64,000 nt of DNA from Chloroflexota bacterium (GTDB lineage Bacteria; Chloroflexota; UBA11872; VXOZ01), in NCBI GenBank assembly GCA_028874195.1, contig JAPPLM010000053.1:1-64000 (forward strand), written 5' to 3'. A program made the position numbers and the translations under genes. The notes below the pieces were generated by a model. The model was not told the DNA's origin. It ran no database searches and worked only from the letters and a program-made list of their open reading frames with translations. Positions 1 to 64,000 of the stretch are shown here, one piece after another. Numbering within the stretch: the stretch's first letter is position 1; each line of letters begins with the position of its first letter.

Positions 1-36
1 CCTGCTCCTCTCTACGACAGTATACATCCGTACATG

Positions 37-666
37 CTATTTTTGAGACAGCCTCACACGGTAGGGGATCTTGCCAAAGCGGGTGAGCACGGTGGGGCCG
101 AGGTTGAAGAGTGCCAGATCGGCAATGAAGTGGACGATGATTGGCGTGAGGATTGTGCCGGACAGCAAGAACAGGATACCGAATAAGAAGCCTCCTGCCG
201 TCGCAAGCAGCAAAAAAGGTAACGGGAATCCGGCCAAGCGGTGATAGAAGCCAAAGACGAGCGCGACGCTAACGAATCCCACTGCCGGAGGGATAAACCC
301 AAGAGCCATTGCCCACGATTGCAACATGCCCCGAAAGAAGAGTTCTTCCGCAGGCGCATTGAAGAAGAGGAAGTATCCGTCTTCAATGAGGTGTGCGCGC
401 CGGGACGCCAGGCTGTGGATGGGCCAATAGCGGGCGCGAAAGAGCGTGCACGCCGCGAATGCAGGAATGCCTGTGCCCAGGATGAGCGCAAAATCCATGC
501 CGGTCAGACGCCAGGAGAGCTTGAGAGTCTCAGATCCACCTGCAAGGGCATACGCCCAAATGAAGGCGACGATTGCGAACGGAAGAAGCCGGACTAGGAC
601 ATCTTTGCCGATCCAGCGCAGCGAGTCGCGCGCCGTATGTAGCGGGATAGCCGGCGTCCGGTTCAT
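37..666 (-). CDS. CPBP-family intramembrane metalloprotease
   Basis: This 209-residue multi-pass membrane protein carries the three CPBP (Abi/Rce1-type) motifs: EExxxR at residues 107-112 (EELFFR), FxxxH at 138-142 (FGFYH) and HxxxD at 179-183 (HFIAD). These supply the glutamate and histidine residues expected of the intramembrane active site. Hydrophobic segments fill most of the length. It starts 18 bp after the ruvB stop, so it probably lies in the ruv transcript, although it has no known link to recombination. No clear ribosome-binding site precedes the ATG. The substrate is unknown; members process prenylated or signal peptides, or act in bacteriocin immunity. Confidence 0.85.
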   Translation of the reverse strand: MNRTPAIPLHTARDSLRWIGKDVLVRLLPFAIVAFIWAYALAGGSETLKLSWRLTGMDFALILGTGIPAFAACTLFRARYWPIHSLASRRAHLIEDGYFLFFNAPAEELFFRGMLQSWAMALGFIPPAVGFVSVALVFGFYHRLAGFPLPFLLLATAGGFLFGILFLLSGTILTPIIVHFIADLALFNLGPTVLTRFGKIPYRVRLSQK

Positions 667-684
667 GTGGCTTCACGTTGGAGG

Positions 685-1719
685 CTATGTGAAAAGGCTT
701 GGCTGTTCGTTGTCAGCGGCCTCACTGCTCTGCAGTCCCAAATGCTCATACGCCGCAGTGAGCGCTACTCGCCCGCGGGGCGTCTTTGCCAAGAAGCCTA
801 GCTGCATGAGGAACGGCTCGTAGACATCCTCTAAGGTCTGGGCCTCGTCACCAATAGCTGCGGCTAAGGTATCGATGCCCACCGGCCCGCCGCCGAACTT
901 TTCGATGATGGTCGCGAGGATTGTTCGATCGACCGCGTCAAGCCCAAGACCGTCGATCTCCAGGCTCTCTAAGCAGTCCTCGGCCAGTGAGGCCGTAATA
1001 CGCCCGTCGCCTTTCACCTGCGCCCAGTCGCGGATGCGGCGCAGCAGGCGATTAGTGATGCGCGGCGTGCCGCGCGAACGCTGCGCTATTTCGTCTATGC
1101 CAGCTTTATCGATCACCACACCCAAGATACCTGCTGAGCGCTCGACGATCATACGCATTGCGTCAATGTCGTAATACTCCATATGGAAGTGCGCACCGAA
1201 GCGGTCCCGCAAGGGAGAGCTCACCAGTGCCAGCCGCGTGGTGGCCCCAAGCAGCGTGAATTGCGGCAACGAGAGTCGGATGCTGCGCGCCGCCATGCCC
1301 TTGCCCATGACGATATCCAAGGCAAAGTCCTCCATTGCCGGGTAGAGGATTTCCTCCACGGCGCGATGGAGGCGATGTACTTCATCAATGAAGAGTATGT
1401 CGTGAGCACGGATGTTGGAGAGGATGGCCGCCAGGTCGCCCGGGCGCTCGATAGCTGGCCCGGCAGTGACCCGGATGTTAACGCCCATTTCCGTGGCCAG
1501 CACATTCGCGAACGTCGTCTTGCCTAGACCCGGCGGGCCATGGAAAAGGGTGTGGTCGAGCGGCTCCTGTCTCTGCTTTGCCGCGGTAATGGCAATGCGC
1601 AAGTGTTCACGCACCTTGTCCTGTCCGATGCATTCATCCAAAGAACGTGGACGCAAAGATTGGGCGACTTGTGCGTCCTCCGGCTCCTCTTGCGGTGCAA
1701 CCAGACGGGTGTCGGTCAT
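685..1719 (-). CDS. ruvB: Holliday junction branch-migration helicase RuvB
   Basis: RuvB is the hexameric AAA+ motor that, with RuvA, drives branch migration of Holliday junctions. The 344-residue protein shows Walker A (GPPGLGKTT, residues 61-69), Walker B (DEVH, 112-115), sensor 1 (GATTR, 158-162) and an RDRFG arginine-finger region near 171, followed by the C-terminal winged helix. Length is normal for the family. The ATG is preceded by an AGGATTAGG purine stretch. It lies 131 bp after ruvA in the order ruvC-ruvA-ruvB, so co-transcription is likely. Confidence 0.97.
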
Positions 1720-1850
1720 GTGCCTAATCCTCGCAAGCGCAAGCGATATCTTGACGGTTTATCCACAGCTATAGCCATTGATAATTCACAGATCTGCAAA
1801 GGCGTCGCCTCATTGCCATTGGGGTGGAATTGCGCGCAGTCACGCTCGCT

Positions 1851-2414
1851 TCAAGCTCCGAGGTGCCGCAGCGCGGCACCCACGCGCTCTTCGACCGACG
1901 TAGCTGCCTGTACCTCCGGGTGAGCGAGCGCATGCGCAATCTCTGCCGTTGAGTACCCAAGCGCCGCCAACGCGTCCGCGGTTTCATCGGGGGCGCCTGT
2001 GGCTTCGTCCGCGGCCGCCAGCTTGCCGCGGAGTTCCAGGATGATACGGCTTGCGGTGCGCTTGCCCAGGCCGCTCACGAGCGTGAGTTGCCGCAGATCC
2101 TCGCCCTCGAGCACTGAGGCAAACTGGTCGGGCGCAAACGTGGAGAGAATGGCCAGCGCGAGCCTGGGCCCCACACCGCTGACGGTCTGTACCTGGTCGA
2201 AAAGCGCTGCTTGCCGCTCACTGGCAAAACCAAAAAGCTCGAGCCGGTCGTCGCGCACCAGGAGCCGCGTTGCGAGTCTCACGACAGTTCCAATGGCGCC
2301 GATTTCCTGGACGACGTTGCTTGGCACGACAACGCGCAAGCCAATACCGCCGACCTGAATCGTAACGGACTCCAGGTCGCTGGCGACCAGTTCACCCTGG
2401 ATAAATGCAATCAT
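1851..2414 (-). CDS. ruvA: Holliday junction-binding protein RuvA
   Basis: RuvA tetramers hold the four-way junction and load RuvB. The 187-residue protein has the N-terminal OB-fold (MIAFIQGELVASDLESVTIQ), two helix-hairpin-helix motifs (VSGVGPRLALAIL and VSGLGKRTASRIILEL) and a C-terminal domain III that contacts RuvB. Its ATG overlaps the ruvC stop by four bases (ATGA), which implies translational coupling. Length is slightly below the usual 190-205 residues but all domains are present. Confidence 0.96.
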   Translation of the reverse strand: MIAFIQGELVASDLESVTIQVGGIGLRVVVPSNVVQEIGAIGTVVRLATRLLVRDDRLELFGFASERQAALFDQVQTVSGVGPRLALAILSTFAPDQFASVLEGEDLRQLTLVSGLGKRTASRIILELRGKLAAADEATGAPDETADALAALGYSTAEIAHALAHPEVQAATSVEERVGAALRHLGA

Positions 2415-2902
2415 GTTTGCGCGAGAAGCTGCTGGGCGGTGCGCATGTGAGCGTGGCAGATAGCTACGGCGAGAGCGTCGGCTGCGTCATCGGGCCTCGG
2501 CGGTTTTTCAAGTGCAAGCGCCATGGACACCATGGTCTGTACCTGTCGCTTGTCAGCGCGTCCATATCCCACGAGCGCTTGCTTGATCTGAAGCGGTGAG
2601 TAGTCGCTCACGGGACAGCCGGCCTCGGCCGCCCGCAATAACACGACCCCTCTCGCTTCACCTACGGCAAACGCGGTGGTTATGTTTTGATTGAAGAAGA
2701 GCTGCTCCACGGCGACCTCATCAGGTGTGGCAGTCTCAAAGATCTCTCCCAACTGACGATAGATTGAAAGGAGGCGATCGGGTTGGCTGTCTTTGGCCGG
2801 CGTTGTCAGACAGCCATAGGTGACAACGGATAGCTGCGGCGTATCTTCGATAACCCCGTAACCGAGTCGAGCAGTGCCGGGGTCAATGCCAAGGATGCGC
2901 AT
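2411..2902 (-). CDS. ruvC: Holliday junction resolvase RuvC
   Basis: RuvC is the dimeric endonuclease that cuts Holliday junctions. The 163-residue protein starts MRILGIDPGTARLGYG with catalytic Asp7, has the VAVEQLFFNQN block with the second acidic residue, and the C-terminal RPDDAADALA block with the last acidic pair. The start is supported by AGGA seven bases before the ATG. It is first in the ruvC-ruvA-ruvB run and is separated from yebC by 320 bp that hold repeats. Confidence 0.96.
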   Translation of the reverse strand: MRILGIDPGTARLGYGVIEDTPQLSVVTYGCLTTPAKDSQPDRLLSIYRQLGEIFETATPDEVAVEQLFFNQNITTAFAVGEARGVVLLRAAEAGCPVSDYSPLQIKQALVGYGRADKRQVQTMVSMALALEKPPRPDDAADALAVAICHAHMRTAQQLLAQT

Positions 2903-2933
2903 TGGATCGTCCTAGGTTCTGTGGGCATTTAAT

Positions 2934-2974
2934 GTCATTCCGAGCGCAAGCGTCGAACAGTGTTCGCGGAATCT
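2934..2974. repeat. Dispersed repeat, copy A
   Basis: This 41-bp stretch begins GTCATTCCGAGCGCAAGCG and ends TTCGCGGAATCT. About 35 of 41 bases match positions 39558-39598, where the copy lies inside the start of the transglutaminase gene. The copy here lies just upstream of ruvC. It resembles the GTCATTCTGAGC...GAATCT repeats that are scattered through many environmental bacterial genomes. Confidence 0.7.
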
Positions 2975-3105
2975 CAAGCGTTTGTGCGGGATTCTCTCGC
3001 GCCTTGCTCCTCAAAATGAAAGTAAGATCAATTGACAATGATAACACTTGCCTGTTTTGGTTTTTTACTACTTGGTGTGCAACGCAGTCTTGGCCGTATG
3101 AAGAT

Positions 3106-3150
3106 GGATTCCGCGCCCCCGTGCGGGGGCGAGCTTGCGCGGGAATGACG
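3106..3150. repeat. Nested palindromic repeat (REP/MITE-like)
   Basis: The element runs from GGATTCCGCGC to GCGCGGGAATGACG. Outer arms pair (ATTCC.GCGC with GCGC.GGGAAT) and an inner CCCCC-GTGC-GGGGG hairpin sits at 3116-3129. The GCGCGGGAATGACG end is the reverse complement of the CGTCATTCCCGCGC unit at 43373, so both belong to one repeat family. Together with the neighbouring repeats it accounts for most of the ruvC-yebC gap (2903-3222), in which I see no gene. Confidence 0.65.
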
Positions 3151-3181
3151 ACAAAATGCCCACACAGCCTAGCCTATGTAC

Positions 3182-3229
3182 GCCGACTACGTCGCAGACT
3201 TCGACTATGTCGCAGACGCCGACTACGTG
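3182..3229. repeat. 18-bp tandem repeat at the yebC stop codon
   Basis: Two full 18-bp units (GCCGACTACGTCGCAGAC at 3182 and TTCGACTATGTCGCAGAC at 3200, 15 of 18 identical) are followed by a partial third from 3218. The third unit supplies the yebC stop codon, read on the minus strand. The first unit matches a unit inside the transglutaminase gene (40315-40332) at 16 of 18 positions. Confidence 0.75.
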
Positions 3230-3975
3230 GAATAGGCAACCATCATTTCGTCGGTGAGTTCGAGATTTGTGTAGACTTTCTGGACGTCATCCAGGTCTTC
3301 TACACTTTCGATGAGGCGCATCGCTTGGGCAGCCTTTGCGGTCTCGGGTTCCGACATGGTCTTGGGGACCCGAGTCAGCTCCGCACTCTCCACCGGGTAG
3401 CCGCTCTCTTCCATGCCGCGGCGCACGGCTTCGAGTTGTGCAATGAGGGTGATCACGACGAGCGTCCCATCCTCCTCTTGCACGTCTTCCGCGCCAAGTT
3501 CGATGGCTTCCAACATGGCTTCATCGGCGTCGCCATTGCTAAGTTCAATAATGATTTGGCCTCGTGTATCGAACATCCACGCCACGCTGCCCGTTTCACT
3601 CAGGTTTCCGCCCCCGCGAGTCAGCGCATTGCGGAGTTCCGCGACCGTGCGATTGCGATTGTCCGTCAGCGCTTCAATGAAGAGCGCCGCGCCGCCGGGC
3701 CCGTACCCTTCGTAGTTGATGTCCTCCAGGCGGGCCGCATCTTCCAACTCACCGCTGCCGCGTTTGACGGCGCGCTCGATCGTGTCGGCGGGCATATTGG
3801 CGTCCTTGGCTCGTTGCACGGCAAGGCGCAAGCGAAAGTTCGTCTCAGGATCGCCGCCGCCGTCACGGGCGGCCACGGTGATTTCACGCCCGAGCTTGGT
3901 GTAGAGCTGCCCACGCTTCGCGTCATTGGCCGCTTTCTGGCGCTTGATTTGTGCCCACTTCGAGTGTCCTGCCAT
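3223..3975 (-). CDS. yebC: YebC/PmpR-family regulator / translation factor
   Basis: YebC/PmpR proteins are three-domain cytosolic proteins described as DNA-binding regulators; recent work also links them to ribosomes. I chose the ATG at 3975 because it gives the family-typical N-terminus MAGHSKWAQIKRQKAANDAK and has GGAGAG six bases upstream; a 26-codon longer frame exists but lacks family similarity. The resulting 250 residues match the usual length. The last codons and the stop lie in an 18-bp tandem repeat. An extended -10 promoter is visible upstream. Confidence 0.94.
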   Translation of the reverse strand: MAGHSKWAQIKRQKAANDAKRGQLYTKLGREITVAARDGGGDPETNFRLRLAVQRAKDANMPADTIERAVKRGSGELEDAARLEDINYEGYGPGGAALFIEALTDNRNRTVAELRNALTRGGGNLSETGSVAWMFDTRGQIIIELSNGDADEAMLEAIELGAEDVQEEDGTLVVITLIAQLEAVRRGMEESGYPVESAELTRVPKTMSEPETAKAAQAMRLIESVEDLDDVQKVYTNLELTDEMMVAYST

Positions 3976-4083
3976 GCTAACTCTCCACAGCAACGCGCAA
4001 TCGGACGCCGACAGTTTTCCGGGCTTTAAGAGCGTTGAGAGTGCGTCTTCCATGCCTAAAACCGATGTCTGATAACCATTGCC

Positions 4084-4092
4084 ATTATAGCA
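4084..4092 (-). promoter_or_regulatory. Extended -10 promoter candidate for yebC
   Basis: Read on the minus strand this is TGCTATAAT, a perfect -10 hexamer with the TGn extension. No good -35 hexamer is found 16-18 bases upstream, as is usual for extended -10 promoters. It would give a leader of roughly 100 bases before yebC. Confidence 0.5.
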
Positions 4093-4200
4093 TTTCTACC
4101 GCTCTTGGCCGGATACGGACGGGCAGTTAACTTTCTGAGAGAGGCGCGTTTAACTATGGGCGAGGCGCGGAAGAGTGATGGGCGATTGTTCCGCGTGGCG

Positions 4201-5211
4201 CTAGCGAAAACTCACCAGGCTGCGCTTCAACGTGTCAAAGTACTGCATCGCCACGCCGGTGCCCAGCGCAACGCAGATGAGGGGACTATCGGCAACATAG
4301 CAAGCGATGCCGGTTTCTTGTGTAAGCAGTCCGTCGAGATTGCGCAGAAGGGAACCGCCGCCGGTCATCACAATGCCGCGGTCGATGATGTCTGAAGCAA
4401 GCTCCGGCGGCGTTCGTTCCAGTACGTCCCTGACACACTTTACGATGATGGCGATGGTCTCTTGAATTGCTTCGGTTATCTCGTCGGACGTGATCGTGAT
4501 GGTTCTCGGCAGACCGGCCACTTGGTCTCTGCCGCGCACTTCCATCGACATCGGCTGATCCAAAGGCAGGGCGCTGCCAATTGCAATCTTGACCTCCTCG
4601 GCGGTGCCTTCGCCGATCAAGAGATTATAGTGTCTCTTCACATAATTGAAGATTGTCGTGTCTATGCGGTTGCCGCCGACGCGTACCGACTGACGCTCCA
4701 CAATTGCATTGAGCGAGAGAACGGCGACTTCGGTTGTGCCGCCACCAATGTTGACGACCATGCTGCCACTGGCTGAGGATATCGGCACGTTCGCGCCGAG
4801 GGCGGCGGCCAGCGGTTCTTCGATGAGGTAGGCATTGCCGGCGCCGGCTGAGATTACGGCGTCATGCACGGCCCGACGTTCAACGCTGGTGATACCGGTT
4901 GGCACGGAGACCATTACGTCAGGCTTGAAGAAGCGCACGCGACCGCAAACACGTCGAATGAGGTGGCGGATCATTTCCTGGGTGACCACATAGTCCGCGA
5001 TCACACCTTCGCGCATAGGTCGCACCACGGCTATGTTGTTTGGCGCTCGCCCAATCATCTGGCGCGCTTCATCGCCAATGGTCTCTACGCGGTTGTCGTC
5101 GGTGGAAACGGCAACGACCGAAGGACCATTAATGGTGATTCCTCGTCCCGGTACGTATACCAGCACGTTAGCCGTTCCCAGATCGATGCCGATCTGCTGC
5201 GTTCCGAACAT
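4201..5211 (-). CDS. mreB: Rod-shape actin homologue MreB/Mbl
   Basis: MreB forms ATP-dependent filaments under the membrane that guide peptidoglycan synthesis in elongating cells. The 336-residue protein starts [20 protein letters not shown] (phosphate-1 loop), has [12 protein letters not shown] (phosphate-2) and [18 protein letters not shown] near the C-terminus. Its start lies 9 bp after the murA stop, placing two cell-wall genes at the end of the ATP synthase run. The GGGAG purine run sits almost against the ATG, an unusually tight spacing. Confidence 0.95.
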
Positions 5212-5219
5212 CTCCCTAG

Positions 5220-6500
5220 CTATTCCATTTCAATCTGCGCGCCAAGAGCTTTTAAATCCTCTGGCAGAGACTCGTATCCGCGAAAGACGTGTTGCATGTC
5301 CGTCACTCGTGTGGAACCTTCAGCAGCGAGGGCCGCAAGCAGGAGAGCAACGCCGGAACGAATATCAAGAGCGCGCACCGAGGCCGCGTGCAAGGGGGTG
5401 GGCCCGCGAATGTACGCTTTCTCACCGGAAACCCGAACATCGGCTCCCATTTTGCGCAACTCTTCAACGTACGTAAAGCGCGCTTCGAAAACACGCTCGT
5501 GGATGACGCTCTCACCGGTGGCCTGCGTAAGCAGCGCGCAAATCTGCGGCTGCAAGTCGGTGGGAAAGCCGGGAAAGTGGATGGCCTGCACTTCCACGGC
5601 TCTCAAAGGATAGTGCGCAGACACTCTAATCGGATCGTGCGTCCCTTGTATGGTAACACCACTCTGCGCAAGTTTGTAAAGCAGCGGCTCCAGGTAATCA
5701 TAGTTGGTATTGTGAATAGTCACGTCACCGCCGGTAATGGCGCTCGCCAATGCAAAGGTGCCGGCTTCGTGGCGGTCGGGAATCACGTCCCACTCTGCAC
5801 CGTGGAGTCTCTCTACCCCTTCGATTTCGATAGTATTAGTGCCGGCGCCACGGATACGCGCTCCCATCTGGTTCAGACAGTTCGCCAAAGCGACGACCTC
5901 CGGCTCTGAGGAAGCATGCCGTATCACACTCGTTCCTTTGGCCAACGTCGCGGCGAGCATGAGGTTTTCCGTGCCGGTATGGCTGGGGTAGTCCAGGTAG
6001 AGCCGCGCGCCGTTCAGCCGTTTGGCGGATAAGCGATAGTCCTGCTCTTCGCTCTCCACCGAGGCGCCCATGGCCTCGAAGCCAAGCAAGTCTACGTTAA
6101 CGGGCCGTTCGCCAATCTTACAGCCACCCGGATGCACCGAGGACGCTTCTCCCACGCGTGTCAGCAGCGGGCCGGTTACGAGAAAAGAGGCGCGGAAACT
6201 GGTAGCAATCTCTGTTGGCGTACGTGTTGAGGAGATTGCGTCGGCGGTAATTGCGATAGTGCGCTGGTTTGCGTCAATCTCGACACGAACACCCAAGCTC
6301 GTGAGCAGATTGGCCATTGCCTCGATGTCGCGAATGAACGGCGGATTATGCAGCACGCACGTTTCTTGCGTGAGCAGCGCCGCGGCCATCAAGGGGAGCG
6401 CACAGTTCTTCGATCCACGCGCGCGCACCTCGCCGGACAAGCGCGCGCCGCCCTGTACGACGGCTGTGTTGGCTTGCGTTCGTTGCTCCAGCGCTGTCAT
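5220..6500 (-). CDS. murA: UDP-N-acetylglucosamine 1-carboxyvinyltransferase MurA
   Basis: MurA makes the first committed step of peptidoglycan synthesis, moving enolpyruvate from PEP to UDP-GlcNAc. The catalytic cysteine is present in [12 protein letters not shown], in a flexible-loop context like that of the fosfomycin-sensitive enzymes. The substrate-binding segment [15 protein letters not shown] is also present. I prefer the ATG at 6500 (426 residues), which has AGGAG nine bases upstream, over the TTG at 6533. It follows atpC and precedes mreB. Confidence 0.95.
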
Positions 6501-6686
6501 GCGGGACTGCTCCTGAAGAAGGGCATGCACCAAACACCGGCGGGCGGGTTAGAGCCACAGGTAGAGAATGGGCCGGTTATCGCTCAAGTCTTGTGGCAGG
6601 TGTCTTGCGAGAGTTGGAGTGCGCCGTTGTTTGCTCAGTTGTGAACAAACTTCCTGATACTGCTTCCGGTCATTCAGTTGCAACGT

Positions 6687-7121
6687 CTACCGAGCCTGAG
6701 AAGCGCCACGCCTGCCTCGCGCTCGCTGCGCCAAACGTAAGCGAATCAATGCACGTCGCATGGCTGCCTCAGCGGCGGCAAGTTCCGCACCTTCTCGTTT
6801 TTCTTTCAGTGCTTCTTCGGCGCGACGACGCGCTTCTTCCGCGCGTTCAACATCAATTTCCTCAGCGCGTTCAGAGGCATCCGCCAAGACGGCAACATGA
6901 TTGTCCCGGACCTCCAAGAAGCCTCCGGTGACAAAGAAAGACTCTTCTTCATCACCTCTGCGCATGATGAGTTCACCCGGTGCCAACGTCGTCATCAGCG
7001 GCGCGTGACGCGGCAGTATGCCTACTATACCTTCCGACGCGGGCACGCGCACGGAACCAACCGCCTCTTCGGTAAGGACGATGCGTTCGGCAGTGATGAT
7101 TTCAAGGCGAAGCGACGCCAT
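6687..7121 (-). CDS. atpC: ATP synthase F1 subunit epsilon
   Basis: Epsilon belongs to the central stalk and regulates the F1 motor. The 144-residue protein has the N-terminal beta-sandwich (LRLEIITAERIVLTEEAVGSV, then GIVGILPRHAPLMTTLAPGE) and a C-terminal helical hairpin rich in Arg, Ala and Glu. AAAGGG precedes the ATG. It is the last ATP synthase gene of the operon, separated from atpD by 95 bp that contain a strong palindrome. Confidence 0.93.
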   Translation of the reverse strand: MASLRLEIITAERIVLTEEAVGSVRVPASEGIVGILPRHAPLMTTLAPGELIMRRGDEEESFFVTGGFLEVRDNHVAVLADASERAEEIDVERAEEARRRAEEALKEKREGAELAAAEAAMRRALIRLRLAQRARGRRGASQAR

Positions 7122-7145
7122 AGTACCCTTTCACCCTCACCCTAG

Positions 7146-7166
7146 CCCTCTCCCTGAGGGAGAGGG
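7146..7166. repeat. CCCTCTCCCT/AGGGAGAGGG palindrome between atpD and atpC
   Basis: Ten-base perfect arms flank a single G. The palindrome, preceded by CACCCTCACCCTAGC, is the core of a repeat that is scattered in many bacterial genomes. Between two genes that are needed in different amounts it could act as a transcript-processing or attenuation hairpin, but there is no T-run. Confidence 0.7.
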
Positions 7167-7216
7167 AACAAACTCGGGGCCTGCTATCTGTCAAATCTGC
7201 TTGGAAACGGTAATCG

Positions 7217-8650
<1,434 letters not shown>

Positions 8651-8684
8651 CTAACTCTGGCTCGCTGCTATCACTATATCAACT

Positions 8685-9566
8685 CTAGACTCCGGCAATG
8701 GCTTTCGCTGCCGTCGCGATTTCTATGACCTCGTTCGTGATCGCGGTCTGGCGTACCTTGTTGTAGGTGAGCGTTAGGTCCTGCAGGATTTCCTCCGCAT
8801 TCTCTGTGGCGTTCCGCATAGCGATCATGCGAGCGCTGTGCTCGCTCGCGATACTTTCCAGCAGCGCCCGGTACACCTGGGCCTCGATGAACCGTGGCAA
8901 GAGGTTGGAAAGAACGGCATCGGGGTCAGGCTCGTAGATGTAGTCCACCTGGTGGTAGGCACTTGCCTCGCTAGACTCTAGTTCTTCGGGTGCGATGGGA
9001 AGAATGCGCAACAGAGTTGGCTCCTGTCGCATCAAGTTTACGAATTGCGAGTATCCCACGTAGACTTCATCGTACCTGGCCGTCGTGAAGCCTTCTATCG
9101 TGCTGCGGGAGATCGGCAAGATGTCCGCAACGTTCGGGTAGTTGCCCAGGTCCTGGTACTGAGCGGCAACAGAGCCACTGAGGCCGACAGAGCGCAGCAG
9201 TGTCGGACCCTTCGTGCCCACGGCAATGATGTCCACCGATACGCCGCGATCGAGGATGAAACGCACCACCGCGCGCACCATGTTGGAATTCAGGCTGCCG
9301 CAAAGTCCACGGCTGGTGGTGAAGAGGATCAGCGCGGCATGCGAAACGGGGCGCACCTGCAGCAAGGGATGCAGTTCCTGCGCGCCGCTGACCGCCGCGA
9401 GATTGCTGATGACCGCGCGAATGCGCTCCGCGTAGGGCCGTGAGGCCAGCACGCGCTCCTGCGCGCGCCGGAGCCGGCTCGATGCCACGAGCTCCATCGC
9501 GCGCGTTATCTGCCGGGTGTTTTGAACACCGCGAATACGCCGCCGCAGTTGACGGATGCTCGGCAC
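8685..9566 (-). CDS. atpG: ATP synthase F1 subunit gamma
   Basis: Gamma is the rotating central shaft. The 293-residue protein has the conserved N-terminal helix (LRRRIRGVQNTRQITRAMELVA) and the C-terminal RMIAMRNATENAEEIL block. It starts at GTG directly after the atpA TAA stop, with no bases between, so translation is probably coupled. Confidence 0.96.
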   Translation of the reverse strand: MPSIRQLRRRIRGVQNTRQITRAMELVASSRLRRAQERVLASRPYAERIRAVISNLAAVSGAQELHPLLQVRPVSHAALILFTTSRGLCGSLNSNMVRAVVRFILDRGVSVDIIAVGTKGPTLLRSVGLSGSVAAQYQDLGNYPNVADILPISRSTIEGFTTARYDEVYVGYSQFVNLMRQEPTLLRILPIAPEELESSEASAYHQVDYIYEPDPDAVLSNLLPRFIEAQVYRALLESIASEHSARMIAMRNATENAEEILQDLTLTYNKVRQTAITNEVIEIATAAKAIAGV

Positions 9567-11099
9567 TTACGCTGCTCCTGTCTGCACGGAAGGCTGGAAC
9601 ACATCCTGCTTGAATTGCTTTATGGCTGCCCCCAGTTTCTCTTCCAATTCGTCTGAGAGCGCCTGGGATTCTCTAATCTCTTCTGCCAGTTCCGGGTGGC
9701 TGGAAGCAATGTACTGCAGCAATTCGGTCTCAAAGCGGCCAACATCGCTCACGGCCACGTCGTCCAACTCACCACCATTCAAGGCAAGAATGCTGATTAC
9801 CTGATTCTCAACTGGGAGCGGTACGTACTGGGGCTGCTTCAGGATTTCCATCGCGCGTTGTCCGCGTTCCAGTTGCTGCCGTGTGACACGGTCGAGGTCC
9901 GAGCCAATCTGGGCAAAGGCGGCGAGTTCCCGGTACTGCGCCATATCCAAACGCAGTCGACCTGCCACCTGCTTCATCGCCTTGATCTGCGCGTCTCCAC
10001 CAACGCGGGAAACCGAGATACCGGCGTTCACGGCAGGACGCTGACCGGCGTAGAAGAGGTCCGGCTCAAGATAAATCTGGCCGTCCGTAATCGAAATCAC
10101 ATTTGTTGGAATGTATGCAGACACGTCACCGGCTTGGGTCTCGATGATAGGAAGCGCCGTCAGGGTCCCGCCGCCATTGTTGTCGTTCAGGCAGGAGGCC
10201 CGTTCCAACAGGCGCGAATGCAAATAGAAGACATCGCCAGGATACGCTTCACGTCCGGGAGGTCGTCGGAGCAATAGGGAGACCTGCCGATACGCCCAGG
10301 CGTGCTTGCTGAGGTCATCGTAGATTACCAGCGCATCTTGGCCCTTATCCCGGAAGTACTCACCCATTGTGCAGCCGGCGAACGGCGCGAGGTAGAGCAA
10401 CGCCGCGGGGTCAGAAGCGCCCGCCGCTACGATGATGGTGTGGTCCATGGCGCCGTGACGATCGAGAATCGTCATCACGTTGGCAATATCGGATTCTTTC
10501 TGGCCGATTGCGACATAAATGCAGATTACGCCCTTGCCCTTTTGATTGATGATGGTATCAAGGGCAATTGCCGTCTTCCCTGTTTGGCGGTCGCCGATGA
10601 TTAGCTCGCGCTGGCCGCGGCCGATCGGAATCATGGAATCGATGGCCTTGATGCCGGTTTGCAGCGGAACATTCACGCTTTCGCGTGTGACCACGCCGGG
10701 GGCCACTTTCTCAATGACGCTCGTCTCAGACGTGTTGATAGGCCCTTTGCCGTCTACCGGCTGACCCAAAGAGTTCACAACGCGGCCGGCTAATTCGGGC
10801 CCGATCGGGACGGACATAACGCGCCCGGTGCCTTGGACCTCGTCCCCTTCCTTGATGTCCTCGTAGGGGCCCATGATGACCGCGCCAACGGTGTCTTCCT
10901 CTAAGTTGAGGGCCAAGCCATACACACCGTTGGAGAACTCTAGAATCTCGCTGCTCATCACGCCGGAGAGGCCGAAGATACGAGCGATACCGTCTCCCGC
11001 TTCCACAACAGTGCCTACATCAACCGCCTCGCTGGGGCGGTCGAACGCTTCTATCTGCTGGCGTAGTGCCGAGGTAATGTCTTCAGACTTGATGCTCAA
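9567..11099 (-). CDS. atpA: ATP synthase F1 subunit alpha
   Basis: Alpha pairs with beta in the F1 hexamer and binds regulatory nucleotide. Walker A is GDRQTGKTA and the signature [14 protein letters not shown] is present. I place the start at the TTG at 11099, giving [19 protein letters not shown], because AAAGGAGAG lies seven bases upstream and the family starts there. The longer frame to 11186 would add about 29 residues that resemble nothing and that cover a short tandem repeat. Length is 510 residues. Confidence 0.96.
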
Positions 11100-11136
11100 G
11101 AGGCCCTCTCTCCTTTCCAAGTGCACGCTCGCAAAA

Positions 11137-11184
11137 CTCGACTGCGCCGCAGAAATCAACTGCGCGCGCAGACATCGACTGCGC
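11137..11184. repeat. Short 19-bp tandem repeat at the atpH stop codon
   Basis: Units CTCGACTGCGCCGCAGAAA (11137) and TCAACTGCGCGCGCAGACA (11156) are followed by a partial TCGACTGCGC. The units resemble the 18-bp repeat at 3182 and 40261 (shared CGACT..G..GCAGA core) but are more diverged. As at yebC, the array abuts the stop codon of a minus-strand gene. Confidence 0.45.
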
Positions 11185-11185
11185 A

Positions 11186-11719
11186 TTACACGCGCGCCAA
11201 TTGCTCCTCCATCGCCTTAAGCGACGTGTGGACACTGAGGTCTAATAGTCGGTCTTCTTCTCGTAAGATCAATCCACCGATGATCGTGGGATCTACAACT
11301 TCTTCCAAATGCACTGTGCGACCGTCTCTTCCCAGCGAACTCTGCAACTGCTGTCGCAGTTCAGCGGTCAACGGTTCCGCGCTCGTTACTTGAATGCGGG
11401 CAATTCCTTCAATTCGGTCAGCCTCACGCAGCACCTGGCGGGCGAGTTGCGGCAGTATCCGCACCGCACGATCTTCAATGAGGATGCCCAACAACTCTTG
11501 TCCGGCATCAGACAGCCGGTCGCCGACAGAACGCGCGACTATCTCCATACGCTCCGCAACTGATAAGCGCGGGTCTTCCAGAAAGTGCCGAATAGCGCGG
11601 TCCTCGCCAATGGCTTGGAGGACCGTCATGTCATCTCGCCAATGGTCGAGCGAATTCGTCTGCTGCGCAAAGTCCAGCACGCCGCGCGTGTAGCGACGTA
11701 CGTTGATGGGGCTGCTCAC
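11186..11719 (-). CDS. atpH: ATP synthase F1 subunit delta
   Basis: Delta (OSCP in mitochondria) joins the peripheral stalk to the top of F1. The 177-residue protein has the usual N-terminal helical domain ([21 protein letters not shown]) and the C-terminal signature [19 protein letters not shown]. Its start overlaps the atpF stop by four bases. The stop codon abuts a short tandem repeat that fills the gap to atpA. Confidence 0.94.
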
Positions 11720-12210
11720 GATGAATCATCCAAGTCTGAAACGAGACGCGCCGCTAGCTCGCGGTTCTTCTCAGAGTCGAGACTCTCTTGGATGAGCTTT
11801 CCAGCCACAGCGACAGAAAGCGTGGCTACTTCCTGGCGCAACTCCCGCCGGGCATGTTGCACTTCAGCGCGAAGCTCTTCCTGCCCTCTCTCAAGAATGC
11901 GCTGTGCTTCCTGTTGCGCATTGGCTACACTCTCTTCGCGCAGCCGCGCAGCCGCCGCCGTTGCGTCCTCGATGATCTTTCGAGCGTGCGCACGCGACTC
12001 CTCAAGCTGACGCTCATATTCCTGGCGCAGTTCTTCCGCTTCGGATTGCGCCCGCTCTGCCGCCTCTTGACCTTCCCGAATGCGCTCCTTCCGCTGATCG
12101 AGCATGTTGAGCACGGGACGGTAGAGTAGACGGTGCAACAGAAAGACGAGAAGCAGAAAGTTGATGATCTGGAAGGCGAGATAGAACGGGTTGATCCCCA
12201 GCTCGCCCAT
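11716..12210 (-). CDS. atpF: ATP synthase Fo subunit b
   Basis: Subunit b forms the peripheral stalk. The 164-residue protein has one N-terminal membrane helix (LAFQIINFLLLVFLLHRLLY) and then a long Glu/Arg/Gln-rich coiled coil (about residues 35-160). GGGAGAAGG precedes the ATG. There is only one b-type gene in the operon, so a b-homodimer is expected. Confidence 0.94.
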   Translation of the reverse strand: MGELGINPFYLAFQIINFLLLVFLLHRLLYRPVLNMLDQRKERIREGQEAAERAQSEAEELRQEYERQLEESRAHARKIIEDATAAAARLREESVANAQQEAQRILERGQEELRAEVQHARRELRQEVATLSVAVAGKLIQESLDSEKNRELAARLVSDLDDSS

Positions 12211-12282
12211 GGCGATACCTTCTCCCTTTTGCCTGACGTATCTCGTAATTACCTGATATTGGTGATTCGCGTCTCGCGTGCT

Positions 12283-12513
12283 CTAGCCAAGGAAAATGAG
12301 CAGGATCGCGGTAAGCAGCGAGTAAATGGCAATCGCCTCGGCAAGACCCGCACCAATGATAAGGGTGTTGCGAACATCATTCGCGGCTTCCGGATTGCGT
12401 CCGATTGCCTCCATCGCGCCGCGCACGGCGATACCAATTCCCAGGCCAGGACCAATGGCGCCAACGCCCATTGCGATGCCCGCAGCCAACTTTGCAGCAG
12501 TTTCCGGATCCAT
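12283..12513 (-). CDS. atpE: ATP synthase Fo subunit c
   Basis: Subunit c forms the rotor ring. The 76-residue hairpin has two membrane helices (glycine-rich AMGVGAIGPGLGIGIAV and LIIGAGLAEAIAIYSLLTAI) joined by the RNPEA polar loop. The ion-binding carboxylate is Glu59. The glutamine and Ser/Thr ligands of sodium-type rings are absent, so proton coupling is expected. A good AGGAGAAGAGGA lies just upstream of the ATG. Confidence 0.96.
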   Translation of the reverse strand: MDPETAAKLAAGIAMGVGAIGPGLGIGIAVRGAMEAIGRNPEAANDVRNTLIIGAGLAEAIAIYSLLTAILLIFLG

Positions 12514-12589
12514 GGATTCCTCTTCTCCTTACTCTGACCACTACTGGTTCAGTACGAATAACTTAACTGCTCTCACGCAAGACTAAACC

Positions 12590-13357
12590 CTAGGTGTGCG
12601 CCTCTTCATGTTCATGCTCGCCACTCATGGCCAACCCAAGGAAAATCAGCGTGAGCATAGTAAAGATGAGCGCTTGGATGAGGCCGAATAGTACTTCCAG
12701 TACCATGAACGCGGCCCCAACCACCGGCAATCGCATGACCAACAGCAACACTTCACCGGCAAAGATATTACCGAAAAGCCGGACAGAAAGCGATACCGGT
12801 ACAAAGGATTCAATCGCTACATTAATGAGGATCAATATCGGCAGTGGTCCCGCCAGGTGTTTGAGGTACCCCAGCGGTTTGTGAATGATCACGCCGGCAG
12901 AGTGAATGAGAATGAACGCGATGAGCGCCATGCCGATAGTCATATTGAGATCGCTATTGGCGGCCCGGAAGATGGGAATGAAGATTTCGTGACCTTTCCC
13001 GTCGTCTCCCCACACGCCAATGCTGTTGAAGCCCGGCAACAGCCCCATCCAGTTGGCGACGACAATATATATGAAGAAGGTGGCAATGATTGGAAAGACG
13101 ATTCGCGCGCGCTCTCCTACCACACCTTCAACAATGTCGTAGAGCATGCCAACGATGGCTTCTGCGAAGTTCTGGAGGCCGCTTGGCACCAATTGCATAT
13201 TGCGAGTCGCGAAAAAGGAAACGACCACAAGAAGCACCATGACAATCCAAGCGGTAAAGATGGTGTTCGTGATCGTGATCGGCCCGATGTGAAAGAGCGG
13301 TTCTGCCGCCAGTGAAATGTGCAGCCCTTTGAAGCCAATGACTTCCAGGAAATCCAT
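12590..13357 (-). CDS. atpB: ATP synthase Fo subunit a
   Basis: Subunit a provides the two proton half-channels. The 255-residue membrane protein has the essential arginine in LSVRLFGNIFAGEVLL and the C-terminal LIQALIFTMLTLIFLGLA helix. AGGGAG lies four bases before the ATG. It is the first large subunit gene of the operon, 8 bp after the small AtpZ/I-like gene. Confidence 0.96.
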   Translation of the reverse strand: MDFLEVIGFKGLHISLAAEPLFHIGPITITNTIFTAWIVMVLLVVVSFFATRNMQLVPSGLQNFAEAIVGMLYDIVEGVVGERARIVFPIIATFFIYIVVANWMGLLPGFNSIGVWGDDGKGHEIFIPIFRAANSDLNMTIGMALIAFILIHSAGVIIHKPLGYLKHLAGPLPILILINVAIESFVPVSLSVRLFGNIFAGEVLLLVMRLPVVGAAFMVLEVLFGLIQALIFTMLTLIFLGLAMSGEHEHEEAHT

Positions 13358-13365
13358 AGCGCTCC

Positions 13366-13593
13366 CTATATCTGCAATCGAAAGAGCTGATAGAGCGTGC
13401 CGAAGCTCAGCGCCAAACCAAGGAGCATGCCTACAATGACCAGCAACGGCCCAGTGCCGAACCGCTCATCGAGGTAGTTACCCGCCCATACGCCGCCAAG
13501 CACAAACGTACCTACAACAAAGCCAAATTGCAGGGCAAACATCCCGGCCCGCAGCGGCCCAATCTCAATGCGCTTCCTGGACTGCGGCGGCAT
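13366..13593 (-). CDS. AtpZ/AtpI-like small membrane protein
   Basis: A 75-residue protein with two predicted membrane helices (AGMFALQFGFVVGTFVLGGVW and GPLLVIVGMLLGLALSFGTL) sits at the head of the ATP synthase operon, where AtpI or AtpZ genes are found. AtpI helps c-ring assembly and AtpZ has been linked to magnesium/calcium handling. I use the ATG at 13593, preceded by GAGGG, rather than the longer start at 13626, which would overlap the promoter. Assignment rests mainly on position, length and topology. Confidence 0.75.
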   Translation of the reverse strand: MPPQSRKRIEIGPLRAGMFALQFGFVVGTFVLGGVWAGNYLDERFGTGPLLVIVGMLLGLALSFGTLYQLFRLQI

Positions 13594-13616
13594 CGTTATC
13601 CCTCTTGCGCCACGCA

Positions 13617-13645
13617 AGTATAGCATACGTCCCTGCTCACCTCAA
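13617..13645 (-). promoter_or_regulatory. Sigma70-like promoter of the ATP synthase operon
   Basis: On the minus strand TTGAGG (13640-13645) is followed after exactly 17 bases by TATACT (13617-13622). Transcription would start about 10 bases on, giving a short leader before the AtpZ/I-like ATG at 13593. No other promoter of this quality lies nearby. Confidence 0.6.
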
Positions 13646-13749
13646 AGCATCCACGCGCATGAGCATGCGTCTTTCGCGCATGTGCATTATTTCACAATCT
13701 ATTTGGCTTGTCTACAATTTCAGGTGATTCGTGCACTGAATTTCGCAAC

Positions 13750-14877
13750 TTATGCGGGAGTTCCCAGAAGCTCATCTGTGGAGACCAGCGCTCCCTTGCG
13801 CTGTGCAGAGACATTGGCGCCCAACACCGCCGCAAGACTGCGCATCGCATCGGAGAACGAACTGCGAATGTGTCTGGGGTCCCGCTGTGCAATTGCTGTT
13901 ACAAAGGCCCTGCTTATTTCCAAGGTGTCTTCCCCGCGGTTACCTACCTTTAAGGGATGGCGCAGAACTTCTGAGGCGGGACGCGAGCTGGGAGGATAGG
14001 GACCGTCGTAGAAATAGGCAGCGGGACCCTCCGGCTCCAAGCACAAATGGCCGTGATCCCACAGCACATGCATGTAGTGTTCTTGATGGAGGACTCGCGC
14101 CAAACGTGACATAATGAGGTGCCCCACCGCCCCGTTTGCGAACGTGTACGTCACACTGTATGCCATTGGATTGTCACCCTCGGACTCGATCAGGTCAGGG
14201 TGTCGGGGCACGTAGCGCGCCTGCACTGTTTCAATCTCACCGCACCAGTAGCGCATCAGGTCGGTCTGGTGAATGCCTGCTTCCACCACAGTGTTGCCGG
14301 ACCAGTCTTGGTAGGCCGTCCAGATGCGGCTGTCCGGCCCGCCAAGCGCTTCGGTCGGTGTGTGTTTGACGCTATGGTTCTCTACGTTGCTTGTGTGGAC
14401 CATGGTTGCCATGACGATGCGCTTGTCCTGCAAGTACTCGCGCATTGCCGTATGCCAAGCATCGTGCCGTTGTTGGAAACCAACGGTGGCGATTACGCCG
14501 CTGCGTGCGATGGCTGCCTCCATAGCCAGCGCTTCACCGAGGTCGAGGCTCATGGGCTTCTCCACGAAGAGATGGGTGCCCCGTTCGGCGGCGCGGATCA
14601 CCTCGCCGTCGTGCCGGTTGGGCGGAAGGCAGACGTAGAGCGCGTCGAGCTCATCTTCAGCCAGCAGCGCGTCGGAATCGGTGTAACGACGGATCTGCTC
14701 TTGCCGATATTCCGGCACAAAGCGGCGTATCTTCTCTTCTTCCAGGTTTGGTCCGTGCATGTCACCGAGCGCCGCGATGTGCGCCAACCCCGCTTCCTGC
14801 AGTCGCCAGAGTGCCGCGAGGTGCTGCAACCCGCGTTGACCGACGCCGAGTATTCCGATCCGTGGTGGTGAATTCAT
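13750..14877 (-). CDS. Gfo/Idh/MocA-family NAD(P)-dependent oxidoreductase
   Basis: The 375-residue protein has an N-terminal Rossmann motif (RIGILGVGQRGLQH), the family signature EKPMSLDLGEA and a C-terminal alpha/beta substrate domain with TVVEAGIHQTDLMRYWCGE, including the usual active-site histidine. Such enzymes oxidise or epimerise sugars and inositols. It lies 157 bp downstream of an SDR gene on the same strand. The substrate cannot be read from sequence; later genes in the window (iolB, sugar isomerase) hint at carbohydrate catabolism. Confidence 0.9.
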   Translation of the reverse strand: MNSPPRIGILGVGQRGLQHLAALWRLQEAGLAHIAALGDMHGPNLEEEKIRRFVPEYRQEQIRRYTDSDALLAEDELDALYVCLPPNRHDGEVIRAAERGTHLFVEKPMSLDLGEALAMEAAIARSGVIATVGFQQRHDAWHTAMREYLQDKRIVMATMVHTSNVENHSVKHTPTEALGGPDSRIWTAYQDWSGNTVVEAGIHQTDLMRYWCGEIETVQARYVPRHPDLIESEGDNPMAYSVTYTFANGAVGHLIMSRLARVLHQEHYMHVLWDHGHLCLEPEGPAAYFYDGPYPPSSRPASEVLRHPLKVGNRGEDTLEISRAFVTAIAQRDPRHIRSSFSDAMRSLAAVLGANVSAQRKGALVSTDELLGTPA

Positions 14878-15034
14878 CCTCTAAATGCTCCTAACCAGCG
14901 CACCGTGTCTCCCGTTATTAAAGCTGCCTTCTACAAACACTTCCGAGGGCATTAGGTGCGGGTGGCCGCATTTGACCGCTCACAGCAATCCAATGCCCTA
15001 TATCTGAACGAGCTCCCGCGCTACTTAGAGGCGA

Positions 15035-15871
15035 TTAATACGGCAGATCGATCTCAGGGTTTTCTTGTATATAGTGAGCCAGGCGCACGCCGAGGTTCTC
15101 TTGCAATTGAAGGCTCAGGCCACCGTCTACCACCAGGGCGTGGCCGGTGATGAAACTCGCCTCGCTCGAGCAGAGAAACGCAATGGCGCTGGCGATCTCC
15201 TCAGTCTTGCCGCAACGCCGGAGCGGGTATTGCTCTTCGAAGAACGCGTAGCCGCTGGGATTTTCTTGCCACATGTGCTTTTGGATGTTCTCGGTCACGA
15301 TGTGGCCCGGACAGATGGCATTCACGCGTATGCCGCGCGGACCGAGTTCGGCAGCCATCTGGCGGGTCATGCCGATGACGGCGCTCTTGCTGGCTTCATA
15401 GACCAGGAAGCCTGGCGATTGGAGCAGACCATGGACGGAAGATATGTTCACGATGTTGCCGCCGCCGTTCCGCTCCATGTGCGGAATTGCATGCTTTGTG
15501 GCAAGGAAAAGTGCCTTTGCCATCACGGCCAGACCGGAATCCCAGGCCTCTTCCGTAGTGTCCGGAATGTCAGTATCGTGTGCCGCGGTCGGTGAATAGG
15601 CGTTGTTTACAAGAATGTCCAGCCGACCCCAATGCTCAACCGCGCCCTCGACCATCGCAGCGATGTCTGCGGAGTTTCCCATGTCTGCTACCACTACCCC
15701 CGCTTCGCCGCCTGCTGCAGTGATGCGGGCCGCGTTTTCCCGCGCGGCCACCCCATTGATGTCTGCAATGAGGACCTTCGCGCCGTCCGCTGCCAGCCGC
15801 CGGGCGGTAGCGCCGCCAATGCCGGATGCGCCACCCGTAACCACGGCCACTTGTCCGGATAAGTCATACAT
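15035..15871 (-). CDS. Short-chain dehydrogenase/reductase
   Basis: This 278-residue classical SDR has the cofactor motif TGGASGIG near residue 13, NNAY in place of the usual NNAG, and the catalytic Ser (NIVNISSVHG) plus YEASK. GAGGA precedes the ATG at a good distance. It probably oxidises a sugar or secondary alcohol with NAD(P). It is 29 bp from the D-2-hydroxyacid dehydrogenase gene and likely in one operon with it. Confidence 0.9.
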   Translation of the reverse strand: MYDLSGQVAVVTGGASGIGGATARRLAADGAKVLIADINGVAARENAARITAAGGEAGVVVADMGNSADIAAMVEGAVEHWGRLDILVNNAYSPTAAHDTDIPDTTEEAWDSGLAVMAKALFLATKHAIPHMERNGGGNIVNISSVHGLLQSPGFLVYEASKSAVIGMTRQMAAELGPRGIRVNAICPGHIVTENIQKHMWQENPSGYAFFEEQYPLRRCGKTEEIASAIAFLCSSEASFITGHALVVDGGLSLQLQENLGVRLAHYIQENPEIDLPY

Positions 15872-15900
15872 AGCACTTCCTCAATGTCATCTCGAAGGTA

Positions 15901-16896
15901 TCACTCATCCACCTCTTGAAGGTGGATCCGTTCCAAGATCTCAGGATTTACAACGCTTTCCGGCATTAGTCCCTGCAGTACGCGACCGACCGACCTGGCG
16001 GTGCGCGTTTGCAGTTCGGCAAGCGACTCTTCGCTGTAAAACGCGACGTGGGGTGTAACCACGAGGTTCTGCTGTCTCAGAAGTGGTTCGTCGGGGTCGG
16101 GAGGCTCCTGCGGGAGCACGTCGATACCCGCCGCAGCAAGATGGCCGGATTCAAGCGCCTCAGCCAGTGCCGCGCTCTCAACCAAGCCGCCGCGAGAGGT
16201 GTTTATGAAGATGGCGCCGGTTTTCATTTGACTGAAACGTCCGCGGTCCAACATCTGGGCCGACTGGGAGGTTAGCGGTAGATGCAGGCTAACGAAATCC
16301 GACTCTTTCAGGAGTTCGTCCATGACTACTGCGCGACAGCCCGCCTGCTGGGCTTCGTTGGGGGTCAAATGAGGACTGCAAGCGAGAACACGCAGTCCTA
16401 GAGCCTGTGCTTTGGCTGCCACTCGCCGTCCGATTTGCCCAAAGCCCACAATACCTAGTGTCTTACCGTTTATGCGGTAGAGCGGCATGCCGACTTTGCT
16501 GTTCCAGTTCTCACCCCGCACGGCGCGGTCGTAGAGCGCAAGGCGCCGCGCGCAGGCGAAGAGAAGCGCCAATGCATGTTCTGCGACTTCCTCAACGCAA
16601 TAGTCCGGCACATTCGTCACAACGACATCGCGCCCGGTGGCGACATCCACCGCGATGTTGTCCACGCCGATCCCGTAGCGCGCAATGACCTTGAGTTGCG
16701 ATGAAGCGCGCACCACCGCCGGCGTCACGCTGGCAAAGCACGTCATAATGCCGTCAACATCAGTGGCAAGGCGAGCCAGCGTCTCCTCATCGCCACTCGG
16801 CGCAGGGACCAACTCTACGCCAGCCGGCTCAAGTATAGCTTGCTCTCTGTCCAATGTCGGCCAGACGTAGTCTGTGACCAACACGCGGTAACGCAT
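15901..16896 (-). CDS. D-2-hydroxyacid dehydrogenase (CtBP/PGDH-like)
   Basis: The 331-residue protein has the Rossmann glycine motif GFGQIGRRVA, the catalytic arginine in FINTSRGGLVE, the glutamate in LPQEPPDPDEPL and the acid-base histidine in VVTPHVAFYSEES. It reduces a 2-keto acid or oxidises a D-2-hydroxy acid with NAD(H). GAGGAAAG is a good ribosome-binding site. It lies 12 bp after the preceding glycan-lipid transferase gene. The substrate (3-phosphoglycerate, glycerate or other) is undetermined; no ACT domain is present. Confidence 0.9.
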   Translation of the reverse strand: MRYRVLVTDYVWPTLDREQAILEPAGVELVPAPSGDEETLARLATDVDGIMTCFASVTPAVVRASSQLKVIARYGIGVDNIAVDVATGRDVVVTNVPDYCVEEVAEHALALLFACARRLALYDRAVRGENWNSKVGMPLYRINGKTLGIVGFGQIGRRVAAKAQALGLRVLACSPHLTPNEAQQAGCRAVVMDELLKESDFVSLHLPLTSQSAQMLDRGRFSQMKTGAIFINTSRGGLVESAALAEALESGHLAAAGIDVLPQEPPDPDEPLLRQQNLVVTPHVAFYSEESLAELQTRTARSVGRVLQGLMPESVVNPEILERIHLQEVDE

Positions 16897-16908
16897 ACGC
16901 TTTCCTCA

Positions 16909-18057
16909 TCAGCGAAGTTCAGGTGGCAGTCTCCCTTTGCCACTGCGTGCAAGTACGACAAGCAGTGCGGCAACTATGATGCCAAGGATGCCCAGTGCAT
17001 AGATTTTCTGCAGCGGAGTCGGCAGCAATAGCGCAATTGCGCCAAAGAGCGCAGAGAACGACCAATACACAACTGCTATGGCAAGAGGCGGCAGCCCAAG
17101 TTCCGAAAGGCGATGGTGGAGGTGGCCGGTATCGCGCTGGTAGAACCTGCCGCCTTGCAGAGTGCGGCGGATGATTGACCAGGCAACGTCGATGGCCGGC
17201 ACCCCAAAGATGAGCAACGTCGTGGCCAGCTTTGCGCCGCCGATAATGGCAATCGTGCCCAGGGCAAATCCCAGGAAGTGGGCCCCGCTGTCGCCCATGA
17301 TGATGCGCGCGCGGTACACGTTTAGGGGAAGAAAACCCAATATCGCGCCCGCAAGAATTAGCGGGAGAAAAGCAATACTGAACTGCTGCAATGACAAGCT
17401 AAGAAAGAAGAGCACACCCGCGCCAATGAACGAAAGCCCACCCGCCAGCCCGTCATAGCCGTCAACAAAGTTGATGGCATTCATCATGCCGACGATCCAG
17501 AACAACGTGATGAGAATGGAAAGCCAACCAGCGAAGAAGATGTGATTGTCCAGAGGCAAGGCAAGCCACTCGGGGAATGAAACACCGCCGCCAAAGGGGT
17601 CACGGACGAATTTGATGACGATGTCGAACTGGATGGCAACCCCAGCCGCAGCAATTTGCGCGAGGAACTTGGGGAGCGGAGGCAGCCCGCGGACGTCATC
17701 GATGAACATCACGAGGGTGATGAGTCCGGCGCCCAACAGCAGTCCGAGAATCTTCGTGTCGAATTCCAGGTCGTCGCGCAGCCATATCGCCGCGAACAAT
17801 ATGCCAGCGAAAGCCGCGAAGATGGCGAGTCCGCCGATGCGGGGAACCGGTTTCTTATGTACTCTGCCTACCCCAGGCTGGTCCAGCCACTGCAAACGCA
17901 AGGCAAGACGCCGCGCGGCATCGGTGAGTAGCAGAGCAAGGACTGCAGCAGAAAAAAGGACGAGCAGAAGGGTACTTGTTGCAGGTTGCACAATTCTACC
18001 CAGAATGAGCGCTGCGAAGGTGGGACTATGTCCGACAAACAGTATACCACCACCCAT
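16909..18057 (-). CDS. WecA/TagO-like UDP-sugar:undecaprenyl-phosphate sugar-1-phosphate transferase (GT4)
   Basis: The 382-residue protein has about ten membrane helices and the MraY/WecA superfamily motifs: PRIGGLAIF, the metal-binding FIDDVRGL, NFVDGYDGLAGG, IMGDSGAHFLGF and the WecA-type HLHHRL. It transfers a GlcNAc-1-phosphate-type group from a UDP-sugar to a polyprenyl phosphate to start a surface glycan or teichoic acid. HHRL favours WecA/TagO over MraY. GGAG lies seven bases before the ATG. A start further inside (GTG at V24) is possible. Confidence 0.88.
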   Translation of the reverse strand: MGGGILFVGHSPTFAALILGRIVQPATSTLLLVLFSAAVLALLLTDAARRLALRLQWLDQPGVGRVHKKPVPRIGGLAIFAAFAGILFAAIWLRDDLEFDTKILGLLLGAGLITLVMFIDDVRGLPPLPKFLAQIAAAGVAIQFDIVIKFVRDPFGGGVSFPEWLALPLDNHIFFAGWLSILITLFWIVGMMNAINFVDGYDGLAGGLSFIGAGVLFFLSLSLQQFSIAFLPLILAGAILGFLPLNVYRARIIMGDSGAHFLGFALGTIAIIGGAKLATTLLIFGVPAIDVAWSIIRRTLQGGRFYQRDTGHLHHRLSELGLPPLAIAVVYWSFSALFGAIALLLPTPLQKIYALGILGIIVAALLVVLARSGKGRLPPELR

Positions 18058-18125
18058 ATTCCCGCTCCATATTTAGACGCAAGCGCGCCGGCAGCGTTAC
18101 AATGACGGTAAGGGAGGACTACGTC

Positions 18126-18596
18126 ATGCGGACGAATGCGTATGCGATGCAAGATGCGGAGGAGGGCCCCCAAAGACTGCCCGAGCACCGACCGGAGCAA
18201 CATGCCGAAGAGAGCGATCCCTTGGGCTTTCTCGGCGGCTTTGTGGCGGGAGCGATGTGCAGCGCGGTCGGCTCGACGACGTGGCTGTGGTCCCTTGGCG
18301 TTCTGCTGCTGAACGTGGTGCCCCAACTTGAACGTTTCACGCAACCCGCGCGGCCGCTCCTGAACTTAGATCGGCTCATCGGCGGCCCCGCTGATGAATA
18401 TGCCTTGTTCGTCTTCATCGGAGGGCTGTTCTTTTCCTTCCTTCCCGTTGCTCTCGCCCTTTCTTTAAAGGAAGAAGCGCAGACGTTTAATCTGCGCAAC
18501 GGACTATTCTTGGGCTGGATGTTAGGCCTCTTCTCTATCCCGATTATGGTGTTCCTGTCGTTCACCGAGTCCTTAGGGAGGCTGCCGAGTCTCTAA
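18126..18596 (+). CDS. Hypothetical membrane protein
   Basis: A 156-residue protein of unknown function, divergent from the glycan-lipid transferase. The start at 18126 is chosen for GGGAGG seven bases upstream, over the earlier ATG at 18102. An acidic, Gln/Glu-rich N-terminus of about 35 residues is followed by three predicted membrane helices (about 38-65, 95-115 and 128-148). I do not recognise the family. Confidence 0.7.
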   Translation: MRTNAYAMQDAEEGPQRLPEHRPEQHAEESDPLGFLGGFVAGAMCSAVGSTTWLWSLGVLLLNVVPQLERFTQPARPLLNLDRLIGGPADEYALFVFIGGLFFSFLPVALALSLKEEAQTFNLRNGLFLGWMLGLFSIPIMVFLSFTESLGRLPSL

Positions 18597-18901
18597 GTGC
18601 TTACAGTCTGTAAGACTGGTTTTGAAGGCCCTCCATGGACGACACGATCAAAAGCAAATAGAGGCGTAGCGTTCGGCCCAACTGCTCGCTCTTAAGTGCT
18701 GAAGTTTCCGCTGCATATGTGTTCCAACCTACACCAGAAAACAATTGACACTACGCTACACATCAATCTTGGGGGACAATCCTGGCTCGTACCGGTCTAA
18801 GCCACGCCAAAGCCTGGCGTTTACCGCCCACCTGTGTGCCCACTCCCGCGTGTCTGTAGGGTAGAATGATAGAAATGCACTGACAAACTGAATTGGTGAA
18901 T

Positions 18902-19591
18902 ATGGCACAGAAGACACCAGAAAGTGAGATGAGCTCGGTACAGGGCGATTACCTTATTCGCATCTATACCACGCTCCGAGAAGGTTCCCGAGTGGTTGGT
19001 TCTCGGTTGGCCGATCGACTAGGGGTTTCCGCTTCCGCGGTGACCCAAGCCTTCCAACGCATGGAGAAGCAGGGCCTTGCCGTCATCGACCACGAGTGGG
19101 GTGTGCAACTGACCCCTGAGGGACGCAGCATAGCCGAATCGATCATTCGCCGACACTATTTGATTGAAAGGCTCTTGGTCGATACGTTGGGCTTCGACTG
19201 GGCGGATGCCGACGATGAAGCGGAGCGCTTAGAGCATTCGCTTTCTCCTAAACTGGAGACCTACCTGTTTGAGAGTCTTGGGCGACCTACCACGTGTCCC
19301 CATGGGAACCCCTTCCCCGGTTCCCCGGACGAAGAACGCCTGCTTGGCGCCCGTAAGTTGACAGAAACAAGGGTAGGAGAGAGCGTGGAAGTCTTGCGCA
19401 TCACCGAGGAAGGGGAAGACGACGGCGATCTCCTTCGCTTCGCCCACGATCACGGTCTGCTGCCGGACACACAGGTTGTGGTTAAAGAGATCGACCTGAG
19501 GGCTGGGCACTTGGTCTTGGCCAAGAGAGATCATGAAGTCTCGGTTCCCGCGAACTGGGCGCAATGCATTCGCGTCTCGGGGCCGGTTTAG
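18902..19591 (+). CDS. DtxR/MntR-family metal-dependent transcriptional repressor
   Basis: The 229-residue protein has an N-terminal winged helix (VSASAVTQAFQRMEKQGL), the dimerisation domain with candidate metal ligands in RRHYLIERLL, DEAERLEHSL and TTCPHGNPFPG, and a C-terminal SH3-like FeoA-type domain. DtxR-like proteins repress iron or manganese uptake genes when metal is plentiful. It lies upstream of an iron-complex ABC importer and a haem monooxygenase, which suggests an iron regulator. I use the ATG at 18902; a TTG lies nine bases earlier. Confidence 0.9.
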   Translation: MAQKTPESEMSSVQGDYLIRIYTTLREGSRVVGSRLADRLGVSASAVTQAFQRMEKQGLAVIDHEWGVQLTPEGRSIAESIIRRHYLIERLLVDTLGFDWADADDEAERLEHSLSPKLETYLFESLGRPTTCPHGNPFPGSPDEERLLGARKLTETRVGESVEVLRITEEGEDDGDLLRFAHDHGLLPDTQVVVKEIDLRAGHLVLAKRDHEVSVPANWAQCIRVSGPV

Positions 19592-19969
19592 AGCTAGGGA
19601 CCTATTCGCGAGAGTGCTCAGGATCTTGACACCGACTGCTATTCCTGACCCTGCCCTAAGATCACTTGCAATCCCAAGCACGCACTTTTGCCTTACAATC
19701 CCATAAGCGGACCTCAGGACATGCCGACGAGCATATTTGCACGGATATCCAGGAAGTCTACTTAGCACCTAAGCCCTGTTCGTGGTCTTCGCTTCCCCTT
19801 GACTCTCCAGATAATTGCCAATTCAGCATTCCAACAACCGTTTGCGGCCTTGACGGGTTTAGTGTGCTATATTATAGTTAATGTGCATAAAGAAATGTTC
19901 TCATAGATTACTGTGCTGTGATCATCTGTAGTGCTTGAAGATCGGTGCATGCCTGAGGGAGGCATTGCT
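19592..19969. other. Intergenic region with promoter, no gene seen
   Basis: This 378-bp gap between the metal regulator and the nuclease-domain gene has no convincing coding frame. It is AT-richer than its surroundings and holds the promoter at 19850-19878. Confidence 0.5.
19850..19878 (+). promoter_or_regulatory. Sigma70-like promoter upstream of the BFN-domain gene
   Basis: TTGACG (19850-19855) is followed after 17 bases by TATAGT (19873-19878), inside an AT-rich block. The leader to the chosen start would be about 85 bases. Confidence 0.55.
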
Positions 19970-20446
19970 GTGCAACGAGTTTCTATCACACGTCTTCTCA
20001 GGGACAGAGCGTCCCATGAAACCGTTTTGATCATGGAAGTGTTGGACAACGATGAAGAACTCAGAGTTAGTGTGCCTTGCCACAAGGCGGGAATATTGGC
20101 GCTGGAGGCGCACGGCCTCAATGATCGCTGCCCTCTCTACAGCATCATGTTGGAGTGTGTTGCCCAACTTGGCGGCACATTTGGCCCAGTGGTGATCACG
20201 ATAGACGAAATGTCGGGCAATGGAGCCGCTATCTCCCTTACACAAGACGGGCGTACACGATGGGTTTCTGCAGACCTCGTCGAACTCATCGCGCTGGCAC
20301 TGCATCTGCAGCTTCCCATATACTTGAGTACTGTTGTATCGCGCAGCAGTACTGCATTGGATTCCGACCATCCTGATTTAGAGATTCCCAGTGTATTTCA
20401 CGAGACCTTCAAGGAGAACACGCCCGCAGAACGAGATGAGGACTAG
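19970..20446 (+). CDS. Bifunctional nuclease (BFN, DUF151) domain protein
   Basis: The protein (158 residues from the GTG at 19970, chosen for AGGGAGG seven bases upstream) matches the BFN/DUF151 layout: CPLYSIMLECVAQLGG, then VVITIDE, then the segment ADLVELIALALHLQLPIYL, equivalent to the family's RPSDAIALAL..PIY. In the family the domain has been reported to have DNase and RNase activity. The C-terminal 25 residues are acidic. The usual SDAIALA core is degenerate (DLVELIALA), so activity is uncertain. It sits between a metal regulator and an iron importer. Confidence 0.7.
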   Translation: MQRVSITRLLRDRASHETVLIMEVLDNDEELRVSVPCHKAGILALEAHGLNDRCPLYSIMLECVAQLGGTFGPVVITIDEMSGNGAAISLTQDGRTRWVSADLVELIALALHLQLPIYLSTVVSRSSTALDSDHPDLEIPSVFHETFKENTPAERDED

Positions 20447-20503
20447 CCTTCACGGTAGGAAAGCAAACCGGACCTTCTCGCAACTGGCGAGCTTCCGTTC
20501 TAA

Positions 20504-20518
20504 CTCAGTTCAAGTGAG
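20504..20518. promoter_or_regulatory. Imperfect palindrome, candidate metal-regulator box
   Basis: CTCAGTTCAAGTGAG is a 15-bp inverted repeat (CTCA.TT.AA.TGAG) upstream of the iron-importer operon. Its size and place suit a DtxR-type operator, but the match to known boxes is poor and the call is an inference. Confidence 0.3.
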
Positions 20519-20643
20519 ATGTCCTGTAGTAATTGGAAAGGGGGATTTGGTTCTGGTTCAGTTGCTCTAGAAGCGTCGACTAACCGGCGGACAGAGCGCG
20601 TGTTGTTCAGATGTCGAACACTATTTTAGGAGATCTGATCCTT

Positions 20644-21723
20644 ATGGAAGTCGGAATGGGGCAATTTCGCAACGGCATGCCAAGGGCGGCAAGGAGACTA
20701 ATTCCTTTGGCGCTCTTTTTATTCTTGATAGGGATATTGGGGGCGTCTTGCGCCTATGGAGGCGCCGGTACGATGCCGGCGCCGTCACAGGAACAGGCGG
20801 CAACTGAAGAAAAGGAAGCCCCCGCAGATTCCGCAAAGTCAGAAGAACCAGCCACGCGAACCGTCATTGACGATACCCAACGACCGGTTGTGATCCCGAG
20901 CGGGCCACTGCGCATCGCCGTAACAGATGCCTGGATGGTGGAACTGCTGATGGCGTGCGGCCACACCCCGGTAGCAAGACCGCAGATTCCTGACGAACAC
21001 ATCTACCCAGCCGCGGCGAAAGACATACCGGAGATTGCCATCTCCCATTCAGCCGGCCCCAACTTGGAGCAGTTGGCGGCAGTCCAGCCTGACATAGTTC
21101 TTACCTCATCCACATTTGGCAGGTTTGCCGGACCGATCGCGGCCGCACTGAGGATTCCGGTATTGATCTTCAACGTGAACAGCATCGAAGGCATTCTGGA
21201 GAAGATGGACACCTTAGGCACTTTGGCCGGCTGTGAAGACGAGGCGCAAAACGCCAAATCGGAGCTAGAAGAGAGAATTGCAGAGCAGCATCAAGATCTT
21301 CCGGATGAAGGCCCGGTGGTATTTGGCGTTTTCGGCACCAGCGAATCTTTCCTGGCCTTTACTGGCCAGTCTTATCTGGGTAACATGGTTGAACACTTGC
21401 GCGGCCGCTTGACTACTGAAGGTGATCCACCTTACATGTATCGCGGCATCCCGGACCCCGCCTACACGCCTTTTAGCTTGGAGATAGTGGTGGAACGGGA
21501 TCCGGATGTGATTCTGGTGGTCCGCCACGGCGGTCCAAGTGAAGCGCGTGAAGGCAACTTCGATTCCTTGTATGCGAATCCGGCCTGGGCGGGACTGCGT
21601 GCCGTACAAGAAGAACGCATCTACGAGCTGTCTGAGTGGCTCTACATGCAATATCCTGGCCCACGTGTAATTCAAGCGATGGAGGAATTGCGTCCGCTCC
21701 TGTATCCAGACGCGCAGGAGTAG
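20644..21723 (+). CDS. Iron-complex ABC transporter, substrate-binding lipoprotein
   Basis: A type III periplasmic-binding protein of the FecB/BtuF class. A charged N-terminus and hydrophobic stretch end in the lipobox LGASC, so it should be lipid-anchored outside the membrane, followed by an acidic linker and two lobes with the long helix between them (AAVQPDIVLTSSTFGRFAG...). I use the ATG at 20644, with AGGAG 11 bases upstream; an earlier ATG at 20611 lacks a site. It is followed 3 bp later by the permease gene. The ligand (siderophore, haem or cobalamin) is not shown; neighbours favour iron or haem. Confidence 0.88.
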   Translation: MEVGMGQFRNGMPRAARRLIPLALFLFLIGILGASCAYGGAGTMPAPSQEQAATEEKEAPADSAKSEEPATRTVIDDTQRPVVIPSGPLRIAVTDAWMVELLMACGHTPVARPQIPDEHIYPAAAKDIPEIAISHSAGPNLEQLAAVQPDIVLTSSTFGRFAGPIAAALRIPVLIFNVNSIEGILEKMDTLGTLAGCEDEAQNAKSELEERIAEQHQDLPDEGPVVFGVFGTSESFLAFTGQSYLGNMVEHLRGRLTTEGDPPYMYRGIPDPAYTPFSLEIVVERDPDVILVVRHGGPSEAREGNFDSLYANPAWAGLRAVQEERIYELSEWLYMQYPGPRVIQAMEELRPLLYPDAQE

Positions 21724-21726
21724 GGC

Positions 21727-22788
21727 ATGAAGCTGGAGGATGCCGTCGCTGTTGAGACTCGTCCGCTTCGAACAGTGAAGACTCACAGCAGCACCCGGCA
21801 GTTCGCCATTATTGGTACCGGACTGGTCTTATTGACCGCCGGTCTGGTGATGTCTACTGCCCTCGGTGCGGTAACGATTGGGCTGAACGAAGTGCTCGCG
21901 GCGCTCTTTGGAGAAGCCGAACGCGTGCCCCGCCAAATTGTCTGGAATTTGCGGGTGCCAAGAGCGCTCGTAGGGGCCTTGGTAGGCATGAATCTCGCGG
22001 TGGCAGGGGCGCTCCTTCAGGGAATCATGCGCAATCCGATGGCAGCGCCAACGATTGTAGGAGTCACGGCCGGGGCCGGTTTGGCGGCCGCAGCCGTGAT
22101 TATTCTCTTGCCGGGCGTGGCCGCGCTCTTGCCGCCAATTGCCTTTCTCGGTGCCCTGGCGGCCTCGGTGTTTGTATACGTTCTCTCCTGGCAACCGGGG
22201 ATCGGCACGTCTCCCGTTCGGATGGTCCTGGCAGGTGTGGCAGTAACGACTATGCTGGGTGCATTCACGACAGGACTTATGACCGTGTTCAGCGACCGCA
22301 TCCAGTCGGTCGTGCTATGGATGGCAGGTAATCTTGTGGGCACGAGTTGGAACCATCTCGAACTCATCTGGTTCTACAGTGTGATTGGCGTGGTTGGCGG
22401 GCTCTTGCTTGTGCGGCAACTCAACGTCATGCAGTTGGGTGACGAAACCGCACAGAGTCTCGGCGTTCGGGTTGAGAGAGCCCGGTTCTTGGCAATGGGA
22501 CTTGCGGCCTTGCTGGCGGCTTCCGCAGTAAGCGTGGCGGGGCTGGTTGGCTTTGTCGGCCTCATCGTGCCCCATGTGATGCGGCTGCTGGGAGGCCACA
22601 ATCACGGCTATCTGGTGCCGGCCTCGGCCGTTGGCGGCGCCGCGTTGATCGTTTGGGCCGACCTAGGCGCCCGTATGGTGCTTGCTCCTCTGGAATTGCC
22701 GGTAGGCGTTGTAACGGCCCTCATTGGCGGTCCGTTCTTCGTGTTCTTACTCTATAGAGCTCGTTTCGTAGGGGGAAGAAACCTATAG
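21727..22788 (+). CDS. Iron-complex ABC transporter permease (FecCD family)
   Basis: The 353-residue protein has about ten membrane helices and FecCD/BtuC hallmarks: RVPRALVGALVGMNLAVAGALLQGIMRNPMA, LGVRVERARFLAMGLAALLAA and the coupling segment VGFVGLIVPHVMRLLGGHNH. It forms the import channel as a homodimer. AGGAG lies six bases before the ATG. The cognate ATPase is 824 bp downstream, after an unrelated membrane protein gene. Confidence 0.92.
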   Translation: MKLEDAVAVETRPLRTVKTHSSTRQFAIIGTGLVLLTAGLVMSTALGAVTIGLNEVLAALFGEAERVPRQIVWNLRVPRALVGALVGMNLAVAGALLQGIMRNPMAAPTIVGVTAGAGLAAAAVIILLPGVAALLPPIAFLGALAASVFVYVLSWQPGIGTSPVRMVLAGVAVTTMLGAFTTGLMTVFSDRIQSVVLWMAGNLVGTSWNHLELIWFYSVIGVVGGLLLVRQLNVMQLGDETAQSLGVRVERARFLAMGLAALLAASAVSVAGLVGFVGLIVPHVMRLLGGHNHGYLVPASAVGGAALIVWADLGARMVLAPLELPVGVVTALIGGPFFVFLLYRARFVGGRNL

Positions 22789-22866
22789 TTCCCAAGATCA
22801 TGCGACAAGCGATCCGGCAAGCGTAGACACCGGGCATTGGAAGTAATGTGATAGGTTATTGACTAT

Positions 22867-23610
22867 ATGGAAACTACAGTCCAGCCTGACGCGCACCAAC
22901 CGCACCGCAATGAAGCGACTAGCGGTAGGGACTCAGCCGCGCGGCTAGCCGGCATCTTGCTCATTCTCACGGCTTTGGCAACTATTGTTGCTGTTTTCGC
23001 GCGAGTGTCTGCAGACACCGATCAAGCCACACTCGGTGAATCGCTGGCGGCAATTGCGGATCACAGAATTCTCTACGGCGCAGGTGGCATAGCGCGACTG
23101 GTAGCAGGAATTACGCTGATAGCCGGGGCCTGGTATCTCTCCAGAACTTGGGTCATTCGCGAGGGCTGGGGTAATCCCCTTGTACCGGTCCTCTTCGCCT
23201 TTTCAGCAGTGTTTACGGCGATCTCAGGCATTGCGGCGGCGGCACTAGCAATTTCGGCTCCCGTTGTGGCTGACCCTACGCTACTGGAGCCAAGCGCTGC
23301 GGCAGAGACGATCAATCTCTTCCGGTGGTTGGCTGGCAAGATCGGATTTGCAGTGGCCGGTCTGGCTTTGCTCGTTGCAGCGCGGCAACAGTGGAAGGGT
23401 GGTGGCAAGATGCGGCGTCTGTCGCCGCTCTCCGCCATCATCGGCCTGGCGATGCAGTTCATTTGGATCGATTCCGCAACATTCATGCACCCCATCAACG
23501 GGACGGGTTTCGTGCTTTGGCTCTTGCTGATAGGCAGCCTGCTCACTGCCGGTTTCGTGGAAAGGCACTTTAGCGCCTTGCGCACAGCACAAGAGAAGAC
23601 GGTGGACTGA
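22867..23610 (+). CDS. Membrane protein of unknown function within the iron-importer operon
   Basis: A 247-residue protein with about six predicted membrane helices, starting with a polar 25-residue tail. Features such as RLAGILLILTALATIVAVF and a late FVLWLLLIGSLLTAGF helix recall DUF4386-type proteins, but the match is only topological. It lies between the permease and ATPase genes and ends 1 bp before the ATPase start, so it is co-transcribed and probably coupled. It has no ABC-permease motif. Confidence 0.7.
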   Translation: METTVQPDAHQPHRNEATSGRDSAARLAGILLILTALATIVAVFARVSADTDQATLGESLAAIADHRILYGAGGIARLVAGITLIAGAWYLSRTWVIREGWGNPLVPVLFAFSAVFTAISGIAAAALAISAPVVADPTLLEPSAAAETINLFRWLAGKIGFAVAGLALLVAARQQWKGGGKMRRLSPLSAIIGLAMQFIWIDSATFMHPINGTGFVLWLLLIGSLLTAGFVERHFSALRTAQEKTVD

Positions 23611-23611
23611 A

Positions 23612-24415
23612 GTGCCCGCTGCAGAAGCTGAAATCAGAGTTGAAGGCATAACCGCGGCCTATGCGGAAAGCCCCGTGCTAGAGGGTGTGGATATTCACAT
23701 AGCGGCCGGAGAGATGGTTGGCATAGTCGGACGTAACGGGTCGGGTAAGTCAACCCTTCTGAAGGTCATGGGCAGGTTGATTAAGCCGAGACGTGGTGCT
23801 GTTTACCTGAATGGAACAGACATAAGCTCGCTCCCAACCCAAAGAGTCGCGCAATGCATGGCAGTGATGCCGCAGGCGCCCGCATCTCCTCAGCAACTAA
23901 CGGTTCGTGAACTTATCGGTTACGGCCGCTATCCCCACATTCCTTGGCTTCAGCGCTTCGGCATTCGCGACCGGGAGGTCATACAAGAAACCATGCAGTC
24001 TTGCCGGCTCGAGGATTTTGCGGATCGTCAGTTATCGACCCTATCGGGCGGCGAACGGCAGAAAGCATGGATCGCGCTGGCGCTGGCGCAACAGCCACGC
24101 GTCATGCTCCTCGATGAACCCGTCACGTTCCTTGATCTTGGTCATCAGTTGGAAGTCATGGACCTCATTGCAGAACTGAACCACATGCACGGAATTACGG
24201 TCGTCATCGTACTGCATGACTTGAACCTTGCAGCGCGCTATTGTTCGCGCTTGATTGCGTTGCAGTCAGGGAGCGTTTACGCGGACGGACCGACAGAAGA
24301 TGTGATCCAAGAAGATGTCCTGCGTGAGGTGTTTGGGATAGACGCCCGCATTGGCTTCGATCCATTGACACACAAGCCGGTCTGTTTTCCTTATCGCCTC
24401 GACGCGACTGTGTGA
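23612..24415 (+). CDS. Iron-complex ABC transporter ATP-binding protein
   Basis: The 267-residue FecE/BtuD-type ATPase has Walker A (GRNGSGKST), the Q-loop (MPQAPASPQ), the signature LSGGERQKAW, Walker B with catalytic Glu (VMLLDEPVTFLD) and the switch His (VLHDLNLAARY). It starts at GTG one base after the preceding stop, implying translational coupling. It powers import through the upstream permease. Confidence 0.92.
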   Translation: MPAAEAEIRVEGITAAYAESPVLEGVDIHIAAGEMVGIVGRNGSGKSTLLKVMGRLIKPRRGAVYLNGTDISSLPTQRVAQCMAVMPQAPASPQQLTVRELIGYGRYPHIPWLQRFGIRDREVIQETMQSCRLEDFADRQLSTLSGGERQKAWIALALAQQPRVMLLDEPVTFLDLGHQLEVMDLIAELNHMHGITVVIVLHDLNLAARYCSRLIALQSGSVYADGPTEDVIQEDVLREVFGIDARIGFDPLTHKPVCFPYRLDATV

Positions 24416-24480
24416 TCATTCTGAATGACTCAGTGAGGTCGGTAGTATTGCTGCATGTGCAGCACTTAAGGGAGGACGGC

Positions 24481-24843
24481 ATGTACATTGCAACGAACAG
24501 AATCAGGGTTCAAGAGAATTTCGGTGAAAAACTGGAAAGCCGCTTCAAGGAGCGAAGAGGTATAGAAAAACAGCCGGGGTTTCTGAACTTTGAACTTTGG
24601 AAATTGGATGATCCGGAGGAGCGCGGGTGCGAGGAATACCTGGTTGTTACGCGTTGGGAGTCGGAGAGCGATTTTAGAGCGTGGGCCAAGAGCGATATGT
24701 TCAATAAAGCCCACTCCGGGCCAAGGCAAGAGTATATTCTGGAGCATCCTACTTTCAAAGGCTATGAAGGTCGCCAGAGTTTCAGGTTGCTCCACCCTTT
24801 AGACGAGACCGTTGGGTCAGACATTCAGAAGGAAGTGGGCTGA
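24481..24843 (+). CDS. IsdG-family haem-degrading monooxygenase
   Basis: The 120-residue ferredoxin-like protein starts at 24481 (GGGAGG five bases upstream); the longer frame from 24412 lacks similarity. It shows the IsdG/IsdI catalytic triad by position: Asn6 (MYIATNRIRV), Trp68 (FRAWAK) and His78 (FNKAHSG), compared with Asn7, Trp67 and His77 in the Staphylococcus enzymes. IsdG-type enzymes open haem and release iron. Its place after an iron-complex importer suggests that the operon takes up haem. The wider family includes antibiotic-biosynthesis monooxygenases, but the conserved triad favours haem. Confidence 0.82.
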   Translation: MYIATNRIRVQENFGEKLESRFKERRGIEKQPGFLNFELWKLDDPEERGCEEYLVVTRWESESDFRAWAKSDMFNKAHSGPRQEYILEHPTFKGYEGRQSFRLLHPLDETVGSDIQKEVG

Positions 24844-24891
24844 AGTTTTCCGAAATGCATCGATGTCAGAGAAAAACCAACAGCTAAGGAA

Positions 24892-25749
24892 TTATCTGTT
24901 CGCCTCTTCCAAATAGCTAGCAAGTGCAGCCTGCCAGGGGCGTAGATCATCTTGACCGAGGGCGGCCAGCCGCATGCGGTCTAAAACCGAGTATGGGGGC
25001 CGGACCGCCGGCGTGACGTACTCTAAGGACGTGGTGGGGGAGATGTCCGCGTCAATACCCGCGCACGCGAAGATTGCCTTGGCGAATTCGTACCAGGTGC
25101 AGGAACCGGCGTTCGTGATGTGCACGATACCGGCAAGATCCTGCGTAATGAGCCAGGCTACCTTCTGCGCGAGGTCTTTGGTCGACGTGGGTGTGCACAC
25201 TTGGTCGTCCACCACCCGGAGCGCGGCGCCTTCCCGCGCTTTGCGCAGCATGGTCTGCACGAAATTGCCGCCCTTGCCGCCAGCGTCCGCAATGCCGTAG
25301 AGCCCGCACGTGCGAATGACCAGCGACCTTCGCCAGCACAGCAGAGCGAGATACTCGCCTGCCAACTTGGATGCTCCATACACGGAAAGCGGTGCCGGCG
25401 GATCGTCTTCGGTCAAGGGAGCGCGCGCTGCCTGCCCGCCAAATACGTAGTCCGTGCTAAAGTGTACGAGCAATGCGTCTTGCTCCTGGCAAAGCTGGGC
25501 CAGATGACGCACGGCAAGGGCGTTGGTGGCAAAGGCAGGTTCTACCTGTTCTTCGCAGTCGTCAACGCGGTGGAAAGCGGCCGTGTTTATGAGTACGTCC
25601 GGCCTGAACGACCGCATTGCCTCTGCCGTTTGCATTGGGTTGCAGATGTCTAATTCTTGACGCGAAGGCGCGCGTACCTCATGGTGCATCAGCGTCCGTT
25701 TCAAGTCGAACGCAAGCTGCCCGTTCCCGCCTGTGATGAGGATTCGCAT
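24892..25749 (-). CDS. RmlD-like dTDP-4-dehydrorhamnose reductase family protein
   Basis: An extended SDR of 285 residues from the ATG at 25749: glycine motif MRILITGGNGQLAFDL, NTAAFHRVDDCEEQ, LLVHFSTDYVFGG and the catalytic YGASKLAGE. RmlD makes dTDP-L-rhamnose for surface glycans. No other rhamnose-pathway gene lies nearby, so a related sugar-nucleotide reductase is possible. It is convergent with the haem monooxygenase gene and divergent from the flavin monooxygenase gene. Confidence 0.85.
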   Translation of the reverse strand: MRILITGGNGQLAFDLKRTLMHHEVRAPSRQELDICNPMQTAEAMRSFRPDVLINTAAFHRVDDCEEQVEPAFATNALAVRHLAQLCQEQDALLVHFSTDYVFGGQAARAPLTEDDPPAPLSVYGASKLAGEYLALLCWRRSLVIRTCGLYGIADAGGKGGNFVQTMLRKAREGAALRVVDDQVCTPTSTKDLAQKVAWLITQDLAGIVHITNAGSCTWYEFAKAIFACAGIDADISPTTSLEYVTPAVRPPYSVLDRMRLAALGQDDLRPWQAALASYLEEANR

Positions 25750-25974
25750 AACGTCGTCGCAGAGACCCTTCTCGCCGCTGTGCACTGTCGCTCGGCGTGC
25801 ACTTGCCTGTGAGTCGGCGTTCTTAAGTAGTGTACTCCTTTGAAGGTGTACACGGTTGTCGTAAGCTATTAGTCACTGCTGCAGGTGCGTTCGGGGCAAA
25901 AGGAAGAGTCGTCCCGGCATAGCAAAAGACGTAACGCGATGTGTCATAGGCTTCTCGTTGCGAGGTTTCATTAG

Positions 25975-27132
25975 TTGCAAGGGACTTCACGCGCAGACAC
26001 TTCGGTAACGTATCGTGGCGGGTCCACGCTTGACGTCGTAATCGTCGGCGGCGGACCGGGTGGGCTTGCCGTTTCTCAGCAGTTGGGCGAACGGAGTGTC
26101 GCGCATATCGTCATCGAGAAAGGGGACTGCCCCGGCTGGCAGTGGGGCCAGACGTACGACAGCCTTCGCTTGCACACCGGAAAGCACCTCAGCGCGCTGC
26201 CCGGCATGCCATTCCCAAGCGGAACAGACCTCTTCCCTTCCCGCGCCGCTTTCACGGGTTATCTCAAGAGCTATGCAGAGCGGTTCGACATTCCTCTACG
26301 CGTTGGCGTAGAGGCCCACGCCCTCGAGCGGGAGGAAAATACGTGGCGCGTTAAAACGAGTGAGGAATGGATTGCGGCGCGCGCCGTGGTGGTGGCAACC
26401 GGCATCATGTCGTCTCCCGTAGTGCCATGCTTTACGGGCTTAGATGCGTATCAGGGAGGCTTGATCCACAGTTCGGCGTATAGACACCCGTCCGGCTTTG
26501 CCCGTCAGCGCGTGTTGGTCGTCGGCATCGGGAACTCCGGCGCAGAGATCGCAACGGAGCTCGCCGCGGCCGGCGCCAGCGTGGCCGTATCCGTCCGCTC
26601 CGGGGTAAATAACGTACCGCTCAGCATTGCTGGAATTCCGAGCCAATATCTGGGCTGGGCGATCTCCTGGCTGCCCCGCGCAATGCAGCAACGCTTGACT
26701 CGAGTGTTTGGGAACGTTGGCTCACTCTTGCGAGGCGGCAGTCCGTTGCCGCGAAAGAAGGGCTTCAGCGACTGCCCGGACGTGCCTCTCATTGGCATGA
26801 AGCTGGCAAACGCTGTAGAGTCCGGCGCTATCGAGCTTTTACCGAGCATTGAACGCTTTGGACCGCATGGGGCGAAGTTTGCGGATGGGACCGAGCGCAC
26901 ATTTGATTCCGTCATTCTGGCGACCGGCTACGGGGCTGCGCTTGAATGGATGGGCGCTTACGGCGCCAGAGACGTCTGCGGCTTCGCCAAGCGGCAGGAC
27001 CGCGTACGGAGCCGGGAGTTCTCAAACCTCTACTTTATTGGGCACAATTATGATGGCAGAGGCGGCTTATATAACATTGCCGTGGATGCAAAACGCATAG
27101 CGCGGATCATCAGCCAGCGTCAGAGGCTATGA
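25975..27132 (+). CDS. Flavin-containing monooxygenase-like FAD/NAD(P) oxidoreductase
   Basis: A 385-residue two-dinucleotide-fold protein. The FAD motif is VVIVGGGPGGLAVS and the NADPH motif is VLVVGIGNSGAEIATELA; between them lies an FMO-like block with GQTYDSLRLHTGKHLSALPG. The C-terminal ATGYG motif is also present. It resembles YUCCA/CzcO-type monooxygenases, which oxygenate small amines, ketones or auxin precursors; the substrate is unknown. The start is a TTG with GAGG about nine bases upstream. Its 3' end overlaps the convergent next gene by 13 bases. Confidence 0.87.
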   Translation: MQGTSRADTSVTYRGGSTLDVVIVGGGPGGLAVSQQLGERSVAHIVIEKGDCPGWQWGQTYDSLRLHTGKHLSALPGMPFPSGTDLFPSRAAFTGYLKSYAERFDIPLRVGVEAHALEREENTWRVKTSEEWIAARAVVVATGIMSSPVVPCFTGLDAYQGGLIHSSAYRHPSGFARQRVLVVGIGNSGAEIATELAAAGASVAVSVRSGVNNVPLSIAGIPSQYLGWAISWLPRAMQQRLTRVFGNVGSLLRGGSPLPRKKGFSDCPDVPLIGMKLANAVESGAIELLPSIERFGPHGAKFADGTERTFDSVILATGYGAALEWMGAYGARDVCGFAKRQDRVRSREFSNLYFIGHNYDGRGGLYNIAVDAKRIARIISQRQRL

Positions 27133-27539
27133 TACGTGCCAAAGGACCACAGAGCCGTAGCCAATACCATGTGAAACCAGATGGGGATAGTCCGCCTAAA
27201 CCATCTTCTCTCCGGTTTGAAGACCATGGTAAGCACGTAGCGCGCAATCATAGAAGCGAAGTAGAAAACCGCAACAAGCTTTAGAGGTGCGGACAAGACC
27301 TCCCAACCGCTGGCGGCAAAGAACCCATCCAGACGATGAATGTCATAGGCGATGAGGATCATCAACGTCAGCAGAATCAACTGTGCTGGCAGCAGATAGC
27401 GGTACGGCATCAGTCCCGAATACCAATGTTCCATGGCCGGCAACCACGGGGGAGCGCGGCGGGCTACGATCACCTGTCCGATGACGCGCAGTGCGAACAA
27501 GAGCGTGCAACCAAGAAGCATCCATTTGGTGAATTCCAT
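27120..27539 (-). CDS. Hypothetical membrane protein
   Basis: A 139-residue protein with four predicted membrane helices and a conserved-looking RRWFRRTIPIWFHMVLA segment. I use the ATG at 27539; a GTG lies six bases upstream. It overlaps the 3' end of the flavin monooxygenase gene. I do not recognise the family. Confidence 0.6.
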   Translation of the reverse strand: MEFTKWMLLGCTLLFALRVIGQVIVARRAPPWLPAMEHWYSGLMPYRYLLPAQLILLTLMILIAYDIHRLDGFFAASGWEVLSAPLKLVAVFYFASMIARYVLTMVFKPERRWFRRTIPIWFHMVLATALWSFGTYHSL

Positions 27540-27545
27540 GCGCAC

Positions 27546-27879
27546 ATTCCCAAGAACTAGCCGAAACCACAGTCCCCGAATTGACTAATCCAGACGATCA
27601 GTCCACAATAGAGTATCGCAATACCCCTATTGTACTTCCGCTATTGATTGCATTCTCTTAATTTGTGATGCCATCCCCGTACCGCAAGTTGTTTGTTTCT
27701 GCAATAAGCGTGACCGCTTTGGCCTAAGTCTCTATCTATGCCTCTCTTGATCTTCCATCTTTGCAATTAATCTAACCTACTTCCCTCTTCAACCTCACGT
27801 GCTGACGAACCATCGTCTTCTTCGGCAAAAGCCGCGAGACGGTATTCGCTGCCGCAGATAGCAGATTAGGAGTCTGTGC
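27546..27879. other. AT-rich intergenic region, no gene seen
   Basis: About 330 bp of AT-rich sequence upstream of the duplicated-module protein. I see no coding frame or RNA gene. It presumably holds promoters for the divergent neighbours, but no hexamer pair stands out. Confidence 0.4.
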
Positions 27880-28704
27880 ATGAACAAGGTATTCGTGACA
27901 TTGGGGCTTGCGGTGTGTTTCTCGTATTGGGTGCGAAATGCACTACGTTCAGTTTCCGGCGCATCCGGCTTGGCAATCGTCGCCGCTCTCACCCTTGGAC
28001 TATTGGCAGTAGTTGCAGTGGGAACTTGGCAGAAGAACATCGTCTTTGCGTCACATATAGATTATTGTTCGCCCGACGCCTACACTGGCGCAATTGTAGC
28101 CCGCGACGGTCAAAAGCTCTCCAATCTAGACGTTAGCATCCAAGACCTCTACACGAAAACTTATGGAGCGGATGCGGCCGCGCGTTGGGTGTTCGAGCAC
28201 AACTGCGCCCTGGGGTCAGATTTTGCACCGCATACTCCTCCCGTTTCTCCTGAATGCTCGCCAGACGCCTACACCGGTGCGCTCGCGGCGCGCGATGGGC
28301 AAACGCTAAGCAGCCAGACTGCCTTAATCCAAGAACTGTTTATGGCTACCTGGGGCACAGACGCCGCCGCCCGTTGGGTGTTCGAGCACAACTGCGCGCT
28401 TGGAACGCCCCCTCCACAGCCATCGCCCAGTCCTTCACCCAGCCCGACACCCAGTCCAACGCCTAGCCCAACGCCCAGCCCAACGCCAGAACCAACACCA
28501 GATCCATATAGATCCGCGCTCTGGCACGGCTACTACATTGAAGGCGACATTGCCGGGAGTTGGGATCGGTTGTGCAATGCTTTCTTTAAGTACAAAGTGC
28601 CACCTACTTATACTCTCGAAGGTAGCAATGATGTCCTGGATCACCCACTGCGCAACGAAAAGACTGGTAGGTATCTGTTTGAATGCCAACGGTCTCCCCG
28701 CTGA
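27880..28704 (+). CDS. Exported protein with two tandem 50-residue Cys modules and a Pro/Ser/Thr linker
   Basis: Function unknown. The 274-residue protein has two N-terminal hydrophobic stretches (the second at about 29-48) and then two ungapped copies of one module: residues 63-112 and 126-175, each starting CSPDAYTGA and ending ARWVFEHNCALG. Each module has two cysteines (63/109 and 126/172), likely a disulfide. A PSP/TPSP linker (176-209) leads to a C-terminal domain with another cysteine pair (232/269). The modules agree in protein but differ at many third codon positions, so the duplication is old and selected. AGGAG lies seven bases before the ATG. Confidence 0.75.
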   Translation: MNKVFVTLGLAVCFSYWVRNALRSVSGASGLAIVAALTLGLLAVVAVGTWQKNIVFASHIDYCSPDAYTGAIVARDGQKLSNLDVSIQDLYTKTYGADAAARWVFEHNCALGSDFAPHTPPVSPECSPDAYTGALAARDGQTLSSQTALIQELFMATWGTDAAARWVFEHNCALGTPPPQPSPSPSPSPTPSPTPSPTPSPTPEPTPDPYRSALWHGYYIEGDIAGSWDRLCNAFFKYKVPPTYTLEGSNDVLDHPLRNEKTGRYLFECQRSPR

Positions 28705-29818
28705 TCTCGGGTAGCACATGGGGGAAAGTGTCTACAGCAAGGGCAGAGCTAAGCTATCTAGGGAATGGAGCAGCGCTGGGGGCAGTCCTCATTGTAGGCT
28801 GGAGTTGCTTCTCTGGCAGATGTCCGCATACTCGGACAATGCAAACGTGGGATCGCAAGGCAAGCGAGCTGGATGATGGGACCAGGCGGTAGGAGTGCGC
28901 CTCCGGCCAGAATGATCGCTCTCGGATGCGCCGCCAGGCCCTCTGGAGACTCTCTTTCGTCTCCAGAGCCAACCCTACTTACCTACCCCGCCGAGCATCA
29001 CCGCCGAATACTGAAAGCTCAAGGCGCTTTCGGTTCTCTTGGCGCTTAGCTTGTGCGTGCCTGAGCCTTGAAAGTCGGCATTGCAGTAGGTCGCATTGCT
29101 CTCAAACCTGCGCTCAGATCCTCGCGCCACTAATCCAGTCCCTACTACTCTGTTATAAAGACCCACCCAAAAGAATAGCGAGTGGTAGCTAAGCTTCAAT
29201 AACGCCAGTCAGCGGTAGAGCCGGACCACCGTATGGAGGTCATGCGCGGGAAATGCGCATCGCTGCTTAAGGTGACTGCATCCGTGCTGGCGAACCTAGG
29301 CTGAACCTCAAGCGCTGGCTGACATCAGAATAATCGCAAGGCAAGGGTAACGCCTTGCTTACTCGGGCCTATCTCTTCGCTTTGGCGTTCCTTGACAGAG
29401 CAACCGTCAGTTGCTAGGTTAATATCGCATCCTACATTGACTTATTGCCAGCGCAGTTCACTAAGGAAACGCTCAATGGCGGAGTGAGCAAGTAGACAAT
29501 GCGAGAGTTGTGGTGATGCTTCCGAACTTGCTTGATCAACCAGGGATTTGTTGCTAAGACGCGATATCGGCACTAACGCAACTGCGCCGCATAGCACTTG
29601 GTAATTGTGCGAACCATCTTGGATAAAGGTGGTATGGTATATTCTGTGTTTGAGCAGTGTTGAGTGGCGGCGTCTTGCATCACAAGCGGTGCCATCTTCT
29701 AGAGTGAGGATGCCAATGAAGTGAAAGCAACACGCCGGCTCCGAGAACCGCAGGTCGTTTTGCTAGGCATTGTCGTCAGCTAAGTGCCAAGTCGCAACAC
29801 TTGAAGGAGATTATCCGA
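28705..29818. other. 1.1-kb intergenic region without a recognised gene
   Basis: No frame here has ribosome-binding-site support or family similarity. I looked for tmRNA, SRP RNA, RNase P and common riboswitch cores and saw none. A short hairpin GCAAGG-GTAACG-CCTTGC lies near 29340. The right end should hold the promoter of the signalling operon; a TATGGTATATT stretch near 29633 is a possible -10 region. Confidence 0.4.
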
Positions 29819-30157
29819 ATGGGAGTTACAACCGAGCGGCAAGATAACACCTTAATCGCAAAGTCCGAGGGTCGCATCGATGGCGCAAATGCCCGGGAAT
29901 TCCAGGACGCATTGGACGCCGCAATAGACTCGAGTGAGCGGGCCGTAGTGTTGGATCTAGAGGAAGTATCTTACATAAGTAGTGCTGGCTTACGTGTAAT
30001 CCTCCTAACGGCAAAGTCCCTGCAAAAGCAGGACGCCAAATTCGCAGTGTGCTCGCTTTCTGAATCAATCCGCGAAATCTTCGAGATCAGCGGTTTCGAT
30101 CAGATCATTGCCGTCCACGACTCTCGGGATGAGGCAGTAGACGCACTCAAGAATTAG
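29819..30157 (+). CDS. STAS-domain anti-sigma-factor antagonist (SpoIIAA/RsbV-like)
   Basis: A 112-residue single-domain STAS protein starting at the ATG at 29819, with AAGGAG nine bases upstream. The phosphorylatable serine lies in YISSAGLRVILLTAK, the family's key motif. In partner switching the unphosphorylated form binds the RsbW/SpoIIAB kinase and frees its target; the kinase phosphorylates the serine and a PP2C phosphatase removes the phosphate. A PP2C and a kinase follow in the same operon. Confidence 0.92.
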   Translation: MGVTTERQDNTLIAKSEGRIDGANAREFQDALDAAIDSSERAVVLDLEEVSYISSAGLRVILLTAKSLQKQDAKFAVCSLSESIREIFEISGFDQIIAVHDSRDEAVDALKN

Positions 30158-30249
30158 ACCGCCCATTGTTTCGCGGCGTCGAGAACTCGTGCTGGCTCAT
30201 GGGAAACATCACATGGGCGTGGCATTGTAGTTCTTGAGGAAAGGGAATA

Positions 30250-31410
30250 ATGGAACCACCCTATAAGATCCTCGTAGTCGACGACGAACCGGATCTCGAG
30301 CCGCTCATGCTGCAACGTATGCGCCGGCACATTCGAGCGGGGCGCTATACCTTCGTTTTTGCCCAGAACGGGATAGAAGCGCTGGAGCGTTTGAACGAGC
30401 AAGACGATATTGATATGGTTCTCTCCGATATCAATATGCCTCGCATGGACGGCCTGACGCTGCTCGAACAGATACCCAAAGTCGACCCCAACATCCGCGC
30501 TGTGATCGTTTCGGCGTATGGCGATATGAAGAATATCCGCACGGCGATGAATCGCGGCGCATTCGACTTTGTCACGAAGCCGCTGGACTTTGCGGATCTG
30601 AAGATCACCATAGACAGGACGCTGAGCCACATGACTGAGTGGCGCGAGGCCCTCTCCTCGCGCGACAAGCTGGTCGCACTGCAGAACGAACTCAACGTGG
30701 CCAGTCAGATCCAGCAATCGATTCTCCCCACCGAGTTTGCCCAAGGCGATAACTACCGGATCTACGGCAGCATGGATCCCGCGCGCAATGTCGGCGGGGA
30801 CTTCTTCGACGTCGTGCACATGGAAGGCGGTTTCGTCGGCCTGGCTATCGCAGACGTTTCGGATAAAGGTGTGCCGGCAGCACTCTTCATGATGTCCACT
30901 CGCACGCTCCTCAAGGGTTCCGCTATTGGCATTGGCGACCCCGGTAAAGTACTTGGCGAAGTCAATGAATTGCTGGAAGAGGACAACGACGCCGGCATGT
31001 TCGTCACCGTCTTCTACGCCGTGTACAATCCGTCGAACGGAGAGCTTGCCTTCGCAAATGGCGGGCACAACAGTCCGCTCATCGTCCATGCCGACGGTAG
31101 TTCTACCTTTCTTCCATTGACCAAAGGGATTGCGCTGGGCGTAATGCCCGGCCTTTCTTACCAGGAGCAGTCTATAAAGCTGGCGCCCGGCGATACCGTG
31201 TTCCTCTATACCGATGGTGTGACGGAGGCGATGAACACCGAAGGTGAAGAGTTTGGAGAGGAGCGTCTCCAGCAAGTATTCGCAACCGTTTCTCCCCAAG
31301 ACCCACAAGCAGCGAACGAGGCGGTCTTTGCTGCCGTACGGGAGTTTGCGGGCGAAACCCCACAGTCCGACGACATTACCTGCCTAGCATTGAGTCGTAG
31401 CGAGTCGTAA
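30250..31410 (+). CDS. Response regulator with SpoIIE/RsbU-type PP2C phosphatase output
   Basis: A 386-residue fusion. The receiver domain (about 1-125) has the acidic pair VVDDEPDL, phospho-acceptor Asp60 in LSDINMPRMDG and VTKPLD. A coiled linker (RDKLVALQNELNVASQIQQSILP) leads to a SpoIIE/RsbU phosphatase domain (about 155-386) with RNVGGDFFDV, ADVSDKGVPAALFM, ANGGHN and TDGVTEAMN. Phosphorylation by a histidine kinase, probably the one downstream, would control dephosphorylation of the STAS protein. Confidence 0.93.
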   Translation: MEPPYKILVVDDEPDLEPLMLQRMRRHIRAGRYTFVFAQNGIEALERLNEQDDIDMVLSDINMPRMDGLTLLEQIPKVDPNIRAVIVSAYGDMKNIRTAMNRGAFDFVTKPLDFADLKITIDRTLSHMTEWREALSSRDKLVALQNELNVASQIQQSILPTEFAQGDNYRIYGSMDPARNVGGDFFDVVHMEGGFVGLAIADVSDKGVPAALFMMSTRTLLKGSAIGIGDPGKVLGEVNELLEEDNDAGMFVTVFYAVYNPSNGELAFANGGHNSPLIVHADGSSTFLPLTKGIALGVMPGLSYQEQSIKLAPGDTVFLYTDGVTEAMNTEGEEFGEERLQQVFATVSPQDPQAANEAVFAAVREFAGETPQSDDITCLALSRSES

Positions 31411-31412
31411 CG

Positions 31413-31832
31413 TTGAGTACAGAGTTGCGCCTAAAAGTCGAGACCCGACACGATGAACTGGACCGGGTTACTGCCGCAATAGAGGATTTTGCTCTGGAGG
31501 CCGACTGGCCGTTAGACCTTGCATTCAAGGTGAATCTGGCCCTTGAGGAAATTGTGATCAACGTCATGAACTACGGTCACGACGACGGTCTGCATGAGAT
31601 TGACATTACCCTAACCACCGAAGAAGACTCCCTCACTATTGAGATCGTAGATGACGGTCGGCCCTTTGATCCGCTGCATGACGCGCCAATACCCGATGTG
31701 AACGCGGAACTCGAAGATAGGAATATTGGCGGTCTTGGCATCCATTTCGTGCGCAAGATGATGGATGACGTGCGGTATCGGCGGGAAGAGGGTAAGAACC
31801 ATCTGACTTTGGTTACGAGTTTAGCAAAATGA
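31413..31832 (+). CDS. RsbW/SpoIIAB-like serine kinase / anti-sigma ATPase
   Basis: A 139-residue GHKL-type ATP-binding protein with the N-box LALEEIVINVMNYGHDD and G-boxes VDDGRPFDPL and GGLGIHFVRKMMDDV. Such kinases phosphorylate the STAS antagonist and sequester a sigma factor or another target. It starts at TTG two bases after the preceding stop. No sigma-factor gene lies in the operon, so the target is elsewhere or is not a sigma factor. Confidence 0.9.
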   Translation: MSTELRLKVETRHDELDRVTAAIEDFALEADWPLDLAFKVNLALEEIVINVMNYGHDDGLHEIDITLTTEEDSLTIEIVDDGRPFDPLHDAPIPDVNAELEDRNIGGLGIHFVRKMMDDVRYRREEGKNHLTLVTSLAK

Positions 31833-33112
31833 AAAAGGTCTCCAGCCTTTCGGCGGCCGCGCTCACCCGCCGCGGCCTCACGATGGCCGCCGGAAGCCTC
31901 GTAACGGGTTTGCTTGTTGGCTGTTCCACCTCCGGCCAAGTCGGTGACTCTGTCGTCGCGGAAGCAACGCCAACACCTGAGACCGTCGCGGGAGACACGC
32001 AATTAGCCGCTCCCGGTGTTACCGATGACCAGATTCTTTTCGGCCAGTCTGCGGCATTCACCGGTCCCGCTGAAGAGCTCGGCAAGAACATGGAGTTCGG
32101 CATCAGAGCCGCATTCCATGAAGTAAACCAAAAGGGCGGAGTCCACGGGCGGGAGCTTGTTCTCCTTATAGCGGATGATCGCTACGAGCCAGAGCTTGCC
32201 ATTGCCAACACCAGAAAGCTCATTGAAGAACTTGGCGTGTTCGCCCTCATTGGCGCTGTTGGCACGCCAACGTCCCGTTCCGCGGTTCCGGTAGCTTTTC
32301 AAGCAGGCGTCCCGTATATTGCCCCCTTCACCGGCGCCGAAATCCTGCGCAATCCCGATTTGGTCAATGTCATAAACTTGCGCGCCTCTTACTATCAAGA
32401 GACCGAAGAGATGGTCAAACGCTTGACCACGGACCTGGGCGTCACGCGCATTGGTGTCCTCTATCAGGATGACTCTTATGGTCGGGCCGGCTACAACGGC
32501 GTGCGGCGGGCACTTGAGAAGCGCAGTATGCAGATGGTGTCCATTGGCGTATACACGCGCAACACAACGGCAGTGAAGGCGGCCCTATTGGATCTCCGTA
32601 GAGGGAATCCCGAAGCCGTAATCATGATCGGCGCTTACCAACCAGTAGCTGCTCTCATCAAATGGGCGCGGCAAATTGACATGGAAGCAATTTTCATGAC
32701 GGTTTCATTCGTCGGCAGCAATGCCTTGGCGGAGGAGCTTGGGCCTGACGGTGAAGGCGTATTCGTGACACAGGTGGTGCCCTTTCCAACGGATCGTACC
32801 ATCCCTGTCGTCAAAGACTACTTTAACGCTACGCGTGACTTGTCTTCCTGGCACGATCCCGGCTTTGTCTCACTCGAAGGCTACCTCGCCGGCCGCCTGG
32901 CTATCGCGGCGCTCGAACACTGCGTCCCTGATCCTACCCGACAGTGTTTTCTGGAAAGCGTACGAAACCTTGGTTTGATTGACCTCGGCGGCTTTAAGCT
33001 CAACTATGAGGGAATGAACGATAACCAAGGTTCTGACGAGGTTTTCCTCACCATGATTGACTCCAACGGCAACTATCAGTCTGTGAGCACGCTGCGAGAC
33101 GTACAGCCGTGA
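31829..33112 (+). CDS. Periplasmic ligand-binding lipoprotein (Leu/Ile/Val-BP family)
   Basis: A 427-residue type I periplasmic-binding protein. The N-terminus has two arginines, a hydrophobic stretch and the lipobox TGLLVGC, so it should be anchored outside the membrane. The core shows GQSAAFTGPAEELGKNMEFG and GVLYQDDSYGRAGYNGVRRAL, typical of amino-acid or amide sensors. No permease or ATPase genes follow. The gene overlaps its neighbours by four bases on both sides (ATGA and GTGA), so it probably serves as the sensor for the downstream kinase. Confidence 0.88.
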   Translation: MKKVSSLSAAALTRRGLTMAAGSLVTGLLVGCSTSGQVGDSVVAEATPTPETVAGDTQLAAPGVTDDQILFGQSAAFTGPAEELGKNMEFGIRAAFHEVNQKGGVHGRELVLLIADDRYEPELAIANTRKLIEELGVFALIGAVGTPTSRSAVPVAFQAGVPYIAPFTGAEILRNPDLVNVINLRASYYQETEEMVKRLTTDLGVTRIGVLYQDDSYGRAGYNGVRRALEKRSMQMVSIGVYTRNTTAVKAALLDLRRGNPEAVIMIGAYQPVAALIKWARQIDMEAIFMTVSFVGSNALAEELGPDGEGVFVTQVVPFPTDRTIPVVKDYFNATRDLSSWHDPGFVSLEGYLAGRLAIAALEHCVPDPTRQCFLESVRNLGLIDLGGFKLNYEGMNDNQGSDEVFLTMIDSNGNYQSVSTLRDVQP

Positions 33113-35277
33113 TCGACCGGATCAAAGGTCTGCTGGAGACCAGGTATCGCATTTCCACCCAACTCTATCTGGGCATTGGCGGTGCTGTGGCGCTCGTTAT
33201 TGCCGCCAGTCTTGTGGGTTGGTTCTCATTCAATCAAGTCGGGGACGTCCAGCGGCGTGTCAATGAAGGCCGGGTCCCTGAAATGGTGGCCGCCTTTAGG
33301 GTCGCACAGCACAGCAACTCCCTCGTGGCTGCCGCCCCACGTCTTACGAGCGCAGTCTCTGCCGAGGACTTTGCCGGTGTGGCCGCGAGCATCGACGAGT
33401 CGCATGCTGCCCTAGAACAGCAACTTGCCGTTCTTGAGCAGGCCGACGCGGGGGACGAGCGTTTTGCACGCATTCGTGACCACGCTGACGCTTTGATCTC
33501 CAACATTAGCGCGGTCAAAGACGGCATGTCGGAGTCATTCGACTTGAACAAGGAAAGCGATCAATTACGAGTTGATTTGACTGCGGTTCGTACTAAGTTG
33601 GGTGAAATCCTGACTCCGCTAATTGATGAGCAGATCTTCTATACAATTACCGGTCATAGACTCTTGGGGGAGGGGCCTGCCCCCCGCGAGGAGCATTTCT
33701 CGGAAGAAGAGTTTTACCGTTATTACCACTTGGGGCTTCTCCAGACAAATGCGAATATTGCCACCGAGCTTCTCGCCAACTCATATGTAGTTTCGGACGC
33801 TTCTCTCGTTGAACCTCTGAAAGAGCGCTTTGAATCGGCGCAAAGCCGCATCGAGCGGAGCCTCTTTGCACTCGCGGATACCCCGTTCCATGCGGAGCTT
33901 TCTCCGGTTTTTAGCGAGTTGTTCGCTTTGGAAAGCGTGCTAGACTTACGCGCGCGTCAATTACGACTAATAGAACACCAAAATGATTTGCTGGAAAGCA
34001 ATAGCGACCTGGCTAACGAGCTCTTGAGCGAGGTGGAAGGCCTCGTCAGCGCATCGTCAGATAGTGTCCAAGCGGCAACCCAGGCTTCTACCCAAGCGAT
34101 ATTCACCGGTCGCCTTCTGCTGCTGGCGATCGGCCTTATCAGTATCGTTGGCGCACTAATCATCGTGTGGTTGTTCGTCGGCCGGGTCGTCGTAAGCCGC
34201 ATCGAGATGCTTTCGGGATGGATGCGCAGCATGGCCGGGGGCGATTTGGAGACCCAGGTTGAGATTGGCGGGCGCGACGAGGTCGCTGAGATGGCCGCTG
34301 CGCTCGAAGTGTTCCGCCGCCACGCCTTGGAGGTGCAGCGCCTCAACCTGGTAGAAAAGCTCGCAAACGAACTTCAGGGTAAGAATGATGAGCTGGAGAG
34401 CGTGCTGGCCGACCTACGCAAAGCGCAGGATCAAATCGTCATGCGTGAGAAACTCGCGGCGCTTGGTGAACTCACGGCGGGCGTGGCTCATGAAATCAAG
34501 AACCCTCTTAACTTCGTCAAGAATTTTTCCGAAGCTTCCGCAGATCTTCTTGAAGAACTGAATGAGGTACTTAGCGAAAATGGCGGAGAGTTGACCCCCG
34601 ACGACCGAGACCTCATAGAAGAGATATCTGAAGATCTCACGGGCAACCTCAAGCGGATCCACACACACGGCGAACGCGCCAACCGCATCGTGCATGACAT
34701 GCTTTCCATGGGCCGCGGCGCGGGAGGCCTGGAACCGACCAACCTAAACAACCTCCTCGATGAACATGCCCGGCTCGCTTACCATAGCAAGCGCGCTGCC
34801 GATACGGAGTTTCAATTGGATTTGAAGCAGGACTTAGATCCCGAGATGGGAGAGGTCGAGGTCATCCCGCAAGACATGGGGCGTGTCTTCTTGAATATGG
34901 TAAGCAATGCGTGCGACGCGACTGATGAGCGGCGGCGCACTATCGAACAGGCAGATGGCAGCACGGACTATAGTCCCACCGTGTGGCTTTCCACAAAGCG
35001 GGGCGACGAGACCGCGGTAATTCGCATCAGAGACAATGGCGCGGGCATACCGCCTGACGTAATTGAGAGGGTCTTCAACCCATTCTTCACCACGAAGCCT
35101 CCAGACAAGGGCACCGGTCTCGGCTTGGCAATGTCCAGCGACATCGTGCGCCACCGTGGCGGGACAATACGAGTAAAGTCCGAGCCCGGTCAGTTTACCG
35201 AGATGACCATTGAATTCCCCCTTGAGCCGGTAGCCATCGAAGAAGACGCTGACGAAGCGGCGGTTCAGGCACAGTAA
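33109..35277 (+). CDS. HAMP-domain sensor histidine kinase
   Basis: A 722-residue membrane kinase: first membrane helix about 18-41, an extracytoplasmic helical region of about 290 residues, second helix about 332-357, HAMP about 355-410, coiled coil, then the H-box with His461 (GVAHEIKNPLNFVKNF), N-box (MVSNACDA, near 597) and G-boxes (DNGAGIP at 642, GTGLGLAMS near 668). It starts at GTG overlapping the stop of the binding-protein gene. The likely circuit is binding protein to kinase to receiver-PP2C. Confidence 0.93.
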   Translation: MIDRIKGLLETRYRISTQLYLGIGGAVALVIAASLVGWFSFNQVGDVQRRVNEGRVPEMVAAFRVAQHSNSLVAAAPRLTSAVSAEDFAGVAASIDESHAALEQQLAVLEQADAGDERFARIRDHADALISNISAVKDGMSESFDLNKESDQLRVDLTAVRTKLGEILTPLIDEQIFYTITGHRLLGEGPAPREEHFSEEEFYRYYHLGLLQTNANIATELLANSYVVSDASLVEPLKERFESAQSRIERSLFALADTPFHAELSPVFSELFALESVLDLRARQLRLIEHQNDLLESNSDLANELLSEVEGLVSASSDSVQAATQASTQAIFTGRLLLLAIGLISIVGALIIVWLFVGRVVVSRIEMLSGWMRSMAGGDLETQVEIGGRDEVAEMAAALEVFRRHALEVQRLNLVEKLANELQGKNDELESVLADLRKAQDQIVMREKLAALGELTAGVAHEIKNPLNFVKNFSEASADLLEELNEVLSENGGELTPDDRDLIEEISEDLTGNLKRIHTHGERANRIVHDMLSMGRGAGGLEPTNLNNLLDEHARLAYHSKRAADTEFQLDLKQDLDPEMGEVEVIPQDMGRVFLNMVSNACDATDERRRTIEQADGSTDYSPTVWLSTKRGDETAVIRIRDNGAGIPPDVIERVFNPFFTTKPPDKGTGLGLAMSSDIVRHRGGTIRVKSEPGQFTEMTIEFPLEPVAIEEDADEAAVQAQ

Positions 35278-35576
35278 CGACAAAGAGTCCCGGCCGTAGA
35301 ACAATGGAGTAGGCTGTAGGCTGCGCTCTTGCTTGCCGGGTTCATAATCTTCCCCTCTGGGCGTTGCGGAGTCATCGAGGGCAACCCGCAGCAGTCGTAA
35401 GGAATGCGTCTTTGGCGTTTCGAAGCACGCCAGGCATCCGGAAGCAGCGTTACATAACTGGACTTGGAGCGTGGCTTGAAATTGCCTGCGTGTTTTGATA
35501 CTGTTCTGGCGGGACGTGTATCGTTATTCCGCTCGACTGCGGCGCTTCCCACTTCAGCGCCTGAGTCGATACCACA

Positions 35577-37091
35577 GTGCTTTCTGTACCCTGGCGGAAA
35601 TCCAAAGATTTGCCGTATGCGAGACTTGCCGTGAATTTTGACGAATACCAGCTAGACGATGATGTCTACGACGAGATGTTTCTCCCAGACGGTACGCCGC
35701 GGGGACACAGCCAAGATCTTTACGAGCTTCTTTGTCAACTATCTTCCGAGGAACTAGCGAACATCCAAGACCGGGTTACCCGATCATTTTCCAACGAAGG
35801 CATTACCTTTACGGTTTACGGCGATGAGGAAGCTGAAGAGCGCATAATTCCCATAGATTCTCTGCCGCGGGTCCTTTCCAACACTGAGTGGCAGCAAATC
35901 GAAGCCGGCCTTACACAGCGTATCAGTGCGCTGAATAGCTTCCTGGAAGATGTGTACGGAAGAGCCGGCTCCAATGACCCTTACGGCGAGCCGAGGATCG
36001 TCCACGATGGCGTCATCCCCGTGGACATGGTGCGCGGGTGCCCGCAGTACCGGGTCGAGATGCGCGGGTTTTCCGCGCCTCATGGCACCTGGGTTGCGAT
36101 TTGCGGCACCGACATCGTGCGCACCAATGACGGTTTCCGTGTGCTTGAGGATAACTTGCGTGTTCCCTCCGGCGTCTCTTATATGCTCGCGAACCGTGAG
36201 GCGGTAAAGAAGAGCTATCGCCGTCTATATCGAAGGTCCCGCGTGCGCGAAATCGAGCACTACGGTCAGGTGCTCCAGACTACGTTGCGGGAACTGGCAC
36301 CGGGTGGACAATCCGACCCCACCATCGTCTTGCTGACACCTGGCGTATACAACTCCGCCTTCTATGAGCACATCTTCCTGGCCCGTGAAATCGGCGCCGA
36401 ACTCGTGGAAGGCCGTGACTTACTCGTCAATAACGGCTTTGTCTATATGCGCACCACCACCGGGCTGCGACGCGTTGACGTCGTGTACCGGCGGGTGGAC
36501 GACGATTTCTTGGATCCGCTGGTTTTCCGCCCGGATTCTCTGCTTGGCGTGCCGGGTTTGCTCCATGCCTATAAGCTGGGCAATGTGGCACTTGTGAACG
36601 CGCCGGGCACCGGCGTTGCGGACGACAAGAGCATGTATGCCTATGTGCCCGACATGATCCGCTACTACCTCGGTGAAGAGCCGATACTTGCGAATGTCGA
36701 GACCTATCTCTGCAGACGACGTGAGGACCTGGAATATACCCTTGACAACTTACAGGATATGGTGGTAAAACGGGTCGGTGAATCCGGTGGTTACGGCATG
36801 CTGGTTGGCCCTCACGCATCACCTCAGGAGCGGGAGGAATACGCGGAACAGTTGCGTGCGGACCCGGCCGGATTCATTTCACAGCCAGTACTTGCGCTCT
36901 CGCGCGCGCCCTGCTTCATTGACGGTCGCTTCGAGCCCCGTCACGTGGATCTGCGCCCGTTTGTGCTGCACGGCCGCGAGACTCGCATAGTGCCCGGGGC
37001 GTTCTGCCGCGTTGCCTTGCGACGGGGCAGCTTGGTCGTCAATTCTAGTCAAGGAGGAGGCGGGAAAGACTTCTGGGTAGTTGAAGACTGA
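35577..37091 (+). CDS. Circularly permuted type-2 ATP-grasp protein (DUF404/DUF407)
   Basis: A 504-residue protein with hallmark segments FDEYQLDDDVYDEMF, VDMVRGCPQYRVEMRGF, RTNDGFRVLEDNLRVPSGVSYM and the late VVKRVGESGGYGMLVGPHA ATP-grasp loop. The family is predicted to form peptide-like bonds and is usually clustered with alpha-E and transglutaminase genes, as here. Starts at GTG; no strong ribosome-binding site is seen. An ammonium transporter gene follows after 28 bp. Confidence 0.9.
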   Translation: MLSVPWRKSKDLPYARLAVNFDEYQLDDDVYDEMFLPDGTPRGHSQDLYELLCQLSSEELANIQDRVTRSFSNEGITFTVYGDEEAEERIIPIDSLPRVLSNTEWQQIEAGLTQRISALNSFLEDVYGRAGSNDPYGEPRIVHDGVIPVDMVRGCPQYRVEMRGFSAPHGTWVAICGTDIVRTNDGFRVLEDNLRVPSGVSYMLANREAVKKSYRRLYRRSRVREIEHYGQVLQTTLRELAPGGQSDPTIVLLTPGVYNSAFYEHIFLAREIGAELVEGRDLLVNNGFVYMRTTTGLRRVDVVYRRVDDDFLDPLVFRPDSLLGVPGLLHAYKLGNVALVNAPGTGVADDKSMYAYVPDMIRYYLGEEPILANVETYLCRRREDLEYTLDNLQDMVVKRVGESGGYGMLVGPHASPQEREEYAEQLRADPAGFISQPVLALSRAPCFIDGRFEPRHVDLRPFVLHGRETRIVPGAFCRVALRRGSLVVNSSQGGGGKDFWVVED

Positions 37092-37119
37092 GGATCGTAG
37101 CATTCAGGAGAGAGGGTAC

Positions 37120-38517
<1,398 letters not shown>

Positions 38518-38544
38518 AGGTTGCGGGCAGAGGAACCGCATCGC

Positions 38545-39531
38545 ATGCTCTCACGAAGCGCACAAGGCCTCTATTGGATGGGGCGGTATCTCGAAAGAGC
38601 GCAACACCTCTGCCGCCTGCTGCAACTGCAGACGGCGGCTTTGGTGGACCGTCCTGTCCAGGAAATCTACTTTGGCTGGAGTCGAATCTACATAAGTGTC
38701 AACCGCCTCCCGCCCGGCGGCAGCCTCGGACTTACGGGTGGTGATGACGGCTCTTTTGAAGAAGACTTCACGCTGGCTGACTCGTACACCCTTGCCGACG
38801 ACCTCACCTTCGAGCGCTCGAACCCCGGTTCCGTCTGGAGTTGCTTCGCGATGGCGCGGGAGAACGCCCGCCAGACGCGCAACTGCGTAAGCGCGGAGAT
38901 GTGGTCGCAATTGAACCTGTTCTACTTGCGCTTGCAAGAGCGAGACATTCAAGACATTTGGTCCACATCTCCGGAGAGCTTCTACGCTCAGACCACCAAT
39001 GAAATAAACACGCTCATAGGTGTCGCGGCGGCCACGATGTACCGCGACGCTGGGTGGCACTTCTTGCAGTTGGGGCGCTTCGTCGAACGTGCCCAACTCG
39101 CGGTCTCCCTCTTTCAGGCACACCTCGCTACGGAAGTCCACTTCGAAGAGTCATCCGAAGCGGACTGGACCAGCCTCTTGCGCGCCTACCATGCTTTGGA
39201 AGTCTATAACCGCAGCTATAGCGTGGACGTGCAGCCGAACCAAGTCCTGGACCTCCTGGCTACAGATCCACTCCTGCCCGATTCTTTGTGCCAATCACTC
39301 GACGTCGTGGGTGCGCAGCTTGACGCTATCGGCCCAGGACCGAACGCTGAATCCAGCGGCGCGACGCGACGGCTCGCCGGCCGCCTGGGGTCACTGATCC
39401 GTTACGATTGGCCCGACTTGGAAGACCGGGAGCAGGCGCTAGAGGATTTGAGCGCGTTCTGTCGAGACCTTCACACCCTCATCACCGCGACGTATTTCGA
39501 TTATCAGGTCGACGCATCCCCCGTCTCGTGA
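38545..39531 (+). CDS. Alpha-E domain protein (DUF403)
   Basis: A 328-residue helical protein with the family N-terminus MLSRSAQGLYWMGRYLERAQ and the internal block WHFLQLGRFVERAQLAVSL. I use the ATG at 38545, with AGAGGA upstream, rather than the TTG at 38521. Alpha-E proteins are known mainly from clusters with ATP-grasp and transglutaminase-like proteins; their biochemical role is not established. The gene ends 4 bp before the next start. Confidence 0.9.
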   Translation: MLSRSAQGLYWMGRYLERAQHLCRLLQLQTAALVDRPVQEIYFGWSRIYISVNRLPPGGSLGLTGGDDGSFEEDFTLADSYTLADDLTFERSNPGSVWSCFAMARENARQTRNCVSAEMWSQLNLFYLRLQERDIQDIWSTSPESFYAQTTNEINTLIGVAAATMYRDAGWHFLQLGRFVERAQLAVSLFQAHLATEVHFEESSEADWTSLLRAYHALEVYNRSYSVDVQPNQVLDLLATDPLLPDSLCQSLDVVGAQLDAIGPGPNAESSGATRRLAGRLGSLIRYDWPDLEDREQALEDLSAFCRDLHTLITATYFDYQVDASPVS

Positions 39532-39535
39532 CGTT

Positions 39536-40567
39536 ATGGCCGGATCGAGGTTCTCCCGTCATTCCGAGCACAGCGTCGAACCAGGGTTCGCAGAATCTAA
39601 AAGCCGCACTGCTGGTTCAAACCGCTTCGCGATCGAGCACGTCTCCCACTATCGCTACACCTCACCGGCGCGGCACTCGATTATGTCCCTCTGCCTGCGA
39701 CCGCGCAACAGTGTGAAACAGCACCTCTTGCATTTCGCTCTGACCACAGACCCCTTCACTCTCTACAGCTCGGGAATGGACCCCTACGGCAACATCAAGA
39801 ACGTTTTCAGCGTGCACCAGTGGCACGAATCCCTCAAGATCACCGCCCACACCACGATCGACACCGGGCCCGCTGCCCAGCTACCGACCTCCTTGGCAGC
39901 CGGCGCGTGGGACACGATCAATGCGTGGCGGGATTCTTTCGCGCTCTGGGACTTTACCCACGATAGCCCGCTGGCCCGGTCGTCACCCGCCCTCACTGCC
40001 TTCATTGCGCGCGAGAGCATCAAGCCTGCCGACGATCCCTTGCAGGCCGTGGGCATGCTGTCGGAGAAGCTGCACAGTGTCTTCGCTTACATGCCCGGCA
40101 GTACGTCGGCGGCTTCGCCTATCGACCACATCCTGGAGTCCGGCCGGGGCGTCTGCCAGGACTACGCTCACGTCATGATTGCCATTGCGCGCTCCTGGGG
40201 GGTGCCGGCCCGTTACGTCTCCGGTTACGTCCACGTGACGGGCGAGAGCCGCGAACAGACACAAATGTCCTCGCAGGCGCGGACCTCGTCGCAGACACAA
40301 ACTTCGTTGCAAACGCAGACTTCGTCGCAGACGCCGCAGACCGCTACCCACGCGTGGGTCGAATGCCGACTGCCCGGCCTCGGCTGGGTCGGCTTCGATC
40401 CCACTAACCAGACCCTCGCCGGAGACCACCACGTCACCATCGCCGTCGGACGCGACTACCAGGACGTGCCGCCTTCCAAAGGCGTGCTGCACGGCTTCGT
40501 GGGGAGCATCTTGGAGGTGGACGTGCGCATGCGCCTGCTCACGCCAGCGCAGGCCGAAACGGCGTGA
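39536..40567 (+). CDS. Transglutaminase-like cysteine peptidase family protein
   Basis: The 343-residue protein has a bacterial N-terminal domain beginning FAIEHVSHYRYTSPARHS and a transglutaminase core with catalytic Cys (SGRGVCQDYAHVMIAIA), His (THAWVECRLPG) and Asp (GWVGFDPTN). Between the Cys and His blocks an insert of about 30 Ser/Gln/Thr residues is encoded by an 18-bp tandem repeat. The first 25-30 residues come from a dispersed repeat that is also found at 2934-2974; family members normally start near FAIEHV. No strong ribosome-binding site is visible, so the true start is uncertain. Confidence 0.88.
   Translation: MAGSRFSRHSEHSVEPGFAESKSRTAGSNRFAIEHVSHYRYTSPARHSIMSLCLRPRNSVKQHLLHFALTTDPFTLYSSGMDPYGNIKNVFSVHQWHESLKITAHTTIDTGPAAQLPTSLAAGAWDTINAWRDSFALWDFTHDSPLARSSPALTAFIARESIKPADDPLQAVGMLSEKLHSVFAYMPGSTSAASPIDHILESGRGVCQDYAHVMIAIARSWGVPARYVSGYVHVTGESREQTQMSSQARTSSQTQTSLQTQTSSQTPQTATHAWVECRLPGLGWVGFDPTNQTLAGDHHVTIAVGRDYQDVPPSKGVLHGFVGSILEVDVRMRLLTPAQAETA
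39558..39598. repeat. Dispersed repeat, copy B (inside the transglutaminase gene)
   Basis: About 35 of 41 bases match copy A at 2934-2974. It is read in frame as RHSEHSVEPGFAES, forming part of the transglutaminase N-terminus upstream of the conserved domain. Confidence 0.7.
40261..40332 (+). repeat. In-frame 18-bp tandem repeat (four units)
   Basis: Units begin at 40261, 40279, 40297 and 40315; the last is GCAGACTTCGTCGCAGAC. Being a multiple of three, the array keeps the transglutaminase frame and encodes an SSQTQTS-type low-complexity loop. The last unit agrees at 16 of 18 positions with the unit at the yebC stop codon (3182). Confidence 0.75.
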
Positions 40568-40704
40568 CCTCTGGCGTCCTAGGCGCGGCGGGAGAATCAC
40601 TAGCGCGCACTCTCGTTCCCTCCCTCTGTTACCATCCAGGTGTTGCTGGCAGCCAAGTGCGTTCGTTTTGCTTCTTCCCATAAAGACGATGAGTGAGACA
40701 CCAC

Positions 40705-40893
40705 ATGCGGAAAACGCTCAAGATCATCGCCCACGTCGTGCTCTTCTTGGTGGCATTCATCGTCTTCTACCTGGGCCTGGGCATTGGCCTCACCCGAGAT
40801 CCCAACCTCGGCACCGCGTTCTGGGCCCTCGCCGCGGCCATCGCCCTCGGCAATCTATTCTGGATCTACAAAACACGACCGCAAAAGCAGTAA
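40705..40893 (+). CDS. Small two-helix membrane protein
   Basis: A 62-residue protein with two predicted helices (IIAHVVLFLVAFIVFYLGLG and GTAFWALAAAIALGNLFWIY) and a basic C-terminus. No family recognised. No good ribosome-binding site precedes the ATG at 40705 or the GTG at 40693, so coding status rests on composition and the clean hydrophobic pattern. Confidence 0.5.
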   Translation: MRKTLKIIAHVVLFLVAFIVFYLGLGIGLTRDPNLGTAFWALAAAIALGNLFWIYKTRPQKQ

Positions 40894-41011
40894 TGCAGGC
40901 ATACGGTCAATTGCCTTTAGCAAATGATTGAACCGATCCTTGATCCCAAATCTGATCCCGCCTCTCCCGCCTTGTGCCCGCCATGCGTGACGGGAGTTTG
41001 AAAGCAGCGCT

Positions 41012-44000
41012 ATGACCGGCCAACTCTTCACGCAGTACTTCCTCACTGAGGGCATACAGGCAACCGAGGCGTGGCGGGAGTCCATGCGTAATCCACAGAA
41101 CTTTGCCGAGTTCAGGCAATCGCTGAGCGTGATTCTCGGCAGCGTACACCACGCTACTTCTCCCAACGAGGCCACTGTCGAGCAAGACATCATTCGTCCC
41201 GTATTCGATCTCTTAGATTGGCATGACTACCTGCCGCAGCAAGGCTCGGGCCGCAACGAGGACATTCCCGATCATCTGCTTTTCGCTGATGCGGCGGCCA
41301 AGGCCCGGGCAAACGCGCGCCAGAACTCCGCGGACCGCTATCAGGATGCGCTCGCCATACAAGAGAGCAAACGCTATGGCCTGCCCCTCGACAACCGCGA
41401 CCAACACGACAGAGCGCAGCGCGGCACGCCCCACGGCCAGATCCTCCGGTACCTGTCAACGGCGGAGACGGCCTCCGATGGGCGCATCCGCTGGGGCATT
41501 CTGACCAACGGCGCCGTCTGGCGGCTCTACGACTCCCGCGCCCGTCCCCGCGCCAGCGGTTTCTATGAAGCCGACCTTCACGCCCTGTTGCGGCAGGACA
41601 ATGACGCCGCTCTCCGCGCCTTCTACCTGCTCTTCCGGCGCGATGCTTTCACGCCGCTGGCGGGCGCCACGACCACCTTTCTCGAAGACGCCATCGCCGA
41701 GGGGCGGCGCTATGAGCAGCGGGTGGCGGACGATTTATCAGAAGTAGTCTTCACTGACGTGTTTCCCAATCTGGTCGCTGCCTTAGCGACACAAGGCGAT
41801 GGGACGGCTGCAAATGCCGCCGCCCTTGCCGACGCACGACATGCGGCCCTCATCTTCCTCTACCGGCTGCTCTTCATTCTTTATGCCGAGGACCGCAACC
41901 TCCTGCCGGTGAACGACGACCGCTACGACAATTACGGCCTGCGCATTCCGGTGCGGGATGAGATTTCCAATCGGATGCAGAGAGGAGACGCCTTTTCTAG
42001 CTCGGTGGCCAAGTACTATCGTCACCTGACCGATCTCTTTGCTCAGATCGATAACGGCGATCCTTCAATCGGCCTGCCGCCCTACAACGGCGGTCTTTTC
42101 GCGCCGGAGTCCGCGCCGCTGCTGCAGCGCGTCCAATTGTCGGATGCCGTCGTCGCGCCCATCATCTATGAATTGAGCCACACGCGCACCGCGCCCAAAG
42201 CCGATGCTGCCCGTCCGTTCGTCAACTACCGCGACATGTCCGTGCAGCAGCTTGGTTCCATCTACGAGCGGCTGCTGGAGCAAGCGCCGGTGCCAGGCGC
42301 TGACGGCGCGCTTACGCTGCGGCCCAACCCCTACGCCCGCAAGGACAGCGGCAGCTTCTACACGCCCCAGGAACTCGTCGATCTCATTGTCGAAAAGACG
42401 TTGGCGCCTTTGGTGGAAGAGCGCCTGCAAGCGTTTGAAGCCAAAGCGGCGCAACTCAGGAGCGACCGCCGCCCCAAAGCGGACCGCCTCAAGGAGCTAC
42501 AAGCCCTCGATCCGGCGGAAGCCGCGCTTGATTTAAAAATTCTCGATCCGGCCATGGGCAGCGGGCACTTTCTCGTCACCGCCGTAGACTACCTCTCCGA
42601 CTACATCGCCGACTTGGTCGAATACGTGCCCGGCGTGCCGGAGTGGCTCGACAATGACGGCGGCAACGCCTACGTCTCGCCCTTAGTGGACCGCATTGAC
42701 CGCATGCGGGCGGAGATATCCGGCCGGGCGCGTGAGTCTCGCTGGACGATTGACGAGAGCCAGCTCACCGACCAGGCCATCATCCGGCGCATGGTGCTCA
42801 AACGCTGCATCTACGGCGTGGACAAGAACCCTCTGGCCGTGGAATTGGCCAAGGTCGCGCTCTGGCTGCACAGCTTCACCGTCGGCGCGCCGCTCTCGTT
42901 CCTCGACCACCACCTGCGCTGCGGCGATTCGCTGCTCGGCCTGCGCGTGACCGAGGGCGTGGACGAGTTGATGCGTTTGGGCGGCCTGGGCGCGCAGTCG
43001 GCGATTGCCGGAGCCGAATCCGCCGCCGCGGGCATGCAGCGCATCGAGATGCTCTCCGATGCCGACGTAACCGAGGTGCGCGAGTCCGCGGCCTTGTTCG
43101 CGGGCGTGGAAGAGACCACCGCCGACCTGCGCCGCCTGCTCGACGCGCTCTGCGGCCTCCGCTGGCTCACCGGGGGCATGAAGAAGAAGGAACGCGCGCT
43201 CTTCGAATCACCCCTGTTCGAGACCCTGCACCAACACCCCAATGACGCCTTCAAGCTCCTGGCTCACGGGCCGCATGCTCCTGGTTCCCGCACAACCTGG
43301 GAGCCAGCGTCTACATCAGCTCAAGCGGGCATAGAACTACTGCGCGCGCCGCTCGATCCAGGCCACAACATCCGTCATTCCCGCGCAGATAGTGACCGTC
43401 GTTCCGGCGAAAGCCGGAATCCAGAAGGTGGTCTCCAAGCGGTCGATGCTGCCCGTCATTCCCGCGAAAGCGACACACTCCGTCATTCCCGTGAAAACGG
43501 GAATCCATCTTCCTCCGGTCCGATGGACTCCGGTTTTCACCGGAGTGACGATCCGCAAGCCCCGGCCTCTTCCGGTAGCGCAGGTTCGCACGGGACGAGC
43601 GCGCAACCTGCGTCCGCCGAGGGAAGAGAATCGGCAGCCGACGCAGGCAGGCAAGCCTCCGCGTCAGAATTCGCCCACCTCTGACGCCAGGCCCGCGCCA
43701 TCGCCGACCGGGAAAACTTCCTCCACTGGGAAGTCGCCTTCCCCGGCGTGTGGGCGCAGTGGCAGGACGCCCATCCGGCCGGCGGCTTCGACGCCGTCAT
43801 CGGCAACCCGCCCTGGGACCGCATCAAGCTGCAGGAAGTGGAGTGGTTCGCCACTCGCGCCCCGGACCTCGCCCGCGCTCCCACCACGGCCGCGCGTCGC
43901 AACGCCATCGAGGAATTGCGCGACCAGGGCGATCCCTTAGCGGAAGACTTCGACGCCGCCAAAGCCCGCGCCGACGGGCTGGGCAAACTGGTGCGCGCCT

Positions 44001-45493
44001 CCGGCCACTACCCCCTGCTGGGCAGCGGCGACGTCAACCTCTACTCCCTCTTCGTCGAGCGCGCCCTGCGCCTGGTGAAAACCGACGGTCTCGTCGGCCT
44101 GCTCACCCCGTCCGGCATCTACGCCGACAAGACCGCGGCCAGATTCTTCCAGTCAGTCTCCACACGCGGGCGCGTGGCGGGACTTTACGATTTCGAGAAT
44201 CGCCGCCTCGGTACCGACCTGCCGCCGTTCTTCCCGGACGTGGACTCGCGCTTCAAGTTCTGCGCCCTCATCGTCGGCGGCACGGCGCGGCAGTTCGCCG
44301 AGACCGCCTGCGCCTTCTTCCTGCACTCCACCAAGACCATCGCGGACTCCGACCGCTGCTTCCCGCTCACGCCGGACGATTTCGCCCGCGTCAATCCCAA
44401 CACCGGCACCGCGCCCGTCTTCCGCACCCGCCGCGACGCCGACATTACCCGCGCCGTCTACGCCGGCCATCCCGTGCTCGTCGACCGCTCCGACGGAACC
44501 GAACAGAAAACCTGGCCAGTCAAGTACCACACCATGTTCCACATGACCAACGACTCCCATCTCTTCCGCACCGCCGCGCAATTAGACGAGGAGGGCTTCT
44601 ACCCCGTCCAAGGCAACCGCTGGCAACGCGGCAAGGAGCTCTACCTACCCCTCTACCAAGGCCGCATGATCTGGCACTTCGACCACCGGGCGAACTCTGT
44701 AAGGCTCAACCCAGAAAGTGAGAAGGTCCCTTACTTGAGCGAGGAAGTTAGTGAAGTCCAGCACATGGATCCAAAGTTCTTGCCGCTGACCCAATACTGG
44801 GTCCCTAAGTCGAGCATTGAAACTGTCTTGCCGCCTGAGAACGGGTACACATTTGGATTTCGGCTAATCTCGAACCCAACGAATGAACGCACAATCGCGG
44901 GGGCAATAGTCCCATGGGCCGGATTCGGCAACTCAACCGGACTTCTCGTCTACGATGCAAGCCTGGTAGGGAACGGCAATAGCCAAGTAGAAGACTCTTC
45001 GATATCTGGTTCAGAAGTGGTGTCGTGCTTAGTCGCTAACCTGAATACCCTCTGCCTTGACTTCATTGCAAGGCAGAAGATTCAGGGCACAAATGTCAAC
45101 TGGTACATCGTCGAGCAACTCCCCGTCATCGCGCCCGACGCCTACGACCGCTGGTTCGGCCAGACCACCGCCCGCGCCCTCGTCCGCGACCACGTCCTCA
45201 AACTCACCTACACCGCCCACGACCTGGCCCCGTTCGCCCGCGACCTCGGCTACGACGGCCCGCCCTTCATCTGGGATGAAGAAGAGCGCCGCCACCTCCG
45301 CGCCCGCCTCGACGCCTGCTACTTCCACCTCTACGGCATCTCCCGCGCCGACGCCGCCTACATCCTCAGCACCTTCAAGATCGTCCGCGAGAAAGACGAA
45401 GCCGCCTTCAACACCTACCGCACCCAAAACCTCATCCTCGCCTACATGAACGCTCTCAACGCTGGCGATACCGAGACGGTGGTAGACCTGTAG
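41012..45493 (+). pseudogene. Type IIG (Eco57I-like) restriction-modification enzyme, split by an in-frame TGA
   Basis: One reading frame of 1,494 codons, stop included, is broken once, by TGA at 43682-43684. The first part (890 residues) has a PD-ExK-type nuclease region (PD at 86-87, ESK at 118-120) and methylase motif I DPAMGSGHF from residue 512. The second part keeps the same frame (RQARAIADRENFLHWEVAFPGVW...) and has the N6-adenine methylase motif NPPW near 43805, then target-recognition sequence. About 400 bp before the TGA are repeat-derived and break family similarity. A second polypeptide could start at GTG 43748. The enzyme is probably inactive unless the TGA is read through. Confidence 0.8.
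43373..43550. repeat. Cluster of palindromic CGTCATTCCCG repeats inside the type IIG gene
   Basis: Three copies of CGTCATTCCCG (43373, 43454, 43481) and a variant CGTCGTTCCGG (43397) occur with GAAAGCCGGAATCCA-type partners and an inverted CCGGTTTTCACCGGAGTGACG at the end. The cluster lies between conserved parts of the enzyme and is translated without a stop as RHSRENGNP-type peptide. The same family is seen at 3106-3150. Confidence 0.8.
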
Positions 45494-45742
45494 GCGAGGG
45501 CAAGCTTCCGTAGGGTAGCGGGTGACTGATTGGTTTCGGCAGTTCTTGGTGGGCCTAAGTGGACGGTAGATGGCACTGTCTTCGAGGTGTGGCTCGACAG
45601 CCTATACACTCCCGTGAGCCGCTAGCAAAACCATAAGCCGTTCGGCCTGTCCGCCCCTGTGCGTACAGCTTTTTCGATGTTTCAAACTTCCACAGAATGG
45701 TAGAATGCCATGTATAGAAGCATGCTGCGAAAAGGGAGACGG

Positions 45743-46057
45743 ATGAGAGACGCAGACACCCCGGCGCCTACACAGTCCCCCAAGATCATCACGCCAACCC
45801 GCCCTGGCGAAGAGATCGCCCGCTTGGGCGACGAGATATACGAGCGGGACATCCGGCAGCAAGTCGAGGCCGACCACCACGGAGAGGTCGTTGCCATAGA
45901 CGTGGACACCGGAAGCTGGGCCATTGGCGACAACGTGATTGCCGCGACGGACCGCCTGCGGATACAACACCCGGATGCTAGTGATGTCTGGCTGCTCCGG
46001 GTCGGATACCGGGCGCTGCATCACTTTGGGGGGCGTCCCCTGCGGAGAGCCGAGTGA
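45743..46057 (+). CDS. Small protein upstream of an aspartic protease, possible partner
   Basis: A 104-residue acidic protein (ATG at 45743 after AGGGAGA) with segments ARLGDEIYERDIRQQVEADHHGEVVAIDVDTGSW and WLLRVGYRALHHFGGRP. I recall this type as a common hypothetical small protein in cyanobacteria and Chloroflexota, often beside a second small gene. It overlaps the next gene by four bases (GTGA). Function is unknown; the arrangement is toxin-antitoxin-like, but that is inference. Confidence 0.72.
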   Translation: MRDADTPAPTQSPKIITPTRPGEEIARLGDEIYERDIRQQVEADHHGEVVAIDVDTGSWAIGDNVIAATDRLRIQHPDASDVWLLRVGYRALHHFGGRPLRRAE

Positions 46058-46425
46058 TAGAGGGCGTGGTGAACGCCGCCTACGAGCCGGTGATTACCCT
46101 TGTTGTGCGAGGTCCGTCGGGGCGGACTAGTGAAATCGAGGCAGTGGTAGACACCGGTTTCACTGGATTCTTGACCGTGACTCCAGCGTTGGCGACGGAG
46201 TTGGGATTGGACCTCCGGGGCATCAGCCGGGCGACCCTGGCCGATGGCAGCGAGGTAACCTTTCCTCAATACGGCGTCGCCGTGCTCTGGGACGGCCAGC
46301 CGAGATACATAGAGGCTGATGCCGCCGACACCACACCCCTGGTCGGTATGCGGTTGCTGGACAGGCACAACCTGAACATCGACGTCGAGAACGGCGGGCG
46401 CGTTCTCATTGAGGCCATAGCGTAG
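46054..46425 (+). CDS. Clan AA (retropepsin-like) aspartic protease
   Basis: A 123-residue protein with the aspartic-protease motif VVDTGFTGFLTV (DTG at the active site) and a later hydrophobic GMRLLDRHNLNIDV, as in single-domain retropepsin-like proteins that act as dimers. It starts at GTG within the stop of the previous gene, so the two are coupled. Substrate unknown. Confidence 0.8.
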   Translation: MIEGVVNAAYEPVITLVVRGPSGRTSEIEAVVDTGFTGFLTVTPALATELGLDLRGISRATLADGSEVTFPQYGVAVLWDGQPRYIEADAADTTPLVGMRLLDRHNLNIDVENGGRVLIEAIA

Positions 46426-46588
46426 CCCACGTTCCGGCACGTTCTACTCTTCAATCCCAACAGTGGCACGCCAGAGAACGTAGCATGGCTACTACTAGGT
46501 CTAACCATGCAGTTCCAAGCCTGCTCAAGGCCCTGGGCGACTCCTCGTATACTGGGGTTAGTTGCCTAGGAATCCGGTGAGTTTACCA

Positions 46589-47652
46589 ATGGCCTTTGCA
46601 CCCCGTTTTACCATCACGAACGCAATCACCGCGGCGCTCACTGAGATCGAGCGCGCGCGGGGCTTTCTGGAAGCGGCGACGCTGACGGATGCGTGGTTCG
46701 ACGCGATGCGTTCAGAGGCGTTTGTGCGGGAAGCGCATCACACGACGCATATCGAGGGCACGCGGCTGACGCTGGAGGAGGCAGCGGGTCTGCTGGCGGG
46801 CCGTGACGTGCCGGGAGCGGATGCCGACGACGCCCGCGAGGTGCTTAACTACCGTGAGGCGTTCGCATTCGTCAGCGCATACTTCAGCGACGGCGGGCCG
46901 CCGCGTGAAACGCGGCCGATTACCGAGCGGCTCATCCTGGAAATCCATCGGCGCTTGGTGGCCGGCGTGCGTGGTGGATCTGCGGCGCCGGGGCAGTACC
47001 GCCGCGTGCAGAACTACGTCATCGATGCGACCACCGGCGCGACGATCTACACGCCGCCGCCGACCGCAGACGTGCCCCGGCTCATGGGCGAACTGGGGGC
47101 GTGGTTGAACCGCCCTAGTGACATGCACCCCGTCATCGTCAGCGGTATCGCGCAATTCCAACTGGTGCACATCCATCCCTTCCTGGACGGCAACGGGCGC
47201 GCGTCGCGGCTGCTCTCGACGCTCTGCCTCTACCGCGCGGGCTATGACTTCAAGCGGCTCTTCACGCTGAGCGAGTACTACGACCGGGACCGAACTGCGT
47301 TCTACGGCGCTCTGCAAGGCGTGCGGCGGGCAAACATGACCTGACCGGCTGGCTCGAGTACTTCACGCAAGGCCTTGCGACCCAACTGGCGGAGGTCAGG
47401 CAGCGGGGAGAGGCAGCGATCCAGCAGGATGCGCTGGCGCAACGCCACGGTCTGACGGAGCGGCAGGCACGCGCGCTTGGACACGTGCTGGAACGCGGCA
47501 GGATTACGATTGCCGAAGGCGAAGCGCTCTTTCCAGAGGTGTCACGGCGGACGCTCCAGCGCGACTTGAGGGCCCTGGTGGAAAAGGGGTTGCTCCAGCG
47601 TCGGCAAGGCACGAACCGGCTGGAGTACGTGCTAGCGGATAGTTCCGGCTGA
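46589..47652 (+). pseudogene. Fic-family AMP-transferase-like gene with a frameshift
   Basis: The first frame (ATG 46589, GGTGAG upstream) encodes the Fic domain with the inhibitory motif THIEG (TTHIEG fits S/T-x-x-x-E-G/N) and the catalytic [12 protein letters not shown], then stops at 47344. The C-terminal winged-helix part (GWLEYF..., then RRTLQRDLRALVEKGLL) continues in another frame to TGA at 47650-47652. One base lost between about 47328 and 47335 explains it. Fic proteins AMPylate targets and often pair with such DNA-binding tails. The catalytic domain itself is intact, so a shortened protein may still be made. Confidence 0.8.
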
Positions 47653-47686
47653 ACTTGCGACAAACTTGCGCCACAACTTGCGACAG
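47652..47686. repeat. Three short AACTTGCG.CA units after the fic gene
   Basis: AACTTGCGACA, AACTTGCGCCAC and AACTTGCGACAG follow one another directly after the frameshifted fic stop. Too short to assign a role. Confidence 0.4.
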
Positions 47687-47849
47687 AGTTGTGAAAATCG
47701 AACCGCGTCGTGCGGCTGGCGCGAACGTCTATCTACACATGGTGAAGGCTTTAGCTTGCTTTCGGCTAAGCACTTTGCCGAGACGGTGTCCGTGCTTTGG
47801 CGCCAAGGAAAAACATCCAGTGAGTCGCTGGCAAGAGTGGCGGAAAGGT

Positions 47850-48962
47850 TTACCCCCAGATGTTGCGGGCGGTCTCGGCGACGATGCGGAGTTTCGCGTT
47901 TTGCTGCTCGATGGTGATTGGATTGCCGACGATGGATGAGGCGAACCCGCACTGCGGACTGATGGCGAGTTGCTCGAGCGGGAAGTGGCGGGCAGCCTCG
48001 GCGACCCGCGACTCAAGCTCGGATACGTTCTCCGCACGTGGTGACTTGGTCGTGACCAGCCCCAGCGCCACGAGCTTGTCGTCTGGCACGCCGCGCAGAG
48101 GCTCGAATGAGCCGGAGCGGGGGTCGTCGTATTCCAGCATCAGCCGCTGCGCGTTTATGCGCTGGAGAACCGGCTCAACTATCCGGTCGTAACTGCCTTG
48201 GACCAGCCAACGGCCGCCCTGGTTCCCGCGTCAGAGGTGGACGGCGAAAACGACTTCTGAGAAACCGTCCATCACGGCGTTGTCCAGCTCGACGCCCTGG
48301 GCAATCCAGTCCTCCGCAGACCAGCCCTGGGACTCGTAGAATGCCGCCCACTGCGGATCCAGCACGAGTGGGTAGTGCGGGGCGTCGAGTTGGATGTAAT
48401 TCGCCCCCAGCCTGATCAGTTCTGCAATCTCCTCACGGACAATCAGCGCGACATCGGCCAGAAACGCATCCAGCGTGGGGTAGGCCCCAGCGGACGTCGC
48501 CGGCGACCAGAAGTTGGCGAAGAGGCTGGGGCTCGGCAACGTCACCTTTACGATGCGGGAAGTGCGGCCGCGCAGGTAGGTGAACTCCTCGGCAGACAGG
48601 TGGCGCTTCCGTTGGAGGCGACCGACGACACCCAGTGTCGCGGGACGTTCCGTGCGCGCGTCTCCTACTTGCTCGTCGCCCTGCCAATCGCCCCAGAGGA
48701 ACGCGTCGATGTCGAACTCGCCAAAGCCCGCGACCGCCTCGGGCATCTGACTCTGGAACGAGAGCCGGCGCATTTCGCCGTCGGTGAGGATCTCAAGTCC
48801 GGCCTCCTCCTGGGCAGCCACGGCGCTATCGACGGCGGTGTCCTCGGCGCGCTTGAATGCCGCGGGCACAATGCGCCCGGCCGCAAAGTCCTCGCGCGCG
48901 GCGAGGAGCTCCGGCGGTCTAATGAGGCTCCCAACGACATCGGCATGAGGGAGATTCAGCAT
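47850..48962 (-). CDS. MetE-like (cobalamin-independent methionine synthase II family) protein with in-frame TGA at a zinc-ligand position
   Basis: The frame of 371 codons, stop included, is full length for the family: it starts MLNLPHADVVGSLIRPPELL, has ILTDGEMRR and ANYIQLDAPHYPL, and ends with SPQCGFASS. One codon, 244 (48231-48233), is TGA. It stands where the family has the zinc cysteine of the HxC motif (here H242-L243-TGA), followed by RGNQGGRWL. In E. coli MetE the zinc is bound by His641, Cys643, Glu665 and Cys726; the later cysteine is kept here in SPQCGF. Either selenocysteine replaces this cysteine or the gene is inactivated by a point mutation. The substrate may be homocysteine or another thiol. 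Confidence 0.75.
48200..48219 (-). promoter_or_regulatory. SECIS-like hairpin downstream of the TGA codon
   Basis: On the mRNA, GGGCGGCC-GUU-GGCUGGUCC folds with eight pairs (two of them G-U) and one bulged G. The apical loop GUU begins 20 bases after the UGA. Bacterial SECIS elements usually have a loop of 3-14 bases, G in one of its first two positions, 16-37 bases after UGA; this hairpin satisfies all three. It overlaps conserved codons (GGRWLVQ), so chance is possible. Confidence 0.4.
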
Positions 48963-49260
48963 GGCGAACAGCCCCGCAATTCTTGGCGGTTTGGGGTAGA
49001 TAAGTCGGATCTGCCGAGTAGGTGGCTTACCCAGACGATCCGGGCAGCGACAACGCGGCGTTCCATCCAACTTTGGGACCCAATTGCGGCGAGACCAGCA
49101 GCAGCAACCGAGCAAGCGCCGCCACGCGAGCACACAATGACTGACCCCATGCGGCTCATTTCAACCACGGGCTTCACTCCAAGGGAATAGCGGTAACTCC
49201 GATGCAGAATTCTCCGCTTGCCGATGTGTATGAACTCCGCCGGCCCATCAGTAGGTCGAG

Positions 49261-49345
49261 TGGTGGGGACGGCGGGACTCGAACCCGCACGCCTTGCGGC
49301 ACATGATCCTAAGTCATGCTCGTCTTCCAGTTCCGACACGTCCCC
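49261..49345 (-). tRNA. tRNA-Leu (anticodon UAG)
   Basis: Acceptor arms GGGGACG and CGTCCCC pair, the T-arm is GCGGGTTCGAGTCCCGC, and a long variable arm marks a class II tRNA. The anticodon loop CTTAGGA gives UAG, reading CUA. The CCA end is encoded. It closes the accessory stretch of 41-49 kb. Confidence 0.95.
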
Positions 49346-49419
49346 GCGCTTTCTATTCTAGCAGTGGGGGGCGGGTGCGACTAGGCGGCCTCGCAAGGGA
49401 AGTCAATCGCGCCAGAGCA

Positions 49420-49643
49420 CTTCGACCCTTCGGCAAGCTCAGGGCAGGCAAGGCTCAGTGTGAACGGCAAAGGGGCTCCGCGTTCATGCTTCGACAAGCT
49501 CAGCACGAACGGTTATAAGGCCATTCGTTTCACACTTCAACAGGAGCGCGGCGCAGCCGCCTCAGCAGCGAACCGTGAGAGCAGCATTCCGTTCACGCTT
49601 CGAACCTGCGGCAAGCTCAGGCAAGCGAAGCTCAGCGCGAATG
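49420..49643. repeat. Cluster of TTCGACAAGCTCAG-type repeats beside tRNA-Leu
   Basis: Three related units (49420-49467, 49489-49512, 49598-49643) share TTCGA...GGCAAGCTCAG and a GCTCAG.G.GAA.GG end. They fill most of the 309-bp gap between tRNA-Leu and the flavoprotein gene, and I see no gene there. Such units are dispersed in many environmental genomes. Confidence 0.7.
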
Positions 49644-49654
49644 GAATTCTGACG

Positions 49655-51046
49655 TCAAGAACCATTCCGCGCGGAGACCTGTTCCGCAATTTCCTCGGCG
49701 GGATAGGTAAGGATTTCCGCCAGGGTGGGGTGGTAATGAGGAATCCGCATGAAGTCCTGGGCAGTGGCGCGGTAGTGGAGCGCCACGATGCACTCGTGGA
49801 TTAATTCGCCTCCCTCCGGTCCGAGAACCTGGTAGCCCAGGATTTCGCCTGTTTGGGCGTGCGCGACCATCTTGACGAACCCGCGCGTCTCGCCGAGGCA
49901 GAGTGCCTTGCCGTGGTCGTTGAAAGGATAGGAGGCCGTGACAATGGGCAACCCTTTGGCGCGGGCTTCCTTCTCAGTCATGCCCACGCGCCCGTACTGC
50001 GGCTCGGTGAAGATGACGATGGGCACGATGCGGTAATCCATGTATTGCGGCGGGCCGCTGGCGAGGGCATTGTGGGCCGCGATCTCGCCCTGCTGGATCG
50101 CCACGTGGACGATGTCGAACGATACGGTCACGTCGCCTACGGCAAAGATGTTGGGATTGGACGTGTGCATGGCGGTGTCGGTGGCAATGCCGCGGGAGGT
50201 GCTCTCCACACCCGCCGCAGCCAGGTCTAAGCCCTCCACGGCCGGACTACGCCCCGTGGCAACCAGGATGTGATCGACCTCGATGACGTTTTCAACGTCG
50301 TCCTGCACGAGATGGAGCACCTTCTTGCCGTTGCGCTGCTCCACGGCGGAGAGGCGCGTACCGCAGCGCACGTCCATGCCGTCTTCCCGCAGGTACTCCG
50401 CCAGCGCCGTACCCACGGCCTCATCCTCGCTGCTGAGCACGGAGCTACTCCGCTGCAAGAGGGTAACGTTCGCGCCCATCCGGGAGTAAAACTGTCCCAG
50501 TTCCAAGCCGATGGGACCGCCGCCAAGGACACAGACAGATTCCGGTAATTCTTCAAGTTCCAAAGCCTCATCGCTGGTCAGATAGCCCGCTTCTTCCAGA
50601 CCCGGCACCTTGGGAACGAACGGCACGGAGCCGGTGGCAATGACGAACTTGGGCGCGGTAAGGACGCGGTCACCCACTTGCACTTCCTCGGCCGAGAGGA
50701 ATTGCGCCGCGCCCTCAAAGAGTGCAATATCCGGCGAATTGAGTTGCTCGATGCGATAGTCGGCAAACTCCTTCACCAAGCGCCGTTTGCGGGCGATGAT
50801 GGCGGGCAAGTCGGGCGTGAGCGTGCCGACCTGAATGCCCAGTTCCGCTGCATGCTGCGCGTCATACAGGCGATTTGCCGAAGCCAATATAGCTTTGCTG
50901 GGCATGCAGCCGCGCAAAATGCACAGTCCGCCCAGCGGCCCTTGCTCCGCCACCGCCACGCTGGCCCCCAACTCAGCCGCGGTGCGCGCGGCAGCGTAAC
51001 CGGCGCTGCCGCCGCCAAGCACGATCAGGTCGAAGCTTTCTGCCAA
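49655..51046 (-). CDS. Pyridine nucleotide-disulfide oxidoreductase (Lpd/mercuric reductase-like)
   Basis: A 463-residue class I flavoprotein: FAD motif LIVLGGGSAGYAAA, redox-active disulfide CILRGC (CxxxxC), NAD(P) motif VCVLGGGPIGLELG, second FAD motif IFAVGDV and the C-terminal HYHPTLAEIL with the acid-base histidine. Starts at TTG with GGAG about ten bases upstream. No lipoyl enzyme or mer genes lie nearby, so it is likely a stand-alone reductase of a low-molecular-weight disulfide or quinone. Confidence 0.9.
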   Translation of the reverse strand: MAESFDLIVLGGGSAGYAAARTAAELGASVAVAEQGPLGGLCILRGCMPSKAILASANRLYDAQHAAELGIQVGTLTPDLPAIIARKRRLVKEFADYRIEQLNSPDIALFEGAAQFLSAEEVQVGDRVLTAPKFVIATGSVPFVPKVPGLEEAGYLTSDEALELEELPESVCVLGGGPIGLELGQFYSRMGANVTLLQRSSSVLSSEDEAVGTALAEYLREDGMDVRCGTRLSAVEQRNGKKVLHLVQDDVENVIEVDHILVATGRSPAVEGLDLAAAGVESTSRGIATDTAMHTSNPNIFAVGDVTVSFDIVHVAIQQGEIAAHNALASGPPQYMDYRIVPIVIFTEPQYGRVGMTEKEARAKGLPIVTASYPFNDHGKALCLGETRGFVKMVAHAQTGEILGYQVLGPEGGELIHECIVALHYRATAQDFMRIPHYHPTLAEILTYPAEEIAEQVSARNGS

Positions 51047-51155
51047 GACTATGCCACTCCTCTGCTCCTGAGGCTTAAGTCACTGAACCAACACGTCGCC
51101 AAAGTGTATAGGTGGCTTACATAATGCTCTAAAGTAAGTGATACGTGCCGGTCAC

Positions 51156-51983
51156 TCAGAGATTGCCTAATGCCGTTATCACCGCCTCGCTATCCTTCAG
51201 CCAGGAGTGGTCAGGATCATCGCGCGGTGTCAATACCCGCTGATTTCCGGCAAGTATCCAGAGGTAATAGAGTTGATACCCCGGCGCTGCCGCCACGGGA
51301 TGGTAGCCGCGTGGAATTGCCACCACGTCGCCGTCTTCAACGGCGTAGGCTTCGTCGAGCGAACGGTCGTCGGTATACACGCGTTGCAAGCCGAAACCCC
51401 GCGCCGGATTGAGACGGAAGAGATAGGCTTCCTCGTGGTCGGACTCGCGGGGTGGGTCGTCGACCTCATGCTTGTGCGGCGGCGCGCTGCTCCAGAAGCC
51501 CGGCGGGTTATAAGTCTCGCCGAGCACCATCGTGTGCGCTGGAAACGGCGCGTCTATGATGTCGTAAATCTTACGATACCAGTTACCCTGACCAACGTGG
51601 CGGATTTTGAGCTGGTCTGCCGTGATAACCTGAGACGCGGTTCCCGGCTTGCCCGGGGTACTGCAGACAACCAGTTCCAGCGGCGCATTGCCTTGCGCGC
51701 GCACTTCCCACTGTTGTTCAGGCGCAACGAAGACCGTCGAGGACGGGCCGGCAAAGACATTCGAGCGCTGGCAGTGGTGGGCAATGCCGTGAGATTCGAC
51801 GGCGATCACCCCTTCACCGGCTTGCAGCACCAAGGCAGACTCCCAAGGGCCCGTTTCGCCCGTGTAGCTTTCGCCGGGAGACAGCCGCAAGACCGCGATG
51901 CGTATGCGATCCAGCGAGGGGTGTCCGTCTGCGACAATCGCGTGGTGGCCTGGGCCCGCAGGAGCTTTGTGGAGGAGATTCAT
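51156..51983 (-). CDS. iolB: 5-deoxy-glucuronate isomerase IolB
   Basis: IolB converts 5-deoxy-glucuronate to 5-dehydro-2-deoxy-gluconate in inositol breakdown. The 275-residue bicupin matches along its length: WESALVLQAGEGVIAV, SVFVAPEQQW-like TVFVAPEQQW, VGETYNPPGFWSS-like VLGETYNPPGFWSS, PPHKHE and HEEAYLFRLNPARGFGLQRVY with the metal ligands His/Glu. It stands alone here; other iol genes are not in the window, though Gfo/Idh-type and sugar-isomerase-type genes are. Confidence 0.92.
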   Translation of the reverse strand: MNLLHKAPAGPGHHAIVADGHPSLDRIRIAVLRLSPGESYTGETGPWESALVLQAGEGVIAVESHGIAHHCQRSNVFAGPSSTVFVAPEQQWEVRAQGNAPLELVVCSTPGKPGTASQVITADQLKIRHVGQGNWYRKIYDIIDAPFPAHTMVLGETYNPPGFWSSAPPHKHEVDDPPRESDHEEAYLFRLNPARGFGLQRVYTDDRSLDEAYAVEDGDVVAIPRGYHPVAAAPGYQLYYLWILAGNQRVLTPRDDPDHSWLKDSEAVITALGNL

Positions 51984-52131
51984 CGACTAAACCTTTCTCG
52001 CAACATCCGAGCAACTGCGCTTAGCGGCAGTCGCAGCCAAAGAGGCGCTATTTAAAATACAAGATCATTCGGTTTGCTATACGGTACCTAATGCGCTGCC
52101 GCGCTGCAATTGCCGTGTTTTGCCAAAGCCC

Positions 52132-52161
52132 TTGACTCTGCGGACTACCCGTTACTATAAT
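52132..52161 (+). promoter_or_regulatory. Strong sigma70-like promoter
   Basis: TTGACT (52132-52137), an 18-base spacer and a perfect TATAAT (52156-52161). The leader to the next gene is about 140 bases and is structured. Confidence 0.75.
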
Positions 52162-52308
52162 CGTCTGGATTAGGCAGTTGCGCTTCTGCAACTGGCTGAG
52201 GCTGTGGAGGAGTTGGTCCTCCGATTTCTCCGCTATTGACTAGTTGAAGTATGTAGCGGCTTAGGGCGAACGGGCCGTGCTGTACATCAGGAATTCGAGG
52301 TTACTGGT
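52162..52308 (+). promoter_or_regulatory. Structured 5' leader with two hairpins
   Basis: CAGTTGC-GCTTCT-GCAACTG (52175-52194, seven pairs) and GGAGGA-GTTGG-TCCTCC (52206-52222, six pairs, followed by a T-rich GATTTCTC) lie directly after the promoter. It may be an attenuator or the body of a small RNA. I recognise no riboswitch class. Confidence 0.4.
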
Positions 52309-53046
52309 ATGCCTCCGCTTACAATTATTCTTGGTATAGTCGGCGTCTTACTCTTGGCCGCTGGCATCATTGGAAAGCGCGCGGGCCGCCGCCCGACAGT
52401 ATCTATGGGTTTCATGGGCGTAGGCGTTGTAGTGCTCGGAATCGCGGCGGTCTATATGGTATCCGGTACGTCAGACACGGCGTCACCGGAGGCCGCAGGC
52501 GCAACTATCAAAGTGACCAGCACGGCTACTGCGGTGGCGAAAACTGATGCAGAATTACAATCGGCTGCTGACGCGGCCGACCTGCCGCTCCTCGAAGCGG
52601 CAGCCAGGCCGGATAACTTTGGAGATCTGGAAGTCTTTTACGAGGCTACCACCTCAGTCGCGAATTTCGATGCCTTCAGACTGATGGGACTGAAAGCCTA
52701 CGGCCCAGCGGGGCATGGCATTGGAAGCGAAAAGTCTCCCTTTAAGGTGGGCCAAGAAATCTACATTGAGTTTACCGTCCAGAACCTCCGTGTGCCGCCG
52801 ATCGAGCTAAAGCGCACGTTTGTTGCCGTGAATCATCCCACAGGCGAAGAAAAAGATTACGGGTTGGTTCATGAAGGGGTGGAAGTTGTGCGGTATCAGA
52901 AGTTTGAGACCGGGGTGGTTATACCGCTCGATGCAGCAGGCAATTGGGAAATTTGGCCTTGCTATCAGTTAGTGCTGGATGACGACACGCTCCGCGACCG
53001 CTGTACGCCCAAGTGGCAGTTCTTCACGATTGAGGTGGAAGAGTAG
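52309..53046 (+). CDS. Hypothetical protein with two N-terminal membrane helices and an extracytoplasmic domain
   Basis: A 245-residue protein of unknown function: helices at about 4-20 and 30-50, a Thr/Ala linker, then a soluble domain of about 150 residues with KVGQEIYIEFTVQNLRVPP and a late pair of cysteines (WPCYQLVLDDD, RDRCTPKW). It stands alone behind a strong promoter and structured leader. Confidence 0.72.
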   Translation: MPPLTIILGIVGVLLLAAGIIGKRAGRRPTVSMGFMGVGVVVLGIAAVYMVSGTSDTASPEAAGATIKVTSTATAVAKTDAELQSAADAADLPLLEAAARPDNFGDLEVFYEATTSVANFDAFRLMGLKAYGPAGHGIGSEKSPFKVGQEIYIEFTVQNLRVPPIELKRTFVAVNHPTGEEKDYGLVHEGVEVVRYQKFETGVVIPLDAAGNWEIWPCYQLVLDDDTLRDRCTPKWQFFTIEVEE

Positions 53047-53464
53047 TCTGCCTAAAGCGGGCGCGTGAAGATTGAGCACTGCGCAGCGCTCTCTTTGAAG
53101 ACACTTTGGTTGCGCAGCTAAACAGTCCCTCTTCTTTGTCTTTCTAGCAGATCCTTTGATCTGGATGGCAAGCCTTCGTCATAGAATCTGCCGGTTGGTT
53201 CGGAGTCCCGGCGGCCGATAGAGTTCAGGACAACCCACTACACGAGGTGGCGCACCGCAGCCTCCTGTAGTGATGACGGAGAGAATCCTTGACCCGCCTT
53301 GACGAAACGTTTATAATCCTTGCAAGCCTAGCCAATTAGTGCGTTGGTTTTGTTATGGGTAAATAATGGGATCTGCAGCGTGGCTGGGCACGTGATCGCA
53401 AATAGAGCGTGGTCATGCATAATGCAGGTTCCGTATGGGGGAGAACCAGAAAGGAGTGTTCCCC
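53047..53464. other. Intergenic region holding a strong promoter
   Basis: The 418-bp gap between two plus-strand genes contains no coding frame I can support. Its only clear element is the promoter at 53289-53317, leaving a leader of about 140 bases. Confidence 0.5.
53289..53317 (+). promoter_or_regulatory. Strong sigma70-like promoter of the sugar-binding lipoprotein gene
   Basis: TTGACC (53289-53294), exactly 17 bases, TATAAT (53312-53317). Confidence 0.75.
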
Positions 53465-54844
53465 ATGAGTTTGACGAGACGATCATTGCTCGGCACAGGC
53501 GCCGCAATGGGCGGCGTTGCCTTGCTTGCCGCGTGCGGCACAGCGGCTACTACGGGTGCCCCCAAGGAGGATATGGCCGAGGCACCCAAGGCCGAGGAAA
53601 AGACCGAGACGATGGAGAAGCCGGTCCTCAAGATCTCCAACTACCACGCCGAGGAAGATCCGCGGTGGAAGGCGCTCTCCCAGACCTTCGCGACCGCTGA
53701 GGAGTCTCTTAACATCACCATCGAGGCGACGCCCGACCGCACATTTGACGGCGGCGTGTTTGCCAAGCGCAACACCGAGTTTGCAGCCGGTGAAGCCGGT
53801 GTGGACATCACTTACAACCAGGTCAACTGGGCGCTCAAGTGGGGTCTCACCGGTGTTATCGAGGAACTGACCCCCTACTTCGCCAAGGGCCCGCGCAGCA
53901 AAGAGGACTACTTTGCCGGCGAGCTGGTGAACTGGAGCTGGGGCCCGAACCTGTATGGCGTCCCCTTCCAGTCGGGTGGTGAGGTCTTCCACGTGAATAA
54001 GGACCTGCTCACCCAGGCCGGCGTCGACATGCCGCCGCCGGATTGGAGCTACGACGACCTGCTCGAGATGTCCCGCAAGCTTACCAATGCGGATGAGAAC
54101 AGATGGGCGCTGGTCATTTACCAGAACTACGTGTTCTATATGATGGGCACGTGGATGTATAATTTCGGCGGCCAGATTCTCAACGAGACCAAGGACAAAG
54201 CGGTCTATGGGACCGACCCGCTGTCTTTGGAAGGTGCTCAGTTCAACATCGACCTGGCGCTTAAGCACAAAGTGATTGCGCCGGGTGCCAGTGAGATTGG
54301 TGTCGAGTTCCCGAAGGGTACCTACCATATCGAGAACCAGTTCGCGGCGATGGAGAACAACGGTATCTACCGCCACAACGGTATTCGCCCGCACTTGGGT
54401 GAGGCGCTTGACTTCCTGCCCCCGCCAAAGGGTCTGGATCAGCGCGTAACCGTGCTCGGCAATGCCTACTCCATCCTAAGTCTCTCCGAGGCCAAGGACC
54501 TGGCATGGGACTTCCTCATGTGGTTCCACTCCGACGAGAGTATGCTGGAGACCCCGCACTTTGGTTCCATTGCTTGGCCGCCCGTCATCGAGTACGCCAC
54601 CCATCCGGTATGGCTGGAGCCTTTCAAGGGCACCCGCGTAACGGACGTGGTGGACGTTTGGATTTCCGGCGGACACGATGCCATGATCGTGCCCGAAGGC
54701 ACCGAGGCTTGGGGCATCGACATTGAGTGGACGCGCAAGGCGATCTCCGGTGAGGTCACCGTGCCTGAGGCGTTCCGCTCCTCTGCCGAAGAGATGAACG
54801 TGCTGTTCAGCCAGCGGCCTGAAGAGTGGAAGATGCAGATGTAA
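53465..54844 (+). CDS. ABC transporter sugar-type substrate-binding lipoprotein
   Basis: A 459-residue extracellular solute-binding protein. I use the ATG at 53465 (AAGGAG upstream), giving a twin-arginine-like start (TRRSLLG) and lipobox LLAAC with Cys24. The mature part has family features such as LTGVIEELTPYFAKGP and the ligand-cleft MMGTWMYNFGGQIL. It has its own promoter and a strong terminator and no transport partners nearby, so it must use permeases encoded elsewhere. Confidence 0.88.
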   Translation: MSLTRRSLLGTGAAMGGVALLAACGTAATTGAPKEDMAEAPKAEEKTETMEKPVLKISNYHAEEDPRWKALSQTFATAEESLNITIEATPDRTFDGGVFAKRNTEFAAGEAGVDITYNQVNWALKWGLTGVIEELTPYFAKGPRSKEDYFAGELVNWSWGPNLYGVPFQSGGEVFHVNKDLLTQAGVDMPPPDWSYDDLLEMSRKLTNADENRWALVIYQNYVFYMMGTWMYNFGGQILNETKDKAVYGTDPLSLEGAQFNIDLALKHKVIAPGASEIGVEFPKGTYHIENQFAAMENNGIYRHNGIRPHLGEALDFLPPPKGLDQRVTVLGNAYSILSLSEAKDLAWDFLMWFHSDESMLETPHFGSIAWPPVIEYATHPVWLEPFKGTRVTDVVDVWISGGHDAMIVPEGTEAWGIDIEWTRKAISGEVTVPEAFRSSAEEMNVLFSQRPEEWKMQM

Positions 54845-54890
54845 GAGCGTTTGCCTGTGTGAAGGGCATGCTCTGAGATAGTCGACTGAG

Positions 54891-54920
54891 ACAGGAGGCA
54901 GCGAAACCGCTGCCTCCTGT
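54891..54920 (+). terminator. Rho-independent-type terminator after the sugar-binding lipoprotein gene
   Basis: Perfect 12-bp stem ACAGGAGGCAGC / GCTGCCTCCTGT with a GAAACC loop, followed by TCTTAC. The T-run is weak. Confidence 0.75.
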
Positions 54921-55017
54921 TCTTACATGGTTGAGCGTGATACACTTGTGGAAACCTGCATAGCATACAGTTGACCACCGAAGGATTTGGTAATTTCCCA
55001 TCAAGAAGGAGCGTGCA

Positions 55018-56313
55018 ATGGCACAGGTAGTCAGCAGAGAGGCACTGGCGCTTGAAGGCGGACCCAAGGCCGTTACCGTGTCGAGCAGTGATACGTGGGA
55101 ACGTGTCAGTCCGCTGGAAAAACAATACGTGAACGCCGTGCTCGACGACTACGGCAGCGCCTACGACGAAATCGAAAAATTCGAGGAACAGTTCCGGGAC
55201 TTCGTCGGCACGCGCTACGCCTTGGCCCATTGCAACGGCACGTCTACCATTCACGCGGCAGTCTTTGCCTCCGGCGCTCGCTTGGGCAAGGAAGTGATCG
55301 TGCCCTCCGTGACCTGGCACGCGAGCATTACGCCGATCCTGCACTGCAATGCCACGCCGGTCTTCTGCGACATCGATCCGGAGACGTTTTGCGCGGACCC
55401 TGAAGACGCGCGCCGCAAGATTACGCCGAACACGTGTGCCATTATCGTTACCCATGTCTACGGCAATCCAGCGGATATGGACGCCTTCCGCGAAATCGTG
55501 GAGGGTACGGACATCACGCTGATCGAGGATGCCTCCCACGCCCACGGCGGCACCTGGGACGGGCAGCAAGTCGGTTCGATTGGCGACATCGGCTGCTTCA
55601 GCCTGCAAGGGAGCAAGGCGGTCACCGGCATCGAGGCCGGCGTCGCTACCACGAATTGCCCCGACCTCTATGACCGCATGCTTGCCCTGGGACACTACGG
55701 CCGCACGGAGCGCATGTGGCAGACGGAGAAGTTCACGTCGCTTCACAACATCGGCCTTGGCGTCAAGTACCGCGCCAACCCGCTGGCGATGGCCATGGCG
55801 CGGGCGCAGCTTGAGCGTTTGCCCGAACTAAACGAGAAGCGTCTGGCGTGGTTCAGCAAACTCGACGCTCTGCTGGGGCAGATTCCGGGCATCCATCCGC
55901 AGAAGACCTACCCATCAGCAGAACGGGGCGGACTGCTTCTCTACGCCGGCGTGATCGATCCTACGGAAATCGGCGCGCCCGTCAACGCTGTGCTACAAGC
56001 TCTGGTGGCTGAAGGCGTCAGCACGACACCGGCCATTACGCCGTTCGGCTACGGCGTAATGCACTTGGAACCACTTTTCAACGACTTTGATTTTGAAGGG
56101 TTGGGCGGCCCGTGGGGCGACCTGCCGGCTGACACTCGCCGACCGCTGCAACGGGGCTCGTTGCCGGTAAGTGAGCATGTCCACGACACGTGCTTCTGGC
56201 TCTCGACGCCGGTTGATCCCACTGATGAGTGGCTTGAGCAGAATGCGGCAGCCTTCCGCAAGGTGGTGGAGCACGGTCCGCGGCTCGCGGAAGCCATCGC
56301 AAAGGCTGGATAA
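55018..56313 (+). CDS. DegT/DnrJ/EryC1/StrS-family PLP aminotransferase
   Basis: A 431-residue fold-type I aminotransferase: substrate region ALAHCNGTSTIHAAVFASG, cofactor Asp in LIEDASHAHGG and the PLP lysine in CFSLQGSKAVTGIE. Members aminate keto-sugars for glycans or antibiotics, or cyclitols (StrS-like). AAGGAG lies seven bases before the ATG. It stands alone between terminators, so its product is not shown by context. Confidence 0.9.
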   Translation: MAQVVSREALALEGGPKAVTVSSSDTWERVSPLEKQYVNAVLDDYGSAYDEIEKFEEQFRDFVGTRYALAHCNGTSTIHAAVFASGARLGKEVIVPSVTWHASITPILHCNATPVFCDIDPETFCADPEDARRKITPNTCAIIVTHVYGNPADMDAFREIVEGTDITLIEDASHAHGGTWDGQQVGSIGDIGCFSLQGSKAVTGIEAGVATTNCPDLYDRMLALGHYGRTERMWQTEKFTSLHNIGLGVKYRANPLAMAMARAQLERLPELNEKRLAWFSKLDALLGQIPGIHPQKTYPSAERGGLLLYAGVIDPTEIGAPVNAVLQALVAEGVSTTPAITPFGYGVMHLEPLFNDFDFEGLGGPWGDLPADTRRPLQRGSLPVSEHVHDTCFWLSTPVDPTDEWLEQNAAAFRKVVEHGPRLAEAIAKAG

Positions 56314-56398
56314 AGAACGTAGACACACCTGGGAGGTTTGAGGCTCATCGGCACTCTTGCCGGTCCGAGTCCTGGTGCTGAAGCGTAGAGAACCTAGC

Positions 56399-56431
56399 AT
56401 TCATCGCTCTGGGTTCGCCAGGGCGATGAAT
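56399..56431 (+). terminator. Long hairpin after the aminotransferase gene
   Basis: ATTCATCGC-TCTGG / CCAGG-GCGATGAAT form 14 pairs (one G-T) around a GTTCG loop. There is no proper T-run, so it may be a terminator or a transcript-end stabiliser. The rest of the 56314-56620 gap shows no gene. Confidence 0.55.
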
Positions 56432-56620
56432 CTACTTAACGCAACTACTCGGGTGACGCGAATGCGCGCCTAGTTTATTCTGCAGTTTGCACTGAAAGCC
56501 TGTGCGTCGAGCACTCTTGGGACAATGCTGTGCGCGCCGTGAAGCCGTTTACTTGAAGTCCCCGCGCGGGCAGTGTAGCTTAATCAGTGAGCCCTTTTTA
56601 CTAGGAAAGCCTAATAACGC

Positions 56621-57442
56621 ATGGCAACAGAAGACCAAGACGTTGCGGACGAGTCGCAAGAGGTGCTGCCGGACGGCACACATCCGGACGACGTAGCCGA
56701 TCTCGACAAGGAAATGAGCCTCGGAGAACACATCTCCGAGTTGCGGCGTCGCCTGCTTATTGCCGCGCTCTCCGTGCTTTTCTTTACCATAATTGGCTTC
56801 ATTTTCATCGATCCAATCATGACGTTTCTCAGGCAGCCATCGCCGGATGAAATCCGACTCTACCAGTTTTCCCCAACTGAGGGTCTATTCACATACATGC
56901 GGGTAGCGCTCATGGCGGGCATCGCCGGAGCGATGCCCGTGCTCGTCTACCAGATTGGCGCGTACGTACTGCCCGGCCTGACGCGGCGCGAGCGGCGCTA
57001 TCTCTATATGCTGGTGCCTACGTCGTCGTTTGCGTTCCTGGTGGGAATGGCCTTTTGCTACTACATCGTACTGCGGTTCGCGCTGAACTTCCTCATTGGC
57101 GCAGAAGCTTTCGTCTCCAATCAGGTGGGTAGTCTCATATCAGTCAAGTTTTACATCAACTTCATCACCCGCATGATGCTCGCGCTCGGTCTAGTCTTTC
57201 AAACGCCCATATTCATCTATTTTCTTTCGGCGATCGGTCTCGTCGACACGCAGAAGCTTTCCCGTTGGCGGCCCTTTGTGATCGTCATCTGCGCGATCGT
57301 TGCCGCCGTCATCACCCCGACACCGGATCCCTTCAATCAAGCGCTGGTTGCCATTCCTATGTACCTGCTGTACGAGGTTGGAATCCTGCTTTCACGCATC
57401 ACGGGACCGGTGATGCGGCGCCGCTCGCAGAGAGAAAGCTAA
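56621..57442 (+). CDS. tatC: Sec-independent protein translocase TatC
   Basis: TatC binds twin-arginine signals and starts assembly of the Tat pore. The 273-residue protein has an acidic N-terminus of about 35 residues, then the signature LGEHISELRRRLL with its essential glutamate, six membrane helices and the late PDPFNQALVAIPMYLLYEVGI block. tatA/B genes are not in the window. A twin-arginine-like lipoprotein lies 3 kb upstream. It is convergent with the cytochrome gene, 4 bp apart. Confidence 0.94.
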   Translation: MATEDQDVADESQEVLPDGTHPDDVADLDKEMSLGEHISELRRRLLIAALSVLFFTIIGFIFIDPIMTFLRQPSPDEIRLYQFSPTEGLFTYMRVALMAGIAGAMPVLVYQIGAYVLPGLTRRERRYLYMLVPTSSFAFLVGMAFCYYIVLRFALNFLIGAEAFVSNQVGSLISVKFYINFITRMMLALGLVFQTPIFIYFLSAIGLVDTQKLSRWRPFVIVICAIVAAVITPTPDPFNQALVAIPMYLLYEVGILLSRITGPVMRRRSQRES

Positions 57443-57446
57443 GCCA

Positions 57447-58454
57447 TCAGGGCACAGCGGCTAAAGACTGCACGTACGCGAGGATATGCCGGACTTCTTG
57501 GTCCGTGATCTGTTCGTCAAGATAGGCCGGCATAACATCTGACGGTTCGCGCACGGCATTGAGAAACCTGGCAAAGCCGAGACGCCTGCCTACCAGTGCC
57601 GGGCCGATGCCGCCTTCCGCCTGCAGCCCATGACAGAGCACGCAGCCTGCAGCGCGGTATGCGGTTTCTCCTTGCGCAGGATCACCATACCCAAGCGGCG
57701 GCACCGGAGAGGCCACCGGCGCTTGTGCGGGCGCGGGGATCAGATTCAACTCTTTCGCTAAATCACCCCCGTTTACGACGACAACTTGCCCTACGCTCGC
57801 CCATGGCGTCTCGATCTTCCAAAGTTGAAACGCTCGCCGCTGGGCACGCAGCACAATCACGTCGCCATAATCTTTGATGCCCATTGGCAGCCCATTGAAT
57901 GTGATGGGGTCTCGACCGTGGCTGCTCTCCGCAAAGTATGCGGCCTTGATGGCTGCGTCTTCCTCCAGCAACGCCAGGTGATTGGCAACAATCACCTGCC
58001 ACGGCTGCCCGGCATCTTCCGTCCAAGCGTTGGACCGCGGTATGAACCGGTGGGTCTCCAAGAACGGATCCGCCCCGGCAGCGGAAAGTTCATCGAAGAG
58101 ATTCATCAGGTACGCACTCTGGGAGCGTTGATCCCAGAGGAGAATACCCTTCTGAAAGGCTTGCGCGACGAGGCCCTTGAATTGGAAGCGCTGTGAGACC
58201 GGATAGCCAAGCGCTTGGAAGCCACCGAGGTCTTGGAACGATGTCCAGAAGAGCGCCGCGTCGTCATCGATGACAGCGTAGCCGAGTTCGTTGCTTTCAG
58301 CAGTGCCGTTGGTCTGCGTATAGAAGTGTCCCTGGGGGATTCCCCAGTCGCGAACATCCGTCAAGTCACCTTGCGGTCGCGGTGGGGCAGAGGCCGTGAC
58401 AAGCGCGACAAGAGCGAGATGCAAGAGCAGATGGGTGAGTCTCTTGAGAGTCAT
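57447..58454 (-). CDS. Exported c-type cytochrome with N-terminal LGYP-type repeat
   Basis: A 335-residue protein: signal peptide (about 1-22), an N-terminal domain with DLGGFQALGYPVSQRF and FQKGILLWD, a Pro/Ala linker near 235-255, and a C-terminal cytochrome c domain with haem motif CVLCH and distal Met in SDVMPAYLDEQITDQE. It should carry electrons outside the membrane. The N-terminal repeat type is one I associate with Chloroflexota surface proteins. Its start lies 18 bp after the preceding methyltransferase stop. Confidence 0.85.
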   Translation of the reverse strand: MTLKRLTHLLLHLALVALVTASAPPRPQGDLTDVRDWGIPQGHFYTQTNGTAESNELGYAVIDDDAALFWTSFQDLGGFQALGYPVSQRFQFKGLVAQAFQKGILLWDQRSQSAYLMNLFDELSAAGADPFLETHRFIPRSNAWTEDAGQPWQVIVANHLALLEEDAAIKAAYFAESSHGRDPITFNGLPMGIKDYGDVIVLRAQRRAFQLWKIETPWASVGQVVVVNGGDLAKELNLIPAPAQAPVASPVPPLGYGDPAQGETAYRAAGCVLCHGLQAEGGIGPALVGRRLGFARFLNAVREPSDVMPAYLDEQITDQEVRHILAYVQSLAAVP

Positions 58455-58472
58455 TTGATACAGCGCGTGAAG

Positions 58473-59288
58473 TTAGACACGTGGTCGGGCGAGGACGTGC
58501 AAGTAGCGAGCCAGAAACTTGTGGGGAGAACGCGTTATCAGTGTCTGCTCCAGGGCAAAGGCGGCATCCCATCCCTCCTGCTGTTCGAGGCAATCCTGGG
58601 ACAGGTAATCACACGCCACGCGCACACCACGCACGGTCACGCTATGGAACCCTGCCTGGTCGAGCATGGCTACCAGTTCATGCAGCGCATAGACGCGCCG
58701 GTAGCCGCCAAACAACGTCGCCGGATGGACTGACTTATCCAGCAACTGGAGCGCGGCTCTCGGGTCCTGTTGATTGACCGCGGTACGCAGGGGCTCGGCG
58801 TCTTGATTAGCCACGGCAACGGAAACGATACCATTCTCTTGAATAAGCTCCCGCATACGGTTCAATATCTCCTGCGGGCCGACCGCGTACTCCAGAATGT
58901 TGTGGCAAAGAACCGCTGTAAACCTGCTCTGCAACTGCCGGGCCCGGAGGTCCATGATGGTACCTTGCTGTACGCGCAGGTTAGCGCGAGCTTTGGACCC
59001 AAGGTCTCGCTTTGCCTTTGCCGTTGCCAGGTCCAGCATTCCTTGCGCCGGGTCCAGCAGCAGCACGCGGTGGCCGTGGGCGGCAATTCGCAGCGCAAAG
59101 GCGCCCGTGCCTCCACCCACGTCGAGCACATACTGCGGTGAGTCCGCCTGCTCTATAAGGGAAGCGATCCCAGTCCAGACCAATTCGGTCCGCAACCGTC
59201 CGAGCGGACTTTGGAGATACTCTTCAAAGTTGACCGCGTCACGATCGAACAACTCAACCTCGCGGACCGGCGGCGCTTTCACCTGCAT
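58473..59288 (-). CDS. Class I SAM-dependent methyltransferase
   Basis: A 271-residue protein with motif I VLDVGGGTGAFALRIA, motif II LLLDPAQGMLDLA and the post-motif VLCHNILEYAVGPQEIL, similar to SmtA/CmoM- or UbiE-type enzymes. GAAGGGG lies just before the ATG. It is followed by the cytochrome gene, probably in one transcript. The substrate is unknown. Confidence 0.87.
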   Translation of the reverse strand: MQVKAPPVREVELFDRDAVNFEEYLQSPLGRLRTELVWTGIASLIEQADSPQYVLDVGGGTGAFALRIAAHGHRVLLLDPAQGMLDLATAKAKRDLGSKARANLRVQQGTIMDLRARQLQSRFTAVLCHNILEYAVGPQEILNRMRELIQENGIVSVAVANQDAEPLRTAVNQQDPRAALQLLDKSVHPATLFGGYRRVYALHELVAMLDQAGFHSVTVRGVRVACDYLSQDCLEQQEGWDAAFALEQTLITRSPHKFLARYLHVLARPRV

Positions 59289-59466
59289 TGCCCCTTCTCA
59301 CCCCACGTTCTGTTCTTACCAGCTTACCTACACCGTGTGAATTCTGCTAGTGCAGTACATCCTTTGAGGCGAGGATCAGGATTTGCTAAACTACGGACAA
59401 GACAACGGGCAGTCCGTATGCGGGTTGCAAGGGTGGAACCAAGGCACACAGAGAGGATTGCTAACA

Positions 59467-60717
59467 ATGGCGGCAGCACAGGCAATTGTCGGGATTTTGG
59501 GTCTCATCGCGCTGGCATGGGCCATCAGCGAGAACCGCCGGGTCTTCCCTTGGCGGACGGCTGTGGTAGGGCTGGCCGTGCAATTCGGGCTGGCGCTCTT
59601 GCTGCTAAAGTTACCGAATTCGCAAATCGTGTTTGTGTGGATAGGCAACGGCGTGAGCGCCTTAGTGCAAGCAACGGAGGCCGGCACCTCGTTCGCATTC
59701 GGTTTTCTTGGTGGAGGAGCGCCGCCTTTTGCGGAGACGTTCCCAGGCGCGTCGTTCGTTTTCGCTTTTCGGTCGTTGCCGCTGGTCATCGTCATCGGCG
59801 CGCTGTCGGCAATCCTCTACCACTATCGAATTTTGCCGTGGGTCGTAAGAGGGTTCGCTTGGGTCCTTAGCAAGACGTTGAGCATCGGCGGAGCGACGAG
59901 CTTTGCTACTGCTGCCAACGTCTTCATCGGCATGGTCGAAGCGCCGCTGCTCGTCCGTCCGTATCTTGAGCGCATGAGCCGGTCAGAGCTTTTCATCGTG
60001 ATGACCGGAGGCATGGCCACCATTGCGGGCACCGTGTTCGCCCTCTACGTGACCCTCTTGGAAGGCATAATCCCCGATCCGGCGGGACACGTGCTCACCG
60101 CTTCCATCATCAGCGCGCCTGCGGCCATCATGCTAGCGCTGATACTCGTACCGCGGACGGGTGAAGAAGTGGATGAGGCCAAGGTTGAGTTCGAGCGCCT
60201 GTACGAGAACGGCGCCGATGCGCTCACGCGCGGCACGATCGATGGCCTGCGGCTCTTCGCGTACATCATCGGCATGTTGATTGTGCTGGTGGCGCTTGTG
60301 GAACTAGCGAATATCATTCTCGGCCTCGTGCCGCTTGTGGCAGGCGAGACACTAACGCTGCAAAGGATTCTCGGTTGGATTCTCTCCCCGGTGGTCTGGG
60401 CTCTCGGTGTGCCTTGGGCTGAGTCGGTGACTGCCGGACAACTGCTCGGCACCAAGGTGATCCTCAACGAATTGGTGGCGTACGTGCAGATGTCGCAGCT
60501 CCCGCCCGACAGTTTGAGCGAGCGCAGCGCTGTGATCATGGCCTATAGCATCTGCGGGTTCGCTAACTTTGCCAGCCTCGGCATCATGATTGGCGGCATC
60601 GGGGCCATCGTTCCTGAGCGCAGGCTTGAAATCGCGAACCTGGGACTAAAGTCCATCCTGGCCGGCACGATGGCCACGTGCATGACGGGCGCAATCGCCG
60701 GTCTGCTCTACTGGTAG
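59467..60717 (+). CDS. NupC/CNT-family concentrative nucleoside transporter
   Basis: The 416-residue protein (ATG 59467 with AGAGG upstream; the longer frame lacks similarity) has about ten membrane helices and CNT signatures: FAFRSLPLVIVIGALSAILY, GGMATIAGTVFALYV, GTKVILNELVAYVQM and ICGFANFASLGIMIGGIG. It imports nucleosides with protons or sodium. No nucleoside-catabolism genes are adjacent. Confidence 0.9.
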   Translation: MAAAQAIVGILGLIALAWAISENRRVFPWRTAVVGLAVQFGLALLLLKLPNSQIVFVWIGNGVSALVQATEAGTSFAFGFLGGGAPPFAETFPGASFVFAFRSLPLVIVIGALSAILYHYRILPWVVRGFAWVLSKTLSIGGATSFATAANVFIGMVEAPLLVRPYLERMSRSELFIVMTGGMATIAGTVFALYVTLLEGIIPDPAGHVLTASIISAPAAIMLALILVPRTGEEVDEAKVEFERLYENGADALTRGTIDGLRLFAYIIGMLIVLVALVELANIILGLVPLVAGETLTLQRILGWILSPVVWALGVPWAESVTAGQLLGTKVILNELVAYVQMSQLPPDSLSERSAVIMAYSICGFANFASLGIMIGGIGAIVPERRLEIANLGLKSILAGTMATCMTGAIAGLLYW

Positions 60718-60765
60718 AAGCTAGGCGACATGCGCGCGGCACAGCAGCGGTGCCTAAAGTGAGCA

Positions 60766-60790
60766 CGAGCGCAGAAGCCCATGGCGCTCG
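60766..60790 (+). terminator. Weak terminator-like hairpin after the nucleoside transporter gene
   Basis: CGAGCGC and GCGCTCG pair around an 11-base loop, followed by CTCTTTGTG. A plausible but poor rho-independent terminator. Confidence 0.4.
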
Positions 60791-60848
60791 CTCTTTGTGC
60801 ACCAGTGCCATTGAGGTAAGCCAGCGGGGTTTGCTAGACTGAGTATAC

Positions 60849-60924
60849 GACCCGGTAGCTCAGTTGGCAGAGCACCTGACTTTTAATCAGGGTGTCCTGG
60901 GTTCGAGTCCCAGCCGGGTCACCA
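60849..60924 (+). tRNA. tRNA-Lys (anticodon UUU)
   Basis: A 76-base cloverleaf: acceptor GACCCGG / CCGGGTC, anticodon arm CTGAC-TTTTAAT-CAG... giving UUU, T-loop GGTTCGAGTCCC and an encoded CCA end. Confidence 0.96.
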
Positions 60925-60933
60925 CGCCAGCAG

Positions 60934-62715
60934 CTATGTTATCCCGCCCCACTTGATCTCCCACGCGTGCTGCTCACCGGCCGTGTAGTCGGCGGGTAGC
61001 AGCACCTGCGGTCGCCCTTCAAAATCGCGCGCAAGAATCGGTACGGGCTCTCCATTGACACGGGCACTTTGCATAGGCGCGCCCCGAAACGCATGGGGCA
61101 ATATAAGAGAGAGCGCCTCTGCGTTCATGCCAGCCTCCAGGACAAAGCGCACGGTGAGGTCTTCCGGCTGAAAGTCATACGCGGTGATTTGCAACGAACG
61201 CCTGCCGTCGTTGAAATCCACCCAGTCCACGCCGCTGACAAAGTGAAAGTCCCGCTCCCGGCAATAGGCAAGCACACCCTCCAGCCAGCTCTGGCTCGAC
61301 GTCGGACCCGAGCGCGTGCGCAGTGGATGAAAGTACGGGTGGTAAACGGTATGGTACTGGTCGATTGCCGCGTCCGCCTGCTCCTTGGAGAGCGCTGTGC
61401 ACTCCTCCATGCTCATTGGCGTCGCGAAGATCTTGTCAGTCGTCCAACCATCGTCAGTGGACATGGTTGTCTGTTCGTAGAGGTCGATGAGTCTCCCGTC
61501 TTCATCCATGAATTTCACGGGCAGACCGCTACCGTTCACGTAACCACCGTGGTGGTAGCGTGCCGCCGCGAAATTCGTGTCCAGCCTCACTTCGTTTTCA
61601 CGTAAGTACTTTGCCATCTCGGTCCAGCCTACCCATATGACGCTATGCCCCCGGTACGTCACCGACTCATGACCGTATCGCGTCCGAAACGCCTCCATTT
61701 CGGCGCGGAGCTGAGTGCGCATTTCCTCAAGCGTAGGCTTAGCGCCGGCAAAGGCGTGTTGACCAAAGTCATGGCCCTGCCGTCGAAGCTCGTTTTCGTA
61801 TGCCGGCTCCACTTTGGGATGGTCGTCCATCTTGAGGTATGCGGTATACGGTACTTGGTAGCGGTCGCACGTCGCGACGGTCTGCATCAAGTCCGTAAGC
61901 GACATACTGTCGCCGTCGCCATTAATAAAGGCCACGGCAGGCGCCGCATGGGGGAAGTGCCAAAGACGCGGCAGGGGCGCGCTGAGCTCGGTCATCCACT
62001 CGATAATGCGCACGAGGATGTCCTGCTGGAGATCGGCCTGGGGCAGCGGACAAAGTGCGGGATCGAGATGGCCGACAAACAAATCGTTGGGCTTAAAGCT
62101 GCGGTCACCGTCGTAATCTGGATACGCACCGGTACTCGCCTGTTCATGCCGTCCCTGGTGCAGGAGCACCGTACTCTCGGCGAGATCGTACGCAAAGACG
62201 GCCCATGTGCCCTGGCCGCGTTTGCCAACCGTAATCGCGGGGTGTTTGGTTATGAAATCGGGAGAAGCGGCGAAGTACGCTAGGATGTGCGCGGGTTCGC
62301 CGTGCCAAAGATAGAGCTCGGCACGGCCGTGAAATTGGAGGGGCGGTAAGCCCACACCGTCATTGAGGGCACAGAGACTATTGAGTGCGATGTAGCGGTC
62401 CGCAAGGTCGCGGTTAAAGGGATGAAGACCGAGTGCCGTCGCAAGCGATTCGGGGGGCCTCAGCGCAATTAGCGCGCCTCCTTGATCGACATACGTGAGA
62501 AGCGCGCTTGCCAATTCTTCAGGCACGGCAATGTGGGTTAGCAACACGACAGGATGCCGAGCAAGCTGCTCTACGGTAATACTTGCGGTCGCGAGATCGT
62601 GTACCGTAAACCAGTTGTACCCCTCAACGTGTAGTATCTCAGTAATGTACCCGGAGAGACGCGCATCGGTCTGACTGTCCCAAACTATGAGGATCGGCGA
62701 GACGTTCTCTGACAT
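60934..62715 (-). CDS. Polysaccharide-deacetylase-like protein with N-terminal GATase-like domain
   Basis: A 593-residue protein (ATG at 62715; longer starts lack similarity). Residues about 1-230 look like a glutamine-amidotransferase/trimerisation-type flavodoxin fold (ILIVWDSQTDARLSGYITEIL, LLTYVDQGGALIALRPPE). A NodB-type deacetylase barrel follows with the likely metal site AFINGDGDSMS, the HDFGQHAF block and a YRGHSVIW arginine region; the C-terminus is a beta-rich domain. No signal peptide. It may act on a glycan or be a non-catalytic relative. Confidence 0.75.
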   Translation of the reverse strand: MSENVSPILIVWDSQTDARLSGYITEILHVEGYNWFTVHDLATASITVEQLARHPVVLLTHIAVPEELASALLTYVDQGGALIALRPPESLATALGLHPFNRDLADRYIALNSLCALNDGVGLPPLQFHGRAELYLWHGEPAHILAYFAASPDFITKHPAITVGKRGQGTWAVFAYDLAESTVLLHQGRHEQASTGAYPDYDGDRSFKPNDLFVGHLDPALCPLPQADLQQDILVRIIEWMTELSAPLPRLWHFPHAAPAVAFINGDGDSMSLTDLMQTVATCDRYQVPYTAYLKMDDHPKVEPAYENELRRQGHDFGQHAFAGAKPTLEEMRTQLRAEMEAFRTRYGHESVTYRGHSVIWVGWTEMAKYLRENEVRLDTNFAAARYHHGGYVNGSGLPVKFMDEDGRLIDLYEQTTMSTDDGWTTDKIFATPMSMEECTALSKEQADAAIDQYHTVYHPYFHPLRTRSGPTSSQSWLEGVLAYCRERDFHFVSGVDWVDFNDGRRSLQITAYDFQPEDLTVRFVLEAGMNAEALSLILPHAFRGAPMQSARVNGEPVPILARDFEGRPQVLLPADYTAGEQHAWEIKWGGIT

Positions 62716-63076
62716 AGTAATGCAAGCCCTATGGTGTGCGCGGATGGCTTTCACGAAGTCTATGTTGCAAGAGTGAATTCTGGCGCTGCAGCTTGCCCGG
62801 CGCTTGCCCCCATGCATTCGCGAGCCGCTAGCTGAAGCGCTATGCAACGCACTCCGGCGCTCCGTTCGGTTCAGCATACAGTGGGTTCTACCGTCTGTCC
62901 ACACAAGCCGCCTCACACCAACACGCGCTGCGTTGCCTCTAGCGGCTGCGACGTGCTATCGCAACGGTGTCGTCCGCCAAGGTGGCACCGCTCTTTGTAC
63001 TCTTGCCGCGATTTCGTTGACCAATGATTATCCTTCCAGTAGCATAGAATTACGGCACAGAGGTGCCGCGCGGCCG
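62716..63076. other. Intergenic region, no gene seen
   Basis: About 360 bp between the deacetylase-like gene and tRNA-Trp. Open frames here are short and unsupported. Confidence 0.4.
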
Positions 63077-63152
63077 AGGAGCGTAGCTCAGTTGGAAGAG
63101 CACTGGTCTCCAAAACCAGCGGTCGGGGGTTCGAGTCCCTCCGCTCCTGCCA
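63077..63152 (+). tRNA. tRNA-Trp (anticodon CCA)
   Basis: A 76-base cloverleaf: acceptor AGGAGCG / CGCTCCT, anticodon stem CTGGT / ACCAG around CTCCAAA giving CCA, T-arm GGGGGTTCGAGTCCCTC and an encoded CCA end. It shows that tryptophan is read by the normal UGG codon. Confidence 0.96.
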
Positions 63153-63332
63153 AACCACTGCCCAAGAGCGTACGCTGCCGCCATACCGGTTTCGCTTAAT
63201 CTGCCGCATGACCTCCGTCTTTGCGTCCGGCGTCAGCAGTCATGCGCTCACCGAAAATTGAACGTGCGCGTGACGGCTACTCCCATTTCCGGGCACACGC
63301 CTGCCGCATCGGCCCATCCATTTAGACATAGA

Positions 63333-63375
63333 GCCGCACCTCTTTGCCCGGACTCTGCTCACAAAGAAGTGCGGC
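63333..63375. terminator. Long inverted repeat after tRNA-Trp
   Basis: GCCGCACCTCTTTG (63333-63346) and CAAAGAAGTGCGGC (63362-63375) pair at 13 of 14 positions around a 15-base loop, followed by CTTGGTTTGT. It may be a terminator for the tRNA transcript. The rest of the gap 63153-63505 has no gene. Confidence 0.5.
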
Positions 63376-63443
63376 CTTGGTTTGTATGTGCGGCAGCGTG
63401 AGTCGATAGTCTTAGCTATAGGCCTTTGTGGCTTAGTGATTCC

Positions 63444-63459
63444 AGCGGGATGTCCCGCT
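63444..63459. repeat. Perfect palindrome AGCGGGA-TG-TCCCGCT
   Basis: Seven-base arms around TG, 46 bp before the sugar-isomerase start. It could be an operator or a member of a dispersed palindromic repeat family. Confidence 0.5.
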
Positions 63460-63505
63460 ACAAGGTAGCTATTACTTGACGTAATGAACCAGAGGAACGT
63501 ACGCG

Positions 63506-64000
63506 ATGAAGATTGCTCTGTATGGAGGTATCGGCTGGCAGCATCCGTTTGGGCTGGCGAAAGTCCTCGCTTGGGCCGGAAAGTACAAGTACGACGGCAT
63601 TAGCCTATGCGGTTACACGCTCGATGTCCCGCAGCGAGTGGAACGCCACTACAACGCCGTTGGCTACGACATGATCAGTCCGCAGCTCGTTAACAAGGCG
63701 GGGAGAAACGAGTTTCGCCGCGTGCTCAAGGCGAAGAAACTGGAAATAGCCTGCCTCTCTTGCTATTGCCCACTGACGTATCCGCCGGGCACGCTCCGTG
63801 AGCAGAGCCTTGATCTCAATAGAGCCTACATCGACTTGGCTGCCGCGCTTGACGTGCTTTGGTTGCGCAGCATCGGCAATGTCCTCGATCCCGAGCCGGG
63901 AGAAACCCTTTCGTTCCGGGAGGCCCAGGACCTTCACGTGTCCGCGCTCAAGGAGCTAGTGCCGTATGCCAGGGAGCGCGGCGTGCGGCTCATTGTCGAA
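63506..64000 (+). CDS. Sugar phosphate isomerase/epimerase family protein (cut by the window end)
   Basis: The frame opens at ATG 63506 (AGAGGA upstream) and stays open for 165 codons to the window edge. It begins MKIALYGGIGWQHPFGLAKV and contains YIDLAAALDVLWLRSIGNVL and ALKELVPYARERGVRLIVE, typical of the xylose-isomerase-like TIM barrel (AP endonuclease 2 superfamily). Family members isomerise or epimerise keto-sugars or inositol intermediates. The metal-binding C-terminal half lies outside the window. Confidence 0.82.
   Translation, partial: MKIALYGGIGWQHPFGLAKVLAWAGKYKYDGISLCGYTLDVPQRVERHYNAVGYDMISPQLVNKAGRNEFRRVLKAKKLEIACLSCYCPLTYPPGTLREQSLDLNRAYIDLAAALDVLWLRSIGNVLDPEPGETLSFREAQDLHVSALKELVPYARERGVRLIVE

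Follow-up and report, generated by a model that had tools for sequence, protein, structure and literature searches.

The DNA analysed here (hereafter referred to as the window) comprises 64,000 nucleotides from a Chloroflexota bacterium (assembly GCA_028874195.1, contig JAPPLM010000053.1, positions 1 to 64,000), and its minus strand carries a gene for a MetE-like protein that we predict to be a selenoprotein (Table 1). Reading of positions 48962..47850 on the minus strand confirmed the claim of a first-pass annotation that codon 244 of an otherwise intact 370-codon frame is TGA. This codon is the only in-frame TGA, lies in the context H-L-TGA-R-G-N and is followed by a further 126 codons. The same annotation had placed the TGA at a zinc-ligand cysteine, and residue 244 indeed aligns with the HxC cysteine of MetE.

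Table 1 Coordinates of the MetE-like gene and its features in the window
Feature	Position	Strand	Remarks
Predicted MetE-like selenoprotein gene	47850..48962	-	370 codons, then TAA; the TGA at codon 244 is read through
TGA codon 244, putatively read as selenocysteine	48231..48233	-	Aligned with the zinc-binding HxC cysteine of MetE
SECIS hairpin	48201..48219	-	Spans +12 to +30 downstream of the UGA, with GUU (48209-48211) as its apical loop
His242 codon, predicted zinc ligand	48237..48239	-	Invariant in 49 sequences; aligns with the HxC histidine of MetE
Glu277 codon, predicted zinc ligand	48132..48134	-	Invariant in 49 sequences; counterpart of Thermotoga maritima Glu642
Cys338 codon (SPQCGF), predicted zinc ligand	47949..47951	-	Present in 48 of the 48 sequences reaching this column

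The genes beside the MetE-like gene had been described as damaged, which holds for at least one of them: a Fic-like frame at 46562-47344 on the plus strand is frameshifted near 47330. The whole Fic-like gene spans 46562-47660 (+), breaks near 47330 through a frameshift or an assembly error, and resumes in another frame, which encodes a winged-helix-like C-terminal part. On the other side, the intergenic region at 49420-49640 contains several similar stretches of the TTCG..AAGCTCAG..GAACGG type; a scan for the TTCG..GAACGG-type pattern, allowing at most three mismatches, scored only one of them (49490-49512).

Recurrence of the TGA codon

The TGA is common to three species of the window genus, the proteins of the other two being 95% and 94% identical to the window copy, and the start and stop positions of the congeneric orthologues are identical to those of the window copy. 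Over the 126 codons past the TGA, comparisons of the TGA copies yielded nonsynonymous-to-synonymous ratios of 9:20, 6:17 and 6:20, an excess of synonymous changes indicating that the downstream part is under selection as protein. A fourth congener (L018) has TGT at codon 244 and encodes a 91%-identical protein, so that the alignment of close homologues at this column, as the first-pass annotation had proposed, gave TGA in two congeners and TGT in one. In the tree, the TGT copy is nested inside selenocysteine (Sec)-bearing relatives, with the Sec-bearing L110 as outgroup, and is most simply read as a Sec-to-Cys loss.

The congeneric genomes resemble the window solely in the MetE-like gene (window 47820-49077 compared with L177, L178 and L179). 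Their neighbouring genes differ, with a nitrile hydratase beta subunit beside it in two of them (G004 and G005), as if the MetE-like gene had moved.

Beyond the genus, the protein was found in 66 of 400 sampled genomes of the phylum at E ≤ 1e-60, and none of these 66 carriers has an internal stop in it outside the window genus. A scan of 84,980 species genomes with the pattern H-x-TGA-R-G-N-x8-G-x-Y returned 44 loci, and 34 of these proved to code for relatives whose TGA is at the same codon; among the 34, L092 is a fragment, and L134 and L135 encode proteins identical to those of congeners found earlier. The other ten were dropped as chance matches (L095, L100, L109, L111, L114, L117, L118, L120, L126 and L133). 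The TGA loci are distributed over about nine phyla, including Chloroflexota, Poribacteria, Methylomirabilota, Tectomicrobia, Acidobacteriota, Planctomycetota and Nitrospinota, and further occur in a Desulfobacterales genome and in 'Deltaproteobacteria'/Binatia. Given the strict motif of the scan, the Sec family is probably larger than counted here. In a maximum-likelihood tree, all 36 Sec rows group in a single clade, inside which nine Cys rows are nested (support 96/99), although the Sec share of this clade is overstated, because the scan required TGA.

These data bear on the rival view raised in the first-pass annotation, a fresh nonsense mutation, and on the related one of a sequencing error, in either case in a decaying gene; we consider both extremely improbable. 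In their favour are the frameshift in the Fic-like neighbour and the Cys found in most Chloroflexota homologues. However, the damaged neighbour has no bearing on the MetE-like gene, since the MetE-like frame is intact apart from the TGA. The TGA is not confined to the window copy but is shared by three congeneric species and occurs in about 30 further species, and the Cys congener is itself nested inside Sec relatives; purifying selection past the TGA and the conserved SECIS hairpin (see below) likewise argue against decay. A base-calling error is untenable, as the TGA recurs in independently assembled genomes, and recurrence together with selection on the downstream codons rules out a lone nonsense mutation or error. 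An alternative genetic code was also ruled out: the TGA aligns with Cys, and long open frames of the window are closed by the three stops with similar frequency (TGA 13, TAG 12 and TAA 10).

Selenocysteine machinery and the SECIS hairpin

The first-pass annotation had proposed a search of the genome for selA, selB, selD and tRNA-Sec, and all four are present in the window genome (3.5 Mb, 98% complete). The tRNA-Sec scores 67 bits and is called SeC with anticodon tca by ARAGORN, and SelB, SelA and SelD score 377, 571 and 381 bits, respectively. This SelD (L057, G000:C63) has an in-frame TGA of its own in the expected Sec loop (SCAG-U-AGK), with hairpins downstream. The tRNA-Sec is present in all five well-assembled genomes of the genus, including that with the Cys copy; the sixth genome is just 69% complete. 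Among the 34 genomes carrying TGA loci, 27 contain a strong tRNA-Sec (at least 67 bits), and the remaining seven assemblies appear fragmentary.

The SECIS-like hairpin that had been described at 48200-48219 is present, pairing from +12 (48219) to +30 (48201) with the loop GUU at +20 to +22. Across the alignment, 95% of the cells pair, and the covariation score exceeds those of all 500 shuffles and all slid controls. The hairpin lies wholly within the unspecified N24 of the scan pattern, and its conservation is thus not a search artefact. The partners of the pair +15/+27 are the third bases of codons 249 and 253, and they covary among C-G, G-C, A-U and U-G, mainly through synonymous Gly and Leu codons. 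Changes on both sides occur in this pair only, because the protein fixes most of the other positions.

The apical loop is GGU (28 genes) or GUU (7 genes) in all 35 distinct Sec genes. Its middle base falls on the third position of an Arg codon, and this codon is CGG, CGT or AGG in every one of the 35 Sec genes; elsewhere in the same genes, the commonest Arg codon is CGC. The use of CGG/CGT differs between Sec genes and close Cys genes (Fisher p = 7e-6, relatedness not corrected). In the nine close Cys homologues, the loop is GCU in six and GAU in one, and only L018 and L064 have GUU or GGU. In agreement with the expectation that the hairpin would be restricted to TGA-bearing copies, the loop is kept in all of the Sec genes and in just these two of the nine Cys genes, which look like recent Sec losses. 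L064 (G091:C67:1632-2729), from another family of the phylum, is a Cys copy with an intact SECIS-like hairpin and a GGU loop, in a genome that has SenA; its Sec-to-Cys change was probably recent.

The gene shows the marks of a bacterial selenoprotein: an in-frame UGA at the Cys position of the homologues with conserved coding sequence downstream of it, the Sec machinery in the genome and a hairpin just 3′ of the UGA whose loop starts with G. With the TGA common to two congeners and about 32 loci in other species, they support the selenoprotein reading of the first-pass annotation. We place the probability that the gene codes for a genuine selenoprotein, with Sec at the zinc-ligand position, at roughly 0.93, and the support for Sec coding is as good as sequence permits. 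In the proposed mechanism, the SECIS hairpin directly 3′ of UGA244 would recruit SelB with Sec-tRNA, and selenocysteine would be inserted at the position of the HxC cysteine of the homologues.

A Sec member of this family appears to be new, as the first-pass annotation had surmised: the family is absent from the 119-family table of a May 2026 review (PMC13188914) and from the passages retrieved from a 2022 list (PMC9312934), and NCBIfam release 20 contains no selenoprotein model for it. Literature searches for selenoproteins with methionine synthase, or for selenoneine with MetE, returned nothing on point within a scope that left subscription journals and preprints largely outside. In our reading, these proteins make up a new selenoprotein family of MetE-like zinc methyltransferases, in which a selenolate is predicted to bind the zinc and which has apparent ties to selenoneine metabolism. 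Neither the breadth of the family nor these ties had been anticipated in the first-pass annotation. The selenoproteome would thereby gain a family outside the usual thioredoxin-like redox proteins, with genes that standard annotation would break in two at the UGA.

Fold and predicted zinc site

The MetE-like frame matches Pfam PF01717 (66 bits, cut-off 21), and its matches to NCBIfam PRK06520 and PRK06233 are full-length, although too weak for their thresholds (220 bits against 313 and 202 bits against 576, respectively). An AlphaFold2 model of the protein (pLDDT 93.6) matches 1ypx and MetE structures. PDB 1ypx is a single-barrel MetE-like protein of unproven function. The window protein shares the fold and the HxC...E...C site with these single-barrel proteins (PF01717; PRK06520/PRK06233; PDB 1ypx) over its full length, but they have Cys where it would have Sec, and no selenoprotein version is listed for them. 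It shares with MetE (T. maritima 1xpg and Candida albicans 3ppf) the C-terminal catalytic barrel, the His, Cys, Glu and Cys ligand positions and the homocysteine contacts. Unlike MetE, it would have Sec in place of one zinc-ligand Cys, and it is not a classical two-barrel enzyme: its 370 residues align with the C-terminal barrel only, and the N-terminal, folate-side barrel is absent.

In T. maritima MetE, the HxC and PxCG cysteines are zinc ligands, together with a Glu (PMC539065). Residue 244 (Sec or Cys) is invariant in our alignment, and Cys338 aligns with the PDCG (PxCG) cysteine of MetE, the counterpart of T. maritima Cys704. The assignment of Glu277 as the counterpart of Glu642 was drawn from motif order and the published T. 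maritima ligands (PMC539065). In addition, Ser12, Glu63 and Asp193 are invariant and align with the homocysteine-holding Ser411, Glu462 and Asp577 of T. maritima MetE. These correspondences suggest that Sec244 is very probably a zinc ligand, and we expect, with somewhat less assurance, that the protein catalyses methyl or alkyl transfer. The enzyme would be a single-barrel, MetE-like protein with His242, Sec244, Glu277 and Cys338 as predicted zinc ligands, in which the zinc-selenolate site would activate the substrate, a thiol or selenol, so that a methyl (alkyl) group can be transferred to it. If Sec244 is a zinc ligand, this would be the first selenolate-ligated catalytic zinc site known to us from nature. 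Cys versions, among them the 91%-identical TGT copy (L018) of a sister species, would allow a direct comparison with the Sec enzyme.

Alternatively, Sec244 might not bind zinc at all and might instead form a selenenylsulfide with Cys338, the protein being a reductase or peroxidase built on the MetE fold. A redox function is ascribed to most of the known prokaryotic selenoproteins (PMC13188914), and zinc-free MetE has a disulfide between the equivalent cysteines (PMC539065). Nevertheless, neither the four zinc-ligand positions nor the homocysteine contacts vary among Sec and Cys members, which counts against a redox role, as a redox enzyme would not need all of them, and we consider such a role improbable.

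Genomic association with selenoneine metabolism

Selenoneine is a selenium antioxidant, and SenA is its synthase. In Methylomirabilis (L093), the Sec gene has EgtD (381 bits against a cut-off of 291) on one side and SenA (515 against 420) on the other, and in Poribacteria (L098), the genes next downstream of it are SelD (312 bits against a cut-off of 125) and SenB (401 against 300); the SelD of the Poribacteria clusters is a Sec-type SelD. In Planctomycetota (L107), SenA, SenB, the Sec gene and EgtD stand in a row, with a betaine-type transporter adjoining. Using tblastn, we found such neighbours (EgtD, SenA, SenB or SelD) also in L096, L113, L124, L127, L104, L106, L119 and L125, so that selenoneine-type neighbours occur at 11 of the 34 Sec loci, many of which are short. 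None was found near the nine close Cys homologues in the available sequence, in which several contigs are short, and the contrast with the 11 of 34 Sec loci is statistically weak.

Of the 32 carrier genomes that do not belong to the window genus, 23 have SenA above its cut-off and five more have partial or weaker matches (28 of 32). In a draw of 395 genomes from one carrier phylum, strong SenA was present in both carriers (in one of them split across two contigs) and in none of the 393 non-carriers (p = 1.3e-5; 2.7e-4 when five weaker matches are counted). SenA was absent from all six genomes of the window genus, and selenoneine synthesis therefore cannot be the setting there. The enzyme of these Chloroflexota might act on imported selenoneine or a related compound.

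The described selenoneine cluster consists of SenA, SenB and SenC only, with no MetE-like component and no selenoprotein besides selenophosphate synthetase mentioned (PMC10891094), whereas the Sec gene adjoins SenA, SenB, SelD or EgtD in several phyla. The mlp clusters (PMC10418091) also contain methyltransferases of the UroD/MetE superfamily tied to methyl-selenium metabolism and the Sec machinery, but these are corrinoid-linked MtaA-like proteins of anaerobes from another branch, with no Sec reported in the methyltransferase. From its genomic company, we lean towards a role of the Sec enzyme in selenoneine or methyl-selenium metabolism. More tentatively, and at less than even odds, it may be a missing enzyme of selenoneine metabolism, a zinc-selenolate methyltransferase that transfers a methyl group onto or off selenoneine or a small selenol; selenium would then be both catalyst ligand and substrate. 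The gene is proposed as a further, unstudied component of selenoneine metabolism; the lineages carrying it include uncultured ones, for example Poribacteria, Methylomirabilota, Tectomicrobia and Binatia.

The plainest alternative is the recycling of homocysteine generated by EgtD, which produces three S-adenosylhomocysteine molecules per hercynine. The protein would again be a true selenoprotein, but beside egtD/senA it would simply remethylate homocysteine to methionine, its Sec mainly guarding an oxidation-prone zinc site. EgtD is immediately upstream of the Sec gene in L093, L096, L113 and L124, the homocysteine-holding residues of MetE have invariant counterparts in Ser12, Glu63 and Asp193, and the disulfide between the equivalent cysteines of zinc-free MetE (PMC539065) is consistent with such sensitivity. 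However, Poribacteria pair the Sec gene with SelD and SenB rather than EgtD, the window genus lacks SenA and yielded no EgtB-like match at the threshold used, and the protein has no folate domain. We consider homocysteine recycling less likely than not. In the Deltaproteobacteria/Binatia genomes, the Sec gene (L094, L097, L101, L112, L115, L116 and L129) is mostly followed by a TauE/SafE-type permease gene on the opposite strand, and isochorismatase-type and amidohydrolase genes recur nearby.
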